A DNA stretch of 64,000 nucleotides, from assembly GCF_021491375.1 (NCBI RefSeq), contig NZ_JAKEVY010000001.1:620001-684000 (forward strand). Reading direction: 5' to 3'. Below the pieces are notes generated by a model. It made no database searches and had not been told where the DNA came from. It was given only the letters and a program-made list of their open reading frames with translations. The number at the start of each line of letters is the position of its first letter. Position 1 is the stretch's first letter. Below are positions 1 through 64,000 of the stretch, piece by piece. The stretch comes from Flavihumibacter fluminis (GTDB lineage: Bacteria; Bacteroidota; Bacteroidia; Chitinophagales; Chitinophagaceae). The position numbers and the translations under genes were made by a program.

Positions 1-15
1 TTAGCCTTCTATTAA

Positions 16-54
16 TTTAGTATTACTAAACATATTTTTAGTATTTATTACTAG
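16..54. promoter_or_regulatory. paired TAGTA/TACTA inverted repeats upstream of the phospholipase gene
   Basis: The AT-rich leader holds TTTAGTATTACTAAA (16-30), a perfect 7-base palindrome around one base, and a second TAGTA-N5-TACTA copy at 39-53. Two similar dyads about one and a half turns apart just before a gene suggest an operator. The regulator is unknown. The arms TTTAG/CTAAA also occur before the TonB receptor gene at 50739-50754. Confidence 0.35.
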
Positions 55-92
55 ATTTAAGTAGTTTTTATCATCAACCCATCGCAATCAAT

Positions 93-2600
93 ATGGACAA
101 TCGTCGTGAATTCCTCCGCAAAGCTGCATTGCTTACAGGTACCGCAGGCATTGCAAACAGCCTGCCTGCCTCCATCCAGAAAGCCTTCGCCATTAATCCG
201 GCTCCGGGGTCAACCTACCTGGATGCAGAGCACATCGTTTTTCTGATGCAGGAAAACCGGTCCTTTGACCATTGTTATGGAACCCTTCAGGGTGTGAGAG
301 GATTTAATGATCCCAGGGCGATCACCCTGCGCAATAAAAATAAAGTGTGGGCACAAACTGATGCCAACGGTAATACCTACACGCCTTTCCGGCACGACCT
401 GAAAGACAGCAAAATCACCTGGCTGGGCTCCCTTCCGCATGGATGGAACGATATGACTGAAGCCCGGAATGAAGGGCATCACGACAATTGGCTGGAAGCC
501 AAAAAACCAGGCAGAAAGGAATGCCAGGGGATGCCCCTGACCATGGGCTATTTTGACCGCCGCGATATCCCGTTCTACTATGCATTGGCAGATGCATTTA
601 CGGTTTGCGATCAGCATTTCTGTTCCTCCTTAACAGGCACAACTCCTAACCGGCTTCATTTCTGGACTGGAACCATCCGGGAAAAACATGATCCGAATGT
701 CATAGCCAATGTATATAATTCAGATGTCGATTACGGAAAAGAAGCTACCTGGAAAACCTTTCCGGAATACCTGGAGGATAACGGTGTAACCTGGAAAATC
801 TATCAGAATGAAGTGAGCCTTGAATCCGGCTTTGAGGGAGAAGAAGAAGACTGGCTCGCCAACTTTACTGACAACCCGATTGAATGGTTCAGGCAGTACC
901 AGATCCGTTTTGCTTATGGGCACCGGCAATTCCTTCCGAAAGCTGTTCAGCTACTACCTGGGAAAATAAAAGAAATGCAGGATAAAATCGCAGCCACTCC
1001 TGCTACTGATCCAGGCTTACCCCGCCTGAAGAGGCAATTGGAAGGACTTGAAAAAGGATATGCTTATGCACAAAAAGCGGTCAAGGAATATACCCAGGAA
1101 AATTATGATCGCCTGAGCCAGCGGGAAAAAAACCTGCACGAAAAAGCGTTTAGCGATAACCGTAAGGACCCTGATTACCGGAGCCTGGAAACCATCACCT
1201 ACGATGACAATGGTACAACCAGGTCTATGAAAATACCCAAAGGAGATATACTGTATCAGTTTAGGGAAGATGTAAAAACAGGAAATCTCCCAACTGTTTC
1301 CTGGGTAGTAGCGCCCTCCAATTTTTCCGACCATCCCGGTTCCCCCTGGTATGGTGCCTGGTACCTGAGTGAAGTAATGGACATTCTAACTCAGAATCCG
1401 GAAGTATGGAAGAAAACCATTTTCATCTTAAACTATGATGAAAATGACGGGTATTACGATCACGTTCCTCCTTTTGTGCCACCGAATCCATACCAGCCAA
1501 ACAGCGGTAAAGCTTCCGAAGGGATTAATTGTGAAGAAGAATATGTTCACAAATCTCAGGCCTGGATGAAAGACCCTTCCAAAGCCAAACACCTGGAAGG
1601 GCCTATTGGACTCGGTTTCAGGGTTCCAATGGTTATAGCCTCTCCCTGGTCAAGGGGCGGCTGGGTGAATTCGGAAGTATGCGACCTCACCTCTCCCATT
1701 CAGTTCCTGGAACATTTCCTTTCACACAAAACAGGAAAAAAAATCTATTCAGAGGAGGTAACTGCTTTCCGCCGGACTGTATGCGGCGACCTAACTTCGG
1801 TATTCCGTCCTTACAATGGGGAAACATTAAAAGCACCGGAATCTGTGGACCGGATCAGCTACCTAGAAAGTATTCATAAAGCTCAGTTTAAAGAAATGCC
1901 GAAAGGATTTCATAAACTATCAGCTGCAGAACTGGCCGCACTGAATGCTGACCCAATGGCCTCCCCACATGTACCCGTACAGGAAAAAGGAACCAGACCG
2001 GCTACTCCTATTCCTTATCAGTTGTACGTGAATGGGAACTTCAACAATGGCCAGTTAGAGCTGACATTTGAAAACAGGAAAGATCAGTTTGGAAACAAAA
2101 CAAGCGGCGCACCATTTATTGCGTACGATGCAATAACCAATGTGCCACCTCGAAATTATGTAGTGAAAGCAGGTGATCGCTTAACAGATGAATGGAAACC
2201 CTCATCCGGTGCTATTCATGTAAGAGTTCATGGACCAAATGGTTTTTACCGTGAATTCAAAGATGGAACTGCGAATCCGGGGCTCGAAGTACGCCTCACT
2301 TATGAAGAGCGCAAAGGCAGTAAGCAGCTAACTGGCAATGTGGTTGTGATGATGAAAAATTCATCTTCACGGTCACAGGTAGTCGAAATTACCGATCCCA
2401 GTTATAAAGCAGCCCCGGTTACTAAAAGCATTGCAGCCGGAAAAGCAGCCAGCGTAGTGATAGACCTTAGTAAAAATCAAAACTGGTACGATCTGCTTGT
2501 GCGTATTAAAGGAAATAGCAGCTTTGAACAGCGTTTTGCCGGACACGTAGAAAACGGACAGATCAGCACTACCGATCCTTTGATGGGAGGCGTGGTTTGA
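93..2600 (+). CDS. phosphocholine-specific phospholipase C, Tat-exported
   Basis: This 835-residue protein should cleave the phosphodiester bond of phosphatidylcholine or sphingomyelin outside the cytoplasm. The N-terminus carries a twin-arginine signal (NRREFLRK, residues 3-10, then a hydrophobic stretch ending in AFA at 31-33). The phosphoesterase domain begins with HIVFLMQENRSFDH (47-60), whose Glu-Asn pair is the metal/nucleophile region of the family. NYDENDGYYDHV near residue 450 is the second conserved block. The last ~200 residues match the two beta-rich C-terminal domains of bacterial phospholipase C. Length is normal for the family. It ends one base before the convergent dioxygenase gene. 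Phosphate control is plausible from the family but is not shown here. Confidence 0.9.
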   Translation: MDNRREFLRKAALLTGTAGIANSLPASIQKAFAINPAPGSTYLDAEHIVFLMQENRSFDHCYGTLQGVRGFNDPRAITLRNKNKVWAQTDANGNTYTPFRHDLKDSKITWLGSLPHGWNDMTEARNEGHHDNWLEAKKPGRKECQGMPLTMGYFDRRDIPFYYALADAFTVCDQHFCSSLTGTTPNRLHFWTGTIREKHDPNVIANVYNSDVDYGKEATWKTFPEYLEDNGVTWKIYQNEVSLESGFEGEEEDWLANFTDNPIEWFRQYQIRFAYGHRQFLPKAVQLLPGKIKEMQDKIAATPATDPGLPRLKRQLEGLEKGYAYAQKAVKEYTQENYDRLSQREKNLHEKAFSDNRKDPDYRSLETITYDDNGTTRSMKIPKGDILYQFREDVKTGNLPTVSWVVAPSNFSDHPGSPWYGAWYLSEVMDILTQNPEVWKKTIFILNYDENDGYYDHVPPFVPPNPYQPNSGKASEGINCEEEYVHKSQAWMKDPSKAKHLEGPIGLGFRVPMVIASPWSRGGWVNSEVCDLTSPIQFLEHFLSHKTGKKIYSEEVTAFRRTVCGDLTSVFRPYNGETLKAPESVDRISYLESIHKAQFKEMPKGFHKLSAAELAALNADPMASPHVPVQEKGTRPATPIPYQLYVNGNFNNGQLELTFENRKDQFGNKTSGAPFIAYDAITNVPPRNYVVKAGDRLTDEWKPSSGAIHVRVHGPNGFYREFKDGTANPGLEVRLTYEERKGSKQLTGNVVVMMKNSSSRSQVVEITDPSYKAAPVTKSIAAGKAASVVIDLSKNQNWYDLLVRIKGNSSFEQRFAGHVENGQISTTDPLMGGVV

Positions 2601-3494
2601 TCAGGACGGCAGGGAAGAAATTTTTACTGAAGTCATGGTTAGTGAACCTCCAACCAACTGATCATTAAAAAAATCAATTGTATCTGCAGGTCCCTGTAAT
2701 GCCAGTGAATATAGCAATGGTAAATAATGTTCAGGAGTTGGAATAGCAAGCTGTGCTTCTCTTCCAAGCGAACCGTATTCCATCAAAGCCTTATGATTGC
2801 CTGAAACAATAAGAGATTTAAACTGTTCATTGGCTGCAATTGCCCAATCATATCCAAATCCGGGATCATCGAGCCGGTTCCAGGCAACCATTCGAAGATT
2901 ATGTACCATATTTCCACTACCTACAATCAGAACGCCTTTTTTGCGCAAGGCAACCAATTCCCTTGCCAGTTCATAATGAAACTGTCCGCCTTTGGTATAA
3001 TCAATACTTAACTGTAGAACCGGAATGTTGGCATCCGGATACATATGCCGGATAATTGTCCAGGTACCATGGTCCAACCCCCAGTCGTGGTCCAGTTCTA
3101 CCTGAGTAGTAGTAATCAAATTCGCTGTTTCCTTTGCAAGTTCCGGGTAACCGGGTGCCGGGTATTGAACAGCAAATAATTCATCCGGAAAACCACCAAA
3201 ATCATGAATGGTTCTGGGAAAATCCATTGCCGTAATTTTAGTACCCCTGGTAAACCAGTGTGCTGAAATCACCAGTACTGCTTTAGGTGTGGGAATTTCG
3301 GTTGCCATTTTGGTCCAGCGGCGACTGAATTCCGTATCCTGGATGCCGTTCATGGGAGATCCGTGTCCGATGAACAGGACCGGCATCAAAAAATCCTGAT
3401 CCGGAAGTGTGGAAGTGAAATTTCGGAAGGCCGAAAAACCAGCTATTGACATGATTCCAGTTGTTACTGATTGAATAAATAATTTTCTGTTCAC
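2601..3494 (-). CDS. ygiD: DODA-type extradiol aromatic-ring-opening dioxygenase (YgiD-like)
   Basis: The 297-residue product belongs to the 4,5-DOPA-extradiol-dioxygenase family (LigB-like fold). Metal-binding candidates are His44 in GHGSPMN, His79 in SAHW, the HDWGLDHGTW segment near 136-145 and His198 in GSGNMVHNL. The usual bacterial enzyme is about 265 residues; the extra ~35 N-terminal residues look like a weak signal or anchor segment, as in other Bacteroidota homologues. The start is GTG, chosen because no ATG precedes the conserved part except one inside the hydrophobic segment. A good promoter lies just upstream. The natural substrate is unknown; DOPA is only the family model. Confidence 0.85.
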   Translation of the reverse strand: MNRKLFIQSVTTGIMSIAGFSAFRNFTSTLPDQDFLMPVLFIGHGSPMNGIQDTEFSRRWTKMATEIPTPKAVLVISAHWFTRGTKITAMDFPRTIHDFGGFPDELFAVQYPAPGYPELAKETANLITTTQVELDHDWGLDHGTWTIIRHMYPDANIPVLQLSIDYTKGGQFHYELARELVALRKKGVLIVGSGNMVHNLRMVAWNRLDDPGFGYDWAIAANEQFKSLIVSGNHKALMEYGSLGREAQLAIPTPEHYLPLLYSLALQGPADTIDFFNDQLVGGSLTMTSVKISSLPS

Positions 3495-3508
3495 AGGTAA
3501 CTTTCAAA

Positions 3509-3540
3509 CAAAATTACTGTTGAACACATGCTTCACCCAA
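3509..3540 (-). promoter_or_regulatory. Bacteroidota-type promoter for the ygiD-like gene
   Basis: Read on the minus strand this is TTG (3540-3538), 21 bases, then TAATTTTG (3516-3509). That fits the TTG-N17-23-TAnnTTTG consensus of Bacteroidota primary sigma factors. The element ends 14 bases before the GTG start. Confidence 0.6.
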
Positions 3541-3568
3541 TGCGTTTGGTCAAGAAAAAGGGTTGATA

Positions 3569-4630
3569 TTAATCAAGAGGACGGGTAATATTATATTCCA
3601 CTTCTACCAATTCCAAGTCGCCGTACTGAAATTTGCCATCCGGACGATCATACCACAAACCGGCCCTGGTACCCAATCTATAACCATTAAGTTCCTTATA
3701 ATCAGAAACTGGGGTTAACCATGGATAATTCTTGTAGGTTTTGCCATCTGTTTCAAATCTGTCATTTGAAATAAAATTAACCAACTGACCTTCTGCTGTA
3801 AAATACAAACTGGCGCTTACAGTAAAAGGAGGATTGGTAAAGCGCGCAATAACCACTGTATCATTTACCTGCTCCCATTGAATACGTTTATCAATCAGGG
3901 CAGCCGGGGCAATAAAACAAAAATCATTTAATACCGTAACAGTTTCGGCCTGTTTGAGTTGATCTCCTTTTGCATCAATAATAGGAAACCAGTTTAGCAA
4001 CTTAACATTGAAAACTGCTCCGGAAGTATCATAGCTATGAATACCAGACACCGGCACTCCGGCTTTGGTTGCCGTAAACCGAAAAAAGCGGGATGGTTCT
4101 TCGGTGAAATTATATTGGAGGGTTTTCATTGGCATGTAGGAATCATCCGGATTGGAACGCATACCGCCTTTAAACACGGCCCTGAAATTGAAAACCTTTG
4201 GCTTCCCAACTGAATTCGTGTAACTGAGATATTGTTGTACGATTAAGGGCAAATGCACCAAATCTGCTTCTGTAATGAGTTGCGAACTGTTTGTTGCATT
4301 TATTTTTAATCTTGATTCCACCAATGTATCGAACCTTTTCAGCATCCGAAAAACTCCGAATTCCACCAATACTATTATCAGCAGAAGCAGGTTTATGATG
4401 GTTCCAAAGCGGGCTTCTTTCCAATCAGAAAAGATAAGCCACTGTGAGATCAATATTGCCACGCCTCCTGCAAACCAGGCATAGTTAGCAGCACTAAAAT
4501 ACAGGTAGGCAAAAAGCAGTAGTAAAACTCCGGCTACAACCCAGAGCCATCCAAATTGTGGCGACTTACGTAAACCCAGGAAATGAATTCCGGCATGAAG
4601 CAGTATCAACACCAGGAATAAAATTTTCAT
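3569..4630 (-). CDS. DUF6544 family membrane protein
   Basis: This 353-residue protein has about four N-terminal membrane helices (residues 1-105), then a soluble domain. The soluble part carries the DUF6544 landmarks: LPLIVQQYLSYTNSVGKP near residue 127, KGGMRSNPDD, a WFPIIDAKGD block and a C-terminal LVEVEYN. The family has no known biochemical function; the domain is thought to be a lipid- or ligand-binding fold, which is inference. It lies 28 bases downstream of the oxidoreductase gene on the same strand and may be in one transcript with it and the Crp/Fnr regulator. Confidence 0.75.
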   Translation of the reverse strand: MKILFLVLILLHAGIHFLGLRKSPQFGWLWVVAGVLLLLFAYLYFSAANYAWFAGGVAILISQWLIFSDWKEARFGTIINLLLLIIVLVEFGVFRMLKRFDTLVESRLKINATNSSQLITEADLVHLPLIVQQYLSYTNSVGKPKVFNFRAVFKGGMRSNPDDSYMPMKTLQYNFTEEPSRFFRFTATKAGVPVSGIHSYDTSGAVFNVKLLNWFPIIDAKGDQLKQAETVTVLNDFCFIAPAALIDKRIQWEQVNDTVVIARFTNPPFTVSASLYFTAEGQLVNFISNDRFETDGKTYKNYPWLTPVSDYKELNGYRLGTRAGLWYDRPDGKFQYGDLELVEVEYNITRPLD

Positions 4631-4658
4631 ATTGGAATTTACTACATTCCTTCAACAT

Positions 4659-5237
4659 CTATCTTAAAGCGCGGCCCAATCCAGTCACTTTATCAATCCA
4701 TTTTTTTCTCAATTCGGGGGAAGAAGTTTTTATAATTCCAATAAAGGTCAGTTTTACAGGTTCAATCCCACAAAACATCAGGACAGAATTTTTCAACTGG
4801 TTTACACTGGGCCTTCCGAATACCAGACGGTAGTACCAACCGGGCTGATCAAGTGTAGTAATAATATGGGCAGATTTTCCCTTCAAAAGCTTATCCCACC
4901 AAACAGAATTGGGGCGATACCGAAAAGCCATTCCTGGTAAAAAAAGACGGTCAATAAACCCTTTGGTAATGGCGGGCAACCCACCCCACCAGACAGGATG
5001 CACCCACACCAGGTGTTCCGCCCATTGAATCAGCTTCCATGCTTCCAGTAAATCAGGCTCCAGTTCAATTCGTTTCTGGTAGCCATACGCCAGATTCGGA
5101 TTGAAGTTTAACTCACCAATATTGATTCTTTTAACTTCTGCCCCTGTTTTTGTAGCACCAGCAACATATGCATCAGCCAGGACCTGATTGAACGAGTCCT
5201 TATTCGGATGTCCATTAATTACCAGAATTCGCTTCAT
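4659..5237 (-). CDS. flavodoxin-like NAD(P)H (quinone) oxidoreductase
   Basis: The 192-residue protein is of the NQO1/KefF/MdaB flavodoxin-2 family: an FMN or FAD enzyme that reduces quinones with two electrons. The start MKRILVINGHPNKDSF carries the phosphate-binding loop (GHPNKDS). WAEHLVWVHPVWWGGLPAITKGFIDR is the typical flavin-contact block, and GRPSVNQLKNSVLMFCGI the C-terminal one. I chose the ATG at 5237 rather than a further in-frame start because the conserved strand begins there. It lies 79 bases downstream of a Crp/Fnr regulator, which probably controls it in response to oxidative or quinone stress (inference). Confidence 0.85.
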   Translation of the reverse strand: MKRILVINGHPNKDSFNQVLADAYVAGATKTGAEVKRINIGELNFNPNLAYGYQKRIELEPDLLEAWKLIQWAEHLVWVHPVWWGGLPAITKGFIDRLFLPGMAFRYRPNSVWWDKLLKGKSAHIITTLDQPGWYYRLVFGRPSVNQLKNSVLMFCGIEPVKLTFIGIIKTSSPELRKKWIDKVTGLGRALR

Positions 5238-5316
5238 CTCATTTGGATTATAGTCAATTGAAGATTTGTAGTACCCAAAACTAGAGACTGAGCGAATTAT
5301 AAAAAAGGACAAATGT

Positions 5317-5889
5317 CTATAAAACAAACTCCTTTCGAATCCTGCTTAAATGTCGCTGGGTAATTCCAAGATAGGAAGCGAGATATTGTAACGGAATTTT
5401 TTGAACATATTCCGGCTGGTTCTGTAAAAGATCCTCATACCGTTGCAAAGCAGTAGTTTTCTGCAACTGGAAGATGCGTTTTTCCAATTCAATATATTGA
5501 AGCTCTGCTATTTCTTTTAAAAATTTAGTCCAATTCAAACTATCGTTGGAAAGCTTGTTCAATTCCTGTTTGGAAAATACCAGTAGTTCTACTTCAGAAA
5601 TTGCCTGTAAATTTTCATCGGTTTTATTTCCGGTAATAAAAGATGAATAGGCCGCAATCATGTCATTTGGAAACCTGAAACAATAAGTAATTTCTTCTCC
5701 TGTGTTAGTTGTATAATAGGAGCGTATAAGTCCCGATACTAAAAAACCAACCTCTATACTAACCTGCCCCTCCCGTATAAAAAAATCGCCTTTTTTCAAT
5801 TTTTGGAAACGCACAAAGGCAAGCAAAGACTGAATATCTTCTTCACTCAAATGGCCAACCATTTCTAAATATTGCCGCAAAGCTTTCAT
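5317..5889 (-). CDS. Crp/Fnr family transcriptional regulator
   Basis: This 190-residue regulator has an N-terminal cyclic-nucleotide-binding-like beta barrel (LKKGDFFIREGQVSIEVGFLVSGLIRSYY) and a C-terminal winged helix (LASYLGITQRHLSRIRKE), the DNA-reading helix being TQRHLSRIR. There is no Cys cluster for an Fe-S site, so it is not a true Fnr. The start is the ATG at 5889; a longer frame is open to 5982, but the extra residues are not conserved and overlap a hydrolase remnant. Such short Crp-like regulators in Bacteroidota usually sit beside the oxidoreductase or transporter they control. Confidence 0.85.
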   Translation of the reverse strand: MKALRQYLEMVGHLSEEDIQSLLAFVRFQKLKKGDFFIREGQVSIEVGFLVSGLIRSYYTTNTGEEITYCFRFPNDMIAAYSSFITGNKTDENLQAISEVELLVFSKQELNKLSNDSLNWTKFLKEIAELQYIELEKRIFQLQKTTALQRYEDLLQNQPEYVQKIPLQYLASYLGITQRHLSRIRKEFVL

Positions 5890-5929
5890 TAAATAAATAT
5901 ACAAAGCATACAATCCGAAACACCGCTCT

Positions 5930-6124
5930 TTAATTGGCTCCCTGTATCTCACTAAGTAAATCTTTCCAGATAGAAGCAGCAAATCGCTCCTGGAAAATAC
6001 CAGAATGTCCGATTGATGATACCTGGAAATTTTTTGGATCTAAATGAACCTTACGCACAGCGGCATTACTGTATTTTTCAATCAACCAATCTACTGAATC
6101 AGATGGAGCATAATAATCCTTATA
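5930..6124 (-). pseudogene. remnant of an alpha/beta hydrolase (C-terminal fragment)
   Basis: The minus strand between the regulator and the next gene has 64 open codons ending in TAA at 5930. They read YKDYYAPSDSVDWLIEKY, then later IGHSGIFQERFAASIWKDLL. This matches the C-terminal end of COG4757-type alpha/beta hydrolases, with the catalytic-His region seen as GHSGIF. An in-frame TGA (6127-6125) lies just upstream, and no N-terminal half with a nucleophile Ser is found nearby. I therefore call it a decayed gene. It fills most of the 312-base stretch 5890-6201 that otherwise holds no gene. Confidence 0.6.
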
Positions 6125-6201
6125 TCATCCATAGATCCTCCATTTAATCATTTATATTCTGTAATTTAAGAAGCAGCTACAATCTTTCACAAAAAGTAAC
6201 C

Positions 6202-7239
6202 GTGAACGTATACTCAGTTAATAATACCCATAAACGAAAAAACCGCTTTATCAAAATTACTGGCATCCTGTTGCTTTTGATATTAGCAGGTTTCCTTTCC
6301 TTTAATTTCAGCCCCTGGCCATCTACCCTCCTTATTCGGTATGCGTTTAATAAAGAGGCCGTTAAAATGAATGCGGCATTGGAAAAGCATGTTCCACCTG
6401 GTATTAAAGAAATGAAAGATATTCCATACGATCCTTTAGATCAATCGGTAATGTTGGATCTGTATTTTCCTTCCAATAGAGAAGTGGATTCACCACGGCT
6501 TCCCCTGGTTGTCTGGTTTCATGGGGGAGGACTAATTTCAGGCAATAAGGAACAGGTTGGAAATTATTGTAAAATTCTGGCAGCAAAAGGCTTTGCAGTA
6601 GCATCGGTAGATTATACCATTGCACCGGAAGCCAATTATCCAATTCCCATCCGACAAGCCAATGCTGCACTTGCCTACCTGAGCAGCAGGGCAACTGACT
6701 ACTCTATCAACAACACTAAAATCTTCCTTGCCGGAGATTCTGGCGGCTCCATGATTGCCGCCCAATTAGCCAACCTGCTATCCGACAAGCGTTATGCAGA
6801 TTCTTTGGGCATTCAACCTTCTATTGACCGTTCAGCGTTAGCAGGTATGCTATTGTATTGCGGCATTTACGATATCAGTAATCTGAATCTTTCCGGAAGC
6901 TTTGGTCAGTTTCTTCGAACGGTCCTCTGGGCCTATGGAGGCAGAAAGGATTTTGAAAATCATCCTTCCTTGCATACTGCTTCTGTCTTCAATTACATTA
7001 CCAACAACTTCCCTCCCAGTTTCATTTCTGCTGGCAATAACGACCCTTTGTTACTTCAATCTACCAGCCTGGCCAGAAAATTGGCAGTCTTGCAGGTACC
7101 TGTTGATACTGTATTTTATCCCGCCAATTTTCAACCAGCCTTGCCACATGAATATCAATTCAACCTTGATATAGCTCCGGGGCAACAGGTACTGGATCGG
7201 GCCGTACTTTTTATGCAGCAAGTAGTAAAACAGCATTGA
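6202..7239 (+). CDS. alpha/beta hydrolase, HSL/Aes-like esterase
   Basis: The 345-residue product has an N-terminal membrane helix (about 17-38: ITGILLLLILAGFLSF) that probably anchors it facing the periplasm. The hydrolase part shows VVWFHGGG (oxyanion hole, HGGG) near 103-110, LAGDSGGS (nucleophile Ser of GDSGG) near 175-182, an Asp in NNDPLLL and a His in LPHEYQF near 315. This is the hormone-sensitive-lipase type of esterase or lipase acting on short acyl esters. The start is GTG at 6202; no ATG is suitable before the membrane helix. It converges with the response-regulator gene with 5 bases between them. Confidence 0.85.
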   Translation: MNVYSVNNTHKRKNRFIKITGILLLLILAGFLSFNFSPWPSTLLIRYAFNKEAVKMNAALEKHVPPGIKEMKDIPYDPLDQSVMLDLYFPSNREVDSPRLPLVVWFHGGGLISGNKEQVGNYCKILAAKGFAVASVDYTIAPEANYPIPIRQANAALAYLSSRATDYSINNTKIFLAGDSGGSMIAAQLANLLSDKRYADSLGIQPSIDRSALAGMLLYCGIYDISNLNLSGSFGQFLRTVLWAYGGRKDFENHPSLHTASVFNYITNNFPPSFISAGNNDPLLLQSTSLARKLAVLQVPVDTVFYPANFQPALPHEYQFNLDIAPGQQVLDRAVLFMQQVVKQH

Positions 7240-7244
7240 AAAAT

Positions 7245-7985
7245 CTAGTACATCAGCTTCCTTATATTTTCTGCATATCCCCGGCTGACCTTCAGCGATA
7301 AATCATTCTTCATAACCAGGTAGGTTTCACTCTTTGCCCTATAGAGTTCCCGGATGTGATGAATGTTTACAATAAAAGACCGATGAATCCGGAAAAAAAC
7401 CGACGGATTCAGTCTTTGTTCAAGCACCCCAATTCCAAAATTGCTTAGGTAAAATCCTTCTCCCGCATATACCCTGGTATAATCCTTTTCCGCTTCCAGG
7501 TACATTATTTCATCCGTAGCGAGACTGATCATTTTCTGACCCGCTTCCAAAAAGATACGGTCATAAAATGCGGGAGCAGGCTCTCCGGCACATTCAGCCA
7601 TAGCTGTAATGCGGGCCTGGCTGTATCGATTTTGAAGCTTCGCTTTATCCACCGCCCGCCTGAAACGATCGCGTGTATAGGGTTTAAGTAAATAATCAAC
7701 CGCGTTGGTATCAAATGCCTTCAATGCATATTGGTCATATGCGGTTGTAAACACAATCTGAGGAATGTGAACCAGTTGCCGTATCACCTGGAATCCACTC
7801 AAACAGGGCATCTGAATATCCAGGAATACCAGATCCGGTTCCATCCGATTGATGGCAGCCACAGCCTCCAGCCCATCCCGACACTCACCAATAATCTCCA
7901 GTTCAGGATAGTCATTCAGGTATTGCCGGATAAGGACCCTCGCTGCATCTTCATCATCTATAATCAATACTGTTCCTCGATGCAT
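7245..7985 (-). CDS. LytTR family response regulator
   Basis: This 246-residue protein has a receiver domain (acidic pair Asp10/Asp11, phosphorylated Asp56 in LVFLDIQMP, Lys in YLLKPYT) followed by a LytTR DNA-binding domain (residues ~145-245, with FFRIHRSFIVNIHHI). LytTR regulators bind direct repeats upstream of targets. The gene overlaps the end of its partner kinase by 32 bases, so the two are co-translated. Targets are not evident; the neighbouring lipoprotein operon and esterase are candidates by position only. Confidence 0.92.
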   Translation of the reverse strand: MHRGTVLIIDDEDAARVLIRQYLNDYPELEIIGECRDGLEAVAAINRMEPDLVFLDIQMPCLSGFQVIRQLVHIPQIVFTTAYDQYALKAFDTNAVDYLLKPYTRDRFRRAVDKAKLQNRYSQARITAMAECAGEPAPAFYDRIFLEAGQKMISLATDEIMYLEAEKDYTRVYAGEGFYLSNFGIGVLEQRLNPSVFFRIHRSFIVNIHHIRELYRAKSETYLVMKNDLSLKVSRGYAENIRKLMY

Positions 7986-9069
7986 AATAATGAATAGGGA
8001 TTTTAAAAGAAAAAATTAAACCGGATGGTTTATGCCTGCTGATCTGTATTTTCTCATTATACAATTTCTCCAGCCTTAGCATGGTATTGCGCAATCCAAT
8101 ACCTCCAAACTTTGTCATTGCGCTGAGGTCACCCTCATATCCTATGCCCGAGTCACTTACATAAATTACCACAAAACCGTGGCTTTCCCGGCAGGCTATT
8201 TTGATCTTACCTCCAGTTTTGGAAGGTCCAATTCCATGTTTAATTGCATTTTCTACCAATGGTTGTAACAACATCGGAGGGATCGCTGCATCTGTAACTG
8301 TTTCATCCGCCAGTATCTCCACCTGAAGACGGTGCGTGAATCGCTCTTTTTCCAACGCAAGGTAGTTTTCAATAAATTGCAACTCCGAAGCCAACGGTAC
8401 AAGATCCTCTCTTGTTGAACGCAATGCATAACGAAACGTATCCGCCAGTTTTGCAATCAGGATACGGGTCGCTTCCTGCTCCGGCAGTACCGTTGCACTG
8501 ATACTGTTGAGGGTATTAAATAGAAAATGAGGCTGAATCTGGGCCTTTAGTGCTCCAACTTCAGCCTGATAGGCAAGTGAAAGCAACTCCTTTTCCTTTT
8601 TTATCTGCTGTTGCGAACGGCACCAGAAAAAATACGCATAGAAACCCGAGAACTGGATTACATAAAAAATATAAGGAAGTGCGATATCCATCCAGAGCAT
8701 GGAACGACCTATTTTCATTTCCATCCCTCCTGCTTCCAGCAGCTTATAGGGAAGTATCCCGCCCAATAACAGATAGATGCTAACTGTCAGGAGATGCAAC
8801 CAGATCGTAGCTGAAACAGAACGATCTTTTAGCTTTCGGAAATAAAACCACCATAAAACAGCAATGATTCCAATCCTTACGGCATAACTCACTATTAACT
8901 CAATTCCAACAGCACTGATAAAATGAGCCGTATCGGTTGTTTTTCCGGAAGCATTGTAGGTTAGAATGAAAAAATAAAACAACAGGAATAGCGAGCAGAA
9001 TCCGCTCCAGACAAGTAGTTCACCCAAGGATATTTGCCAAAACAATTTTTTGCTGAATCTACTTTGCAT
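7954..9069 (-). CDS. LytS-type sensor histidine kinase
   Basis: The 371-residue kinase has about four membrane helices in residues 15-150 and no large extracellular domain. A short coiled linker is followed by the His_kinase box AQIQPHFLFNTLNS with the phospho-accepting His181, and an ATPase domain with PLVENAIKHGIG as N-box and DSGIGYEG as G1 box. It phosphorylates the LytTR regulator encoded directly downstream, which overlaps it. The signal is unknown; the membrane part suggests sensing of the membrane or a small ligand. Confidence 0.92.
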   Translation of the reverse strand: MQSRFSKKLFWQISLGELLVWSGFCSLFLLFYFFILTYNASGKTTDTAHFISAVGIELIVSYAVRIGIIAVLWWFYFRKLKDRSVSATIWLHLLTVSIYLLLGGILPYKLLEAGGMEMKIGRSMLWMDIALPYIFYVIQFSGFYAYFFWCRSQQQIKKEKELLSLAYQAEVGALKAQIQPHFLFNTLNSISATVLPEQEATRILIAKLADTFRYALRSTREDLVPLASELQFIENYLALEKERFTHRLQVEILADETVTDAAIPPMLLQPLVENAIKHGIGPSKTGGKIKIACRESHGFVVIYVSDSGIGYEGDLSAMTKFGGIGLRNTMLRLEKLYNEKIQISRHKPSGLIFSFKIPIHYYASRNSIDYR

Positions 9070-9172
9070 ACATTTTGTTACAGATCTAATGTAGGCAAAG
9101 CCTGCCGAGCTTCATTGCACTGTCAGATGAACGGTACTATCCACACACTAATGGTTTCCGAAATTCCTGAAA

Positions 9173-10468
9173 TTATCTAGCTTTCACCCTGAAAACGCCC
9201 CGGATCGGCAATGAAAAGTCATCGTCGCAATCACGGTTCCTGTAAACCCTGCCATTAAATTCACCCTGGATAAAGGTTACACCATCTTCTTCTATCACTT
9301 CTGCTGCTACAGCACCAGGTGATGCCACATCGTCGCAGGCATGTGTAGAGATATATCCATCAGTCAGGGTCAGTACATATCCCATCACACCCGTACCGTC
9401 TTTTAGGTCCTGGTTCCAGGGATACACCCTGCTTTTCAGTTCCGCTCCCACCCCCATCATGAGCGATATACTCGGAGTACCACTGGAGGTTTTATGGGCG
9501 CCCACCACAGACAGAATGCCATCCTGATGCACAAAATAATGAGCGGGAAAATTGATTTCGTCATTCCCGGCTGTTGCAATAAAATAAGTCTCCTGATAAA
9601 AACGTACTCTTTTGTAAATCTGTAATTGTTGTGAAAGCCGGATTCGGGGAAGTGTATCTTCTGGTACAACCCTGTTTAAATCGACTGAAATCGTCACATT
9701 TGCGGCACCATTAACCTGGACTGGCGCTTTGAACGTTGCTCCTGACTTATCCTCTTTCACAGAGAGTTCTCCTTGTCCGGTCAACATCCAGTTGGATAAT
9801 TTGTTTTTATCATTCAACGGTCTGCTCTTACCAATTGCCCGTTCTTTATGTTCAGGTGCCAGCAGGTAAGTATCAGCAATTTTGATACTTAGCTTTGATT
9901 CTGCACCAGCTTTTACCTCATCCGGATCAGCAGTTAACCGGAACAGTGCAAAGGGTGCCCAATCCGAAAATCGGTTTGTCGTAACCGTTAGTTTCCGATT
10001 GGCAGCATCCAGGCTGGTTTCAGTCATAAATGACCATACCCCATCATTTTTCTGATAGGCAAGGAAGAGCGCATCTTCAGCAGTTCCGGCAACATCCTCT
10101 TCAGAATAGGTATAGATCAGTTCAATGGGTTTACCTAACGATAGTTCCTCCGGTAATAATCGATAGGCTGTCAACCGGCCACCGGGCAGGGTGTTTTCTA
10201 TGGGTTGAATACTAATTACGGTACCTGCTGAAACGGCACCTGCAGGCAGTTTCAAGAGGAGTTTACCATCGGCAGATTTTAATTCACCACCGGAAGCAGG
10301 GATGGTCGAACTTACCGGATTGCCCAAAGCAGTTCCACGTGGTCTTATTTCAGGAGTGGGCATGATGGCACCGGGACCTTCATTTTCCCGATTGCAGGAT
10401 GCATATGAAAATAGCAGTAGCAGTGCTGAATTGATCAGCAGGTAAAAAAGCCGGGATCTTGTTTTCAT
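9173..10468 (-). CDS. secreted lipoprotein with ZU5-like region, function unknown
   Basis: The 431-residue protein starts MKTRSRLFYLLIN and has a lipoprotein signal ending at the Cys of YASCNRENEG, so it is probably anchored in the outer membrane. After a Pro/Thr-rich linker, residues ~45-180 resemble the ZU5-type fold: SSTIPASGGELKSADGKL, LKLPAGAVSAGTVISI and FSDWAPFAL. The rest is beta-rich and unrecognised. The ATG at 10468 fits better than one five codons upstream, because it leaves 1 base to the preceding gene's stop. It is the second gene of a two-lipoprotein operon. Confidence 0.65.
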   Translation of the reverse strand: MKTRSRLFYLLINSALLLLFSYASCNRENEGPGAIMPTPEIRPRGTALGNPVSSTIPASGGELKSADGKLLLKLPAGAVSAGTVISIQPIENTLPGGRLTAYRLLPEELSLGKPIELIYTYSEEDVAGTAEDALFLAYQKNDGVWSFMTETSLDAANRKLTVTTNRFSDWAPFALFRLTADPDEVKAGAESKLSIKIADTYLLAPEHKERAIGKSRPLNDKNKLSNWMLTGQGELSVKEDKSGATFKAPVQVNGAANVTISVDLNRVVPEDTLPRIRLSQQLQIYKRVRFYQETYFIATAGNDEINFPAHYFVHQDGILSVVGAHKTSSGTPSISLMMGVGAELKSRVYPWNQDLKDGTGVMGYVLTLTDGYISTHACDDVASPGAVAAEVIEEDGVTFIQGEFNGRVYRNRDCDDDFSLPIRGVFRVKAR

Positions 10469-10469
10469 A

Positions 10470-11471
10470 TCAGGGCATTTCAATTTTTACATCAATGGAT
10501 CTCCAGTTGCCGGTATAGGCGGCGGTGCTGCTTGCCTGGGCGCCATCCGGATTAAACCATATAGTTGTGGAACCTACTGACTGCTTGGGTGACAAACCAA
10601 AACTGGAACTGGCATAGGGACCAATCTCTTTCAAGCGAAGGTCTCCACCACCAACAAGGCGCGCAGAAATTTTATAGCGGCCGACCGGTATATTAACGAT
10701 TGTAAAATTGAGATTAGCTGTTTTCTTTCTGATTACAATCGTTTTTCGTTCTGCAGCGTGAAACAGCCATTCTTCGGGTTCAAGCCGGAGTTCAAATTCA
10801 GCACCTTCCAGTAGTGCACCGGCAGGTGCCCATATATCGCCAGGTTCTTTGGTATCGTAACTGATGAATATGCTTCCGCCAAAATAGTTGCGTCCAAACC
10901 AGGGCTTTTCACTGACGGCATCTGATTTACCTCTGCCGTAGGGAAGTAAGACAAAGTTTTTTACCACTCCGGCTTCAGATGCAAATGAATTCAGTGTTGA
11001 ATCGGCAGGAAATAAACCAATGGCTGCTCTGCCGGCGCCGTAATCAATGGTATAAGCTGCAGAGAAAAATTCTGCTGTACCGAATGGTATGGTGAATTCA
11101 TAATATCCTTTGTCATTGGTAACACCAGTACCATTAGAATAAACACCACCTACAACCGAAGAGCGAATACCAATATGTGCTCCGGCAACTGGTCTGCCAT
11201 AACTGTCCTTTACATACCCAAGGGCTTTTCCTGGTTTAACTGATAGCGATTTGAATGCAGGCAATGGCTTGCGCTGATTGCCCATCACATTTACATGATC
11301 TGCATTTTCGGAAAGCAAAAAACTGGCGGTTGTTTGCGGCAATGCGCTGAAGGCGAGTTCCTCAAGAATCCTATCGGTAGGCTCGGGATCAGGACCTTCG
11401 TTTTCTTTTTCTGTGGTACAGGCGTACAGGGTAATGACACCCAGGAGTACCAGGGGGATAAGGTGTTTCAT
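10470..11471 (-). CDS. lipoprotein with carboxypeptidase-regulatory-like domain
   Basis: The 333-residue lipoprotein has a signal MKHLIPLVLLGVITLYAC with the lipid-modified Cys at residue 18. A Pro/Glu linker follows, then a carboxypeptidase-D regulatory-like beta-sandwich at ~75-150 (LGYVKDSYGRPVAGAHIGI and VTNDKGYYEFTIPFG). The C-terminal half is beta-rich and unassigned. Its stop is 1 base before the start of the ZU5-like lipoprotein, and both carry the tail NEGPxP after the lipid Cys, so they are probably expressed and located together. AGGCAA-N3-TTGCCT (11489-11503) lies in the leader. Function unknown. Confidence 0.65.
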   Translation of the reverse strand: MKHLIPLVLLGVITLYACTTEKENEGPDPEPTDRILEELAFSALPQTTASFLLSENADHVNVMGNQRKPLPAFKSLSVKPGKALGYVKDSYGRPVAGAHIGIRSSVVGGVYSNGTGVTNDKGYYEFTIPFGTAEFFSAAYTIDYGAGRAAIGLFPADSTLNSFASEAGVVKNFVLLPYGRGKSDAVSEKPWFGRNYFGGSIFISYDTKEPGDIWAPAGALLEGAEFELRLEPEEWLFHAAERKTIVIRKKTANLNFTIVNIPVGRYKISARLVGGGDLRLKEIGPYASSSFGLSPKQSVGSTTIWFNPDGAQASSTAAYTGNWRSIDVKIEMP

Positions 11472-11595
11472 GAAAGCAAATTGCAGCAGGCAAAACTTGC
11501 CTCCATGTAAAATCCGACAAGTTGCAAATAGAACCGACGGGTAACGAAGACTTCCATAAATTCAGTACATTGATAGTTCAAACTCCCGATGAAAT

Positions 11596-12297
11596 ATGAT
11601 CACCATAGACAACTACCTGGATAGCCATTTTATTCATCGTAGTAACTGGCTAAGAGCTGCAGTACTGGGTGCAAACGATGGAATTATTTCTATTTCAAGT
11701 CTGGCCATTGGTGTGGCAACCGCAAGCACCGAAAGGGATCCTATTCTGCTGGCAACCATTGCTGGACTTGTGGCTGGGGCGCTATCAATGGCAGCGGGGG
11801 AATATGTTTCAGTAAGTTCACAAACCGATATTGAAAAAGCAGATATTGAAAGAGAAAAGCTTGAATTGGAACAAATGCCCGAAACCGAATTATCCATCCT
11901 TGCCCAGATCTATGAAAAGCGGGGGTTGAAAAAAGAAACCGCCTTACAAGTGGCGAAAGAGTTGACAGCAGCGGATGCGTTGGGCGCACATATCCGTGAC
12001 GAGTTAGGCATCAATGAAATTAGCCAGGCAAAGCCGATCCAGGCAGCCCTGGCATCCGGTGCGGCATTTACAGCCGGAGGTATCCTGCCACTATTGGTAA
12101 CACTCTTTGCACCGGTCTCCAATATGGAATACTTCCTATATGGTTTTACGATGCTTTCCCTGATTATCCTTGGAGCCGTTTCCGCCAAAACAGGCGGATC
12201 AAGCATCAGTAAAGCGATCATTCGGATTGTTATCTGGGGAACAATTGCCATGGTATTATCAGCAGCGGTTGGATATATGTTTGGGGTACAGGTGTAG
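11596..12297 (+). CDS. VIT1/CCC1 family transporter
   Basis: The 233-residue membrane protein belongs to the vacuolar iron transporter family (Fe2+/Mn2+ export in known members). The first helix carries LRAAVLGANDGIISISSLAIGVATA (residues 20-44), the family signature with Asp and Asn in the membrane. The cytoplasmic insert EREKLELEQMPETELSILAQIYEKRGL (about 79-106) is the short metal-binding domain, rich in Glu. Three further helices follow. It is a single gene ending at a strong terminator. Bacterial homologues protect against metal overload, which is likely here but not proven. Confidence 0.88.
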   Translation: MITIDNYLDSHFIHRSNWLRAAVLGANDGIISISSLAIGVATASTERDPILLATIAGLVAGALSMAAGEYVSVSSQTDIEKADIEREKLELEQMPETELSILAQIYEKRGLKKETALQVAKELTAADALGAHIRDELGINEISQAKPIQAALASGAAFTAGGILPLLVTLFAPVSNMEYFLYGFTMLSLIILGAVSAKTGGSSISKAIIRIVIWGTIAMVLSAAVGYMFGVQV

Positions 12298-12316
12298 GGC
12301 CTGATTTGACCCAACT

Positions 12317-12350
12317 AAAAATCCCCCGACAAATGTCGGGGGATTTTTTT
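12317..12350. terminator. bidirectional intrinsic terminator
   Basis: AAAATCCCCCGACA pairs with TGTCGGGGGATTTT across a tiny loop. A T-run follows on the plus strand (12344-12350) and a shorter one on the minus strand. It ends the VIT-family gene from the left and tRNA-Leu from the right. Confidence 0.92.
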
Positions 12351-12352
12351 CG

Positions 12353-12434
12353 TGCCCAGGACTGGATTCGAACCAGCACACCTCGCGGCGCCGCCACCTG
12401 AAGACGGTGCGTCTACCAATTTCGCCACCTGGGC
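12353..12434 (-). tRNA. tRNA-Leu (anticodon CAG)
   Basis: The minus strand folds as a type II tRNA of 82 bases. The acceptor stem is GCCCAGG with CCTGGGC and discriminator A. The D arm holds AATTGGTAGAC, and the anticodon stem CCGTC/GGCGG encloses TTCAGGT, giving anticodon CAG. A long variable arm CGCC-GCGA-GGTG is typical of Leu, and the T arm is GCTGG-TTCGAAT-CCAGT. The CCA end is not encoded. A promoter lies upstream and a terminator directly downstream. Confidence 0.96.
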
Positions 12435-12458
12435 ATCCGTTTGATGTTTAACGGGGAG

Positions 12459-12488
12459 CAAATATAGGAAATCAAGGATTCCTTCCAA
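12459..12488 (-). promoter_or_regulatory. promoter of tRNA-Leu (Bacteroidota -33/-7 type)
   Basis: On the minus strand TTG (12488-12486) is followed after 19 bases by TATATTTG (12466-12459), a perfect match to TTG-N17-23-TAnnTTTG. It lies 24 bases before the mature tRNA 5' end. It is the clearest promoter in the window and supports the assignment to Bacteroidota. Confidence 0.8.
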
Positions 12489-12545
12489 AAAATCAATGTC
12501 CGTTTCAAAACTTTTTTTCATCCCATCACTCCGCCGCGGCGGATG

Positions 12546-13472
12546 TTACCCGACCGGTGAATTGGATTTCCAGCCAATCATCGTTACACCCAGCACAACC
12601 AGCACAGTTCCCAGGATCTGTGGGCCATGCACCGGTTCACCAAGAAAAAAATAGGCCTGGGCAATGGTGGAAACCGGACCAATGGAGGAAATGATCGCAG
12701 CATTATTGCTGCCAATCCGCTTCATACCGGCAGTCAGAAAAAAAGAGGGCAATACCGTGGCAAAAATTGCCAACATTACCCCGAATTGAACCTTCTCTCC
12801 TGTCCAGTCGAATCCACCTATGCCCTTCTCAACCAGGTAATGTAAAAAGATTCCGCCTGATGCCGCTAACATGGCATACGCGTTAAACCGAGTTGCACCC
12901 ACTTTGGGTATCATTCGCCCACTTCCGGCCAGGTAACCGGCATAGGTAATCGCACATATAAAAATCATAAGGGAGCCGAAAAAGAAACCCTCCTTTCCAT
13001 AGTCAATCTGCAATTCACCATAATAGGCAATGCCAATTCCCAGGTAGGTAATCAGCAATGCCCAGCCCTGCCTCCTGCTCAGGTTCTGCCGAAATAAGAA
13101 ATAATTAATGAATGCCGTAAAACTGGGATATAAAAACAGGATCAACCGCTCCAATGCGGCAGAAATAAATTGAAGCCCGATAAAATCAAACCAACTGCTG
13201 GCATAATAACCCAGCAATCCGCAAATAACTACCCACATCCAATCCCGCCTCGAAACCGGCGTACCCCCCTCCTGCCGGCTGTTCCACCAGGCCACCGCAA
13301 CAAAAAAAGGCACCGAAAACAACATGCGCAACATCAGCAGGCTGATCGCATCAATCTGCACTTCGCGATAAGCCAGCTTCACCATTACGGCCTTTGTCGA
13401 AAACAAGACTGCACCGGCAAAGGTCAATACAAACCCCCACCAGTGCAGTTGCTTATGTGCTCCAGTTCCCAC
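12546..13472 (-). CDS. EamA/DMT family transporter
   Basis: The 308-residue protein has ten predicted membrane helices in two EamA repeats (about 10-145 and 155-300). It is of the drug/metabolite transporter superfamily, whose members export amino acids, nucleotides or small metabolites. The second repeat ends in GPVSTIAQAYFFLGEPVHGPQILG, the classic EamA signature. The start is GTG directly after the dapD stop codon (no gap), so it is probably co-transcribed with dapD. Substrate unknown; a role with lysine or diaminopimelate would be a guess from position only. Confidence 0.85.
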   Translation of the reverse strand: MGTGAHKQLHWWGFVLTFAGAVLFSTKAVMVKLAYREVQIDAISLLMLRMLFSVPFFVAVAWWNSRQEGGTPVSRRDWMWVVICGLLGYYASSWFDFIGLQFISAALERLILFLYPSFTAFINYFLFRQNLSRRQGWALLITYLGIGIAYYGELQIDYGKEGFFFGSLMIFICAITYAGYLAGSGRMIPKVGATRFNAYAMLAASGGIFLHYLVEKGIGGFDWTGEKVQFGVMLAIFATVLPSFFLTAGMKRIGSNNAAIISSIGPVSTIAQAYFFLGEPVHGPQILGTVLVVLGVTMIGWKSNSPVG

Positions 13473-14285
13473 TTAAACGCTCACGTTGAAATCACGCAGC
13501 GCATCGTTCAGGCTGGTTTTTAAATCGGTACTTGGTTTCCGCTGTCCAATGATCAGCGCACAGCTCACCTGGTATTCTCCTGCTGCAAATTTCTTGGTAT
13601 AAGAACCCGGAATCACAACACTTCGGGCTGGCACTCTTCCCTTGAATTCGATAGGTTCTGGACCACTTACATCAATGATCTTGGTGCTCTGAGTTAATAC
13701 TACGTTCGCGCCCAGTACAGCTTCTTTCTCCACGATAACACCCTCCACTACAATACAACGGGATCCTATGAAACAACCATCTTCAATGATCACAGGAGCT
13801 GCCTGTAAAGGCTCCAGTACACCCCCAATTCCAACACCGCCACTCAGGTGTACGCCTTTACCAATCTGTGCGCAACTCCCCACGGTTGCCCAGGTATCCA
13901 CCATGGTGCCTTCATCTACATAGGCACCGATGTTTACATAACTTGGCATCATCACTACATTGCGACCCAGGAAAGCGCCATAGCGGGCGATAGCATGCGG
14001 TACGGCACGAACTCCCAGTGATGCATAGTTTTTCTTCAGCAACATCTTATCGTAAAACTCAAAGGGTCCAAGTTCGTAGGTCTGCATCTGCTGAATGCCG
14101 AAGTACATCAGGATGGCCTGTTTCACCCACTCATTCACTACCCATCCATTCTCACCCGGACTCGCCACACGAAGACGACCTTTATCCACTTCTTCGATTA
14201 CGGCACGAACCGCATCTGCATAATCTGCTTCTTTGAGCAGTTCCCGGTTGCCCCAGGCTTCCTGAATCATTGCTTGTAAAGACAT
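13473..14285 (-). CDS. dapD: tetrahydrodipicolinate N-succinyltransferase
   Basis: The 270-residue enzyme succinylates tetrahydrodipicolinate in the diaminopimelate/lysine branch, feeding peptidoglycan synthesis. It carries the left-handed beta-helix hexapeptide repeats (roughly 105-220: RNVVMMPSYVNIGAYVDEGT, GSCAQIGKGVHLSGGVGIGG), and the C-terminal RKPSTDLKTSLNDALRDF typical of DapD. The start MSLQAMIQEAWGNRELL (ATG at 14285) matches family N-termini; upstream residues do not. dapB lies 6 kb away on the other strand, so the pathway genes are not in one operon. Confidence 0.95.
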   Translation of the reverse strand: MSLQAMIQEAWGNRELLKEADYADAVRAVIEEVDKGRLRVASPGENGWVVNEWVKQAILMYFGIQQMQTYELGPFEFYDKMLLKKNYASLGVRAVPHAIARYGAFLGRNVVMMPSYVNIGAYVDEGTMVDTWATVGSCAQIGKGVHLSGGVGIGGVLEPLQAAPVIIEDGCFIGSRCIVVEGVIVEKEAVLGANVVLTQSTKIIDVSGPEPIEFKGRVPARSVVIPGSYTKKFAAGEYQVSCALIIGQRKPSTDLKTSLNDALRDFNVSV

Positions 14286-14303
14286 CGGTAAAGAAAATTT
14301 TTG

Positions 14304-14311
14304 CAAACATA
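14304..14311 (-). promoter_or_regulatory. -7 element (TATGTTTG) upstream of dapD
   Basis: On the minus strand TATGTTTG matches TAnnTTTG and ends 18 bases before the dapD ATG. No TTG occurs at the usual spacing, so only the -7 half is supported. Confidence 0.45.
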
Positions 14312-14337
14312 GGGCAAATGAACGTTGCACGGCCTGC

Positions 14338-14931
14338 TTACAATATTCTTATGCCAACTCCCACCTGGAATCCTTTATTCTTCCAGGCCTCATTCACATC
14401 ACCTGAGCTGATATCATTAATATTGGTAAAGTATCTACCGGTAATATGAAAGCCGCCAAAATTCAGTTGCGCTCCACCTACTAAGGATACCACTCCGGCA
14501 TTAAAAGCATCACGCCCATTTTCCAGCAGATTCTTATCCTGGTTCAGTAATACTCCGAATTGTGGTCCCGCATGCAGGGAGAACCAATCCAGCAACCGAT
14601 AATTCAGCGTAATTGGAATAGCCAGGTAATTCAATTTCACTTCCTGCCGGTTGGAACCATTTGCCGGAAAATTAATGATGTCTTCAAAATCATCGGCAGT
14701 ACGTGTTCTGTATTCGGTCCACATTACCTCCGGTTGAATGAACCATTTTTTTCCTAATCCCACTTCCGCAAATCCGCCAAGCTGATAGCCATAATTGAAT
14801 TCATCTGTCATGGCTTTTCCATCTACCTTGGTCAAATTAGCACCGCCTTTAATTCCGAAATGGAGCCCCTGTGCCTGTGTTAAGGATACGGCCAACAAGG
14901 CCAATACGAGCAAACTGAGTTTGGATTTCAT
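14338..14931 (-). CDS. outer-membrane beta-barrel protein (porin family)
   Basis: The 197-residue protein has a signal peptide (MKSKLSLLVLALLAVSLTQAQG) followed by an eight-strand beta barrel of the OMP_b-brl_2 type: GLHFGIKGGANLTKVDGKAM, alternating strands, then the C-terminal strand KGFQVGVGIRIL. The ATG at 14929-14931 is chosen because it starts the signal peptide. Function unknown. It sits 52 bases upstream of dapD on the same strand. Confidence 0.82.
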   Translation of the reverse strand: MKSKLSLLVLALLAVSLTQAQGLHFGIKGGANLTKVDGKAMTDEFNYGYQLGGFAEVGLGKKWFIQPEVMWTEYRTRTADDFEDIINFPANGSNRQEVKLNYLAIPITLNYRLLDWFSLHAGPQFGVLLNQDKNLLENGRDAFNAGVVSLVGGAQLNFGGFHITGRYFTNINDISSGDVNEAWKNKGFQVGVGIRIL

Positions 14932-15038
14932 AACGTTGGTTTTGTGGAAAATTAGCGCCAATTGTATGCCAACGGCTATGCATGCCTGTTAAATAAAATG
15001 CAAACAAAACAGGATTAAACCTTTCACATTTGACTTGG

Positions 15039-16286
15039 TCAAACGAGCTCCAAAATCGTGATCTCCGGCAAAATGCCTACTCTACCCGGATAACCAATGA
15101 AGCCGAAGCCCCGGTTTACATAGAGTTTCTGACGATCGGTTTCATAGAGTCCGGCCCATTGCTTGTAAACATATTGCACCGGGCTCCACCTGAACCCGGG
15201 TAATTCAACGCCGAATTGCATCCCATGTGTATGGCCACTAAGTGTCAAATCAATATCAGGATAGGTTTCCCGCACTTCTGCATCCCAATGACTGGGATCA
15301 TGACTCATCAGGATCTTAAATGGATATTGTTCTGCTCCTTTGTACGCGTTGGAAAGATTTCCGTATTTCGGAAAATTTGCTTTCGCTCCCCAGTTTTCAA
15401 TTCCAAGCAATGCGATTTTTTCGCCTTCCCGCTCCAGCACCACATGTTCATTCATTAATAACCGCCAGCCCATGTCTGCATGCAGCTGGATCAGATCAGC
15501 AAGATTCTGTTCCTTAGCGGCTCTTGATTCCCATTGATAATAATCGCCATAATCATGATTTCCTAAAACGGAATACACCCCAAGCGGGGCCTTCAGTTTT
15601 GAAAAGATCTCTTTGTAAGGCTCCATTTCCACCGCACGATCATTCACCAGATCACCGGTAAATAAAATGATATCAGGATTCAATTGCTGAATGCGATCCA
15701 CTCCTTTCTGCACGGCTACGGGATCAGTAAAACTTCCGCTATGGATATCGCTGATCTGCAAAATCCGTAAGCCTTTGAATGCGGAGGGCAGGTTTCCATA
15801 GGACAATCGGTGACGCTTAACCGAATAATTGTATTTATTCGTAAAGCCGTACATAAACGTACCAAAAAGCGTAGATCCGGCAGCCAGTCCCAGCCAACTG
15901 AGGAAAGCAGAGCGACTGATTCCCTCCTCTTTTTCATCGGATGCAGCCCTTGCTTTGGGGATAACCTTGCCCGCTGTAAATTGTACACCTCTGCGGACAT
16001 CATCTACCAGGAAAAACACACTCGCTATTAACTTTGAGAAAAAGAGTCCGACAATGGTGGCAAATACATAAGAACGTACAGCCTTAGGCCAGTTATCTGC
16101 CCCCAGTTGGGGCATAAAAACAAAAACAACAGCCACTCCGATTGATACCACCCAGTACCCTATCAGCATGGCCTGCCGGGATCGTACTGACCAACCCTGG
16201 GTTACATGGCGTAAAACCTGGAATACGTAAAAATCAAGGATCAGCAGGAATACCAGGATCACCCATATCATGCCCGAACTTCTCAT
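15039..16286 (-). CDS. membrane-anchored metallophosphoesterase (YaeI-like)
   Basis: The 415-residue protein has three or four N-terminal helices (1-100), a linker with another hydrophobic stretch near 150, then a calcineurin-like phosphoesterase domain facing outward. All metal motifs are present: QISDIHSG, FTGDLVND, LGNHDYGDYY, LMSHDPSHW and LSGHTHGMQFG. The best-known relatives include UDP-2,3-diacylglucosamine pyrophosphatase-like and generic phosphodiesterase enzymes; the substrate here cannot be read from sequence. It follows the FMN reductase gene by 9 bases on the same strand. Confidence 0.88.
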   Translation of the reverse strand: MRSSGMIWVILVFLLILDFYVFQVLRHVTQGWSVRSRQAMLIGYWVVSIGVAVVFVFMPQLGADNWPKAVRSYVFATIVGLFFSKLIASVFFLVDDVRRGVQFTAGKVIPKARAASDEKEEGISRSAFLSWLGLAAGSTLFGTFMYGFTNKYNYSVKRHRLSYGNLPSAFKGLRILQISDIHSGSFTDPVAVQKGVDRIQQLNPDIILFTGDLVNDRAVEMEPYKEIFSKLKAPLGVYSVLGNHDYGDYYQWESRAAKEQNLADLIQLHADMGWRLLMNEHVVLEREGEKIALLGIENWGAKANFPKYGNLSNAYKGAEQYPFKILMSHDPSHWDAEVRETYPDIDLTLSGHTHGMQFGVELPGFRWSPVQYVYKQWAGLYETDRQKLYVNRGFGFIGYPGRVGILPEITILELV

Positions 16287-16295
16287 ATAATCAGT

Positions 16296-16805
16296 TTAAA
16301 AAGCAATGAATTCATCTAGTTGCTGGTGGATGGCTTTCAGCGTAGGCTCGTCCTTGATGCTGCCATCCAGGTTCAGTAACACATTCACTACTGAAATTGG
16401 TAATTTATTATGATGCACCATCATTTTCAGGTAGTGCAGGATTCCGGTCAGGTGTTCCATACCCCTAAGGTTGCCGGCCCTTCCGGTTGAGACTCCAACC
16501 AGCAGGGCTTTTTTTCCCCACCAGCAGGACTGGATATCACTGCTGTCGAACAGCGATTTCAACACGCCGGGAATACTTCCATTGTATTCCGGAGAGATGA
16601 ATATGAATTTAGCGGTCGGAATCAGGAGACTTGTCTCCAGCTCGCGGATCTGTTCATTACGGGTACTGACATCTAAATTTTCCAGGCTCAGCAGTTTGGC
16701 CTCAATGCCTTTCTGAGCCAGGAGGTCTTTGTATTGCCAGGCAATTTTAAGCGTATTACTTCCGGTACGGTTGGTTCCTGATACAATGGTGTAGTTCGAA
16801 TTCAT
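16296..16805 (-). CDS. NADPH-dependent FMN reductase
   Basis: The 169-residue flavoprotein has the flavodoxin fold of the SsuE/azoreductase/chromate-reductase family. IVSGTNRTGSNTLKIA (phosphate loop, residues 6-21) and FIFISPEYNGSIPGVLKSLFD (SPEYNGS motif near 73-79) bind FMN, and LVGVSTGRAGNLRGMEHL follows. The start MNSNYTIVSG is preferred to one 12 codons upstream. It supplies reduced flavin or reduces quinones and azo compounds; the partner is unknown. Confidence 0.88.
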   Translation of the reverse strand: MNSNYTIVSGTNRTGSNTLKIAWQYKDLLAQKGIEAKLLSLENLDVSTRNEQIRELETSLLIPTAKFIFISPEYNGSIPGVLKSLFDSSDIQSCWWGKKALLVGVSTGRAGNLRGMEHLTGILHYLKMMVHHNKLPISVVNVLLNLDGSIKDEPTLKAIHQQLDEFIAF

Positions 16806-16878
16806 GATATGCTGCAAAAATCTGCCATTGATAACAAGCACCGCAGTGGTTTGTTCCGGTTATTTTAAGCCGAAACGT

Positions 16879-16886
16879 TATTTTTG
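16879..16886 (+). promoter_or_regulatory. -7 element (TATTTTTG) before the MBL-fold hydrolase gene
   Basis: TATTTTTG matches TAnnTTTG and lies 30 bases before the ATG at 16917. A TTG at 16851-16853 is 25 bases upstream, slightly beyond the usual spacing, so the assignment is tentative. Confidence 0.35.
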
Positions 16887-16916
16887 CTGTCCCTGGTCAA
16901 AAAAATAGTGCAGATT

Positions 16917-17597
16917 ATGCAATATACATATTATGGACATTCCTGTTTTTCAGTGGTGATCAACGGCAAACACCTGCTTTTTGATCCATTCATTACCTAT
17001 AATGAACTGGCAAAAGAAATCGACATAACTAGTATCAAAGCGGATTATATCCTGGTTTCCCATGGCCATGCTGATCACATTGCAGATTGCATTTCGATTG
17101 CCAACCGTACCGGCGCCAAAGTGATTACCAACTGGGAAATTCACGAATGGCTGAACAAAAATGGGGTAGCCAATACACACCCCATGAATACAGGAGGTTC
17201 CTGGGATTTTGGCGATTTTAGGGTAAGATGTACCGTAGCCCAGCACTCCAGCGGACTGCCGGATGGCTCTTATGGTGGTAACCCTATGGGCTTCATCGTT
17301 TACTCTGATGCCGGTAATTTTTATTATGCCGGTGATACTGCCTTAACCCTTGATATGCAATTAATTCCGCGATGGGCAAAACTTAATTTTGCGGTCTTGC
17401 CAATTGGCGACAATTTTACCATGAACGCCTCCGATGCCCTGGCCTGCGCTGAAATGATCCAGTGCCAGCAGGTTATTGGAGTCCATTACGATACTTTCGG
17501 ATTTATCAAAATTGATCACCAGGCCGCCCAGGACTTATTTTCCTACGGCGGCAAAAAATTGCACTTGGTTGCCATTGGTGAAAGTATTACGATTTAA
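16917..17597 (+). CDS. UPF0173-type metal-dependent hydrolase (MBL fold)
   Basis: The 226-residue protein is a compact metallo-beta-lactamase-fold hydrolase of the UPF0173/YtkL type. The start MQYTYYGHSCFSVV has the GHSCF block, VSHGHADHIAD is the HxHxDH zinc motif (about 53-63), and YYAGDTALTLDMQLI supplies the bridging Asp. GVHYDTFGFIKID gives the last His. The ATG at 16917 matches family N-termini. Its biological substrate is unknown. It lies upstream of parA on the same strand with a 36-base gap. Confidence 0.9.
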   Translation: MQYTYYGHSCFSVVINGKHLLFDPFITYNELAKEIDITSIKADYILVSHGHADHIADCISIANRTGAKVITNWEIHEWLNKNGVANTHPMNTGGSWDFGDFRVRCTVAQHSSGLPDGSYGGNPMGFIVYSDAGNFYYAGDTALTLDMQLIPRWAKLNFAVLPIGDNFTMNASDALACAEMIQCQQVIGVHYDTFGFIKIDHQAAQDLFSYGGKKLHLVAIGESITI

Positions 17598-17633
17598 TCC
17601 CATACCCGAAAACGAAGAACGAGGAACTGAATT

Positions 17634-18461
17634 ATGGCAAGAATCATAGGCGTAGCGAATCAAAAAGGTGGTGTAGGCAAAACCACCACAGCCATTAACC
17701 TGGCAGCGAGTTTTGCCGTACTGGAATTTCGTACCCTGCTGGTGGATGCTGATCCCCAGGCGAACAGTACTACCGGAACCGGGTTCGATCTGCATAATAT
17801 CACCCAGAGCCTGTACGACTGTATGGTAAATGGTACACCGATCCGGGATGTGATCCTGAAATCGGACATTCCTCACCTGGATGTAGTGCCATCGCATATC
17901 GACCTGGTAGGTGCAGAGATCGAGATGATCAATTATCCCAACCGGGAGAATGTATTAAAAGGTATCCTGGCACCGGTATTGGAAGACTATGATTTTATCG
18001 TGATTGATTGTTCCCCTTCGCTGGGACTTATCACAGTGAATGCATTAACTGCCGCCGATTCGGTGATCGTTCCTGTCCAAACTGAGTTTTTTGCACTGGA
18101 AGGATTGGGTAAATTGCTGAATACCATTAAAATTGTACAGAACCGGCTCAATCCGGAACTGGAAATTGAAGGTATCCTGATGACCATGTACGATGGTCGT
18201 TTGCGCTTATGCAACCAGGTAGTAAGTGAAGTTCGCCGCCATTTTGATGAACTGGTATTTAATACAATCGTACACAGGAACACCCGGATCAGTGAAGCGC
18301 CTTCCGTAGGAAAACCGGTTATTCTCTATGATGCTTACAGTAAAGGATCCGTAAACTACCTGAATCTTGCCAAAGAAATCCTCCAGAAAAACAATATGAC
18401 CCGCATCAGCCAGGAAGACCGCGTGATGGAAGAAGAAACCGAAGAAGGAGCAGAAGAGTAG
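17634..18461 (+). CDS. parA: chromosome partitioning ATPase ParA
   Basis: The 275-residue ATPase moves ParB-bound origin DNA during segregation. The deviant Walker A motif is KGGVGKTTT (residues 11-19, signature Lys11 and Lys16), DADPQANST near 39 is switch I, and [14 protein letters not shown] Walker B. The last ~20 residues ([11 protein letters not shown]) form a Glu-rich tail beyond the usual family end, encoded by purine-rich DNA that runs into the heptamer repeat before parB. parB follows, as in most chromosomal par loci. Confidence 0.95.
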
Positions 18462-18478
18462 ATTTTTTGACTTTTGCC

Positions 18479-18527
18479 GTTTCACTTCTCACATTTCACG
18501 TTTCACGTTTCACTTTTCACTTTTCAC
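18479..18527. repeat. tandem heptamer array NTTTCAC before parB
   Basis: Seven units with a strict 7-base period fill 18479-18527: GTTTCAC, TTCTCAC, ATTTCAC, GTTTCAC twice and TTTTCAC twice. The array ends 8 bases before the parB ATG. A related array of CTCAC-type heptamers ends 9 bases before the start of the carboxylate-amine ligase gene at 36422. Confidence 0.85.
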
Positions 18528-18535
18528 TTCTTATC

Positions 18536-19453
18536 ATGACCAACCCAAATAAAAAAGACGCGCTAGGAAAAGGAATTCGTTCCTTATTGCAGAATATTGA
18601 TGCCGATTTAAAAAACACCTCGGGGCAATTGAAACCCCAGGTGGTGGAACAGGCAACTTCCATTGCCCGTATTCCCATTACACAAATTGAAACCAACCCC
18701 AAGCAGCCTCGTCGTGATTTTGATGAGCAGGCACTGAATGAGCTGGCTTCCTCTATCAAAATACATGATATCATTCAACCCATCACGGTTTCCAAACTGC
18801 CTTCGGGTAAATACCGGCTGATTTCCGGAGAGCGACGTTTCCGGGCATCCAAAATAGCTGGATTAAAAGATATCCCTGCCTATATCCGCCAGGCGGATGA
18901 CCAACAGCTACTTGAGCTGGCATTGTTGGAAAACCTGCAGCGGGAAGACCTGAATGCAATTGAAGTGAGCCTGAGTTACAAGCGCATGATGGATGAACTG
19001 AACTACACGCAGGAACAGGTGGCTGAACGTATGGGTAAGGAAAGAAGTACCGTGGCAAATTATATTCGTTTGCTACGACTACCACCCGATATCCAGGTAG
19101 CAGTTCGGAATGCCGATATCAGCATGGGACATGCACGAGCATTGATTAATGTGGATCATGTAGATAAGCAACTCTATATTTTTAACGAAATCAAGAACAA
19201 GGGATTATCTGTTCGCCAGACGGAAGAACTGGTTCGGAAAATGTATAAGGAGGATGGTCCCGCTGTTAAAACTGCTCCAAAAACCAGCCTGCCTCCTGTA
19301 TACAAGAAAATAGAGGATAATTTAGCATCCCATTTCAGTACCAAAGTGAAGCTGAACCATAACAAAAAAGGTCATGGCAGTATTACCCTGGAATATTATT
19401 CAATCCAGGAGCTGAACAAGCTGCTGGAAGCAATGGGTGTAACGGTGAATTAA
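18536..19453 (+). CDS. parB: ParB/RepB/Spo0J family partition protein
   Basis: The 305-residue centromere-binding protein has a ParB/Srx CTPase domain (residues ~45-135: IETNPKQPRRDF, LISGERRFRASK with the GERRFRA CTP motif), a helix-turn-helix (YTQEQVAERMGKERSTVANYIRLL) and a C-terminal dimerisation part with KLNHNKKGHGSITLEYY. I chose ATG 18536 (MTNPNKKDALGKGIRSLL). A frame open from 18467 would be a translated heptamer repeat and is not real. parS sites were not found by eye. Confidence 0.95.
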   Translation: MTNPNKKDALGKGIRSLLQNIDADLKNTSGQLKPQVVEQATSIARIPITQIETNPKQPRRDFDEQALNELASSIKIHDIIQPITVSKLPSGKYRLISGERRFRASKIAGLKDIPAYIRQADDQQLLELALLENLQREDLNAIEVSLSYKRMMDELNYTQEQVAERMGKERSTVANYIRLLRLPPDIQVAVRNADISMGHARALINVDHVDKQLYIFNEIKNKGLSVRQTEELVRKMYKEDGPAVKTAPKTSLPPVYKKIEDNLASHFSTKVKLNHNKKGHGSITLEYYSIQELNKLLEAMGVTVN

Positions 19454-19456
19454 TTC

Positions 19457-20263
19457 ATGAGCAGACTCCGACTGGCATTATTGCTGATGTTTTTTTCCGG
19501 ATTTTTCTGGAGCAGTGAGGCAGTTGCCCATGAAGCTCCCCTGCCTTTCTTCAACTGGCGCATGAGCTTTACTGTTAGCGATGCTTCTCTTCCAAACCGT
19601 GATACCATACCTGCTAAAATAGATTCGTTGGCCCGGCCATCCGATAGTCTTTTGCAGGCTCCCAAAAAACTCCTGGCGGTTGTGGACAGCACGGGGAAAG
19701 TTGCGAGTGCAGGAAAAGACACTGCGAAAACTGCCAAAAAAATAAAAGCGCCCCATGATCCCCGGAAAGCCACCATTCGTTCCGCAATTATTCCAGGATG
19801 GGGACAGATTTATAACAGGAAATACTGGAAAGTACCTATTGTTTATGCAGCCCTGGGAATTACCGGGTATGTGTTTTTTGACAATATCAAAACCTACCGG
19901 GAAGTGCGTTTTGCTTACCAGGTAACTGTTGGCAGGGATACCGCCAGTTGGGATAAAGTGGCGCCCTATCTCAGAGTATTTGTAGAAAACAATGCAGCCT
20001 CCTCTCTCGATAACTACCGCCGGGAATTTCGCCGTAACATTGATTATTCCGTATTGGTTTTCCTTCTTTTCTGGGGCCTCAATGTTGTGGATGCAACCGT
20101 GGATGCACACCTGAAAGAGTTTGATGTGAGTCCGGAGCTTAGCATGAAACTCAAACCGCTCCTGCCCAACAACACCTACCAGTTGGGTGTAGGTAATACT
20201 GCCGGATTATCGCTGATATTTGATATTCACAAAGCGAAGCCAGGCAGGCTTTGGGTGAAATAA
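19457..20263 (+). CDS. DUF5683 domain protein, probably envelope-located
   Basis: The 268-residue protein has a signal peptide (ending near AVAHEA), a low-complexity Ser/Lys linker (40-95) and the DUF5683 domain: ATIRSAIIPGWGQIYNRKYWKVPIVYAALGI at ~102-132, with a helix before DNIKTYREVRFAYQ and a second in VLVFLLFWGLNVVDATVDAHL. DUF5683 genes regularly follow parAB in Bacteroidota, and this one starts 3 bases after parB. Function unknown; the position suggests an envelope role coupled to chromosome segregation (inference). Confidence 0.85.
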   Translation: MSRLRLALLLMFFSGFFWSSEAVAHEAPLPFFNWRMSFTVSDASLPNRDTIPAKIDSLARPSDSLLQAPKKLLAVVDSTGKVASAGKDTAKTAKKIKAPHDPRKATIRSAIIPGWGQIYNRKYWKVPIVYAALGITGYVFFDNIKTYREVRFAYQVTVGRDTASWDKVAPYLRVFVENNAASSLDNYRREFRRNIDYSVLVFLLFWGLNVVDATVDAHLKEFDVSPELSMKLKPLLPNNTYQLGVGNTAGLSLIFDIHKAKPGRLWVK

Positions 20264-20271
20264 ATGTGAGA

Positions 20272-20375
20272 AGGGAGAAGGGAGACAAAGGAGACAAAGG
20301 AGACAAAGGAAACGGTTGAAGGCAGTGTTCCATCTTCCATTCCTCCATCTTCCATTGCCCCTCTTCCATTCCTCC
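20272..20375. repeat. purine-rich then pyrimidine-rich short repeats between DUF5683 gene and dapB
   Basis: The left part repeats GAGAAGG twice and GAGACAAAG three times. The right part repeats TTCCATC and TTCCATT units, mostly with a 7-base period. The two arms are roughly complementary in composition around a short spacer. Words such as CTTCCATTC recur in the array at 48374-48443. Confidence 0.75.
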
Positions 20376-20384
20376 TTATCTTTG
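20355..20384 (+). promoter_or_regulatory. promoter of dapB
   Basis: TTG (20355-20357), 19 bases, TATCTTTG (20377-20384) match the Bacteroidota consensus exactly. The -33 half lies inside the pyrimidine-rich repeat. The element is 57 bases before the dapB start. Confidence 0.6.
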
Positions 20385-20441
20385 CGCGAAAGGTTGCCAA
20401 CTACGTAACCTGCCAAAACTTCTAACCTTCAATTTTTTACT

Positions 20442-21158
20442 TTGCAAATCGCACTCATCGGATACGGGAAAATGGGCCAGGCCATTGAAAAAATCGCACT
20501 GGAAAGAGGACATACAATCGGACTTAAAATTGACGTCGACAATAGACATGAACTCAACGAGGAAAAGCTGGCAAGCATTAATGTGGCCATCGAATTTACC
20601 AGTCCGCATAGCGCATTTGACAATATCATGGATCTTTTGAAATGTAAAGTTCCCGTTGTATGTGGCTCTACCGGCTGGCTCGATAAGAAAGAAGCGGTTG
20701 ATGAATACTGTTTGCAACAGCAGGGTGCTTTTCTCTATGCCAGTAATTTTTCTGTTGGAGTAAACATCTTTTTTGAACTCAATAAAAAACTGGCGGAACT
20801 GATGGCCCATCAGACAGAATACCGCGCCTCCATGGAGGAAATTCACCATACGCAGAAAAAAGATGCTCCTTCAGGTACAGCAGTTACCCTGGCGGAACAA
20901 ATCCTGCACACCATTCCGTTATACAAAAACTGGGTAAATCATGCATCCGGGAAAGCGGATGAATTGTCCATCATCAGTGAACGTATCGATCCGGCACCTG
21001 GTACCCATAAGGTTAAATATGCTTCTGCCATTGATGATATTGAAATCATTCATACAGCGCATAGCAGAACGGGATTTGCTACCGGTGCGGTGATGGCCGC
21101 CGAATTTCTGCAAGGTAAGAGGGGAATTTATGGCATGAAGGATGTACTTGGCTTATGA
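20442..21158 (+). CDS. dapB: 4-hydroxy-tetrahydrodipicolinate reductase
   Basis: The 238-residue enzyme reduces hydroxytetrahydrodipicolinate with NAD(P)H in the lysine/diaminopimelate route. It shows the nucleotide-binding GYGKMGQAIE (residues 7-16), the catalytic EIHHTQKKDAPSGTA near 133-147 (His-His plus Lys) and a C-terminal TGFATGAVMAAEFL. The start is TTG, placed right before the first beta strand (MQIALIGYG) with no better ATG. The stop overlaps the start of the Rrf2 gene in ATGA, so the two are translationally coupled. Confidence 0.95.
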   Translation: MQIALIGYGKMGQAIEKIALERGHTIGLKIDVDNRHELNEEKLASINVAIEFTSPHSAFDNIMDLLKCKVPVVCGSTGWLDKKEAVDEYCLQQQGAFLYASNFSVGVNIFFELNKKLAELMAHQTEYRASMEEIHHTQKKDAPSGTAVTLAEQILHTIPLYKNWVNHASGKADELSIISERIDPAPGTHKVKYASAIDDIEIIHTAHSRTGFATGAVMAAEFLQGKRGIYGMKDVLGL

Positions 21159-21565
21159 TCTCAAAAAAAACCCAATACGGCTTGAAAGCGCTGAGTTATA
21201 TGGCTCAGCGGGAAAACCAGGGACCTATTCTTATCGCAGATATTTCCGTGGATCAGAAAATTCCCATTAAATTCCTGGAAGCTATTCTGCTGGACCTGAA
21301 AAAAGCAGGACTCCTCGATAGTAAAAAAGGAAAAGGCGGGGGCTATTATTTTGCCCAGCCGCCCGGGCAGATTAAAGTGGCTACAGTTATCCGCTTACTT
21401 GACGGTCCGATTGCCATGCTACCTTGCGCCAGCCTCAACTTTTACAAGAAATGCGAAGACTGCAATGAACTTACCTGTGGATTGAATCATCTCATGAAAG
21501 AAGTGCGTGATGCGAGCCTGGCCATCCTGGAAAACAGAACAGTAGCCGATCTTGCATTTCTCTAA
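21155..21565 (+). CDS. Rrf2 family regulator with a four-Cys cluster
   Basis: The 136-residue regulator has a winged helix (MISKKTQYGLKALSYMA, IPIKFLEAILLDLKKAGLLDSKKGKGGGY) and a wing with the usual GKGGGY. Cys91, Cys100, Cys103 and Cys108 lie where IscR, NsrR and RsrR ligate an Fe-S cluster, though CymR-like members lack one. It probably senses iron-sulfur status, redox or NO (inference). Overlap with dapB by 4 bases is unusual for this family, whose members more often sit with isc, suf or cys genes. Confidence 0.88.
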   Translation: MISKKTQYGLKALSYMAQRENQGPILIADISVDQKIPIKFLEAILLDLKKAGLLDSKKGKGGGYYFAQPPGQIKVATVIRLLDGPIAMLPCASLNFYKKCEDCNELTCGLNHLMKEVRDASLAILENRTVADLAFL

Positions 21566-21573
21566 GCTGCATA

Positions 21574-22800
21574 TTATTCTCCCAATAAGCGGTTCACCGT
21601 TTCTTCAAACTCCTTCACATATTTCGTGTGTTCTTCCCCGGTAGCCGGACCAAAAAATCCGCTGTTTATTTTTTTTATTGAGCCATCTCTACCAACAAAA
21701 ATCGTTGTTGGGAATACTTTTATCGGCGTTAACTGAGGTAATGTTTTTTCTGTACGAAGCGTATCCGAACTGGTAACACCGGTAATCAGCATGGGATATC
21801 CCACATTGAACCGATCTTTAAACTTGCGAAGGCTGGCACGGGACCGATTGATATCGGTACTGTATTCATAAGCCAGGGAAACCACTTCAAGTCCCCGCCC
21901 TTTATGTTGATCATAATACCTGCTTAAAAAACGGGTCTCATCCATACAATTTGGACACCAGGAGCCCATGATCTGAATCACTACCACTTTATTCTGGAAT
22001 CGGGGATCTCGTATACTCACGGTCTTACCTTCCAGATCAGGAAAACTGAATTGTAAGGGAGGCGCATCCGGCCGAACATGTACCTGTATGCCATCAACTG
22101 GCAGACTGGCTGCTTCATTACGAATGGCAGAAAATGCTTCCACATGTTTGGGACCGGAGTAAAAATAGCCGCCTTCAATCTCATTCTCAGAACGGATATG
22201 TGCTGAAAACACATACGCATGGCTGCCATCAAAAGTGCTTAGAAACATACTATCGCCGCGTACAATGCCTTCCAGATAGCGGTAATCCCCCGAAGGAGCC
22301 AGTATGGTTCCGGTGAGATATGAGCCTTTTTGTACAAGCTGTGCAACTGCGGGACGCGGACTCCCATCCGGACGAATGATTGTCATTTCCCATTTACCTG
22401 AAATACTACCCGCTGGTGGAGCTCCGGGTTGAAAGCGATCTTTCACTCCCGGCCTGGCAATCATTGGCATTACCGATAAAACAGTGCTCGTGCCCTTTTT
22501 CCACTCCCCCTTTAACGAACCATCTTTTTGAATTTGCAGGAAAAACGCGGACTCAAAAAAAGGCAGATCAATCAAAACGGAATCCCCTTTGCGCTGAATA
22601 TTGCGGACCTCCAGTCGCTCTGATGCATTGAGAATCGTCATTTCAGGTTTCCCCTTTTCATACCTCCATTCGAAATTGAAAACAATAGGCAAACCGGCTT
22701 CACGCAACAGCTCCGCCTTCCAGGTACCCGCTTTTATGGTTTGCGCCTGTCCGATGAATCCAGTCAAACTAATGAGTACTATTCCAATAAGTTTTCGCAT
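21574..22800 (-). CDS. TlpA-like thioredoxin-fold protein, periplasmic
   Basis: The 408-residue protein has a signal peptide (MRKLIGIVLISLTGFIGQAQT), a beta-rich N-terminal half (20-250) and a C-terminal TlpA/ResA-like thioredoxin domain. The active site is WCPNC (Cys282 and Cys285 from the ATG at 22800), and the cis-Pro loop is near VFPTTIFVGRDG. It should carry out disulfide reduction or thiol-disulfide exchange in the periplasm. The large N-terminal region is common in Bacteroidota TlpA proteins but unassigned. An upstream in-frame start at 22860 would precede the signal peptide and is rejected. Confidence 0.87.
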   Translation of the reverse strand: MRKLIGIVLISLTGFIGQAQTIKAGTWKAELLREAGLPIVFNFEWRYEKGKPEMTILNASERLEVRNIQRKGDSVLIDLPFFESAFFLQIQKDGSLKGEWKKGTSTVLSVMPMIARPGVKDRFQPGAPPAGSISGKWEMTIIRPDGSPRPAVAQLVQKGSYLTGTILAPSGDYRYLEGIVRGDSMFLSTFDGSHAYVFSAHIRSENEIEGGYFYSGPKHVEAFSAIRNEAASLPVDGIQVHVRPDAPPLQFSFPDLEGKTVSIRDPRFQNKVVVIQIMGSWCPNCMDETRFLSRYYDQHKGRGLEVVSLAYEYSTDINRSRASLRKFKDRFNVGYPMLITGVTSSDTLRTEKTLPQLTPIKVFPTTIFVGRDGSIKKINSGFFGPATGEEHTKYVKEFEETVNRLLGE

Positions 22801-22862
22801 AATCCAGTATTCTGACCGGCAATTTACGCCAGCCAGCCGGTTTACCTGTGATTTTAACAAGC

Positions 22863-23810
22863 CTACTGAGCTTTCAGATTGGCCAGCATATCAGCTGTCA
22901 TACGCTTGAGATCGAAATCCTGTTGCCAGCCCCAATCTCTCCTTGCAATATGATCATCAATGCTCTGAGGCCAGGAATCGGCTATTGCTTGCCGGTAGTC
23001 AGGTTCATATCGCATGCTAAAATGTGGAATATGTTCCTGGATCGAAGCGGCAATTTCCCGGGGAGAGAAACTCATAGCGGAAACATTGTAGGAGGTACGA
23101 ACTGTGATCTTTTCTGCCGGCGCCTCCATGAGTTCAATGGTTGCCTTAATGGCATCCGGCATATACATCATGGGCAGATACGTATCTTCCTTGAGGAAGG
23201 AGGTATACTTCCCCTCTTCCAGGGCTTCGTGAAAAATTTCAACAGCGTAGTCGGTAGTACCTCCGCCCGGGGCGGATTTATAACTGATCAGTCCGGGGTA
23301 CCGCAGACTTCTCACATCCACTCCGTATCGCTGGTGGTAATAATTGCACCAGAATTCACCAGCGTATTTGGAAATGCCATACACGGTAGTAGGTTCGATA
23401 ATGGTGTACTGCGGGCAGTTCTGTTTTGGGGAAGTTGGACCAAACACCGCAATGGAAGAAGGCCAGTAAACTTTAGTCAGCTTTTCTTCCCGTGCGATAT
23501 CCAGCACATTCAACAAACTTTGCATATTCAGATGCCAGGCCAGATTGGGATTCTTTTCGCCCGTTGCCGAAAGGATCGCAGCCAACAGATAAATCTGCGT
23601 AATATTCTGGCGGATTACCAGCACATGTAACATCTCCTTATTGAGGGCATCAATTGATACATAGGGACCAGTACCTTTCAGCAATTCATTTTCTTCCCGA
23701 AGGTCAGAGGCGAGCACATTACTGTTTCCGTAAATCTTTCTGAGCGCCAGAGTTAGTTCCACACCGATTTGTCCACAGGCGCCGATTACCAATATTTTTT
23801 CTTTCGTCAT
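22863..23810 (-). CDS. NAD-dependent L-threonine 3-dehydrogenase-like SDR
   Basis: The 315-residue protein is an extended short-chain dehydrogenase. ILVIGACGQIGVELTLAL (5-22) is the Rossmann GxxGxxG, SDLRE an acidic NAD-specific turn, and TVYGISKYAGEFWCNYYH carries the YxxxK catalytic pair. The whole chain aligns with the epimerase-like threonine 3-dehydrogenases that turn threonine into 2-amino-3-oxobutyrate, for glycine formation. The ATG at 23810 gives the family N-terminus. It is divergent from kdsA with 174 bases between. Confidence 0.83.
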   Translation of the reverse strand: MTKEKILVIGACGQIGVELTLALRKIYGNSNVLASDLREENELLKGTGPYVSIDALNKEMLHVLVIRQNITQIYLLAAILSATGEKNPNLAWHLNMQSLLNVLDIAREEKLTKVYWPSSIAVFGPTSPKQNCPQYTIIEPTTVYGISKYAGEFWCNYYHQRYGVDVRSLRYPGLISYKSAPGGGTTDYAVEIFHEALEEGKYTSFLKEDTYLPMMYMPDAIKATIELMEAPAEKITVRTSYNVSAMSFSPREIAASIQEHIPHFSMRYEPDYRQAIADSWPQSIDDHIARRDWGWQQDFDLKRMTADMLANLKAQ

Positions 23811-23972
23811 AGCAAGCAAAATTTCGGTTGCAAACCTACATACAAAACGCTTTGGTTTTTCAACCAGCGCAATCGTTTCCCTACCCCCTGCTCCTTTCCT
23901 CATTCCACCGAGGAGGATGGTAGTCCGCCATGTGAGGAGGGTACCCACCTATGGCGGGGTGAAAGGAACCCT

Positions 23973-23980
23973 TATCTTTG
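23973..23980 (+). promoter_or_regulatory. -7 element (TATCTTTG) 4 bases before the kdsA start
   Basis: TATCTTTG is a full match to TAnnTTTG and ends 4 bases before the kdsA ATG at 23985. No TTG is found at -33 spacing. If used, the transcript would start at or next to the start codon. Confidence 0.45.
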
Positions 23981-23984
23981 CAGG

Positions 23985-24803
23985 ATGGAAAAATTTCTGC
24001 AAGACCTGTTCAAGGGACAATCCTACGACGAAAAAAACTTTTTTCTGATTGCCGGCCCCTGTGTTATTGAAAGCGAAGAACTGCTTAGCGAGGTAGCAGA
24101 AAAAGTAAAAGCCATCTGCACGAAACTCGGCATCCCTTATATTTTCAAATCTTCTTACCGAAAGGCGAACCGAACCAGTGCCAGTTCCTTTACCGGACTA
24201 GGAGACGAACTCGGATTAGGTTTGCTTCATAAAACAGGTCAGCGTTTCCAACTACCTACTACCACCGATATCCATGCCCACGACGAAGCCGCCCCTGCAG
24301 CCAAATTCGCAGATATACTTCAAATACCCGCTTTCCTCTGCCGGCAAACCGACCTGTTGGTCAGCGCCGCCGAAACGGGTAAAATCATCAATGTGAAAAA
24401 AGGCCAGTTCCTGAGCGGTCCGGCTATGAAGTTTGCGGTGGAAAAAATCAGGCAGGCAGGGAACGATAAAATTATCCTTACGGAAAGAGGCACCACCTTC
24501 GGCTACCAGGACCTGGTTGTGGATTACCGCAATATTCCATGGATGAAGGAACACGGTGTGCCGGTAGTGATGGATTGCACCCACAGCCTGCAGCAACCCA
24601 ACCAGACTTCCGGTGTAACGGGAGGAAATCCACAACTGATTGGCACCATCGCCAAAGCATCACTGGCAGCAGGAGCGGATGGCCTCTTCATTGAAACACA
24701 TCCAAACCCGGCGGTTGCCAAAAGCGACGGAGCCAATATGTTGAAACTGGACCTGCTGGAGGAACTGCTGACCACCCTGGTAAAACTACGAAAAGCCCTA
24801 TAA
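23985..24803 (+). CDS. kdsA: 3-deoxy-8-phosphooctulonate (KDO-8-P) synthase
   Basis: The 272-residue aldolase joins phosphoenolpyruvate and arabinose-5-phosphate to make KDO-8-phosphate, the first step to the KDO of lipopolysaccharide inner core. It shows FFLIAGPCVIESEELL (18-33), IFKSSYRKANRTS, IPAFLCRQTDLL, VMDCTHSLQQPNQ and LFIETHPNPAVAKSDG, all conserved. The C in GPC and the metal-site residues are present, but metal dependence cannot be judged by eye. The start ATG at 23985 follows the promoter-like motif; in-frame upstream codons are non-coding. Confidence 0.96.
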   Translation: MEKFLQDLFKGQSYDEKNFFLIAGPCVIESEELLSEVAEKVKAICTKLGIPYIFKSSYRKANRTSASSFTGLGDELGLGLLHKTGQRFQLPTTTDIHAHDEAAPAAKFADILQIPAFLCRQTDLLVSAAETGKIINVKKGQFLSGPAMKFAVEKIRQAGNDKIILTERGTTFGYQDLVVDYRNIPWMKEHGVPVVMDCTHSLQQPNQTSGVTGGNPQLIGTIAKASLAAGADGLFIETHPNPAVAKSDGANMLKLDLLEELLTTLVKLRKAL

Positions 24804-25001
24804 GCCCCCCCCTCAACAGATGATAAGACCAGGTTAAGAATTAAACCTCATCCCGGGTATACCAGTCTCATCCAGTAATTTCGTTCAATGGTCACATTCT
24901 TCTGAAAAGGATGCCGCTGAATAGTTAATTTTACAGATAATACCCAATTCCTGAAACGAGTATTTAAAATAACCGGTTATCTAATCCTGTCGCTTCTGCT
25001 A

Positions 25002-28000
25002 TTGGTGGTGCTGGTGTATTTTCTCTTGCAGGTATCTTTCGTCCAGAATTATATTGCCAGGCACGCAGCCAACAGGCTGTCGCGGGCGCTGAAAACCGAG
25101 GTTAAAGTGGATCATATCGACCTCGAATTTTTCAACACCCTTTCTCTGAACGGCACCCTGGTAAGGGATCAGCAGAAAGACACATTGCTGTATGCCGGCG
25201 CCCTCAAGGTAAACATCACCGATTGGTTTTTTGTGAAAGACCAGGTGGAACTCACGTATATCGGGCTGGAAAACACCCTGATTGATTTGCACCGGGTGGA
25301 TTCGGTCTGGAATTACCAGTTTCTTGCCGATTATTTCGCGGCTCCCCCCAGTCAGAAAAAACAGAACCCGATCCAGTTATCGGTAAAGGAAGTATCGCTG
25401 AAAAACATCAGGTTGCTGCAGCGGGATGAATGGCGGGGAGAAAACCTGGGACTATCACTTCAATCGCTCGATCTGCAGGCTGAAGTGTTTGACCTGATCA
25501 ATAAAAACATCCAGGTAAAAAACCTGTCTATCGTACAGCCCATTTTTTCCATTTACAATTATGATGGGAACCGGCCACCAAGACCCCGTAAGGTGAGTTC
25601 TCCTCTTCCTCCGAACGATCCCGAGAACCTGAGATGGAACCCCGGGAAATGGTCGCTGGGCATCCGCAACCTGACCATCCGGAATGGAACCCTTAAAAAC
25701 GACATTGAAACCGAAAGAGCGCCCTACTACTATTTTGACGGCGCACATTTCCAGTTCAGCCAGATCAACAGCCAGATCAGTGATATCAAACTAGTAAACG
25801 ACACTTTCAGCGGCAATATCCAGATTGCAACCAAAGAGAGATCCGGCTTTGAAGTAAAAAAATTAAAAGCCCTTATGCGATTCCATCCTGAAGCGATGGA
25901 GTTCCGTCAACTCGACATACGCACGCCTAAAAGCTATCTGCGGAACTATTATGCCATGCGCTATGATACGTTTGATGATATGAGTGAATTCATCGACAGT
26001 ATCCGGCTGGAAGGCAATTTCACGGATGCCATTATTCACAGCGATGACATCGCTTATTTCGCCCCTGAACTGGCAAACTGGAATACCCGGATCAGCCTGA
26101 GTGGAAAGGCATCGGGTACCATCAGTCATCTGGAAGGGAAAAAAGTAATAGCAAAAGCAGGTAATAACACCTACTTGAATGGAGACTTTGTATTGAAAGG
26201 CCTGCCCGACATAAAAAAGTCCTATCTCGATGTAACAGTTCGGGATTTCAATGCCAGCTATGCTGATGTAACACAATTCTTTCCTGTTATTAAAACAATT
26301 AACGAACCCCGGCTGGATCGGCTTGGTTTTATAAAATTCAAGGGCAGCTTCACCGGATTCCTGACTGATTTTGTAACCTATGGAACTATTGAAACAGCCT
26401 TAGGCACCCTGGCTACTGATGTGAATATGAAATTCCCCGATAAAGGTGCTCCCATGTATGAAGGAACCATTCAGACAGAAGAATTTAATCTTGGGCAATT
26501 TATTGGGAACAACATGCTGGGTTCTTTTGGTGTTGCCGGTGATATTAAGGGAAGAGGCTTTACACTGCAAACTTTGGATGCGGGACTGAAAGGCTATATT
26601 CCGTTTATCGTGTATAAGGGGTATGAGTACCGTGATATCGAAATAGATGGAAAATTCGCAAAGCGTCTTTTTAATGGAAATGTTGCGGTGAACGATGAAC
26701 ACCTGGAAGCAAAACTAAAGGGACTGGTTGATTTGTCCGGTGAAATACCCCGCTTCGATTTTAGTGCACTGGTGGTGAATGCGAATCTGCGCAGCATGAA
26801 ATTCGCAAAAGAAGAACTGGATTTCAATGGCACCTTCAATGTGAATTTTTCAGGCAGCAATATTGACAACTTCCTGGGATCCGCCCGCATTTCCGATGCT
26901 TCGGTGTATAACAATGGACAACGAATTTCCTTTGACAGCCTATATGTGGAAAGCAGTTTGCAGGAAAGTGGGAACAAAACCATCACCGTGCGTTCCAACG
27001 AATTCGAAGGCATACTCGCCGGAAAATTCAATATCTCTTCCTTACCTGATGCCTTCCAGACCTTTCTCAACCGTTACTACCCCAGTTATATTGCAGCATC
27101 GAAAACAGCAGTGGACAATAACTTCAGCTTTTTTATCACCACGCGCAAAGTGGATGATTACCTAAGTCTGCTGGATAAACGGCTCAAAGGATTTAATAAC
27201 GCTACCATCAACGGGCAGCTCAATACCAAAGAAAACATATTTGATGTGGATGCCGAGATCCCGGAATTCGGGTATAATAAACTCAGCTTCTACGATGTAA
27301 AATTCAAAGGCCGGGGAAATTTTGATTCGCTTGCAGTGAATACCACTGTTGGAGACATCCAGGTAAATGACAGTCTGCATTTCCCGGGATCCGTTGTGAA
27401 TATCAGCGCCAGCAATGACCTTTCAAAAGTTAGCATTCAAACCAGTGCCAACCAGACGCTAAACCGAGCTTCCATTGCCGGTGAAGTACAAACGCTGAAA
27501 AATGGTATCCGGGTACAGTTTTACCCTTCCAGTTTCGAAATCAACGAAAAACCCTGGATCATTGACGATGGAGGTGAGATCATCCTGAGTAAAGAACTTG
27601 TTACAACTGAAGGCGTTCGGATTTACAGTGAAGACCAGGAAATCATACTCAGCTCTGCTCCTTCGTCTATTGGTAAGGGTAATGATCTGAAAGTGGAATT
27701 GAAGAAAATCAATATAGGCGATTTCGCGCCCTTCTTTGTTAAATCAAACCGGCTGGAAGGATTGCTCACCGGGGAGATAGAACTTATCGATCCGTTCAGC
27801 AACCTGCAGGTGGATGCCGTAGCGAAAGCGGAACAGTTTCGCCTGGACAATGATTCAATAGGTGTGCTGGATCTGAGCAGCACTTATTCCAGCAAGTCGG
27901 GCAGGGTGACTTTTAAAACTATTTCGCTTAATGAGAATTACAATTTTGATGTAGCCGGACTGGTCAACACAACAGACAGTTTATCAGACCAGGTAGATAT

Positions 28001-29738
28001 AACGGCAAAGCTTAGCCGAACCAAAATCAGTTTGCTGCAACAATACCTGACGGGCATATTTGAAAAGCTGGATGGTCATGCAACCGGTCAATTACGAATT
28101 GTTGGCAAAGGAAATAATCTTAAATACCTGGGAGATGTAAGTTTAAATGAAGCAGGATTGCTGGTTGATTACACAAAAGTTTACTATAAAATTCCTGCAG
28201 CACAGATCAAGTTTACAGATGGACAAATAGACTTTGGCAAATTTGTATTACAGGATACTTTAGGCAACAAGGGAGAACTGACTGAAGGAAAACTCTATCA
28301 CAATAATTTCAATGACCTTGCTTTTGATTTTTCGGTAAAGACCAATAAGCTGCTTTTACTGAATACCACTTCAGCCGACAACAGTCTTTTTTACGGAAAT
28401 GTTATTGGTCGGGCCAACATGAAATTCAGCGGTCCGATGTACGACATGCAGATGGAGATCAGCGGTGAGCCTACAGACAGCAGCAATATATACATCGCAA
28501 CGGAATCGAGCCGTCAGAATGCAGAAGCGGATTTCATTGTATGGAAAGAATATGGTAAGGAAATGACACCTTACAAACCCTATGACCGCGAATCCAATTT
28601 TACCGTATCACTCGATATCAGGGCGAATAATATGGCTGTGGTAAACATGATCATTGATGAGGCAACCGGTGATATTATAACGGCCAGGGGTAATGGGAAT
28701 TTAAAAATGCGGGTAGGTTCCAAAGAGAACCTTACCATGACAGGCAGGTATGATATCGAAAGTGGTTTTTACAATTTCAATTTCCAGGCCTGGAAGAAAA
28801 ATTTTATTCTGTTGCCGGAACGCAACAATTACATCAGCTGGAATGGAGACCCGTACGAAGCAACTTTAAAGATTGATGCATTGTATTCGGCAAACAATGT
28901 GAAGTTCAGTGACCTGCTAAGTAGTGGAGGATTCGGGATCAATGACCCGAACGTAACCCAGTATCGTGGTACGGTAAATATCATTGCCAATATCACAGAG
29001 AAATTATCACAGCCAAAGATCCGCTTCCGGATTGAATTGCCGACGAACAGTCCGTTACGGAACAATTACCAGGCAAGTACGCTTTTCAAGATCATTCAGG
29101 AAGATGAGAACGAATTGAACAAACAGGTATCCTATCTGATTTTGTTTAACAATTTCGGTCCGCTGACTGCTGTTGGAAGCCTTCAGAACAACAGTGCATC
29201 TTTCGCCAATACCGCGTTTGAAAGCCTGGTAGTGAGCAGCATTTCCGGCTTTTTATCCAGTGTTTTGTCTAACGAATTCTCCAAAATTCTGCAGAATGTA
29301 TTCAACGATAAAAGCCTGAAGCTGAACATGAATGCCGCCCTGTACAGCGGCACCAACCTTACCGGACAATCGAATACACAGATCTTGTTACCAGACCGGA
29401 CGAACATTAATCTTAGCCTGGCTAAAAGTTATCTGAATGAGCGACTCACTTTTATGGTAGGCAGTGCGATCGATTTCGGGATCAATTCCAGGCAATCGGC
29501 CACTTTCCAGTTCCTGCCGGATGTATCTGCGGAATACAAACTAACCCCGGATGGTAAATTCCGTATCACGTTTTTCTATCGTAATAACTGGAGTTATGCC
29601 TACCAAAGTGCCCTCCAACGCTCAGGCGTCGGACTATCTTACCGTAAAGAATTCGATCGCATCTGGGAACTGTTCCGCCGCAAGAAGAAAAATAAAACGG
29701 AGGAACTCCCAGAAGAAGAATTAGGAGTTAAGAATTAG
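25002..29738 (+). CDS. tamB: TamB/AsmA-like translocation and assembly module protein
   Basis: This very large protein (1578 residues from TTG) spans the periplasm and moves lipids or assembles outer-membrane proteins. The C-terminal TamB domain is clear (about 1150-1540: PTNSPLRNNYQASTLFKII, VSSISGFLSSVLSNEFSKIL, then SATFQFLPDVSAEYKLTPDG), preceded by long beta-rich repeats. The true start is uncertain. In frame upstream, back to the stop at 24918, the DNA encodes LKRVFKITGYLILSLLLL, completing the membrane anchor, yet there is no ATG, GTG or TTG there. A CTG at 24951 would give the usual MKRxxKITGY start. The last codons (ELGVKN) are made of a heptamer repeat. Confidence 0.9.
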   Translation: MVVLVYFLLQVSFVQNYIARHAANRLSRALKTEVKVDHIDLEFFNTLSLNGTLVRDQQKDTLLYAGALKVNITDWFFVKDQVELTYIGLENTLIDLHRVDSVWNYQFLADYFAAPPSQKKQNPIQLSVKEVSLKNIRLLQRDEWRGENLGLSLQSLDLQAEVFDLINKNIQVKNLSIVQPIFSIYNYDGNRPPRPRKVSSPLPPNDPENLRWNPGKWSLGIRNLTIRNGTLKNDIETERAPYYYFDGAHFQFSQINSQISDIKLVNDTFSGNIQIATKERSGFEVKKLKALMRFHPEAMEFRQLDIRTPKSYLRNYYAMRYDTFDDMSEFIDSIRLEGNFTDAIIHSDDIAYFAPELANWNTRISLSGKASGTISHLEGKKVIAKAGNNTYLNGDFVLKGLPDIKKSYLDVTVRDFNASYADVTQFFPVIKTINEPRLDRLGFIKFKGSFTGFLTDFVTYGTIETALGTLATDVNMKFPDKGAPMYEGTIQTEEFNLGQFIGNNMLGSFGVAGDIKGRGFTLQTLDAGLKGYIPFIVYKGYEYRDIEIDGKFAKRLFNGNVAVNDEHLEAKLKGLVDLSGEIPRFDFSALVVNANLRSMKFAKEELDFNGTFNVNFSGSNIDNFLGSARISDASVYNNGQRISFDSLYVESSLQESGNKTITVRSNEFEGILAGKFNISSLPDAFQTFLNRYYPSYIAASKTAVDNNFSFFITTRKVDDYLSLLDKRLKGFNNATINGQLNTKENIFDVDAEIPEFGYNKLSFYDVKFKGRGNFDSLAVNTTVGDIQVNDSLHFPGSVVNISASNDLSKVSIQTSANQTLNRASIAGEVQTLKNGIRVQFYPSSFEINEKPWIIDDGGEIILSKELVTTEGVRIYSEDQEIILSSAPSSIGKGNDLKVELKKINIGDFAPFFVKSNRLEGLLTGEIELIDPFSNLQVDAVAKAEQFRLDNDSIGVLDLSSTYSSKSGRVTFKTISLNENYNFDVAGLVNTTDSLSDQVDITAKLSRTKISLLQQYLTGIFEKLDGHATGQLRIVGKGNNLKYLGDVSLNEAGLLVDYTKVYYKIPAAQIKFTDGQIDFGKFVLQDTLGNKGELTEGKLYHNNFNDLAFDFSVKTNKLLLLNTTSADNSLFYGNVIGRANMKFSGPMYDMQMEISGEPTDSSNIYIATESSRQNAEADFIVWKEYGKEMTPYKPYDRESNFTVSLDIRANNMAVVNMIIDEATGDIITARGNGNLKMRVGSKENLTMTGRYDIESGFYNFNFQAWKKNFILLPERNNYISWNGDPYEATLKIDALYSANNVKFSDLLSSGGFGINDPNVTQYRGTVNIIANITEKLSQPKIRFRIELPTNSPLRNNYQASTLFKIIQEDENELNKQVSYLILFNNFGPLTAVGSLQNNSASFANTAFESLVVSSISGFLSSVLSNEFSKILQNVFNDKSLKLNMNAALYSGTNLTGQSNTQILLPDRTNINLSLAKSYLNERLTFMVGSAIDFGINSRQSATFQFLPDVSAEYKLTPDGKFRITFFYRNNWSYAYQSALQRSGVGLSYRKEFDRIWELFRRKKKNKTEELPEEELGVKN

Positions 29739-29805
29739 GAATTTAGAATTATTGGGCGGATTCGTTCTCCAATTCATAATTCATAATTCACACTTCATAC
29801 TTTAC
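29718..29805. repeat. inverted heptamer arrays joining the ends of tamB and ribBA
   Basis: Five 7-base units of GAATTNN type (GAATTAG, GAGTTAA, GAATTAG, GAATTTA, GAATTAT; 29718-29752) are followed, after 18 bases, by five units of AATTCAT type (29771-29805). The arms are partly complementary and could form a long AT-rich stem. The left array includes the last tamB codons and the right array touches the ribBA stop. It may serve as a terminator for both genes. Confidence 0.8.
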
Positions 29806-30995
29806 AGTTTGTGTCCCAGTTTATCCCGCTTGGTTTGCAAATACCGTTCGTTGTGCGGGTTGGGATTGATTCGGATGGGAACCGTATCGACAATTTCAAT
29901 ACCATAGCCCATTAATCCGGCTCTCTTCTTGGGATTATTGCTGATCAACTTAAGTTTGGAGATTTGCAGGTGACGAAGTATCTGGGCTCCAACACCGTAA
30001 TCGCGTTTATCCATCGGGAAGCCAAGATGGAGGTTCGCCTCCACGGTATCCATGCCTTCTTCCTGGAGTTTGTAGGCCCGGAGTTTGTTCATCAGGCCAA
30101 TACCCCTTCCCTCCTGGTTCATGTATAATACAACCCCTTTGCCTTCAGTTTCCACCAATTGTAGCGCCTTGTGCAACTGTTCGCCACAATCACATCGCAG
30201 GGAACCGAGTATATCACCGGTAAAGCAACTGGAATGTACCCGAACCAGAACCGGCTCCTCCTTATCCCATTCGCCCTTGATCAGGGCTATATGTTCGTTA
30301 TTGGTATGCTTCTCGCGGAAAGCCACCATGGTAAAATGTCCGTATTTGGTAGGCATATCCACCCGAACCACTTCTTCAATTAAGGTATCACGCTTCAGGC
30401 GGTATTCAATCAGGTCCTTGATGGAAATGATCTTGATCCCAAACTTTTTGGAAATCTCAAGCAGTTGAGGCAGGCGGGCCATGGTACCATCTTCATTCAG
30501 GATTTCCACCAGTACACCGGCGGGTTCGCATCCGGCCAAACGGGCCAGGTCGATGGTAGCTTCCGTATGGCCGGCGCGGCGCAGCACACCGCCTTTTTTA
30601 GCTTTAAGGGGAAAAATATGGCCCGGACGACCCAGTTCTTCGGGACGTGTATCCGGGTTGATGAGCGCCTGGACGGTTTTGGCCCGGTCGTGCGCGGAAA
30701 TTCCGGTAGTACAGCCATGACCCAGCAGGTCCACCGATACGGTGAAAGCGGTTTCATGTAAAGCGGTATTGCTGCTGACCATCATATCGAGTTTAAGCTC
30801 CTCACAGCGATCTTCAACCAGGGGGGCGCAAATGAGTCCCCGGCCTTCTTTGCTCATGAAATTGATGACTTCCGGGGTCACATGGCGGGCGGCGATTACA
30901 AAATCACCCTCGTTTTCACGGTCCTCGTCGTCCACCACAATCAGCATCTTACCTTCCCTGAAGTCTTCAATGGCACTTTCGATACTATCCAGCAT
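29802..30995 (-). CDS. ribBA: bifunctional DHBP synthase / GTP cyclohydrolase II
   Basis: The 397-residue enzyme catalyses the two entry reactions of riboflavin synthesis. Residues 1-200 are 3,4-dihydroxy-2-butanone-4-phosphate synthase ([34 protein letters not shown]). Residues 205-397 are GTP cyclohydrolase II, with zinc ligands in [20 protein letters not shown], and NQEGRGIGL plus DYGVGAQIL downstream. No catalytic residue seems missing. A TAnnTTTG element lies upstream on the minus strand. No RFN-type riboswitch was recognised. Confidence 0.97.
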
Positions 30996-31009
30996 AAACC
31001 AAATTTTAG

Positions 31010-31017
31010 CAAAGCTA
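31010..31017 (-). promoter_or_regulatory. -7 element (TAGCTTTG) upstream of ribBA
   Basis: The minus strand reads TAGCTTTG, a full TAnnTTTG match, 14 bases before the ribBA ATG. No TTG is found at the proper distance. Confidence 0.45.
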
Positions 31018-31161
31018 CGGTAAAGACCTCAGAACACTATTATCAGAGAATATGGGCAACTTATCAAGGTAAACCGGTAGGTTACAATTTGTTAACATTA
31101 TCCAAATAACATAATAGAATTATTCAGTTTCTTTGCAGCAAAATTGTAAAACACACACATT

Positions 31162-34100
31162 ATGCTTTTGAAGAGAATTGTACGACTGGTGTGCCTTTTA
31201 GTGGCATTCACGGTCAGCGCAACGGCTCAGGTTACGACCAGTAGCATGAGCGGCTCCGTAAAAACGGCAACAGGTGAACCTCTGGTGGGTGCTTCCGTAA
31301 CCATTACACACGTTCCAACCGGAACCGTGTATACGGCAGTAACCAGAACAGGTGGCCGCTATGACCTCGCTAACATTAATACAGGCGGACCCTACAAAAT
31401 CCAGGTTTCTTTTGTTGGATTTCAGTCGGCAACCCGCGAAGACGTATTTGTGAACCTGGGTGAAACTGAAACCCAGAACTTTACCCTGTCTGATACGCAG
31501 CAGCAACTTACAGAAGTAGTAGTTGCCGCCCGCGGAAGGGCTCGTGAAACCGGTAAAGGTGGTGCAGAAACCTCTATCGGTCGCGACAAAATGGCCAACC
31601 TTCCAACTGTAGGCCGTAATATCTCCGATTTCCTTCGTTTTATTCCACAGGCAAAAGTTACCGGTGACGGTGGTATTGCGATTGCTGGTCAGAACAACCG
31701 CTACAACTCCTTTTATATTGATGGAGCTGTCAATAATGATGTTTTTGGTCTGTCTGCAAGTGGTACCAACGGTGGTCAAACCGGAGCTCCTCCCATTTCA
31801 ATTGATGCGATTGACCAGTTCCAGGTAGTTGTTAGTCCTTATGATGCAAGCCTTGGTAACTTCACCGGTGGTGGTATCAATGCGATTACCCGCAGCGGTA
31901 CTAACGAAACAACCGGAAGTATCTATTATTTCTTCCGTAATCAGAGCCTGAGTGGGAAAACTCCGGGTGGCGCTAAAGAAGACGCTACCAGACTGAACGA
32001 CTTCTCCAACAAAACTTATGGTTTCCGCATTGGTGGTCCAATCATTAAAAACAAACTGTTTTACTTCCTGAATGCTGAAATGCAGCGCGATGAGCGTCCG
32101 CAGCCTTTCTCATTTAGTGATTACCAGGGATCTTTAACAGAAAATGATCTGGCTACACTCACCACCTTCCTGCGCAATAATTATAACTATGATCCAGGAG
32201 GTTACCTGAACAACCCTGAAAAAGTAACCGCTGATCGTATTACAGCTAAGGTAGACTGGAATATGAATGCCAAAAACAAACTGAGTGTCAGCTATCGCTA
32301 CAACAATGCGGAGCGTTATAACACCAGTAGAAGTGCTAACCAGTCGATCAATTTCTACAACAACGGTTACATTTTCCCGAGCAAAACCAATTCATTGTCT
32401 GTAGAATTAAACAGCCGTTTCAAAAGAAGCAGCAACAATCGCCTGTTAATTACGTATACTGGTGTAAAAGACGACCGTGGTCCCCTCGGTGGCGCTTTCC
32501 CCCGTGTGCGGATTCGTGATGGCGCGTCCAGCCTGTTCTTTGGAACCGAAGAGTTCTCCACCGGTAACCTCTTGACGCAGGATAACGTAGCAATCTTCGA
32601 TGTATTCAAAATGTACAAAGGAAGACATACGATTTCCATTGGTACCGATAACGAGTACAGCAAATCGTATAACGTATTCATCCGCCAGAACTATGGTTCT
32701 TATGATTTCCCGAACCTGGAAACTTTCCTGAATGGAGGAAATGCAACTACCTATAACCGTTCTTACTCCCTTGTTGACCCAGGTGTAACTGGTGACAAAA
32801 GTGAAAACGCTGCTGCGGTTTTTGCCACCCTGCGTTTAGGTTTCTTCATTAATGATGAAATCAAGGTTTCAGACAATTTCACACTGAACCTGGGTCTCCG
32901 TGCTGATAACACCATCTTCCTGGATGATCCCCGTACGGATAATTTCTTCAACGATACAGCTGCTGCTGCTATCAGCCAGCACTATAATCTGAGAGGTGCC
33001 CGTAGCGGAAAAATTTCTAATCCAAAATGGTCGCTCAACCCAAGAATCGGATTTATTGGTAAACTTCCCGATGAAGGAATCACTATCCGTGGTGGTGTGG
33101 GTCTGTTTACCGGCCGTGTTCCCCTGGTATGGCCTGGTGGCGTGTACAACCAGAACGGTGTTAGTATCGCCGGATTGAACGGATCTAATCTGGCTTTCCG
33201 TCCGGATCCATTTGATCAATATACTCTTTCTGATTTGGGACTGAGTGCCCGTCTCCCATCAGGTGAGGTAAACCTGATTGCTGAAGATTTCAGAATGAAT
33301 AAGGTAGTACGTGCCTCTTTAGCAGTTGATAAAGAACTGGGTAAAGGATGGAAATTCACTGTTGAAGGTATTTACACCAAGAACATCAACGAAATCGCTT
33401 ATCAGAACGTAAACATCCTTCCTCCTGCAGCACAGTCTGCTGGCGCGGATTCCCGTAATGTGTATGCATTGAGTGGTTCCTTCCCTGCTCCAATTCCAAT
33501 GCGTTCAAATGGATCAAATCCGTATACCGGAGTTTATCTTTTGTATAACAACGACGGACCAAAAGGATACTCTTACAATTTCACGGCTACCATCGATAAG
33601 GCTTGGAGAAATGGTTTTGCTTTCAACGCCAGTTATGTTTATGGAAACTCTATCGTGCTGAATGAAGGTACCAGCTCTCAAAACAGCTCTCAGTGGAGAT
33701 TCATGGAAACAGTAAATGGCCGTAATAATATGGTTAGAAGCATCAGTGATTTTGACATTGCACACCGTATCTATGCATACGCAGCGAAAAAGATCACCTA
33801 TGCTAAAAAGCACCTGGCGACTACCTTTACACTGGCCTATAATGGTCAGAGCGGATCTCCTTACAGTTATGTAATGAGCCGTGGTATGGTTCGTGATTTT
33901 GACAACAACGAAGACAATGACCTGATCTATGTTCCCCGTAACAGCAGTGAAATTGTATTCGTTCAGAATGGCAACCAGACTCCTGATCAGCAGTGGGCTG
34001 CTTTCAATGATTTCGTTGAAAACGACAGCTACCTGAAAACTCGTCGTGGTCAGTATGCAGAAAGAAATGCTGCACGTCTGCCTTTCACCCATGTAATCGA

Positions 34101-34395
34101 CCTGAAAATCCAGCAGGACTTCAACATTCGCATTTCGAAGAAAACCTACCAGATTCAGGTTACTTACGATGTATTCAACTTCACCAACATGCTGAACCGT
34201 GAATGGGGTCGTACCTGGTTTGCATCTAACGACAACTATCGTTTGCTCGATTTTGCCGGTTACAGAAGCGCTACCGACCTTACTCCGACTTTCCGTTATA
34301 CTGCTCCCAGAGACGGAAAACCTTATACCATCAGCGATGGCGTATTTAACAGCAGCAGATGGAGCAGCCAGTTGGGTGTTCGTCTGAACTTCTAA
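31162..34395 (+). CDS. Oar-like TonB-dependent outer-membrane receptor
   Basis: The 1077-residue protein has a signal peptide (1-22, ending SATAQ), a carboxypeptidase-regulatory-like domain (28-110: GSVKTATGEPLVGASVTI, GGRYDLANINTGGPYKI), a plug domain (about 120-240: NLPTVGRNISDFLRFIPQ, NSFYIDGAVNNDVFG) and a large 22-strand barrel ending in SSQLGVRLNF. The layout matches the Oar family of Myxococcus and Bacteroidota, involved in outer-membrane uptake or protease and signal export. No SusD partner follows, so it is not a typical polysaccharide locus. Substrate unknown. It stands alone before a strong terminator. Confidence 0.92.
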   Translation: MLLKRIVRLVCLLVAFTVSATAQVTTSSMSGSVKTATGEPLVGASVTITHVPTGTVYTAVTRTGGRYDLANINTGGPYKIQVSFVGFQSATREDVFVNLGETETQNFTLSDTQQQLTEVVVAARGRARETGKGGAETSIGRDKMANLPTVGRNISDFLRFIPQAKVTGDGGIAIAGQNNRYNSFYIDGAVNNDVFGLSASGTNGGQTGAPPISIDAIDQFQVVVSPYDASLGNFTGGGINAITRSGTNETTGSIYYFFRNQSLSGKTPGGAKEDATRLNDFSNKTYGFRIGGPIIKNKLFYFLNAEMQRDERPQPFSFSDYQGSLTENDLATLTTFLRNNYNYDPGGYLNNPEKVTADRITAKVDWNMNAKNKLSVSYRYNNAERYNTSRSANQSINFYNNGYIFPSKTNSLSVELNSRFKRSSNNRLLITYTGVKDDRGPLGGAFPRVRIRDGASSLFFGTEEFSTGNLLTQDNVAIFDVFKMYKGRHTISIGTDNEYSKSYNVFIRQNYGSYDFPNLETFLNGGNATTYNRSYSLVDPGVTGDKSENAAAVFATLRLGFFINDEIKVSDNFTLNLGLRADNTIFLDDPRTDNFFNDTAAAAISQHYNLRGARSGKISNPKWSLNPRIGFIGKLPDEGITIRGGVGLFTGRVPLVWPGGVYNQNGVSIAGLNGSNLAFRPDPFDQYTLSDLGLSARLPSGEVNLIAEDFRMNKVVRASLAVDKELGKGWKFTVEGIYTKNINEIAYQNVNILPPAAQSAGADSRNVYALSGSFPAPIPMRSNGSNPYTGVYLLYNNDGPKGYSYNFTATIDKAWRNGFAFNASYVYGNSIVLNEGTSSQNSSQWRFMETVNGRNNMVRSISDFDIAHRIYAYAAKKITYAKKHLATTFTLAYNGQSGSPYSYVMSRGMVRDFDNNEDNDLIYVPRNSSEIVFVQNGNQTPDQQWAAFNDFVENDSYLKTRRGQYAERNAARLPFTHVIDLKIQQDFNIRISKKTYQIQVTYDVFNFTNMLNREWGRTWFASNDNYRLLDFAGYRSATDLTPTFRYTAPRDGKPYTISDGVFNSSRWSSQLGVRLNF

Positions 34396-34417
34396 CAGCT
34401 TAGCAGTTATTCAATAT

Positions 34418-34456
34418 AAAAAAGGCTGTCTCACAAAATGTGAGACAGCCTTTTTT
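34418..34456. terminator. bidirectional intrinsic terminator with an 18-bp perfect stem
   Basis: Bases 34418-34435 pair perfectly with 34439-34456 around an AAA loop. The core is GGCTGTCTCACA, flanked by A6 and T6, so both strands end in a U-run. It separates the TonB receptor gene from the convergent esterase. Confidence 0.95.
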
Positions 34457-34478
34457 AGTTACATAAAAATCGCTTTAA

Positions 34479-35306
34479 TCAGCCTGCAAAGGCCCAGTCC
34501 AGAAATACCGGCATTGCCTTACCCCAGGTTGCTACATCGTGTCTGCCATCCGGTAATTCGAGGTAATACATATCGGAACTGCGGTTATATCCTTTTCCTT
34601 CCAATTCAGTCATCAGTCCGAGTGTATCATCAATGGAATCAATGATTCCATTCCCGTTGCGATCATTGGTTTCATCGAGTGTTCCGGTACAAAAGAAAAA
34701 CTTCAGCCAGGGGGCATAATTTCCTTTTCTCACCAGGTCATGCATAATGCGATGTTTGTCGTCATCATAGTCAGGTTCTGTCTGATCAATCATTCTCCAC
34801 CAGAGTGAACCAGAAAAGACCCCTACTTTGGTAAATTCATGCGGATGCGCCCACACAATATCCAGTGCCGATAAACCTCCCAGGCTAAATCCGGCAAATA
34901 CTTTTTCACTGAATTCAGGGTATCCCAGTTCCCGCCGGATAGTTGGCAATAATTCTTCGAAGATAAATTTCGTGTAAGCAGCTGCTTTAGCGCCCCTGCC
35001 CAGGTAATCCGGAACACCGGCTGTACCGTACTCCATTTTACGATCTGTACCCGCATGCATGGCAACCGCAATAAGCGGAATGCTTCCCTTACGCTGCAGG
35101 AAGTCCCTGAACACTTCAATCCAGTTCATGGTAGGCATGTCCTGGCCATCGTTGATTAACAGCAAGGCAGGGCGCTGGTGTTTCTCCAGGAATCCGGGAA
35201 CATACGCGTCTACTTTTACCGTACGATCAAGGTGTTCCGATTCAATTTCAGTAGCGATGATATCAATTGTCAAACTGGTTTTCTCCGGGGGCATCAGGTC
35301 ACTCAT
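34479..35306 (-). CDS. alpha/beta-hydrolase-fold esterase (Fes/esterase-D-like)
   Basis: The 275-residue protein lacks a signal peptide and is probably cytoplasmic. It resembles enterochelin-esterase/putative esterase proteins: VDAYVPGFLEKHQRPALLLINDGQD near 31-55, the nucleophile elbow FAGFSLGGLSALD near 139-151, an acidic-rich segment DRNGNGIIDSIDDTLG and a C-terminal LPDGRHDVATWGKAMPVFLDWAF with the catalytic His. It is divergent from the ATP-grasp gene (104 bases apart), so it may belong to that pathway, for example releasing or hydrolysing its product (inference). Confidence 0.8.
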   Translation of the reverse strand: MSDLMPPEKTSLTIDIIATEIESEHLDRTVKVDAYVPGFLEKHQRPALLLINDGQDMPTMNWIEVFRDFLQRKGSIPLIAVAMHAGTDRKMEYGTAGVPDYLGRGAKAAAYTKFIFEELLPTIRRELGYPEFSEKVFAGFSLGGLSALDIVWAHPHEFTKVGVFSGSLWWRMIDQTEPDYDDDKHRIMHDLVRKGNYAPWLKFFFCTGTLDETNDRNGNGIIDSIDDTLGLMTELEGKGYNRSSDMYYLELPDGRHDVATWGKAMPVFLDWAFAG

Positions 35307-35410
35307 AACTGTTCACAATAAAATAATACAGGGCGCTGAAAATACAGGAATTTGGTGAAAAAAAAACTATATTCAGGTTCGATCTTTACCATTAACCAAT
35401 TCAATTACAG

Positions 35411-36373
35411 ATGAAGAAAATTGGCATTTTGTTTGGCCAGGAACGCAGCTTTCCGATGGCCTTCATAGAGCGTGTAAATAGTAAAAACATAGAAGGCATC
35501 CTTGCAGAACCCGTACGCATCGATAAAGTGATGCAGGGAGAAGCCACTGAGTATGCGGTAATCATTGACCGGATTTCCCAGGATGTGCCCTTTTACCGGG
35601 CTTTTCTAAAGAACGCAGCCCTCTGCGGAACGGCCGTGATAAACAACCCCTTCTGGTGGAGTGCCGATGAAAAATTCTTCAATAACTGCCTGGCCACCAA
35701 AATCGGGGTACCCGTACCCAAAACGGTTATACTTCCTTCCAGGGATCTTCCGGCAGACACAACCGATCAATCGTTCAGCAACCTGGCATATCCACTTGAC
35801 TGGGACGGCATTTTCAAGTATGTCGGATTTCCCGCTTACATGAAACCCTTTGCAGGAGGGGGTTGGAAAAACGTGTATAAGTTGGTAAGCATGGAAGACT
35901 TTTTTGAGAAACATGGTGAAACCGGCGAGTTGGTAATGCTGTTACAGGAGGAGATCATTTTTGATGAATACTACCGTTGTTATTGCATAGGGGGCAAATA
36001 TGTGCGGATCATGCCATATGAACCACGTAACCCGCACCATCTCCGTTACCAGGCAGGCTTCTCTCCCAGCCCGGAACGTCTTAAGCAGATGGAGGAGATT
36101 GTTTTAAAAATCAACCATTATCTGGGCTATGACTTCAACACAGTGGAATTGGCTGTACGAGATGGCATTCCCTATGCGATCGATTTCTGTAATCCCGCTC
36201 CCGACGCAGAAATCAAGAGTGTAGGCGAGGATAATTTTGCCTGGGTAGTCGAAACTGCTGCCAATTATGCCATTGAAAAAGCGATGGCACACCAGCCGGG
36301 AAAAGACAACCTGACCTGGGGTGAATACATCAAGCGCAGCGCTGCCAAAACACCCTTAACCTCCGGACTATAA
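35411..36373 (+). CDS. RimK-like ATP-grasp ligase
   Basis: The 320-residue enzyme should join a carboxylate to an amine or thiol through an acyl-phosphate. ATP-grasp marks are present: FPAYMKPFAGGGWKNVYKL (Lys and Gly-rich loop, ~141-159), VMLLQEEIIFDEYYRCYCIGG, and the Mg-binding VRDGIPYAIDFCNPAPDAEI near 250-270 (Asp and Asn). N-terminal MKKIGILFGQERSFPMAFIERVN is the pre-ATP-grasp fold. Substrates are unknown. It heads a run of amidoligase-type genes, and a heptamer array separates it from the next gene. Confidence 0.8.
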   Translation: MKKIGILFGQERSFPMAFIERVNSKNIEGILAEPVRIDKVMQGEATEYAVIIDRISQDVPFYRAFLKNAALCGTAVINNPFWWSADEKFFNNCLATKIGVPVPKTVILPSRDLPADTTDQSFSNLAYPLDWDGIFKYVGFPAYMKPFAGGGWKNVYKLVSMEDFFEKHGETGELVMLLQEEIIFDEYYRCYCIGGKYVRIMPYEPRNPHHLRYQAGFSPSPERLKQMEEIVLKINHYLGYDFNTVELAVRDGIPYAIDFCNPAPDAEIKSVGEDNFAWVVETAANYAIEKAMAHQPGKDNLTWGEYIKRSAAKTPLTSGL

Positions 36374-36384
36374 TCATTTTTAAT

Positions 36385-36412
36385 TTTTCACGTCTCACGT
36401 CTCACATCTCAC
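36385..36412. repeat. tandem heptamer array NTYTCAC before the carboxylate-amine ligase gene
   Basis: Four units, TTTTCAC, GTCTCAC twice and ATCTCAC, have an exact 7-base period. The array ends 9 bases before the ATG at 36422. The units match those before parB (18479-18527). Confidence 0.8.
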
Positions 36413-36421
36413 TTAATTCAT

Positions 36422-37534
36422 ATGTCTCCAATTAATTATAGCCAATTCACGCTGGGTATAGAAGAAGAATACATGGTCCTTGACCCACAATCGCGCGAGC
36501 TGAAAAGCCATGAACAAAAGATTGTATTGGAGGGACAAAAAATCATCAAGGACAAAGTAAAAGCAGAAATGCACCAGGCGGTGGTGGAAGTGGGTACTGA
36601 TATCTGCAAAGACATTGACGAAGCCTTAAAAGATGTGGCTACCCTTCGCAATACCATTGCAAGAGTGGCCGGCGACCTGGGTTTTTCAATGGGTGCAGCC
36701 GGTACGCATCCTTTCAGCCATTGGGAAAGCCAGCTCATCACTGACCATGTCCGTTACAGTGAAATCGTTAATGAATTACAGGAAGCTGCCCGAAGCAACC
36801 TCATTTTTGGACTGCATGTGCACGTAGGAATGGAAAGCAGGGAGATGGCCAATCATATTGCCAACAGCACCCGGTATTTCCTGCCACATATTTATGCGCT
36901 TAGTACCAATTCCCCTTTTTGGGAAGGAAGGCTGACAGGTTATAAATCTTTCCGTACCAAAGTATTTGATAAATTCCCACGGACAGGCATACCTGAATAT
37001 TTCGATACCATTGAAGATTATGATCACTATGTAAGGATGCTGGTAAAAACCAATTGCATCGACAATGCTAAAAAAATCTGGTGGGATCTGAGGGTGCATC
37101 CATTCTTCAATACGGTCGAGTTCAGGATCTGCGATGTACCACTGACTACCCATGAAACCATTATCATTGCCGCACTCTTCCAGGCGATCTGCGCCAAAAT
37201 TTACAAGCTGCGCACCAACAACCTGAATTTCATTCAGTACTCACGGGCACTAATAAACGAAAATAAATGGAGAGCCAGTCGCTATGGAATCGATGGACGA
37301 CTGATTGATTTCGGGAAAGAAGAAGAAGTAAATACCCGTGTATTGATTTATGAATTACTGGATTTTGTAGATGATGTGGTAGATCAGCTTGGAAGCCGGC
37401 ATATCCTTTCGCTGGTTCCCAACCTGCTGGAAACAGGTACCGGTGCCGACCGTCAAATGAAGGTATACCAGGAGACCAATAGCATGGTATCGGTGGTGGA
37501 TTATATCAAAGACCAATTTCTTTATGGTATTTAA
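36422..37534 (+). CDS. YbdK-type carboxylate-amine ligase (GCS2 family)
   Basis: The 370-residue protein belongs to glutamate-cysteine ligase family 2. It shows FTLGIEEEYMVLDPQSREL (9-27, Glu cluster binding Mg-ATP), MGAAGTHPFSHW (96-107), LHVHVG, YALSTNSPFWEGRLTGYKSFRTK and NTVEFRICDVP. E. coli YbdK is a weak gamma-glutamyl-cysteine ligase; in most Bacteroidota the real substrates are unknown. The downstream lipoprotein gene overlaps its end by 11 bases. With an ATP-grasp before and another after, it is likely part of a multi-step amide-bond pathway. Confidence 0.9.
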   Translation: MSPINYSQFTLGIEEEYMVLDPQSRELKSHEQKIVLEGQKIIKDKVKAEMHQAVVEVGTDICKDIDEALKDVATLRNTIARVAGDLGFSMGAAGTHPFSHWESQLITDHVRYSEIVNELQEAARSNLIFGLHVHVGMESREMANHIANSTRYFLPHIYALSTNSPFWEGRLTGYKSFRTKVFDKFPRTGIPEYFDTIEDYDHYVRMLVKTNCIDNAKKIWWDLRVHPFFNTVEFRICDVPLTTHETIIIAALFQAICAKIYKLRTNNLNFIQYSRALINENKWRASRYGIDGRLIDFGKEEEVNTRVLIYELLDFVDDVVDQLGSRHILSLVPNLLETGTGADRQMKVYQETNSMVSVVDYIKDQFLYGI

Positions 37535-37997
37535 TCTACTAACGCCCTTGCATAAACGTAGTTGGCCGGCGCTGATTTTGATAGTAATCCTGAGCAGTGC
37601 CTGTTTTATACAGAGTTCCTGTGTTACTACTGCCCCCTATGATCAATATGTATACAAGGAATCCACCAGCCTTAAGGTGGATGCACTGAAACTCATGGAC
37701 AAGGCGGAGAAAACTTATAATACTCAGGAAAAAGAAATAGAGAAATTAACCGACCAGCTGGATAAACTCTACGAATACGAATTACATAGAAAGAAAAATC
37801 AGTTGAGGATTCAAATGTGGGAATTACTCCGAAATCCGGAAAAAAACCTGCTGGGAGGTTTTCTTTCACGCTGGAAAAAAGAAGGTCAGTTAAGTCCGGG
37901 TTTTATTACTGAAGCAAAAATCATTGTAGGCAAAGCATTTGACCAATTGGCTGAACTGGAGAGTGGTAAACTTACTCCAAAAGAACTTCAACAATAA
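37524..37997 (+). CDS. small putative lipoprotein, function unknown
   Basis: The 157-residue product has an N-terminal hydrophobic stretch (14-32) ending in two Cys (27 and 33: SSACFIQSSC), suggesting export with lipid attachment at one of them, although neither fits the lipobox well. The rest is helical and charged, with a likely coiled coil at 45-95 (EKEIEKLTDQLDKLYEYEL). I do not recognise a family. The start overlaps the ligase gene by 11 bases, and a 111-residue unknown gene follows after 20 bases. The pair probably acts together. Confidence 0.6.
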   Translation: MVFNLLTPLHKRSWPALILIVILSSACFIQSSCVTTAPYDQYVYKESTSLKVDALKLMDKAEKTYNTQEKEIEKLTDQLDKLYEYELHRKKNQLRIQMWELLRNPEKNLLGGFLSRWKKEGQLSPGFITEAKIIVGKAFDQLAELESGKLTPKELQQ

Positions 37998-38017
37998 TCA
38001 CAACCTAAGCTGTTATC

Positions 38018-38353
38018 ATGGCTGAAGCAGTACCATTTGACGATATTTTCAAAACCCTCAAAAAACAGGTGGAAGAGCTGGCCAGGCTCTTTGTAAAAAA
38101 CTACACCAAAGCAGCCATTAAGGATGGCAGGAAATTCCTCGATGATACCAGAGAAAGTCTGAAACGCTGGACACTGTTGCTGGCGGAAGGAAAATTAACC
38201 ACGCAGGATTTTGAGTGGCTGGTACTCGGACAAAAAGATCTCGCTCAGATGATCGCGCTGAAGCAGGCGGGCTTGTCTGTTATCCGGATTGAACAATTCC
38301 GCAACAGTTTATTATCGTTGATTGTTGATACCATTTTTGGTGTTGTTTTATAA
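38018..38353 (+). CDS. small helical protein, function unknown
   Basis: The 111-residue protein has no signal peptide. It is mainly amphipathic helix (residues 10-95: KTLKKQVEELARLFVKNYTK, LDDTRESLKRWTLLLAEGKL), and its C-terminal ~20 residues (SLLSLIVDTIFGVVL) are hydrophobic and could insert in or lie on a membrane. I recognise no family. It lies between the unknown lipoprotein and the amidohydrolase, 20 and 15 bases away, so co-transcription is likely. Confidence 0.6.
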   Translation: MAEAVPFDDIFKTLKKQVEELARLFVKNYTKAAIKDGRKFLDDTRESLKRWTLLLAEGKLTTQDFEWLVLGQKDLAQMIALKQAGLSVIRIEQFRNSLLSLIVDTIFGVVL

Positions 38354-38368
38354 TTAAAATCTCAGTAC

Positions 38369-40000
38369 TTGAAAACGTTACGACTATTTATTGGGGCACT
38401 CATGATCATGGGTAACTGGGGCTGCAGCAACAAGAGCGAAGCAGATCTGCTTATCCGCAATGCCGTTATTTATTCGGTTGACAGCCAGTTCAGCAAACAG
38501 ACAGGCATGGTTATCCGGGATGGAAAAATCCTGGAACTGGGAGCTGATGCGCAATTGTTGGAAAAATACCAGACCAAAGAAGTATTGGATGCAGGCGGAC
38601 AGTTCATTTACCCTGGTTTTATTGATGCACATTGTCATTTTTACCGCTATGGCTTGGGATTGCAAACAGCCGACCTGGTAGGTACTACCAGCTGGCAATC
38701 CATACTGGATACATTGGTAAAATTTTCATCAAATGTTCCGGAAGGATGGCTGATTGGCAGAGGGTGGGATCAGAACGACTGGCCTGCCCAAAATTTTCCT
38801 ACCAATGAAGATCTCAATCGTTTGTTCCCGGAACGCCCGGTATTATTAAGCCGGATAGATGGGCATGCCGCTATCGCTAATGACAGGGCCCTTGAGTTGG
38901 CGGGTATCAAAGCCGGAGACCGTTTAACAGGTGGTACCATCGAAGTGAAAAACGGAAGACTGACGGGAATCCTGATTGATAACGCGATTGATCTGGTAAG
39001 CTCAAAAATACCCGCTCCTACTGCAATACAGATGAAGGAAGCGCTGCAGGATGCACAACGGAACTGTTTTGCGATGGGACTTACAACGGTTGACGACTGT
39101 GGTCTTGATTATACAGAAGTGGAATTCATCGACAGTCTGCAAAAATCCGGTGATCTGAAAATGCGTGTATATGCCATGCTAAGCGATGCCAAACGCAATT
39201 ATGATTATATCCTTCCAAAAGGCATTATCAAAACGCCCTTTCTCAATGTTCGATCGTTTAAAGTTTATGCAGATGGTGCATTAGGCTCAAGAGGCGCCTG
39301 CCTGTTGCACGATTATGCAGATGATCCCGGCAACAAAGGATTTCTGTTAAGCAATCCCGAACATTTTGATTCCGTGGCCGCACTACTTGCCAACTCACCT
39401 TTCCAGATGAATACACATGCTATCGGAGACAGTGGGAACCGTACTATTCTCAAGATTTATGCAAAGCATCTCGAGGGTCAATCTGACCGGCGCTGGAGAA
39501 TTGAACATGCACAGGTGGTGAATCCAGATGATTTCGTACTCTTTGGCGCCCATGGAATTATTCCATCCGTACAGCCCACACATGCCACTTCTGATATGTA
39601 CTGGGCTGGAAAACGAGTGGGTGCTGAAAGAGAGAAAGGAGCCTATGCATTCAAACAATTAATGGATCAAAATGGCTGGATTCCCCTGGGAACTGATTTT
39701 CCTGTAGAGGATATTTCCCCTTTTAAAACCTTTTTTGCCGCGGTTGCCCGACAGGACGCCAACGGCTATCCTGAAGGTGGTTACCAGCCGGAGAACGCAC
39801 TTTCCCGGGAGCAGGCACTTCGGGGTATGACCATCTGGGCAGCAAAGAGCAATTTCGAAGAATCCGAAAAAGGCAGCCTGGAACCCGGTAAACTAGCCGA
39901 TTTCATTCTGCTTGACCGGGATCTGCTAACGGCACCGAAAGACTCCCTGCTCTCTACCCGTGTCCTCGGCACCTGGGTTGGTGGCCAAAAAGTGTTCTAA
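38369..40000 (+). CDS. YtcJ-like amidohydrolase lipoprotein
   Basis: The 543-residue protein has a lipoprotein signal (MKTLRLFIGALMIMGNWGCS, Cys19) and an amidohydrolase-3 domain. FIDAHCHFYRYG (near 82) gives the HxH metal pair, FKVYADGALGSRGACLL, MNTHAIGDSGNRTIL and WRIEHAQVV give further metal-site residues, and IPLGTDFPVEDISPF supplies the catalytic Asp. It should hydrolyse amide or cyclic-amide bonds outside the cytoplasm. The start is TTG. Its place inside an amidoligase run suggests a peptide-like substrate (inference). Confidence 0.88.
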   Translation: MKTLRLFIGALMIMGNWGCSNKSEADLLIRNAVIYSVDSQFSKQTGMVIRDGKILELGADAQLLEKYQTKEVLDAGGQFIYPGFIDAHCHFYRYGLGLQTADLVGTTSWQSILDTLVKFSSNVPEGWLIGRGWDQNDWPAQNFPTNEDLNRLFPERPVLLSRIDGHAAIANDRALELAGIKAGDRLTGGTIEVKNGRLTGILIDNAIDLVSSKIPAPTAIQMKEALQDAQRNCFAMGLTTVDDCGLDYTEVEFIDSLQKSGDLKMRVYAMLSDAKRNYDYILPKGIIKTPFLNVRSFKVYADGALGSRGACLLHDYADDPGNKGFLLSNPEHFDSVAALLANSPFQMNTHAIGDSGNRTILKIYAKHLEGQSDRRWRIEHAQVVNPDDFVLFGAHGIIPSVQPTHATSDMYWAGKRVGAEREKGAYAFKQLMDQNGWIPLGTDFPVEDISPFKTFFAAVARQDANGYPEGGYQPENALSREQALRGMTIWAAKSNFEESEKGSLEPGKLADFILLDRDLLTAPKDSLLSTRVLGTWVGGQKVF

Positions 40001-40012
40001 AGGAGAAATCTT

Positions 40013-40020
40013 TATTTTTG
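40013..40020 (+). promoter_or_regulatory. -7 element (TATTTTTG) 5 bases before the amidotransferase start
   Basis: TATTTTTG matches TAnnTTTG and ends 5 bases before the ATG at 40026. There is no clear TTG partner. It may give a separate, nearly leaderless transcript for the last three genes of the run. Confidence 0.4.
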
Positions 40021-40025
40021 CAGCT

Positions 40026-40871
40026 ATGGCAATGGATTTGGGTAAGATTAGGGTAGCCATTCTGGATCTGTACGAAGGGGTGGAAAATCAGGGCATGCGG
40101 TGTATCCGTGAAATTTTGAACCTGTATGCAGATCAGCACCAGGTGGATCTGGAATGGGACGAATTTGAAATACGCCTGCAACAGCAGACGCCTGACTTAA
40201 GCTATGATATTTATATCTCAAGCGGCGGACCCGGATCACCACTCGAAAGTGAAGGATCGGCCTGGGAAGCGGCCTATTTTGGCTGGCTGGGATCCGTGGA
40301 AGAATTCAATAACAATCCTTTACATTCCCGTAAGAAACAAGTATTCTTCATTTGCCATTCTTACCAGCTTGCCTGTAGGCATTACGGTGTAGGAGAAGTG
40401 ACAGCCCGCAAATCCACCGCATTTGGTGTTTTCCCTGTTCATATGCTGCCCGGTGCAGAGAAAGAGCCCGTTTTTCAGAACCTTAAAGATCCCTTTTACG
40501 CAGTGGACAGTCGCGATTTCCAGGTGATCCGTCCCAACTATAACCGCATCCGTCATATGGGCGGAAAAATTCTGGCAATCGAAAAGGAAAGACTACATGT
40601 GCCGCTTGAACGTGCCATGATGGCCTTCCGTTTTAATGAATACATGGTGGGCACGCAATTTCATCCGGAAGCGGATGCCATTGGCATGAGTATGTACCTG
40701 CAGCGCGACGATAAAAAGGAAACCGTTATTAAAAGCCATGGTTTTAAAAAATGGCAGAGCATGATCGAACACCTGAATGATCCGGATAAAATCCTGTACA
40801 CTTATTCCCAGGTGCTTCCCAATTTTCTGAATCATGCAATTGGACAATTAGCCTTTGCAGAAGCCGGATAA
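40026..40871 (+). CDS. class I glutamine amidotransferase-like protein
   Basis: The 281-residue protein has a flavodoxin-like amidotransferase fold: VAILDLYEGVENQG (11-23), YDIYISSGGPGSPL (60-73), then VFFICHSYQLACRHYG with the likely nucleophile Cys110, and GTQFHPEADAIG with His213 and Glu215 completing the triad. The nucleophile elbow is ICHSY instead of the usual GxCxG, so the oxyanion loop differs from standard glutaminases. The start is ATG 40026. It may transfer ammonia, or act as a gamma-glutamyl hydrolase like PuuD-type relatives. Its neighbour encodes an ATP-grasp-like protein. Confidence 0.75.
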   Translation: MAMDLGKIRVAILDLYEGVENQGMRCIREILNLYADQHQVDLEWDEFEIRLQQQTPDLSYDIYISSGGPGSPLESEGSAWEAAYFGWLGSVEEFNNNPLHSRKKQVFFICHSYQLACRHYGVGEVTARKSTAFGVFPVHMLPGAEKEPVFQNLKDPFYAVDSRDFQVIRPNYNRIRHMGGKILAIEKERLHVPLERAMMAFRFNEYMVGTQFHPEADAIGMSMYLQRDDKKETVIKSHGFKKWQSMIEHLNDPDKILYTYSQVLPNFLNHAIGQLAFAEAG

Positions 40872-40910
40872 AAGCGGCAATTCTGTATCTTCAAACAAAG
40901 GCAAAATTTT

Positions 40911-42104
40911 ATGGTTTCATCCTGGAGAACTTCTTTTAACCAGCAATTCACCAAAGAACGGTACGAAGCATTTATAAAGGACCTGCACAGTGCCTATCCC
41001 GGAGAAATAGAATTCCGTGTGGCGGAAACACCTATACTGGCAGATAAAGTTTTCAAGCAAAAAGTATTGGATGCCTGTGAACGTATTGTAGACCGGATAC
41101 TGGAACCGGATTTCAAAACAATCACCGAACGCAGCATTCCTCCTGCAGAAAGGGTACCAAATGAAACCCCCTTTGCGCACATGATTGCATTTGATTTCGG
41201 CGTCTGCGAAAATGAACAAAACGAACTGGAGCCACAATTGATAGAAATGCAGGGGTTCCCCACCCTATTCGGATTCCAGGTCTATTACCCGGAAGTATTG
41301 CAACGTCATTTCGAAATTCCGGAGAATTTTTCTCAATACCTTGGTGGATATACCAAAGAAACCTACCTGGATGATTTACGTTCCATTGTACTCGGTACGC
41401 ATCAGCCGGAAGAAGTAATCCTGCTGGAAATCAAACCTCATGAACAAAAAACCCGGATCGATTTTTACTGCACCCAAACCTACCTGGGCATCCAACCGGT
41501 ATGCATAACCGAACTGGAACAGGAAGGGAAAGCGCTTTATTATACAAAAGAGGGTAAAAGAATTCGCGTAAAGCGCATATACAATCGCGTTATATTTGAT
41601 GACCTGAACGCGCAGAAAGATCAGTTGGGGAATTATATTGACATCACGCAGGATTTCGATGTTGAATGGGTTCCGCATCCCAACTGGTTTTACCGGATCA
41701 GCAAGTTCACCATGCCTTTTATCAAACATCCCTATATACCTCCTACCTATTTTCTGAACGAGTTGGATAGTCTGCCGGCGGACTTGAGTCAGTATGTACT
41801 GAAGCCACTATTCTCGTTTGCCGGGCAAGGAGTAGTGATTGATATAAGTCCGGATGATATAAGCGCCATCAAAGATCCCCAAAACTGGATTCTGCAGAAA
41901 AAAGTAAAGTATGCAGCTATCATTCCCACGCCTGATATACCTGCCAAAGCGGAAATCCGGATCATGTATCTGTGGAAGGAAGGATGGGATCGACCCAAAC
42001 CTGCCATCAACCTGGCACGCCTCAGCAAAGGCAAAATGATCGGTGTCCGCTATAATAAAGACAAAGAATGGGTGGGTGGATCTGTCTGCTTTTTTGAACA
42101 ATAA
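40911..42104 (+). CDS. ATP-grasp-like protein, possible ligase
   Basis: The 397-residue protein has no assigned family by eye but shows ATP-grasp-like features in its C-terminal half: QYVLKPLFSFAGQGVVIDIS near 290-309 (Lys plus Gly-rich loop), WILQKKVKYAAIIPTP and a final AEIRIMYLWKEGW followed by INLARLSKGKMIGVRYNKDKEW. The N-terminal half contains QLIEMQGFPTLFGFQVYYPE, resembling the pre-ATP-grasp region of glutathionylspermidine-synthetase-like ligases. There is no signal peptide. It is 39 bases downstream of the amidotransferase-like gene. Call is inference from motifs and context. Confidence 0.6.
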   Translation: MVSSWRTSFNQQFTKERYEAFIKDLHSAYPGEIEFRVAETPILADKVFKQKVLDACERIVDRILEPDFKTITERSIPPAERVPNETPFAHMIAFDFGVCENEQNELEPQLIEMQGFPTLFGFQVYYPEVLQRHFEIPENFSQYLGGYTKETYLDDLRSIVLGTHQPEEVILLEIKPHEQKTRIDFYCTQTYLGIQPVCITELEQEGKALYYTKEGKRIRVKRIYNRVIFDDLNAQKDQLGNYIDITQDFDVEWVPHPNWFYRISKFTMPFIKHPYIPPTYFLNELDSLPADLSQYVLKPLFSFAGQGVVIDISPDDISAIKDPQNWILQKKVKYAAIIPTPDIPAKAEIRIMYLWKEGWDRPKPAINLARLSKGKMIGVRYNKDKEWVGGSVCFFEQ

Positions 42105-42115
42105 TAAATTCCTGT

Positions 42116-42430
42116 ATGCAACACCTTAATGATATCACTGCAAAAGAAGTCCTGCCCGGATTATTCGGAAAATTTCTGCATGGAGAAAAATCCTCCCTGG
42201 CTGTTTGGGAAATCCGCAAAGGAGCTGTCCTTCCCCTTCATGAACATGAAAACGAACAGATCACCTATATCCTGGAAGGAGAACTGCAGATGACGATCGG
42301 TGAAAACACAACCGTTTTCAAAGCCGGAAATGTAGAGGTAATCCCTGCCAATATACCTCACAGTGCTATCGCATTGACAGACTGTAAGGTAATTGACAGC
42401 TGGGCTCCCGTTCGGGAAGCCTATCGTTGA
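42116..42430 (+). CDS. small cupin-domain protein
   Basis: The 104-residue protein is a single cupin barrel. Cupin motif 1 is LPLHEHENEQITYILEGEL, giving two His and a Glu for metal, and motif 2 is VIPANIPHSAIAL with the third His. Such proteins are metal enzymes (dioxygenase, isomerase) or sugar binders. It follows the ATP-grasp-like gene by 11 bases, so it may be the last step of that run. It ends one base before the convergent efflux operon. Confidence 0.83.
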   Translation: MQHLNDITAKEVLPGLFGKFLHGEKSSLAVWEIRKGAVLPLHEHENEQITYILEGELQMTIGENTTVFKAGNVEVIPANIPHSAIALTDCKVIDSWAPVREAYR

Positions 42431-43564
42431 TTATTCCTCTTCCGCGGAATTCTTGAGTTTTCCCAATACCGAGTATGCATTGGCGATTACCAGTTCTTCC
42501 TTTTCCAGGTTCAGTGCAGTACTGTTGATGGAAAGCAATCCATTACCAGCCGGTTCTGTTGTTACTTCCACCATTTCAAAGGTCAGTGGCTTCACCTGGC
42601 GGAAAATGTATTGGTTGTTTCCAAACCGTACCACTGCCTCTTCGGGCACAGTGAGTGCTTTGCGCTTATCGAGGAAAACTGTAGCATTCAGAAACATACC
42701 CGGCATCAGGTGATCCGGCATTTTCTCAAAATGGCAATGCACGGTACCGCTCCGGTTTTCATCCACATTGCGGGTAAAAATTAAAATTTCACCCGGATAT
42801 TCAATTTCCGGCTCATCCACAAACTGCATACTAACACGCTGGCCTATTCGAAGTTTAGCCATATCCTTTTCAAAAACAGTCAGTGCGGCATGCATATCAT
42901 CAGGATTAATCAGTTCAAACAAAACATCAGTAGGATTTACATATTTACCAATGTTCACATTTACTTTGGACACATATCCATTAATAGGCGAACGAAGGGC
43001 AACCGAACGCGATAAATTTTCAGCTGTCAGCTGTTCCGGAGGCAGGCCTACCAGTCGCAGTTTTTCACTGAATCCTTTCAATAATACCTGCTGACTTTCC
43101 ACGTCTGTAGTCACCTGCTGTAACACTTTATCCGCGTTGACTTTGTTCTCATTGAGAATCCGCTGCCGCTCCAGGTCCTGTTTAAGATAATCCAGTTTAC
43201 TTTTAGTAACCAGGTAGTCCTGCTGTAATTGCACCAGGGCCTGATCCTCAATGGTACCAATCACTTCTCCTTTTCGCACCCGCATACCCGGTAGCAAGCG
43301 GGTTGATTTTAAATACCCTCCTAACGGAAAACTCACCGATACAATATTCTGCGGGGGTACATCCACCACTCCGTTTACGGTTAGTGTACTGCTGATGTCT
43401 TTTGTTTGCGCTTTACCGGTAACAATTCCTGCCATCCGAAGCTGGCTGCTATCCAGTTCAACCTGGTTAGTCAACAATTCTGATGCTGTTGTTTCGGATT
43501 TGGGTGCTGCCGTATTACAGGCCGCAACAACTAATACCGAATATATAATTGATAATTTTTTCAT
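42431..43564 (-). CDS. CusB/CzcB-like periplasmic adaptor of RND efflux
   Basis: The 377-residue lipoprotein (Cys16 in VLVVAACNTAAP) links the inner-membrane pump to the outer-membrane channel. It has the membrane-fusion-protein order: beta barrel, lipoyl halves (LGGYLKSTRLLPGMRVRKGEVIG and SPINGYVSKVNVNIGKYVNPTD), a central helical hairpin (QLQQDYLVTKSKLDYLKQ) and the C-terminal barrel. No His/Met-rich metal-binding N-terminus is seen, so metal specificity is open. It lies 5 bases downstream of the pump gene. Confidence 0.92.
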   Translation of the reverse strand: MKKLSIIYSVLVVAACNTAAPKSETTASELLTNQVELDSSQLRMAGIVTGKAQTKDISSTLTVNGVVDVPPQNIVSVSFPLGGYLKSTRLLPGMRVRKGEVIGTIEDQALVQLQQDYLVTKSKLDYLKQDLERQRILNENKVNADKVLQQVTTDVESQQVLLKGFSEKLRLVGLPPEQLTAENLSRSVALRSPINGYVSKVNVNIGKYVNPTDVLFELINPDDMHAALTVFEKDMAKLRIGQRVSMQFVDEPEIEYPGEILIFTRNVDENRSGTVHCHFEKMPDHLMPGMFLNATVFLDKRKALTVPEEAVVRFGNNQYIFRQVKPLTFEMVEVTTEPAGNGLLSINSTALNLEKEELVIANAYSVLGKLKNSAEEE

Positions 43565-43569
43565 TGATC

Positions 43570-46500
43570 TTAATTTCCATTTACAAAGTTCATTTCAACC
43601 AATTTCATATTGTACGCCTTCACGGCGTCCAGATAATTCAGCCGGATGTTGATGCTCTGATTCATCAGCATGGTCCATTGCAGGTAATCAATCTCTCCGT
43701 TTTCATAAGCAGCCCGGGCCTGTAACTGCAGGGCGTCTGCCTGTTTTTTACCAGATTGTCTGAAATAATTTATCTGATCGCGTGACCTTTTCATTTCCTC
43801 TTCCAATTGAAGCTGTCGGTACTGAAGTGACTGCAGCAAGGCGGAAGCCTGCGTAGAAGCCTGCTCCACCTGGATTTCAGCGGCTTTAACCCGGGTGCGG
43901 GTAGCTTTCATAAACAAGGGAAGCCCCATCGTAAAATTGACTGAATGAAAGCGGTAACCCGGACCAAAATACAGATTATCCACCCCGTTTTTGCTTTGAT
44001 ATCCCACAATGGACATATTAGTATACCCTATCGTAAACTCGGGCAGCAACTGCGCCTTATCAGTTTTGCCTGAAGCCTTGGCAACTTCCCCCAATTGCTC
44101 CAGATAACGGAGCCCCGGTGCACCGGTTAACCCGGCTGATTGTATAGGCTCCAGTAACGGCTCCTGGTAAAGAGGCTGATAATAATCAGTTGTGTTTGTA
44201 AGCGCCATCAATTGCTGCTGAATCGCCCGGCGGTCCTGCACCAATTGACGCAACTGCAATTGCAATTGTTCCAGCATGGCATCCGCCGTTGTTTTTTCCA
44301 ACTGATTAGATTCACCGGTTTGTAAACGCAATGCTGCTGCTTTACCAAACCGGCTGTACACCGTATCAAGTGATTGTAAAACCAACTCCCGCTCCCGGAT
44401 GTCTATCAATTGCAGATACAGCATCCGGATTTCCCTTTTGAGTTCATTGGCCTGGATACCCGTAGCTGCTTCCTGCAATCGCTCCTGCTGAGCATATAGA
44501 TTCTTTTGAGACTTATACACAGCAGGCAATTGCAATCCCTGGTTCATAAAGAGACGATTGTCGTGGAATACGGAATTGAAACGGCCGTATTCAATTCCCA
44601 ATGCAGTTTTGGGTAACTCAAACGTTCCTGATTGCAGCACTTTAAAATAATCCTCCTGCTGCCTGGCAGCTTTTAAACCCAGGTTTTGCCGCTCTGCCAG
44701 TACCAGTAAAGAATCAAGTGGAACAGGATGTTCATTTATCACTTGTGCCTGTACGTTAGTAGACCCTAATCCGGCAAGTACGATTACTACCATGGCTGCG
44801 GCCTTTTTACTCATACCCCATTTCTTTTCTATCCATACAAACAAAACAGGAAGGAGAAAGAGCGTGAGAATGGTTGCCGTTAACAATCCGCCAATAACAA
44901 CGGTTGCAAGCGGGCGTTGTACTTCGGCACCCGGACCGTGACTAAGCGCCATCGGCAAAAAGCCCAGGGAAGCAACAGATGCTGTCATTAGTACCGGACG
45001 CAATCTCAAACTGGTTCCTTCCATAACAATATCCTTTAATGAATGATTGCCTTCTTTTTTAAGGCGATTGAATTCTGCAATCAGAACGATCCCGTTTAAA
45101 ACTGCCACACCAAAAAGTGCAATGAATCCGATACCCGCTGAAATGCTAAAAGGCATATCACGGAGGTAGAGCGCGAACACACCACCGATCGCAGATAATG
45201 GAATGGCTGAAAATATAAGCAGCCCGTATTTGATGGATCCAAAAGAAAAATACAGCAGGAAAAAAATAAGCAGTAAGGCAACAGGTACGGCAATCATCAA
45301 ACGAGCTTTCGCCTGTTGCAGGTTTTCAAACTGTCCGCCATAATGCACATAATAACCGGCGGGAAACTTTAAGCTACGATTGACTTCTTTGTTTAACTCA
45401 CTCACTACTGACTCCACATCTCTGCCCCTGACATTGAAGCCCACTACGATCCGTCGTTTGGCATCCTCCCGTTGAATCTGGTTGGGTCCTTCCTTGATCT
45501 GAATATCAGCTACCTGGTACAAGGGCACCTGCAAACCGGTTGGAGTAGGCACCAGCAACTGCTCAATCTGGCTGATATCCTGCCGGCCTTTTTCACTCAA
45601 TCGAACCACCAGATCGAAGCGTCTTTCATTTTCGTAGATCAGGCCGGCCGACTCTCCTGCAAATGCAGCACGAATCAGGTTATTGATATCTGCAATCTGC
45701 AATTGGTAGCGGGAGATAGCTGCCCGGTTATACGTGACCACAATTTGTGGCAGTCCGGTAACCGTTTCAACATATATATCTGCAGCCCCTTCCAGTTTCC
45801 GTACTACCCCGGCAAGGTGATGTGCATAGGCAGACAATGAGTCGAGGTTCTCACCAAAAATCTTACACACTACATCTTGTCTTGCACCAGAGATCAGTTC
45901 ATTGAAACGCATCTGTACCGGAAACTGGAAACCGGCTGTGAGTCCGGGTATAGTTGCCAGTTCCTGGCTCATTTTATCCGCCAGTTCATCATAGGTTTCA
46001 GCGCTGGTCCATTCCTCTTTTGGTTTCAACTGAATAATCATATCACTCATTTCAATGGGCATTGGATCTGTGGGTATTTCCGCTGCTCCGATCCGGGTCA
46101 CAATTTTTTTTATCTCAGGAAATTTACGCAGCAGCAAGCCGGCTCCCTGCTGGGATGCTTCAATAGAAGTGGTAAGGGAACTGCCCACCAATACGCGTGT
46201 ATCAACTGCAAAATCGCCTTCCTCCAATTCTGGGATAAACTCTCCACCCAGGCGCGTCATCAGAAAAATGGCAAACAGGAAAAACACCAATGCTCCACTA
46301 ACCAACCAGGCAGGTATAGTCAGTGCTTTTTGCAGCAGTGGTCGATACCAATTCACCAGTTTATCCATCAATCGATCAGAAAGAGTTGCCTTGTGATTGA
46401 GTTTCTTACTTAATGCCAGCGAACTCATCATCGGTACATAGGTAACCGAAAGCAGGAAGGCGCCAATGAGAGCGAAACTAACGGTCATGGCCATGGGCCG

Positions 46501-47931
46501 GAACATCTTGCCTTCAATTCCAACCAGAGACAAAATAGGCAGGTATACAATCAGGATGATGATCTGGCCGAATACAGCCGCATTCATCATTTTGCCGGAT
46601 GCATGTTCTACTTCATTGTTCATCTCGTCCTGGCTGATATGCCTTGCTTTTTCATAGGTTTTACTATGGTAGAGCCGATGCATCACAGCTTCCACAATGA
46701 TAACGGCACCATCCACAATTAGTCCGAAGTCAAGGGCACCCAAACTCATCAGGTTACCGGATACTCCAAAAACGTTCATCATGATCACCGCGAAGAGCAT
46801 GGCCAGCGGAATCACGGATGCAACAATGAGTCCGGCTCTTAGATTCCCCAGAAATAAAACCAGGATAAATACCACAATCAGGGCACCTTCGATCAGGTTT
46901 TTCTTTACTGTAGAAATGGCATTGTCTACCATTTTCGTACGATCGTAAAACACTTCCAGTTGCACTCCCTCAGGTAATGATTGCTCAATAACGGCAATCC
47001 GTTTTTTTACATCTTTCACAACCTGGGAGGCATTGGCGCCTTTTAGCATCAATACTACTGCACCGGCAACTTCTCCTTTGTCTGCGTCTACCAGGGCACC
47101 GTAACGAACAGCGTGTCCTATTTTTACTTCTGCCACATCGCGCAGGTAAACCGGCAATCCGTTACTGGTATTCTTGATGTAAATGGAACGGATATCATCC
47201 AGGGAAGTTGCCAGTCCCTCTGTGCGGATAAACAGCGCAGCCTTATTGCGTTCAATATAAGCGCCTCCGGAATTCTGGTTATTCTTTTCCAATGCGGAAA
47301 AAACATCCGCAATGGTGAGGTTCATACTTTTCAAACGGTCAGGCATAACCGCTACTTCATATTGCTTGAGTTTACCACCAAAACTGCTTACGTCTGCCAC
47401 ACCGGGGATGCCCAGTAATTGGCGACGAACTATCCAGTCCTGGATGGAACGCAATTCAGTAAGGTCAATTTTGCTTTCATAACCCGGCGCGGGTTTTAGA
47501 ATGTATTGAAACACTTCTCCCAAACCGGTGGTGGGGGGTGCTATTTCAGGTGTACCAGCCAACTGCGGTATTTGTTCCCGAATCAGGGTAATCCGTTCGG
47601 CAACCTGCTGACGGGCCCAGTATAAATCGATATCATCATTAAAAACAATGGTAACCACAGATAATCCAAACCGGGAGATGGATCGCATTTCGTGAATACC
47701 TGGAATATTGGCCGTGGCCTGTTCAACGGTAAAACTAATGAGGCGCTCTACTTCAGGAGCTGCCAGGGTGGGTGTAACGGTAATCACCTGTACCTGGTTG
47801 CTGGTGATATCTGGGAGTGCATCAATTGGTAACCTTGAAACCGAATAGGCTCCGTATCCGATTAATCCTGCTATAAATAAACCGATAATCAGCTTGTTCC
47901 GTACGGAAAAGCGGATAATTGCATTCAACAT
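43570..47931 (-). CDS. CusA/CzcA-type RND metal pump fused to a TolC-like outer-membrane factor
   Basis: The 1453-residue chain combines two proteins of one efflux system. Residues 1-1039 are a heavy-metal RND transporter: LPIDALPDITSNQVQV near 33-48, LDFGLIVDGAVIIVEAV in TM4 with the proton-relay Asp, and a C-terminal helix bundle to LFVWIEKKWG. From Met1040 (MSKKAAAMVVIVLAGLGSTN, ending VQAQ) the chain restarts as a signal peptide followed by an outer-membrane factor of ~390 residues with long coiled helices. Efflux of Co, Zn, Cd, Cu or Ag is possible; specificity is not resolved. The fused layout is known in Bacteroidota. Confidence 0.93.
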   Translation of the reverse strand: MLNAIIRFSVRNKLIIGLFIAGLIGYGAYSVSRLPIDALPDITSNQVQVITVTPTLAAPEVERLISFTVEQATANIPGIHEMRSISRFGLSVVTIVFNDDIDLYWARQQVAERITLIREQIPQLAGTPEIAPPTTGLGEVFQYILKPAPGYESKIDLTELRSIQDWIVRRQLLGIPGVADVSSFGGKLKQYEVAVMPDRLKSMNLTIADVFSALEKNNQNSGGAYIERNKAALFIRTEGLATSLDDIRSIYIKNTSNGLPVYLRDVAEVKIGHAVRYGALVDADKGEVAGAVVLMLKGANASQVVKDVKKRIAVIEQSLPEGVQLEVFYDRTKMVDNAISTVKKNLIEGALIVVFILVLFLGNLRAGLIVASVIPLAMLFAVIMMNVFGVSGNLMSLGALDFGLIVDGAVIIVEAVMHRLYHSKTYEKARHISQDEMNNEVEHASGKMMNAAVFGQIIILIVYLPILSLVGIEGKMFRPMAMTVSFALIGAFLLSVTYVPMMSSLALSKKLNHKATLSDRLMDKLVNWYRPLLQKALTIPAWLVSGALVFFLFAIFLMTRLGGEFIPELEEGDFAVDTRVLVGSSLTTSIEASQQGAGLLLRKFPEIKKIVTRIGAAEIPTDPMPIEMSDMIIQLKPKEEWTSAETYDELADKMSQELATIPGLTAGFQFPVQMRFNELISGARQDVVCKIFGENLDSLSAYAHHLAGVVRKLEGAADIYVETVTGLPQIVVTYNRAAISRYQLQIADINNLIRAAFAGESAGLIYENERRFDLVVRLSEKGRQDISQIEQLLVPTPTGLQVPLYQVADIQIKEGPNQIQREDAKRRIVVGFNVRGRDVESVVSELNKEVNRSLKFPAGYYVHYGGQFENLQQAKARLMIAVPVALLLIFFLLYFSFGSIKYGLLIFSAIPLSAIGGVFALYLRDMPFSISAGIGFIALFGVAVLNGIVLIAEFNRLKKEGNHSLKDIVMEGTSLRLRPVLMTASVASLGFLPMALSHGPGAEVQRPLATVVIGGLLTATILTLFLLPVLFVWIEKKWGMSKKAAAMVVIVLAGLGSTNVQAQVINEHPVPLDSLLVLAERQNLGLKAARQQEDYFKVLQSGTFELPKTALGIEYGRFNSVFHDNRLFMNQGLQLPAVYKSQKNLYAQQERLQEAATGIQANELKREIRMLYLQLIDIRERELVLQSLDTVYSRFGKAAALRLQTGESNQLEKTTADAMLEQLQLQLRQLVQDRRAIQQQLMALTNTTDYYQPLYQEPLLEPIQSAGLTGAPGLRYLEQLGEVAKASGKTDKAQLLPEFTIGYTNMSIVGYQSKNGVDNLYFGPGYRFHSVNFTMGLPLFMKATRTRVKAAEIQVEQASTQASALLQSLQYRQLQLEEEMKRSRDQINYFRQSGKKQADALQLQARAAYENGEIDYLQWTMLMNQSINIRLNYLDAVKAYNMKLVEMNFVNGN

Positions 47932-47944
47932 TTAATTAAGATTT

Positions 47945-47978
47945 TACATGATCAATAAAAAATCGGAATGATCATGTA
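47945..47978. other. 10-bp perfect inverted repeat before the CusA-TolC gene
   Basis: TACATGATCA (47945-47954) pairs with TGATCATGTA (47969-47978) around a 14-base loop. It overlaps the end of the small secreted-protein gene and precedes the pump start by 13 bases. No U-run follows, so it is not a simple terminator; it may be an operator or an mRNA processing or attenuation hairpin. Confidence 0.55.
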
Positions 47979-48352
47979 TGCCTGGGAGGCTGGAAAATAT
48001 TGTGTAGAGCACCGGCTCTTGGGAAATCTGCCCGGTGAATATTAAATTCTCGTTCAACGCTTGCTTCCCTTGGTCGGAGGTCCAGCTGAACCGGTTCAGA
48101 AAGAGCAACAATTGTAGTATTAACGCAATGCGTTGTTTTGAATGGGAGCTGACTGTCGCGTTGATCGTCGTTGTCCAGAATAATCTGATCTATATAATGA
48201 TCAACGAAAAAATCCAATAGGGAGATGTCCTTATTCAATGCACGATGCTCCTGAAAATGCACGATGAGAACCGGCAGTTTCAGCACCTGGTGCAATTCGG
48301 TTTGTGTCAGCACCAGTAAAACCATAAAGAAGAGTGTGATTCTTGGTTTCAC
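47972..48352 (-). CDS. small secreted protein of the efflux operon
   Basis: The 126-residue protein has a signal peptide (MKPRITLFFMVLLVLTQTEL). The mature part has a helical stretch (KLPVLIVHFQEHRALN), an acidic segment (DQIILDNDDQRDSQLPFKTTHC) and several His. Similar small proteins recur between TonB receptors and Czc/Cus genes in Bacteroidota, so the gene is real despite its small size. The acid and His content would suit metal handling, but no function is established. It is co-directional with the pump and the TonB receptor genes. Confidence 0.65.
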   Translation of the reverse strand: MKPRITLFFMVLLVLTQTELHQVLKLPVLIVHFQEHRALNKDISLLDFFVDHYIDQIILDNDDQRDSQLPFKTTHCVNTTIVALSEPVQLDLRPREASVEREFNIHRADFPRAGALHNIFQPPRHT

Positions 48353-48373
48353 AGGGTAAAGATAGGGAAAGCC

Positions 48374-48443
48374 GGAGGAATGGAAGAGGGAAGAATGGAA
48401 GATGGGCCATCCTTTCCTCCCTCTTCCATTCTTCCATCCTCCA
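48374..48443. repeat. purine-rich then pyrimidine-rich heptad repeat between TonB receptor and small gene
   Basis: The left arm has GGAAGAG, GGAAGAA and TGGAAGA units; the right arm has CTCTTCC, ATTCTTC and CATCCTC units, all near a 7-base period. The arms are imperfectly complementary around GGGCCATCC and could fold on the transcript of the downstream operon. The words match those of the array at 20272-20375. Confidence 0.7.
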
Positions 48444-48445
48444 TG

Positions 48446-50737
48446 CTACTTACTGATCCGTATGCCTGCAAATACCCGGCGGCCCTGGTTGGGGGCGTAC
48501 ATATAGGTGGGATCAAAGCTGAGTGCGTAAGGATTTTCGGGGGTGGCTATTACCTGTCCGCCGGCGCCGCGAACGACCTGTTTATCAAACGGGTCATGAG
48601 CGCGGGCAATCAGAAAAGGATTTCCTCTGTCGGGCGTAAAATCCAACAGGTTTTTTACGCCCCCAAAAAACTCAACACCAGATTTCCATTTTTTAGTGAC
48701 TTGAAGGTGCTGAAGTGTCCATACCGGCGACTCCGGTTTACGGGGATCCAGCTCAGAAACCAATGGCAACAGCATAGGACCATAGACAGAGCCTGTATAA
48801 TCAGCCGACCAGCCGGCATTACCAAATCGGTAAGAGAGCGTCCAGGTGCCCGACCACTGCTCGGTCAGGAGTTGCCGGCTGCGTTGCAAGCGACCCTGGT
48901 CATCGCGGTCTGAAATTCGTACATCCTGCACCGTTAGTCCGGTTGTAAACCGCAACCTGCTGCTCAACTGTCCTTCCAGATTCAGGCTTACACCCAGTGA
49001 TTCCGCATACCCATCGAGGTTGGCATAGATAATCTTGTCCGCATTGGTAATATAATCCGGAATGATCCGGTTGGAAAAGTAAGTATACCATCCGGCAGCT
49101 TCCAGGTTCATGAAACCGTTACCAACCACCAGCTTGCGACTGTAATTGAGGCTGGCATTATAACTCCTTTCAGGTTTCAGGTCTCCCACAATTTCAACTT
49201 CCCTGGCACCTGTAAGAGCTGCATGGTCTTCGGTAAACAGATTCACCACCCTGAAACCAGTACCCATATTCAGACGTATATAGTCCTTATCGGAAAGTTT
49301 CCATTTGTAAGCCACCCTTGGAGTAAAAATAGCTCCATGCCGGCGGTCATAATCGTACCGCAATCCAGCCAGCAACTGGTGCTGTTTATGCAATGAGATA
49401 TCATCCTGTACAAAAATTCCGGGAATCAATACTTTATCGGGCCGGTTGGTTTTTCCATCCAACGCCCTTGTTGCAGGAGTATTATCATCATAATAGGTAT
49501 AACGGCTAACAATACCTGAAAGCAGCTGATGTTTGCCAGCCTTTTTTTCCCAGGTAAGCTGACCAAAACCAATGTACTGATCCGCATTATAAATTGTAGA
49601 ACCATATGCAGACCGCTGCTGGTGGGCATTGGCAGAAAAAGAAAACAGTAGTTTTTCGGTTGTGGGTAATTGGTAGTTCCCAATCCATTCCAACCGATTG
49701 GTACTGATCTGTTCTCCATATCGCTCCTCTCCTCCCCGGAAAGCGCGGGTCCACTGCATTTCACCTCCCCAACGGTCTTCTGTGATAAATCGAACTGCCA
49801 TACCGGCCTGTCGCCCCTGCTTACGATCCCATTGGATTTTGCTGAATAAAGACAATCGGTTCTGTAAAGTTACATCGGTGAAATTGTCCATGTTTTTATC
49901 CATGCGATGCGTGTAATTAAAATAGTTGACCCCCACCAATGCCTGGCTTTTAGCACCGATTCTGATTTTGAAACCAGCGTCCAGGTTGTGTTCCCGCCAA
50001 CTGGTTCCGGTATATTCTATTGAATAGCGGGGGGCTTTTGCCGGGTTTTTGGTTATGACGTTGATGAGTCCACCCATGGCTTCAGATCCATATAAGGAGG
50101 AAGCCGGGCCCTTTACTACTTCGATCCGCTCCACCAGTGAACTGGGGATTCCCTGTAAACCATAAACGGTAGCAAGGCTGCTGACAATTGGCATGCCATC
50201 GATCAATACCATCGTATAAGGTCCTTCAAGTCCATTTATATGGATATCGCCCGTATTACAAACATTGCAATTCAATTGCGGACGAACACCATTCACCAGT
50301 TGCAGCGCATCAAATAAACTCGGAGTTGGATTTTTGCGAAAGAATTGAGCGGAATACACTTCCACCGGAACCGGGCTGGCAGAACGAACAACGGCCCGCA
50401 TGGTTCCGCTTACCACAACCGCATCCATTTCTTTTGAAGTGGATACGAGTTGAATTTGTAGCTCTCCTTTTTTCCAGTTCCATTCACGGGTTTCATAGCC
50501 CACAGCTGACACCAGTAGTACGGTCCGCTCCTTACCCAATTCAACCAGATCATTGGGTGAAAAATTCCCCAGGCTATCCGCCAGAACAGACTTCCCACTG
50601 GCTTTTGCTTTTACCGTTGCAAAAGCTACCGGTAATCCTGTGCCCTCTTCCACCACCTGCACTGAAAGTGCTGAAACCTGTGCCTGGCCTGTAATTGAGA
50701 GCACCAATAAAACATATCCCACTATCCAGTATCTCAT
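48446..50737 (-). CDS. TonB-dependent receptor, probable metal or metallophore uptake
   Basis: The 763-residue outer-membrane receptor has a signal peptide (1-19), a carboxypeptidase-regulatory-like domain (22-100: GTGLPVAFATVKAKASGKSV), a plug (120-235: TPSLFDALQLVNGVRPQLNC, GLEGPYTMVLIDGMPI, VERIEVVKGPASSLYGSEAM) and a barrel ending GRRVFAGIRISK. In the plug, NCNVCNTGDIHINGLEG carries a Cys pair found in many receptors linked to Cu or other metals. It is upstream of a Cus/Czc-type efflux set on the same strand. A promoter and a palindrome precede it. Confidence 0.92.
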   Translation of the reverse strand: MRYWIVGYVLLVLSITGQAQVSALSVQVVEEGTGLPVAFATVKAKASGKSVLADSLGNFSPNDLVELGKERTVLLVSAVGYETREWNWKKGELQIQLVSTSKEMDAVVVSGTMRAVVRSASPVPVEVYSAQFFRKNPTPSLFDALQLVNGVRPQLNCNVCNTGDIHINGLEGPYTMVLIDGMPIVSSLATVYGLQGIPSSLVERIEVVKGPASSLYGSEAMGGLINVITKNPAKAPRYSIEYTGTSWREHNLDAGFKIRIGAKSQALVGVNYFNYTHRMDKNMDNFTDVTLQNRLSLFSKIQWDRKQGRQAGMAVRFITEDRWGGEMQWTRAFRGGEERYGEQISTNRLEWIGNYQLPTTEKLLFSFSANAHQQRSAYGSTIYNADQYIGFGQLTWEKKAGKHQLLSGIVSRYTYYDDNTPATRALDGKTNRPDKVLIPGIFVQDDISLHKQHQLLAGLRYDYDRRHGAIFTPRVAYKWKLSDKDYIRLNMGTGFRVVNLFTEDHAALTGAREVEIVGDLKPERSYNASLNYSRKLVVGNGFMNLEAAGWYTYFSNRIIPDYITNADKIIYANLDGYAESLGVSLNLEGQLSSRLRFTTGLTVQDVRISDRDDQGRLQRSRQLLTEQWSGTWTLSYRFGNAGWSADYTGSVYGPMLLPLVSELDPRKPESPVWTLQHLQVTKKWKSGVEFFGGVKNLLDFTPDRGNPFLIARAHDPFDKQVVRGAGGQVIATPENPYALSFDPTYMYAPNQGRRVFAGIRISK

Positions 50738-50738
50738 A

Positions 50739-50754
50739 TTTAGTCTTGTCTAAA
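50739..50754. promoter_or_regulatory. palindromic operator-like site TTTAGTCTTGTCTAAA
   Basis: TTTAG-N6-CTAAA begins 2 bases before the TonB receptor start codon, downstream of its promoter. The shape resembles binding sites of DtxR/MntR-type metal regulators. The similar TTTAGTATTACTAAA lies at 16-30. No regulator gene is adjacent. Confidence 0.45.
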
Positions 50755-50766
50755 TTTATTTTTAGC

Positions 50767-50799
50767 CAAATATAGATACATTTTTTATTTATACCACAA
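50767..50799 (-). promoter_or_regulatory. promoter of the TonB receptor gene
   Basis: On the minus strand TTG (50799-50797), 22 bases, TATATTTG (50774-50767) fits TTG-N17-23-TAnnTTTG. It lies 29 bases before the ATG, with the TTTAG/CTAAA palindrome between. Confidence 0.62.
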
Positions 50800-50874
50800 A
50801 ATAAATGATGCTTTTTTCTATACGATTTTGACGAATGGCACGTTATCTGCATAGAAGGTTCTAAAATTTCAATC

Positions 50875-50967
50875 ATGCACTCAAGGAACGCCGACAAATT
50901 ATTTATTGCAGCCATCTTTACCTCTCTGGTATTGTTTTACGGGCTGTTTGCACTGATTCTGGGTTAA
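50875..50967 (+). CDS. possible 30-residue membrane peptide
   Basis: An ATG at 50875 opens 30 codons: MHSRNADKL, then a hydrophobic segment FIAAIFTSLVLFYGLFALI and a stop. The product would be a single-helix membrane microprotein. No clear ribosome site is seen (usual in Bacteroidota). The -33 element of the downstream acetyltransferase promoter lies in its last codons. It could be chance; conservation has not been checked. Confidence 0.35.
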   Translation: MHSRNADKLFIAAIFTSLVLFYGLFALILG

Positions 50968-50980
50968 GCACCTAGATTTG
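50948..50980 (+). promoter_or_regulatory. promoter of the GNAT acetyltransferase gene
   Basis: TTG (50948-50950, part of TTTG), 22 bases, TAGATTTG (50973-50980) fits the Bacteroidota consensus. The -7 element ends 4 bases before the ATG at 50985, suggesting a leaderless transcript. Confidence 0.55.
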
Positions 50981-50984
50981 CGGA

Positions 50985-51467
50985 ATGGAATGGAAAATCC
51001 GGCCGATACAGCCCGGGGACAACCCGGAACTGGCCCTGATCGTTCGAACCGCATTAACTGAATTCGGTGCCAACAAACCAGGCACTGTCTATTACGACGA
51101 ATCCACCGATCACTTATTTGAATTGTTTCAAACTCCGGGCAGCTGTTATTTTGTTGCGGAAGAAGATAAGCAGCTATTGGGCGGTGCCGGACTATTTCCT
51201 ACGCCCGGATTGCCAGAGGGCTGGTGTGAACTGGTAAAAATGTACCTGCGAAAAGAAGCGAGAGGATTGGGATTGGGAAGAAAATTAATAGCTCATTGCC
51301 TGGAAGAGGCGAAACGAAGGGGCTACCACACGGTATACCTGGAAACCATGCCGGAACTACGGAAAGCTGTTTCCGTATACGAAAAATTTGGATTTGAGTA
51401 CCTGAACGGCCCGGTTGGCAATTCAGGTCATTTCGGTTGTGATGTCTGGATGAAAAAGAAAATTTAG
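50985..51467 (+). CDS. GNAT family N-acetyltransferase
   Basis: The 160-residue enzyme has the GNAT fold. IRPIQPGDNPELALIVR is the N-terminal strand-helix, and LVKMYLRKEARGLGLGRKLIAHCLEEAK (motif A, about 86-113) carries the RGLGLG acetyl-CoA pyrophosphate loop. VYLETMPELRKAVSVYEKFGFEYL is motif B. It acetylates an amine, perhaps a small molecule or protein N-terminus; substrate unknown. Its stop overlaps the convergent outer-membrane-protein gene by 4 bases. Confidence 0.9.
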   Translation: MEWKIRPIQPGDNPELALIVRTALTEFGANKPGTVYYDESTDHLFELFQTPGSCYFVAEEDKQLLGGAGLFPTPGLPEGWCELVKMYLRKEARGLGLGRKLIAHCLEEAKRRGYHTVYLETMPELRKAVSVYEKFGFEYLNGPVGNSGHFGCDVWMKKKI

Positions 51468-52003
51468 CGTTTGCGATAGGTGTCTACAATACCACGGGGT
51501 GACAAATAGATCTGGAAACCTATCCGTACTACCACCCCCCCATCACTTGGAATATCTGAAACCTTGGAATTGACATAACCCACCAGGGTCTCTATTGCAA
51601 CGTGCTCATTTACAAATGCGGCGAGTCCCGGACCGATAAAAAAATCTGCTCCGTTCACAGTGGAACGAAAGCTGGGATTATCAAATTTATTGGAGGTGAA
51701 AATGTATTCGGATGCAATAAAGGGCTTGAGTTCCTTCTTTCCGAAATAATAGCGCACAAATGGTCCGACGCCAAAAACCGTGGTTTTGTTATCCCCTGTT
51801 TTATTATAAGAAAGTTGAAATACCCCACCCGCTGCAAAATTGTTCAAAAAGAAATAGCCGGCAGCCGGATTCAGGCTAACAGTGGTATTCTGACTGGTGT
51901 TCAGGGCAAAGCTTCCGCCGACCAGCCAATCCTGTTGTTCTGTTTGAGCAAATACTCCCAGAGCAACTACCAAACCGAATAAAAGCAGTGTGATTTTTTT
52001 CAT
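51464..52003 (-). CDS. outer-membrane beta-barrel protein
   Basis: The 179-residue protein has a signal peptide (MKKITLLLFGLVVALGVFAQTE) and eight amphipathic strands typical of the porin-like OMP_b-brl family: WLVGGSFALNTSQNTTV, YFFLNNFAAGGVFQLSYNKT, VRYYFGKKELKPFIASEY, and a final VVVRIGFQIYL. Its ATG overlaps the stop of the SprT-like gene in ATGA, which suggests coupled translation. Function unknown. Confidence 0.8.
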   Translation of the reverse strand: MKKITLLLFGLVVALGVFAQTEQQDWLVGGSFALNTSQNTTVSLNPAAGYFFLNNFAAGGVFQLSYNKTGDNKTTVFGVGPFVRYYFGKKELKPFIASEYIFTSNKFDNPSFRSTVNGADFFIGPGLAAFVNEHVAIETLVGYVNSKVSDIPSDGGVVVRIGFQIYLSPRGIVDTYRKR

Positions 52004-52623
52004 AACTGATGGTTTAGGACTTCGTACAATCCACTGAAAAGGTACAACTTTCCAGTTGCCAGTTCTTTACACTGATATCTTTTTCTTAATTTTTTTCCTT
52101 TTTGAAAGATCCTTCCTCCGTCAATTTCAAAGAGGGCTCCTTCTGGCAATTCCTCCACCAAAACCTGCCGCTGCTCCGGATTATCATGATTTCTGAGAAT
52201 CCGCATCAGGTTTTCGTCTGCACAGCTGCTGGCCGGCAGGTTGTGAAGACTCTTATTCAGGGCTGCTTCCACATCACCCGGAAACAATCCTTTTCCCAGA
52301 AACTGTTCAAGCAGGTGCCGGTATAATTGCTTCCATTCTTTTCCATGGGATTGAACCCGGTTGCCATATTGTTCAAAGGTTACCAGGTGAGCCAGTTCAT
52401 GGATAAGAGTGATCAGGAAGGAATAGGGATTCAGATTGCCATTTACACTGATCCGGTGATTGCGGTTCAGGTGTGCATGGCGATAATCACCCAGCAGGCT
52501 GCGCCGTTCACGGCTTATCGTCAGGTGCACTTTATAATAATGCAGGTAGCGGGCGATCTGCTCATAGGAACCCTCTGGCAGAAAATGAGAAAGCTGAGTA
52601 AGCGGGTATTCCTTTTTGGGCAT
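52000..52623 (-). CDS. SprT-like zinc metalloprotease domain protein
   Basis: The 207-residue protein has the SprT-like motif HELAHLVTFEQYGNRVQSHGKEWK (about 89-112: HExxH followed by a distant His), as in SPRTN/SprT proteins. A C-terminal part lacks the usual zinc ribbon Cys set. Bacterial SprT-like proteins are poorly known; a role in protein quality control is only inferred from eukaryotic relatives. It is followed by an outer-membrane protein gene in ATGA overlap. Confidence 0.85.
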   Translation of the reverse strand: MPKKEYPLTQLSHFLPEGSYEQIARYLHYYKVHLTISRERRSLLGDYRHAHLNRNHRISVNGNLNPYSFLITLIHELAHLVTFEQYGNRVQSHGKEWKQLYRHLLEQFLGKGLFPGDVEAALNKSLHNLPASSCADENLMRILRNHDNPEQRQVLVEELPEGALFEIDGGRIFQKGKKLRKRYQCKELATGKLYLFSGLYEVLNHQL

Positions 52624-52626
52624 GGA

Positions 52627-53028
52627 TCAGCTCGACTTGCTTTGTTTTAGAACGGATCGCAATTCGATAATGGTATAAACCACGTAGAGCGCCATCGCGC
52701 CAAACAAGGCCGGCTTGTTCACATTATTACGGTTGAGGTACATATATACGAAGGCAGCCAGGGCACCACCAAAGAGCTTCAGTAGCATACCCGAATACAT
52801 GTTTCGCATAAAGACATGGGTGGAACTATTTGCCATGGATCGCAAATGCAACCAGAGAGAGATAAAAAAGATACCAAAGAGAATGAGATTTGCCACCAAC
52901 AGAACGCTTGTATCGAGTCCGGCTGCTGCCAGGCGTTGCTGAAATACAATCAACAGACCATTTATAGCAATAAAAAACAGCAAAAGGGGCAGTAGTGCCT
53001 TACGGGAATCAGTTCGTTTTTTTTCCAT
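52627..53028 (-). CDS. membrane protein of the AtpZ/bactofilin block, function unknown
   Basis: The 133-residue protein has about four membrane helices (LLPLLLFFIAINGLLIVF, VLLVANLILFGIFFISLWL, MLLKLFGGALAAFVYMYL, LFGAMALYVVYTIIELRSVL). A small membrane protein of this layout sits between AtpZ and ATP synthase subunit a in many Bacteroidota. Here no atpB follows; the SprT-like gene is next. It overlaps the end of the AtpZ gene by 20 bases. Function unknown, perhaps an assembly factor. Confidence 0.68.
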   Translation of the reverse strand: MEKKRTDSRKALLPLLLFFIAINGLLIVFQQRLAAAGLDTSVLLVANLILFGIFFISLWLHLRSMANSSTHVFMRNMYSGMLLKLFGGALAAFVYMYLNRNNVNKPALFGAMALYVVYTIIELRSVLKQSKSS

Positions 53029-53254
53029 TCGATTTACCTGCGGTTTCTTTTACCAATTTGAAGATGGTAACAGCAATTACCAGCAAAGGTAAGATCCAAA
53101 CGGATAGGGGCATAGAAAAGCCGAGCCGCTTATCGATCCAGATACCGGCCCAAACAGCCAGTCCCAGGGCCACCAGCAATTGGGTGCCCAGGGAAAGGTA
53201 TTTCAATAAATTGTGAGAATTATCAGGCAGCTTTTGTGTCTTTCTGCTTTTCAT
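53009..53254 (-). CDS. AtpZ/AtpI family protein
   Basis: The 81-residue protein has two membrane helices: LLKYLSLGTQLLVALGLAVWAGIWIDKRLG and SVWILPLLVIAVTIFKLVKET. The GxxxGxWxD-type loop (GLAVWAGIWIDKRLG) is the AtpZ signature. Family members help F-ATP-synthase c-ring assembly or Mg2+/Ca2+ passage. It overlaps the bactofilin gene by 32 bases and the following membrane-protein gene by 20. No other ATP synthase subunit is in the window. Confidence 0.85.
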   Translation of the reverse strand: MKSRKTQKLPDNSHNLLKYLSLGTQLLVALGLAVWAGIWIDKRLGFSMPLSVWILPLLVIAVTIFKLVKETAGKSNGKKTN

Positions 53255-53648
53255 TCACCATAGTAGGCGCTGCTGTTTCAACCCCCATATGACAGGCCCC
53301 ATTAAAAGTGGCAGCTGGTTCAATTTGCAATTTACCTGCATGGATATTGCCATTAACCGTGCCGCTGGCTTTCAGTTGGAGCAGTTCTTTCACTTTGATG
53401 GTTCCGGTTACTTTACCCATGATATCGGCTTGCACCCCATGGATATCGCCTTCTACTACTCCGTTGGCACCGATTACTACTTTGGCAGTACTGTGGATAT
53501 TGCCAATCAGCTTACCGTCTATGCGGAGATCACCATTGCTGGAGATATCACCTTTCAGGGTGGTTCCGTTGCCGATCAGGCTGGTACTGCTACTTGTGCT
53601 GCCGGATACTTCTGCGGCAGCTTCAGATTTGGATTTTCCGTTGAACAT
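53223..53648 (-). CDS. bactofilin family cytoskeletal protein
   Basis: The 141-residue protein has the bactofilin right-handed beta-helix (residues 24-110), seen as repeats of about six residues: LKGDISSNGDLRIDGKLIGNI, TAKVVIGANGVVEGDIHG, TGTIKVKELLQLKASGTVNG. N- and C-terminal tails are short and disordered. Bactofilins polymerise without nucleotide and organise cell-wall enzymes. The upstream gene encodes what looks like the N-terminal part of the usual partner M23 peptidase. It overlaps AtpZ by 32 bases. Confidence 0.93.
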   Translation of the reverse strand: MFNGKSKSEAAAEVSGSTSSSTSLIGNGTTLKGDISSNGDLRIDGKLIGNIHSTAKVVIGANGVVEGDIHGVQADIMGKVTGTIKVKELLQLKASGTVNGNIHAGKLQIEPAATFNGACHMGVETAAPTMVNEKQKDTKAA

Positions 53649-53658
53649 GATCTTGGAT

Positions 53659-54054
53659 TTAATCGGTGGTTGTTTCAGTTACCGGTATATTCAGCAGGGT
53701 TGTATCCAATGCTACTGGCTCCTCCCCCTGTAATACCCGTTTAATATTTAACAAATACTGATCTTTATAATACATCGCCTGTTCCAGCGAATCGGTACGG
53801 ATCTTCAATTGTCTCAATTCTTTGGTCGCACTGGCCGATCCGTAACCCGGAATATACAACTTTAACGGTGTAAACACAATTAAAGCTACGGTCAGGCTGG
53901 TCAATAACACAAAAATGGTACTCAAACCAATGTAAACACTTAGCCGCGATAATTTGAAGGTTACCACCTCTTCGTAACTGTCGTCGTTCATCACAACCAG
54001 CCGGTACCTGTTACGTAAACGCTTAAGGGTGGTATTGGTATTGTTTTCAGGCAT
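53659..54054 (-). CDS. M23-peptidase-like N-terminal stub beside bactofilin
   Basis: The 131-residue protein has a short basic N-terminus (LRNRYRLVVMNDDSYEEVVTFKLSRL), one membrane helix (VYIGLSTIFVLLTSLTVALIVF), then a short coiled region (KELRQLKIRTDSLEQAMYYKDQ). This is the N-terminal layout of the M23 metallopeptidase usually encoded next to bactofilin in Bacteroidota (about 290 residues there), but the LytM catalytic domain (HxxxD, HxH) is wholly absent. It ends 11 bases before the bactofilin ATG. It may be a truncated regulator or scaffold. Confidence 0.6.
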   Translation of the reverse strand: MPENNTNTTLKRLRNRYRLVVMNDDSYEEVVTFKLSRLSVYIGLSTIFVLLTSLTVALIVFTPLKLYIPGYGSASATKELRQLKIRTDSLEQAMYYKDQYLLNIKRVLQGEEPVALDTTLLNIPVTETTTD

Positions 54055-54105
54055 TAAAATTGTTCAGTTTTTCACGTTAAGCCGCCACAACTTACATAAA
54101 ATTCG

Positions 54106-54122
54106 AGCCAAATTATTTGGCT
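54106..54122. promoter_or_regulatory. 17-base perfect palindrome between divergent operons
   Basis: AGCCAAATTATTTGGCT is an 8-base palindrome around one T. It lies in the 121-base space between the M23-stub/bactofilin operon and the porW/sprE gene, 52 bases from one start and 54 from the other. It is a good candidate operator for both directions. Confidence 0.5.
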
Positions 54123-54175
54123 AACTTTAAAATAATTTTCTTGTGGGTATGTTATTATCAATTTAGTTTGCGCAG

Positions 54176-57139
54176 ATGATTAAAATCCAGGGCCTCCCAT
54201 ACCTTGTCCCCTTTATACTATTCCTTTCCTTTGGACTACCTGGAATGGGGCAGCCTACGCTTGACCCGGACATTCAGCAGCAAAAGCCCAAAAAATACGA
54301 AAACCGGATCCTCCGGGCCGAAAAAACCGGTGAAAAAAAATTTACCACGCCACGCCGCTTTTTCCAGAACACCTATACACATTATAATTATGTGTTCAAT
54401 GCAGAAACCAAACTGACCCAGGTACTGGAGGCCGCCAAATTGCAGCATATCGATCGCTATTCCGAACTGCTTTCCTTCTATAATTACAGTCTCGAAGCCA
54501 CTTCCGCACAGAAAACCGAACTGGACTCTGTTATTTACAAAGTAAATGCGGGGGTCTTTTTACATGATTTGCGGAGCGACTGGATGGATAATCTCTACCT
54601 GGCCATGGGACAGGCTTATTTATTCAGAAATACCCTGGATTCGGCCTACATGACTTTCCAGTATATGAACTACGCGTTCCATCCAAAAGATCCGGATGGG
54701 TACGACCGGGTGATCGCTTCCAATTCCACAGAAGGAGGTAATGCGCTGAAAGTGTCTACTACAGAAAAAAGAAATATTCTTGATAAAGCTTTCTCCAGGC
54801 CGCCCAGCCGTAACGATGCACTTATTTGGCTGATCCGGACCCACCTTGAACGTGATGAAACCGGACAAGCAGCCACGTTGATCCAGACCCTACGCAATGA
54901 CCCCCAGTTTCCGGAACGGCTCCATCCAAAGCTGCATGAAATGCAGGCCTACTATTTTTATAAGCTGAAGCAATACGACAGCGCTGCTATTTACCTTGGT
55001 AATGCGCTGCCGGCAGCATATAACAAACAGGAAGCAGCCCGTTGGGAATTTCTAATGGGCCAGTTGTTCAAGAAAGCGGGCTCCACGGAGCAGGCGATGG
55101 ATGCGTTTGAGCAGGCTTCCAACCACACCCTGAACCCCGTAATGGAAGTCGCAGCCCAACTGGAGATAGCGTTGTTATCCGGCAACAGTGAAGGCCGAAA
55201 CTGGAAAACAGTGGTGCAAACCCTGGAAAAAATGGCAAGGAGGGAAAAATACGCCAGTTACCGAGACCTTATATACTATACAATAGGAAAACTGGAATAT
55301 CAGAACCAGGCTTATACAGAAGCACATCAACACCTGCTGAAAGGTATCCGGTACAGTTTGCAAAATCCTGAACAAAAAGCACAGACCTGGTTACTGCTTG
55401 GCGATGTCGCTTTTACACAGAAACAGTACCAGCCGGCAAAAGCTTATTATGACAGTGTAGAAAATAGTCTTGTAGCAGAGGCTGAACTTCCGAAACTGGA
55501 GCAACGAAAACAGGTGTTGAGTGTAGTTGTAGCCCAGATGGAAATTATAGACCGGCAGGATAGTCTGCAGGCCCTGGCTGCGATGCCGGAAGCTGAAAGA
55601 ATGGAAATTCTTAAGAAAAAACTTCGTCAACTGAAAAAACAGCAGGCAGCTGTTGAAAACGCTAACGCACCTGCAGGCAATAACTTCCCGGGCTTTAATA
55701 ATGCAGGAAACCAACCACCTGCTGACCTTTTTGCTTCTGGCAGTTCTACGGAATTTTACTTCTATAGCAATTCGCTTAAAAGCAGGGGATTTAATGAGTT
55801 CCGCAATAAATGGGGTAATCGTCCCAATACCGATAACTGGCGAAGAAGCAGCAGCCAGAGCAATCCTGTATTCAGCAAGGAAAAGAAAGGCAATCAGCAG
55901 GATCTCCCCGAAGAAACAGATGAAGACACCAACCTCGATCAATTACTGGAAAACATTCCGCTGACCCCCGAAAAGCTGCAAACATCCAAAGATTCGGTTG
56001 CCCAAGCCCGTTATCTTATTGCAGTTACCCTTCAGAATAAACTCGAAGATTATGCGGGTGCTGCAACGGAATATGAGTGGTTGCTTGAAAATTATCCGGG
56101 TGGACAACTGGAAGCAGATGTGCTCTATAATCTGGCTATCTGTTACCGGATGTTGGGAAAGCAGGGGGAATTATCGGCCACCACGAAACAATTGAATGAA
56201 AAATTCCCGCAATCACGGCAGGCGCAACTGGCAAGGGATCCACTGGCAGTTCAGGCGGCAGACAGTTTACAAAGCCGGCAGGCTACCGCTGCGTACGACC
56301 AGATCTACAATCAGTTTTTATCGGGACAATTTCAGCAGGCAGTAGCAGCCAAACGCGCGGCTGATAGTTTATACGGCCCCCATAACTGGACACCACAGCT
56401 ACTTTATATTGAATCCATCTATTACATCAAACAGCAAAACGACAGCATCGCAATAACCGTTTTGGAACAACTCAAACGCCAGTTTCCGGAACATGCGCTT
56501 TCAGAGAAGGTAAATACCATGATTGATGTACTGAGGAGGAGAAAGGAAATTGAAAGTTATCTAAACAACCTGGAGGTGGAAAGACAGGCGGAAGACTCCA
56601 CCCGTTTCCAACCAATACCGGTTGTAAAAGCACCTGAAACGCCTGCTCCAAAGGAAATCAAGGCTGCTGTACCGGTACAAAAAACGATTGTAGCGCCACC
56701 AAAAGCCGATAGTACACGTCTTAAGAAAGAGGCACCAAAATTGCCGGAGAAACCATTGTTCAGTCGCCATGCAGAACAACCCCATTTTGTTGTAATTGTA
56801 CTGACGAATGTGGATCCCGTATATGTAAATGAAACAAAAAATGCATTTGATCGCTATCATCGTGAAAAATATTATAACCAGCCAATGAATGTAGCAGTCA
56901 CTTCACTTTCTGATACAGTCAAGCTGGTCACCATTCGCGGTATGGCAAATGAAGCTGCTGCACTCGATTATATTGAAAGGGCAAAAGCACTGGCTGAACG
57001 TGATATTATTCCCTGGATGAAAAAGGAAAACTATTATTTTATGCCGGTAGCGGAAGACAATCTGAATTTGTTACTCGACAGCACCAATCTGCCGGCCTAC
57101 AGAAGTTTCCTGCAACAGGTATTTCCTAATTTAAAGTAA
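54176..57139 (+). CDS. type IX secretion/gliding TPR protein PorW/SprE-like
   Basis: The 987-residue protein has a signal peptide (about 1-26) and a long row of tetratricopeptide repeats (roughly 100-460 and 610-780), with a central Asn/Gln-rich disordered part (480-590). The stretch FTTPRRFFQNTYTHYNYVFN near 57-76 and HDLRSDWMDNLYLAMGQAY are typical of PorW/SprE, a periplasmic TPR component needed for T9SS and gliding in Bacteroidota. The C-terminal ~120 residues hold a short conserved domain (PHFVVIVLTNVDPVYVNETK). It is followed by a class A PBP gene after 25 bases. Confidence 0.82.
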   Translation: MIKIQGLPYLVPFILFLSFGLPGMGQPTLDPDIQQQKPKKYENRILRAEKTGEKKFTTPRRFFQNTYTHYNYVFNAETKLTQVLEAAKLQHIDRYSELLSFYNYSLEATSAQKTELDSVIYKVNAGVFLHDLRSDWMDNLYLAMGQAYLFRNTLDSAYMTFQYMNYAFHPKDPDGYDRVIASNSTEGGNALKVSTTEKRNILDKAFSRPPSRNDALIWLIRTHLERDETGQAATLIQTLRNDPQFPERLHPKLHEMQAYYFYKLKQYDSAAIYLGNALPAAYNKQEAARWEFLMGQLFKKAGSTEQAMDAFEQASNHTLNPVMEVAAQLEIALLSGNSEGRNWKTVVQTLEKMARREKYASYRDLIYYTIGKLEYQNQAYTEAHQHLLKGIRYSLQNPEQKAQTWLLLGDVAFTQKQYQPAKAYYDSVENSLVAEAELPKLEQRKQVLSVVVAQMEIIDRQDSLQALAAMPEAERMEILKKKLRQLKKQQAAVENANAPAGNNFPGFNNAGNQPPADLFASGSSTEFYFYSNSLKSRGFNEFRNKWGNRPNTDNWRRSSSQSNPVFSKEKKGNQQDLPEETDEDTNLDQLLENIPLTPEKLQTSKDSVAQARYLIAVTLQNKLEDYAGAATEYEWLLENYPGGQLEADVLYNLAICYRMLGKQGELSATTKQLNEKFPQSRQAQLARDPLAVQAADSLQSRQATAAYDQIYNQFLSGQFQQAVAAKRAADSLYGPHNWTPQLLYIESIYYIKQQNDSIAITVLEQLKRQFPEHALSEKVNTMIDVLRRRKEIESYLNNLEVERQAEDSTRFQPIPVVKAPETPAPKEIKAAVPVQKTIVAPPKADSTRLKKEAPKLPEKPLFSRHAEQPHFVVIVLTNVDPVYVNETKNAFDRYHREKYYNQPMNVAVTSLSDTVKLVTIRGMANEAAALDYIERAKALAERDIIPWMKKENYYFMPVAEDNLNLLLDSTNLPAYRSFLQQVFPNLK

Positions 57140-57164
57140 ACTGCTCCGTTCGAAAAACAACAAT

Positions 57165-59570
57165 ATGAAACAGGTAACACGCGTATTTTGGAAAATTTTC
57201 TTCATTGGCTTTGGGCTCTTCCTGGCGTTGATCTTATCCATCAATCTTGGAGTATTTGGCAAATTGCCTTCCTTAAGTGAATTGGAGAATCCGTCCATAC
57301 TCCAGGCAACAGAAGTGTATGCTGCCGATGGAACACTGATGGGCAAATATTTTCGGGATCGGGGTAACCGGAGTAATGTGGAGTATCGGGACATCAGCAA
57401 ACACGCGGTAAATGCGCTGATAGCCACAGAAGATGAACGTTTTTTTGATCATTCGGGCATAGATGGGAAATCAGTTTTACGTGCAATTATATTCCTCGGA
57501 CGAGAGGGAGGCGGCTCTACCATAACACAGCAGCTGGCGCTCAATATGTTTGCTGAACGCTCCAAAAACCCAATCCTTCGCGTTGTGCAGAAGTTGAAGG
57601 AATGGGTCATTGCCATTAAACTGGAAAGGAATTTCACCAAACAGGAAATTCTGACGCTGTATCTCAATACAGTTCCGTTTGGTGAGAATGTTTATGGTAT
57701 CCGGAACGCGTCACTGACATTCTTTCAAAAAGAGCCGGATCGCCTGGCTCCAGAGGAAGCAGCTGTATTGATTGGATTATTAAAAGGGAACACCCTTTAC
57801 AATCCGAGAAGAAATCCAAAGGCGGCTGTTAGTCGCCGTAATGTAGTACTGGACCAGATGACCAAAAACGGGTATCTCACAGAAGAAGAAGGAGCTAAAC
57901 TGAAGAAAAAGCCGATAGCACTCAATTACAGGAAGCAGGATGAAACTGCCGGACTGGCACCCTATTTCCGTGAGGTACTCAGAGAGGACATTAAGAAATG
58001 GTGTAAGGAAACCACCAACCCTGCTACAGGCGAACCTTATGATATTTACAAAGATGGATTGCGCATCTATACCACCATTAATCCACGTATGCAGATATAT
58101 GCGGAAGAAGCAGTTGCGAAACACATGCCGGTACTGCAGAAAGCCATGGATGCCCAGTCTTCCATCAAAAAAGGAACGGTTTGGCAAGGGCGGAACAGCG
58201 TACTGGAAGCAGCCATGAAAGCAAGCGACCGCTGGAAAAATGGAAAAGAAGATGGTATGACAGAAGAAGAATTACGGAAAAGTTTTAAAACCAAAACACC
58301 GATGAAAGTTTTTGCCTGGAATTCACGCAGGGAAAAGGATACGGTGATGACTCCGCTGGACTCCATCAAATACCACCGACAAATGCTGCAAACTTCCTTT
58401 ATGGTAATGGATCCAATTACCGGTGAAATTAAAGCATGGGTGGGAGGCATTGATTTCAAAACCTACAAGTTTGATCATGCTAATATCAACACCAAACGAC
58501 AGGTTGGTTCCAGTATTAAACCATTTTTATATTGCCAGGCAATAGAAGAAGCAGGATTTACTCCGGAAACGCCGGTTGAAAATGTGGCACAGGATTTTCC
58601 TGGATTCGGATTGGTGCCAGCAAAGGGAGTGTGCAAAGGGAATACGGTATCTATGGCAACCGCCCTCACTTATTCCTACAACTGTGCTACCGCGTATATC
58701 ATGAAGCAGATTGGCCCCAAACGTTTTGTAGAATTCCTGCATAACATCAACATTAAAAGCAAAATGGATCCCTACCCTTCTATTTGTTTGGGTGCCGTGG
58801 ATTTGTCAATGTATGAAATGTTGTATGGGTATACCATGTTTGCCAATAACGGATTCAGTACCGAGCCCATTTATATTACAAGAATCGAAGACCGTAACGG
58901 CAACGTGCTTGAAAGTTTCCAGACCAAGATGAACCAGGTGATTAGTGAAGCAGCGGCGTATACAACTACGAAAATGTTAGGCGGACCGGTAGAAGTAGGT
59001 ACAGCAGCAGGTTTGAGAGCGCGATTGGGAGCCGCTGAGATGGCGGGTAAAACAGGAACAACCAATGACAATGCCGATGCCTGGTTTATTGGATTTACTC
59101 CTCAGCTGTTGGGTGGCACCTGGGTAGGATGTGATGATCGGTTTATCCGCATCGAAAACAACCTTGGCTATGGCGGACAGGCATCGAGACCTATTTGGGA
59201 GTACTTTTTCCAGAAAGTTTATGCGGACAAAACACTTGGTATAGACAAGGATGCCCGGTTTGCGCAGCCAGAACAAATGCGTAATGAAGTCATGTACGAT
59301 TATATGAATATAATTGACCAGGCGCCGTTACCAGGTGCAGAAGGTGAAGACCAGGGTAATGGAGCAGCTGATCAATATCTTATGGATCCGGATGACACCT
59401 ATGTACCCATCGAATCAGAGATTCCAAAAGAAGAACAGGATGTATTAAAGGAAGCACGGCAGTCAGAAAAGAAAAACGATAAAAAAAATCCAGACACACC
59501 AGCTGATGAACCTAAGAAAAAAGGAATACTGAGAAAGATTTTTGGAGGCAAGAAGAACAAAGAACAATAA
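57165..59570 (+). CDS. class A penicillin-binding protein 1A
   Basis: The 801-residue bifunctional enzyme polymerises and crosslinks peptidoglycan. An N-terminal membrane helix (11-30) precedes the glycosyltransferase domain with catalytic Glu89 (EDERFFDH) and GGSTITQQLALNMF. The transpeptidase domain has SxxK at Ser449-Lys452 (GSSIKP), SYN at 504-506 and KTG at 629-631 (GKTGTT). The C-terminal ~80 residues are a charged Asp/Lys-rich disordered tail. It is the second gene of a pair with porW/sprE. Confidence 0.96.
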   Translation: MKQVTRVFWKIFFIGFGLFLALILSINLGVFGKLPSLSELENPSILQATEVYAADGTLMGKYFRDRGNRSNVEYRDISKHAVNALIATEDERFFDHSGIDGKSVLRAIIFLGREGGGSTITQQLALNMFAERSKNPILRVVQKLKEWVIAIKLERNFTKQEILTLYLNTVPFGENVYGIRNASLTFFQKEPDRLAPEEAAVLIGLLKGNTLYNPRRNPKAAVSRRNVVLDQMTKNGYLTEEEGAKLKKKPIALNYRKQDETAGLAPYFREVLREDIKKWCKETTNPATGEPYDIYKDGLRIYTTINPRMQIYAEEAVAKHMPVLQKAMDAQSSIKKGTVWQGRNSVLEAAMKASDRWKNGKEDGMTEEELRKSFKTKTPMKVFAWNSRREKDTVMTPLDSIKYHRQMLQTSFMVMDPITGEIKAWVGGIDFKTYKFDHANINTKRQVGSSIKPFLYCQAIEEAGFTPETPVENVAQDFPGFGLVPAKGVCKGNTVSMATALTYSYNCATAYIMKQIGPKRFVEFLHNINIKSKMDPYPSICLGAVDLSMYEMLYGYTMFANNGFSTEPIYITRIEDRNGNVLESFQTKMNQVISEAAAYTTTKMLGGPVEVGTAAGLRARLGAAEMAGKTGTTNDNADAWFIGFTPQLLGGTWVGCDDRFIRIENNLGYGGQASRPIWEYFFQKVYADKTLGIDKDARFAQPEQMRNEVMYDYMNIIDQAPLPGAEGEDQGNGAADQYLMDPDDTYVPIESEIPKEEQDVLKEARQSEKKNDKKNPDTPADEPKKKGILRKIFGGKKNKEQ

Positions 59571-59580
59571 AAATTCATAG

Positions 59581-59625
59581 GTGGCCTACTCATTCGAAAG
59601 GGCTTCTTCCGAATGAGCAGGCCAC
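59581..59625. terminator. hairpin between PBP and LanC genes
   Basis: GTGGCCTACTCATTCG (59581-59596) pairs with CGAATGAGCAGGCCAC (59610-59625) with one mismatch and a 13-base loop. It lies between convergent genes, 10 bases after the PBP stop. The T-run after it is weak, so it may act with other factors. Confidence 0.7.
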
Positions 59626-59640
59626 AGGTTTAATGGTACA

Positions 59641-60864
59641 TTAGTTTATCAAAAAGAATTCTTTCCATTGTCCTTTATTGGGATATACTGCATCCTGCAG
59701 CACCAGTGAAATTCCTGGCAAACCTTCCAGGAGAGAAAGGTCCCGATCCTCGTAATCCAGGTTTATATGCCCGCGTTTTAATAATTCAAGGCATCGCTGA
59801 ATCCAGGTAGCTGAAGCTTTTTTATAGTAAGCATGACCACTGACCCTGGATAAGGAATTGTACATGGCAGCAATACCAGCAGCGCCATGACAAAGCTGGG
59901 CATCAACGCACATGGTGGAGGAAGCGTCTAATCGTTCCAGTGAACTTGCACCAATCAAATCAGCAATTTCAATGTATTGTTTTATACCAAAGCTCACACC
60001 AACTTTGTAAAGCAGGAAGGCCTGATTCAAATCCCCATAACACCAGGCCATTCTGTTGTTGTATGTTTTTTCTTGGGTTGCTTCATGAACGGAATTAGGA
60101 AAAATGGAATGCCTGTTATTTTCAGGATCAGTTGGCATCGTTTGTTTTAAAAGCAGGGAAATCATGGAACGTATGGTATCATGCAACTGCTCGTAAAGCA
60201 ACCCCTCTTCAAATGCTTTTAAAAGTACCAGTATAAAACCAGTTTGTCCGTGCGATAAACTTAGATTGATTTCACTTGTCTCTTCTTTTGAAACGATATA
60301 ATTCCGGATAAAACTACCTTGCTTGTTGTGAACTACTTTTCTGAGAATAGCTTCAATAAGACATTCAGCATGCAGTTGAATGGCAGGATCTGGTAATCTG
60401 TCAATAAAATAATTAAGCACTCCAAAAGCACCATGCAGGTAATCGTTAAAATCATGCTCAACCTGGTGAAGTGCCTGTTTCAGTAAAAATTTATCAATCT
60501 CCTCAAACTCATGAAGGTCCTGGTAGATGTATTGTTTTTTTGTAAGGTAATTCAGCAGCGACATAAATCCGCCTAATCCTGTACTCAGGGAAGGATTCAG
60601 CAAAGAACTTCCACTTTCATTGAAATGACTAAATACTTCATCCAGATAATTGCGGCCTTTTTCTATATGATCTTCAGCACCAGTATATTCAAAACTGGTG
60701 TAATGATAAAGTGACAATCCGAGTTTGCCGAGGAAAAGCGAATCATTTACAGCAGTACCAGAATTGATCGCATGATCAATCGTTTTGATCTGGCTGATAA
60801 TATCTTTTGGAATTCCTGCTGAAACAGTGGCCGAAAAATCAACAGGATATGGGTTGACTTGCAT
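59641..60864 (-). CDS. lanC: lanthionine synthetase C-like cyclase
   Basis: The 407-residue protein is a LanC cyclase, which adds Cys thiols to dehydrated Ser/Thr to form lanthionine rings. The zinc site is complete: Cys275 (AWCYGD), Cys325 and His326 (QLCHGAAG). His205 lies in SLSHGQTG, and the repeated GxxG turns (LHGAFGVL, GLGGF, LEGLPGISL) fit the alpha/alpha toroid. The start is the ATG at 60864. It is the last gene of the minus-strand lan locus and follows the response-regulator gene after 87 bases without an obvious promoter. Confidence 0.9.
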   Translation of the reverse strand: MQVNPYPVDFSATVSAGIPKDIISQIKTIDHAINSGTAVNDSLFLGKLGLSLYHYTSFEYTGAEDHIEKGRNYLDEVFSHFNESGSSLLNPSLSTGLGGFMSLLNYLTKKQYIYQDLHEFEEIDKFLLKQALHQVEHDFNDYLHGAFGVLNYFIDRLPDPAIQLHAECLIEAILRKVVHNKQGSFIRNYIVSKEETSEINLSLSHGQTGFILVLLKAFEEGLLYEQLHDTIRSMISLLLKQTMPTDPENNRHSIFPNSVHEATQEKTYNNRMAWCYGDLNQAFLLYKVGVSFGIKQYIEIADLIGASSLERLDASSTMCVDAQLCHGAAGIAAMYNSLSRVSGHAYYKKASATWIQRCLELLKRGHINLDYEDRDLSLLEGLPGISLVLQDAVYPNKGQWKEFFLIN

Positions 60865-60951
60865 AACTTTTATTTACAGGATAAAAGTAGCTGCCGTATT
60901 CCCAATAATTAAGTTTAATACACTAACTGGCATTTTGTAAGGACATATTCC

Positions 60952-61671
60952 TTATTTCATGGTACTATCTCTGGTACGCGATACCAATTGATCTTTGTAT
61001 ATATCACCAATAGGCACTTGTTCCACCCGGTTCCGCAATTTGAGGATATTGTTTTCTATGGAAACAATATTTTTAAACGGCACAATAAATGAGCGATGTA
61101 CACGTACAAATATATTTTTGGGTAACCGATCCTCTATATCTTTTAAGTTAAGAAGGGTCAGAATTTTTTCTTTCCCTTTGTGAAAGGCAACGTAATTTTT
61201 TTGTCCCTCGATAAAATCAATTTCATCATAATTGATTTTAACAAGTTTTCCTCTTTGTTCCGTTTTCACAAAAATGTAGTCGTTCGGAATGGTATCAACA
61301 ACTGCCACCTTACCGGCCATTATAATTCCCATAGCACGTTGCACGGCTTTCATAAAACGAGGAAATGCAATTGGCTTCATCAGATAATCCACCGCTTCAT
61401 AATCAAATGCATCCAATGCAAAATCAGAATAAGCTGTACAAAAAATAACCCTGGTATGATTGCCAACAATTTTAAGGATATCAATACCACTCATTTCCTC
61501 CATCTGGATATCAAGGAAAACCAGATCAGGTTTATGTCTGTTGATCAGATCAATTCCCGTAATAGGATTGGTGGCTGTGGCAATCAGTTCCAGGTGTTCA
61601 ATCTTGGAAACATAATTCACCAGCACATCAATTGCTGCCTTCTCATCATCAATAATCATGCATCTAACCAT
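60952..61671 (-). CDS. LytTR response regulator of the lan locus
   Basis: The 239-residue regulator has a receiver domain (Asp8/Asp9, phospho-acceptor Asp54 in LVFLDIQME, Lys in YLMKPIA) and a LytTR domain (about 135-235, with FVRVHRSFIVPFKNI). It is encoded 6 bases after its kinase. It lies between the precursor/kinase genes and lanC, so it probably controls lanthipeptide expression or immunity. Other lantibiotic loci use OmpR-type regulators, so this is an unusual arrangement. Confidence 0.9.
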   Translation of the reverse strand: MVRCMIIDDEKAAIDVLVNYVSKIEHLELIATATNPITGIDLINRHKPDLVFLDIQMEEMSGIDILKIVGNHTRVIFCTAYSDFALDAFDYEAVDYLMKPIAFPRFMKAVQRAMGIIMAGKVAVVDTIPNDYIFVKTEQRGKLVKINYDEIDFIEGQKNYVAFHKGKEKILTLLNLKDIEDRLPKNIFVRVHRSFIVPFKNIVSIENNILKLRNRVEQVPIGDIYKDQLVSRTRDSTMK

Positions 61672-61677
61672 ACGATA

Positions 61678-62706
61678 TCATACATACAGGGTTAACTCCA
61701 GCGTATAGAATTCCTCCTCATTATTTGTTTCCACTTCATATTTCCCTTTGTAGGAAACATCCAGTCGTTTCAAAACATTTTGAATACCAATTCCACTGCT
61801 TTTCTCAAACACTTTTTTCTTTTTCTTATTACGGCAATAAAAACGAATCCTATCCTGATAGGCATCCAGCCGGATAATCAAAGGATGGGAGCTGTTTTTT
61901 AATTCGCCGTATTTAAGCGCATTTTCTACAAAGGTAATGAATACCAGTGGTGGAATGGTAAAATCTCCCACCGGCCCGCTTACTGCAAAGTCAATCTGGA
62001 GTTCGTTGGAAAACCGTAATTGGTGAATATCGATCAGGTTTTGGAGGTGATGAACTTCCTGTTTAAGGTTAACCATGCCATTATCCTTATCTAGTCCCTC
62101 TATGCTATAGCGCATGATTTCAGACAGTTTCAGGATGTTATCGGCCAGTTCTTCTGAATAATACTGGGCATGTGAGAACAGTGTATTCAGGGTATTGTAT
62201 AAAAAGTGGGGGTTTACCTGGGCTTTCAGGAAGTTATATTCGGTATGAAGTTGCTGGATTTCCAGCTGGCGGTTATTTAATTCGAGTTCCTGGATCCGCT
62301 TTTGTCGTTCGAGTGAATAGATAAAATAGGAGTACCCAAGTGCAAATATGCTGTACTGCATGTAATAAGCTAACGAATAGCCAATTTCTTCTCTGTTTTT
62401 GACAAACTCAACAAAATCAAATTGACCATAAAACAAAAGTATCAAATACCTTAAAAAATAGAAAGCAGGAAACAAGAATAACAAAAGCACAACCTTTCGT
62501 ATCCTTGTTTTATGGTTTGCAAAAATACCCTTAAATAAGATGTTAGTGCAAAAATAGAACCATCCAATGCTGGGTATGTAATAAGCTAATGATGGTAAAA
62601 TCACAATCTCACCTCTGGTCACTAAAACCATCATCTGAGTTGTTCCGATCCATGTAACCCAGACAAGCAAATGCTTTAGAAATTTGGTGTGCATTTTTTC
62701 CTGCAT
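61678..62706 (-). CDS. LytS-type histidine kinase of the lan locus
   Basis: The 342-residue kinase has four membrane helices (8-130), a short coiled linker, and a His_kinase domain with His167 (QVNPHFLYNTLN) and N-box FVENALKYGE near 265. It has no large sensor domain, as in peptide-sensing kinases. The ATG at 62706 lies in the 3' arm of a 14-bp hairpin; a second in-frame ATG at 62694 (residue 5) could be used. It likely senses the mature peptide or the envelope damage it causes (inference). Confidence 0.88.
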   Translation of the reverse strand: MQEKMHTKFLKHLLVWVTWIGTTQMMVLVTRGEIVILPSLAYYIPSIGWFYFCTNILFKGIFANHKTRIRKVVLLLFLFPAFYFLRYLILLFYGQFDFVEFVKNREEIGYSLAYYMQYSIFALGYSYFIYSLERQKRIQELELNNRQLEIQQLHTEYNFLKAQVNPHFLYNTLNTLFSHAQYYSEELADNILKLSEIMRYSIEGLDKDNGMVNLKQEVHHLQNLIDIHQLRFSNELQIDFAVSGPVGDFTIPPLVFITFVENALKYGELKNSSHPLIIRLDAYQDRIRFYCRNKKKKKVFEKSSGIGIQNVLKRLDVSYKGKYEVETNNEEEFYTLELTLYV

Positions 62707-62747
62707 TCAGAATTATTTCAGCATATAGTTACAAATTCTGAATGCAG
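62701..62747. other. 14-bp perfect hairpin between lanA and the kinase gene
   Basis: CTGCATTCAGAATT (62701-62714) and AATTCTGAATGCAG (62734-62747) are exact inverted repeats with a 19-base loop. On the lan transcript the 3' arm contains the first kinase ATG (62706). No U-run follows either arm, so it is not an ordinary terminator. It could limit read-through or hide the start codon. Confidence 0.7.
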
Positions 62748-62766
62748 CCACCAAAAAAAGACCAGT

Positions 62767-62961
62767 TTAAATCATAATCCCGCCTTTTGTAGTTGGCTTC
62801 GGAGTAGATGGACCGCATACTTCAATGAATGACGGAATAAACCGAATATCATTCCCCTTTACAAAAGGTTGCTGGCTGGTAGGTACTTCTGCCTGCTTTA
62901 CCATAATAGCGATTGTTTTCTTTTGAATATTCAGTCTGGATTTGATTTGCTCGGGTCTCAT
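62767..62961 (-). CDS. lanA: class I lanthipeptide precursor peptide
   Basis: The 64-residue peptide lies directly between lanB and the kinase gene. Its leader has the Bacteroidota lanthipeptide motif RLNIQKKTIAIM (residues 9-20), similar to the KLxLxKKTIAxL consensus of that precursor type. The C-terminal part has one Cys (Cys49, in IEVCGPSTPKP) and dehydratable Ser44, Ser52, Thr53, Thr57 and Thr58, ending KGGIMI. One lanthionine ring, probably Ser44-Cys49, is possible with extra dehydro residues. No GG leader-cleavage site is in place before the core; the GG at 60-61 is near the end. Transporter and protease are not in the window. Confidence 0.75.
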   Translation of the reverse strand: MRPEQIKSRLNIQKKTIAIMVKQAEVPTSQQPFVKGNDIRFIPSFIEVCGPSTPKPTTKGGIMI

Positions 62962-62962
62962 T

Positions 62963-62999
62963 GTCAGATGATTTATTTTTAATGAATGAATTATCTGAC
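62963..62999. promoter_or_regulatory. inverted repeat GTCAGAT/ATCTGAC upstream of lanA
   Basis: GTCAGAT (62963-62969) and ATCTGAC (62993-62999) flank 23 AT-rich bases just before the lanA start codon. Upstream, at 63008-63027, the minus strand has six runs of GG. No consensus promoter is seen between lanB and lanA. The repeat could be an operator or a leader hairpin controlling precursor synthesis. Confidence 0.4.
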
Positions 63000-63053
63000 G
63001 AAACTATCCCGGCCACCAGCCACCACCTTATCTATTACACCAACTGACGTATT

Positions 63054-64000
63054 CTAGGTACGAACAGGTTTTTTTCGCATTTTTTCTGCATAATAATAGC
63101 GATACAAAAAATCATAACAGATCATTTCATGCTGCCGCGGTTGTGAAGGAAACAAGCGGTTCAATTGCATATGTATCAGGCTTGCTACCAACTCTTCCAG
63201 TATTGGATCTAGCAGCTTTTGTTGCTGAAGATATAATATCTCGCGTACTGCAGCCTCCATTTCAGAAACTCTGAAACCAGCTCCACTAGCGGTTTCCAGC
63301 TCACGCTTCAATTGATCGCGATATTTTCGGTACCGGAAATCCAATTGCTGTTTTAAGAGTTTCCCTGTATGGAATTCTTCCGCAAAAGCGTTTTTCAGTT
63401 TTTCTAATACGGTTGTTTTCTTATCGAGATCCCATCCAAAAGAATTGAGCAATGCATCAATTCCTTTTAAGCCCCAAAGCCACCTCGCATGTTCCCGTTC
63501 ATCTCCTTCAGTATTGCTTAACCAATTCACCGTTGCAATACTATTCTGATGAAAAATCGTTTCCACTGCTGCTATCGACTGGGTTCCATAACGCGCTGTT
63601 TCACGCTGGTAGGTATCCAACTGGATTTTCCAGATAAATCCTTGTTGCTCAAATTCAGAAACAGTTGAATGAACTAATTGTATGACTTTTCCAAACAGTT
63701 CCGGATCCCTGAGCTGCACCCGGAACCGAATATGAAAATGAGGATCCAGGTAGCGGATAAAGAACCACTTTCGGATGAGCTCCTCCTTTTCAAGGTATTG
63801 AGTTAGTGGATATAGGGCCTGCGTCAGAATTTTTTCCGCAGAACGACTTCCACAATATAATTTAACATACAACCACTCCGATCCTACCGAAAACCGATCT
63901 GTAACAAGTGATTGTTCCAGCTCCGGCAGAGAAACTGAATAGGTTGCTTCCTGTTTTTGCAGAATTGCAATAAACTGATTAGCATGGAATGCTCCTTCCG
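63054..64000 (-). CDS. lanB: lantibiotic dehydratase LanB, C-terminal part (cut by window edge)
   Basis: Reading on the minus strand stays open from the window edge to the stop at 63054, giving 314 residues. The first part (NQFIAILQKQEATYSVSLPE) is the end of the glutamylation-side domain. FSVGSEWLYVKLYCGSRSAE begins the SpaB_C/elimination domain, continuing with LIRKWFFIRYLDPHFHIRFR and EREHARWLWGLKGIDALL. A TTG at 63872 (YVKLYCG) is not the start, because homology continues upstream. LanB dehydrates Ser/Thr of LanA using glutamyl-tRNA. Whether the protein is full-length or split cannot be seen. Confidence 0.9.
   Translation of the reverse strand, partial: EGAFHANQFIAILQKQEATYSVSLPELEQSLVTDRFSVGSEWLYVKLYCGSRSAEKILTQALYPLTQYLEKEELIRKWFFIRYLDPHFHIRFRVQLRDPELFGKVIQLVHSTVSEFEQQGFIWKIQLDTYQRETARYGTQSIAAVETIFHQNSIATVNWLSNTEGDEREHARWLWGLKGIDALLNSFGWDLDKKTTVLEKLKNAFAEEFHTGKLLKQQLDFRYRKYRDQLKRELETASGAGFRVSEMEAAVREILYLQQQKLLDPILEELVASLIHMQLNRLFPSQPRQHEMICYDFLYRYYYAEKMRKKPVRT

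What the first reader, a model, noticed from the sequence alone, without database searches (positions are those of the whole stretch)
59641..64000. Class I lanthipeptide locus at the right edge
A LanB C-terminal part, a small peptide with the Bacteroidota lanthipeptide leader motif, a kinase/regulator pair and a complete LanC lie in a row on one strand. Few lanthipeptides of Bacteroidota are characterised, the pinensins being the best known. This peptide sequence does not look like pinensin by eye.
Basis: partly seen in the sequence, partly recalled or inferred. Interest (0 to 1): 0.8.

Follow-up and report, generated by a model that had tools for sequence, protein, structure and literature searches.

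The report
Lanthipeptide pheromone circuit in soil bacterium
These genes look less like an antibiotic factory than like a cell-to-cell signalling circuit in which a chemically modified peptide is read by its own matched receptor and appears to switch on a small RNA, much like the agr system of staphylococci but in an unrelated group of bacteria.

Summary
In detail: lanB (complete beyond the edge, to about 66131), a 64-aa precursor, a PF06580 kinase, a LytTR regulator and lanC lie in one row. Titles of close relatives mostly name Flavihumibacter. The row sits at the same place in 6 of 15 genomes of the genus; in 8 of the other 9 none of its genes lies at that place. No transporter, protease or immunity gene was found beside it.

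The new finding is how it varies. The peptide's C-terminal part and the kinase's sensor form one cassette (window ~62309-62856) that diverges or is exchanged as a unit: sensor 47% but kinase domain 97.6% identical between two species, while another pair shares the cassette at 99.3% against 91.3% elsewhere. Control kinases do not do this. The regulator's probable sites (21-bp direct repeats, the AgrA period) precede the peptide gene, lanC, and an unlinked, conserved ~145-nt non-coding stretch found in 6 of 6 carriers and 0 of 9 non-carriers.

Best reading: an agr-like autoinduction circuit whose pheromone is a class I lanthipeptide, with pherotypes and an RNAIII-like output. Ligand identity, modification, export and RNA function are inferred. 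I saw no such system described for Bacteroidota in the library searched.

The parts
63054..64000 (-). lanB (C-terminal part in the window; gene continues to about 66131), class I dehydratase
   Evidence: NisB alignment
63000..63064 (-). predicted RR-driven promoter of the peptide gene: direct repeats TTCGTAC/TTGGTGT at 21-bp period (63036-63064), then a TAnnTTTG-like -7 element
   Evidence: 6 of 6 carriers
62767..62961 (-). lanA precursor peptide, 64 aa; residues 1-43 mostly invariant (35 of 43), C-terminal part variable (7 of 21 invariant) with invariant Cys49 and Ser/Thr44
62309..62856 (-). pherotype cassette: peptide C-terminal part plus kinase sensor domain (borders chosen from the sliding windows)
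61678..62706 (-). membrane histidine kinase (PF06580); residues 1-133 modelled as four long helices in mostly hydrophobic sequence (the fourth weakly so)
60952..61671 (-). LytTR response regulator
60883..60947 (-). predicted RR-driven promoter of lanC: same repeat (60919-60947) and same spacing to the -7 element
59641..60864 (-). lanC cyclase with His205, Cys275, Cys325, His326
57165..59570 (+). PBP1A, left flank of the insertion site (not part of the system)

Best explanation
An agr-like autoinduction circuit that uses a class I lanthipeptide as its pheromone. LanB dehydrates Ser/Thr in the C-terminal part of the 64-aa precursor and LanC closes one (methyl)lanthionine on the single Cys, most simply Ser/Thr44 to Cys49 (inferred). 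The product leaves the cell by an unlinked route (unknown) and acts on the membrane sensor of the kinase encoded next to it (inferred from co-variation). The kinase phosphorylates the LytTR regulator, which binds 21-bp direct repeats and drives lanA-HK-RR and lanC (positive feedback, inferred from conserved sites) and an unlinked ~145-nt small RNA (inferred output), and in the window's own genome perhaps a secreted DUF5977/Rhs gene cluster. Peptide C-terminus and sensor change together, giving pherotypes. Shown here: gene content, conservation, cassette divergence and sharing, conserved sites, co-occurrence of the RNA block. Not shown: chemistry, export, binding, transcription or function of the RNA.
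For: Kinase sensor 47.4% but kinase domain 97.6% identical between G000 and G012, RR 98.7%, PBP 98.3%; also 57.4/93.2 (G000-G010) and 58.0/96.6 (G009-G008). G000 and G001 share sensor (100%) and peptide C-terminus although LanB is 89%; dS there 0.04-0.05 against 0.26-0.53 in leader, LanB, RR, LanC, PBP and OmpA, with the kinase domain between at 0.14; cassette 544 of 548 identical sites against 5494 of 6017 in the rest of the operon. Control kinases: in 11 of 11 reciprocal-best pairs G000-G010 the sensor is at most 9.6 points below the kinase domain. LytTR-type repeats at a fixed distance to a -7 element precede lanA and lanC in 6 of 6 carriers; AgrA has 9-bp sites separated by 12 bp, the same 21-bp period (PMC10482373, passage). 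A third site precedes a conserved non-coding block, 6 of 6 carriers, 0 of 9 non-carriers. Strict site pattern: 16 matches in 6 carriers (subset), 0 in 9 non-carriers. No transporter or immunity gene in the flanks examined.
Against: No biochemistry. The peptide end and the sensor are neighbours in the DNA, so one recombination tract could carry both without a ligand-receptor bond. No exporter or protease is linked, and a carrier (G010, 99% complete) has no C39 peptidase match at all. Four of the six carriers match metagenome-assembled records; G012 is 55% complete. The carriers form one group by PBP identity, so co-occurrence of operon and RNA may be a single event. The RNA folds no better than shuffles (z -0.12) and 1 of 40 predicted pairs shows a double change. 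Reversed-pattern controls also hit: 9 in 15 genomes, 1-6 per genome, 1 in 9 genomes. The peptide family was found in one genus only.
Confidence: 0.72

Rival explanations
1. An ordinary autoregulated antimicrobial lanthipeptide (nisin type): the product kills competitors and also induces its own genes through the kinase. (Overlaps with the best reading, so the odds are not exclusive.)
For: LanB, LanC, precursor and a two-component system together are the nisin pattern; sites suggest autoregulation. [quoted passage not shown]
Against: No lanI/lanFEG-, LanT- or LanP-like gene found in the operon or its flanks; a single Cys; a LytTR regulator, whereas NisR is grouped with the OmpR family (NisR recalled); the sites also precede an unlinked RNA-like block.
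Confidence: 0.15
2. The kinase senses something else (an outside or envelope cue) and the peptide is only a product of the pathway; the shared cassette is a recombination hitch-hike between neighbouring sequences.
For: Peptide end and sensor are adjacent in DNA; a tract of 500-600 bp could be transferred whatever its function.
Against: The high divergence starts inside the peptide gene after the leader and stops at the end of the sensor, while leader and kinase domain stay conserved; control kinases keep their sensors.
Confidence: 0.1
3. A LanB/LanC-made cofactor or structural peptide kept in the cell, with a regulator pair for dosage; no intercellular signal.
For: No exporter or leader protease in the operon; leader lacks Gly-Gly.
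Against: A variable C-terminus with a matching variable sensor is not expected of a housekeeping peptide.
Confidence: 0.05

Closest known systems
agr quorum sensing of staphylococci (AgrBDCA, RNAIII)
   Same: Peptide, membrane kinase, LytTR regulator; hypervariable region over the signal peptide and kinase genes (PMC10482373, passages); direct-repeat sites of the same 21-bp period; autoinduction sites; a separate regulated RNA
   Different: No AgrB and no thiolactone (recalled chemistry); peptide is made by LanB/LanC; PF06580 kinase with about four membrane helices; the RNA is unlinked, shorter and has no conserved ORF; host is Bacteroidota
Nisin/subtilin autoinduction (class I lantibiotics with LanRK)
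   Same: LanB, LanC, LanA and a two-component system; product would be its own inducer
   Different: No transporter, protease or immunity genes found; LytTR regulator; sensor-peptide pherotypes; small-RNA-like output
Pinensins and other Bacteroidota class I lanthipeptides
   Same: Phylum and LanB/LanC chemistry; leader close to LxLxKx5L (PMC7268733, passages)
   Different: Single full-length LanB (pinensin LanB is split, same paper); one Cys; no GG leader; dedicated kinase/regulator. The pinensin peptide itself was not compared
Pneumolancidin (lantibiotic with signalling variants in pneumococcus)
   Same: Lanthipeptide that induces its own locus, with strain variants (recalled; only a search listing seen)
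   Different: Gram-positive, an inhibitory lantibiotic with transporter and immunity (recalled)

Membership tests
Class I lanthipeptide | LanB with glutamylation and elimination domains | tested here: met
   PF04738 (35-684) and PF14028 (753-1013); R80, R84, R802, R804, R847 align with the same residues in NisB, H987 by the match line only since that block was cut (roles recalled)
Class I lanthipeptide | LanC cyclase with zinc ligands | tested here: met
   PF05147; H205, C275, C325, H326 align with 8byk
Class I lanthipeptide | Precursor with leader motif, Ser/Thr and Cys | tested here: inconclusive
   Leader L-N-I-Q-K-x5-M is a conservative variant of LxLxKx5L; Cys49 invariant, Ser/Thr44 in 6 of 6; no family model matches
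Class I lanthipeptide | (Methyl)lanthionine in the product | not testable with these tools
   needs mass spectrometry
agr system | AgrB membrane peptidase and thiolactone peptide | tested here: not met
   Operon holds LanB, peptide, HK, RR and LanC only; so it is not an agr member, though it may work like one
agr system | Variable region covering signal peptide and kinase sensor | tested here: met
   control
agr system | LytTR regulator with paired sites at 21-bp period at its own promoter | tested here: met
   by sequence only; binding not tested
agr system | Regulated effector RNA | tested here: inconclusive
   conserved block without conserved ORF between site and terminator-like hairpin, 6 of 6 carriers; expression not tested
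Autoregulated lantibiotic (nisin type) | Dedicated transporter, leader protease, immunity genes | tested here: not met
   none in the operon, in PBP1A and the TPR protein on one side, or in the OmpA-to-prephenate-dehydratase row (L002:8206-19187) on the other; unlinked genes not excluded

The most novel reading that the evidence does not exclude
A Gram-negative, Bacteroidota quorum-sensing system whose pheromone is a dedicated (non-antibiotic) class I lanthipeptide, with pherotype cassettes exchanged between species and an RNAIII-like small RNA as output: an independent, convergent rebuild of the agr logic on lanthipeptide chemistry, and perhaps one of many LanB-kinase signalling systems in the family (Chitinophagaceae, recalled).
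Probability: 0.6. Interest if true: 0.92.

Novelty: new variant of a known kind. Interest (0 to 1): 0.85.

Why it matters
Peptide pheromones with matched receptors are textbook for Gram-positive bacteria. In the listings of my searches I saw none described for Bacteroidota. If this reading holds, lanthipeptide enzymes make dedicated signals as well as antibiotics, kinase-linked lanB loci now filed as bacteriocins may be communication systems, and agr logic (peptide-sensor pherotypes, LytTR sites, effector RNA) has arisen or been assembled twice. It gives directly testable predictions in a soil genus.

Tried and rejected
Pinensin-like or bacteriocin reading: set aside because no transport, protease or immunity genes were found beside it and the kinase co-varies with the peptide.

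Relatives of the peptide outside the genus: none convincing. Of 394 family genomes, 24 match at E up to 0.05; three are Flavihumibacter carriers (E below 1e-42), the other 21 have E 0.0018 or worse and partial alignments.

An ORF in the small RNA: rejected; the frame that starts at the first ATG is broken by T-run length changes between species. Rfam: no match up to E 1.

Cassette test in another genus (that of G126): 2 of 3 genomes have the LanB, 51% apart, too distant to test.

The AlphaFold model of the kinase is usable only in the membrane part (mean pLDDT 55, pTM 0.37). My first wording of the empty site was too strong; one search showed that 3 of 8 non-carriers have another ORF there.

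Rows dropped; 6 of 39 kinase loci gave no kinase by my motif (L085, L089, L097, L098, L105, L126). Of 8 reciprocal-best pairs G000-G012, two (L077/L078, L095/L087) are not orthologues (kinase domains 40 and 58%) and two have cut sensors; four remain (sensor/kinase 85/92, 96/98, 96/97, 94/94). G008's lanB piece (stop inside) and regulator (run of N) were left out, as were G012's and G008's OmpA, which were not on the stretches. Cassette borders were chosen, so its Fisher values describe, not test.
Full report
**Observation.** LanC (59641-60864), a LytTR response regulator (60952-61671), a PF06580 histidine kinase (61678-62706), a 64-aa peptide (62767-62961) and the end of LanB (from 63054) are on the - strand. 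The window lies in a larger contig (G000:C11:620001-684000). There LanB is complete, 1025 aa, with Lant_dehydr_N and Lant_dehydr_C. Residues R80, R84, R802, R804 and R847 align with NisB; H987 does so by the match line (their roles are recalled). LanC keeps His205, Cys275, Cys325 and His326, which align with a solved LanC-like protein.

**What is missing.** On one side are PBP1A and a TPR protein, on the other OmpA, a DPBB_1 protein, an L,D-transpeptidase and a row of aromatic amino-acid genes. None is a transporter, leader protease or immunity gene. The rest of the window was not searched for one. The leader has no Gly-Gly. The PF03412 scan finds a C39 peptidase in 11 of 15 genomes of the genus, G000 included, but not in the carrier G010, which is 99% complete. 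How the product leaves the cell is open.

**Distribution.** Record titles of five close loci name Flavihumibacter in four cases and Flavipsychrobacter in one. Seven of 15 genomes of the genus have a LanB match. Six of them (G000, G001, G008, G009, G010, G012) carry this operon beside PBP1A; in G008 and G012 the contig begins or ends inside lanB, and the G008 piece has a stop. The seventh (G014) has another, split LanB elsewhere. In 8 of the 9 non-carriers OmpA lies 53-1265 bp from PBP1A and no gene of the operon is between them; in five of these the gap is 306 bp or less, in three (G003, G011, G014) there is another ORF. In G013 the contig ends. So the operon looks like one insertion in one group of species.

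**The peptide.** Six sequences align with gaps only at the C-terminal end. Of residues 1-43, 35 are invariant; of residues 44-64, seven. Cys49 and Thr57 are fixed, and residues 44 and 58 are Ser or Thr in all six. A ring from residue 44 to Cys49 is the simplest product (inference). The leader reads L-N-I-Q-K-x5-M; the Bacteroidetes form is LxLxKx5L (PMC7268733, passages).

**The cassette.** Between G000 and G012 the kinase sensor is 47.4% identical and the kinase domain 97.6%, with RR 98.7%, LanC 94.1% and PBP 98.3%. The same holds for G000-G010 (57.4/93.2) and G009-G008 (58.0/96.6). By contrast G000 and G001 have identical sensors and identical peptide C-terminal parts, although LanB is 89%. 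Synonymous divergence between them is 0.05 (peptide C-terminal part) and 0.04 (sensor), 0.14 in the kinase domain, and 0.26-0.53 in leader, LanB, RR, LanC, PBP and OmpA. For G000-G012 it is 2.19 in the sensor and saturated in the peptide C-terminal part, but 0.38-0.59 in LanB, leader, kinase domain, RR, LanC and PBP. LanB itself changes fast (58-89%), but outside this block. DNA windows show that the change begins inside the peptide gene after the leader and ends at the end of the sensor. The cassette has 544 of 548 identical sites in G000-G001 against 5494 of 6017 in the rest of the operon, and 343 of 546 against 3339 of 3690 in G000-G012.

**Control.** Other PF06580 kinases of the same genomes do not do this. 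For 11 reciprocal-best pairs between G000 and G010 the sensor is 67-99% and the kinase domain 76-100%, the sensor never more than 9.6 points lower; the four usable pairs between G000 and G012 give 85/92, 96/98, 96/97 and 94/94. A block covering a signal peptide and its receptor is what is described for agr (PMC10482373, passages).

**Regulatory sites.** The stretch before the peptide gene holds two direct repeats, TTCGTAC and TTGGTGT, 21 bp apart, followed at a fixed distance by a TAnnTTTG-like element (the -7 consensus is recalled). The stretch before lanC has the same layout. AgrA sites are 9 bp, separated by 12 bp, the same period. A scan with the full pattern and up to one mismatch finds both promoters in 6 of 6 carriers and a third, unlinked site in 6 of 6; three of 9 non-carriers have one hit each, not looked into, and the reversed pattern has 9 hits in 15 genomes. 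Of the 30 matches of a looser pattern in the six carriers, 16 fit TTNGTAC-N14-TTNGTGTA; that pattern has none in the 9 non-carriers, with one reversed hit. Eleven of the 16 are peptide-promoter and RNA sites already known, so five are new.

**The small RNA.** After the third site there is no conserved ORF but a block of 146 nt (in G000) that ends in a hairpin and a T-rich run. It is 97, 95 and 88% identical between G000 and G001, G010, G009, against 46, 47 and 36% upstream of the site, and 86, 77 and 72% downstream, which includes part of the next gene. BLASTN finds it in 6 of 6 carriers and 0 of 9 non-carriers. Rfam has no match up to E 1. The whole does not fold better than shuffles, and one of 40 predicted pairs shows a double change. 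That it is transcribed is inferred.

**Other sites.** In G000 one site precedes a secreted DUF5977 protein, with an Rhs-repeat protein further down the same strand; in G001 two sites precede long proteins that begin in a similar way but match no family; G000 has another before a 299-aa protein without a family match, and G008 one before a 770-aa protein without a family match. These hint at secreted effectors as further outputs, at low confidence.

**Reading.** The most economical account is autoinduction: LanB and LanC make a modified peptide, the neighbouring kinase reads it, the LytTR regulator raises peptide, kinase, regulator and LanC, and turns on a small RNA. It works like agr but is not agr, since AgrB and the thiolactone are absent. 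It uses class I lanthipeptide enzymes but lacks, in the places searched, what defines an autoregulated lantibiotic cluster.

**Wider class.** Of the 20 further stretches with LanB that I mapped (two overlap), 10 hold a kinase and a LytTR-type regulator similar to these, in some cases 5-6 kb from LanB (L044, L046, L047, L048, L049, L051, L052, L059, L061, L062). Four loci have Thr-rich peptides without Cys. Whether they are signals was not tested.

**Literature.** I searched for lanthipeptide with Bacteroidetes and kinase, pheromone, pherotype, autoinducer, Flavihumibacter and quorum-sensing terms and saw listings and starts of abstracts; none described such a system in this phylum. Of six papers I saw passages. 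One Bacteroidales survey saw no lanB in that order and mentions signalling as a possible role for some RiPP clusters (PMC10352776). One survey of two-component quorum sensing reports most Nis-pathway proteins as homologues in Bacteroidetes (PMC8895600), so autoinduction by lanthipeptides in the phylum has been hinted at by homology. One paper made class I lanthipeptides of Chryseobacterium and Runella in E. coli (PMC9993889). Subscription journals and preprints are mostly not in this library.

**Changes made at the last check.** Wording on the empty site, the number of Rhs-type targets, the RNA length and the nearest related operon was corrected.

Noticed in passing
L014:6146-6364, L049:7382-7597, L052:13410-13565, L062:6060-6281; also L059:6720-6881 (one Cys): Small Thr-rich peptides, four of five without Cys, beside LanB, kinase and LytTR regulator in other genomes of the family or genus; on four of the five stretches (not L052) no LanC hit was seen. 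Possibly dehydrated, ring-free signal peptides.
   Followed up: no
L177, L170, L196, L188 (about 100-150 nt after the regulator site): A terminator-like hairpin (about CCGTG-TTTT-CACGG plus T run) lies between the site and the long gene, as if the leader RNA were attenuated or a second small RNA.
   Followed up: no
L199:5918-10039 and L199:1-3889: A secreted DUF5977 protein behind a regulator site, and an Rhs-repeat protein further down, near a contig end of the window's own genome.
   Followed up: partly
L044:7463-15482: A LanB-LanC-RR-HK operon with an S41 peptidase and two Cys-containing precursor-like peptides in another genus; nearest to this operon by LanC (35%) and HK (43%) identity among the 20 stretches mapped.
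   Followed up: partly
L002:8133-8205 (window about 66132-66204): Conserved terminator-like hairpin plus T run between OmpA and lanB in 4 of 4 carriers aligned, so lanB probably has its own promoter.
   Followed up: partly
L015:34-548; L014:8222-11412; L055:8814-11915: lanB copies that are cut by a stop or split into two ORFs.
   Followed up: no
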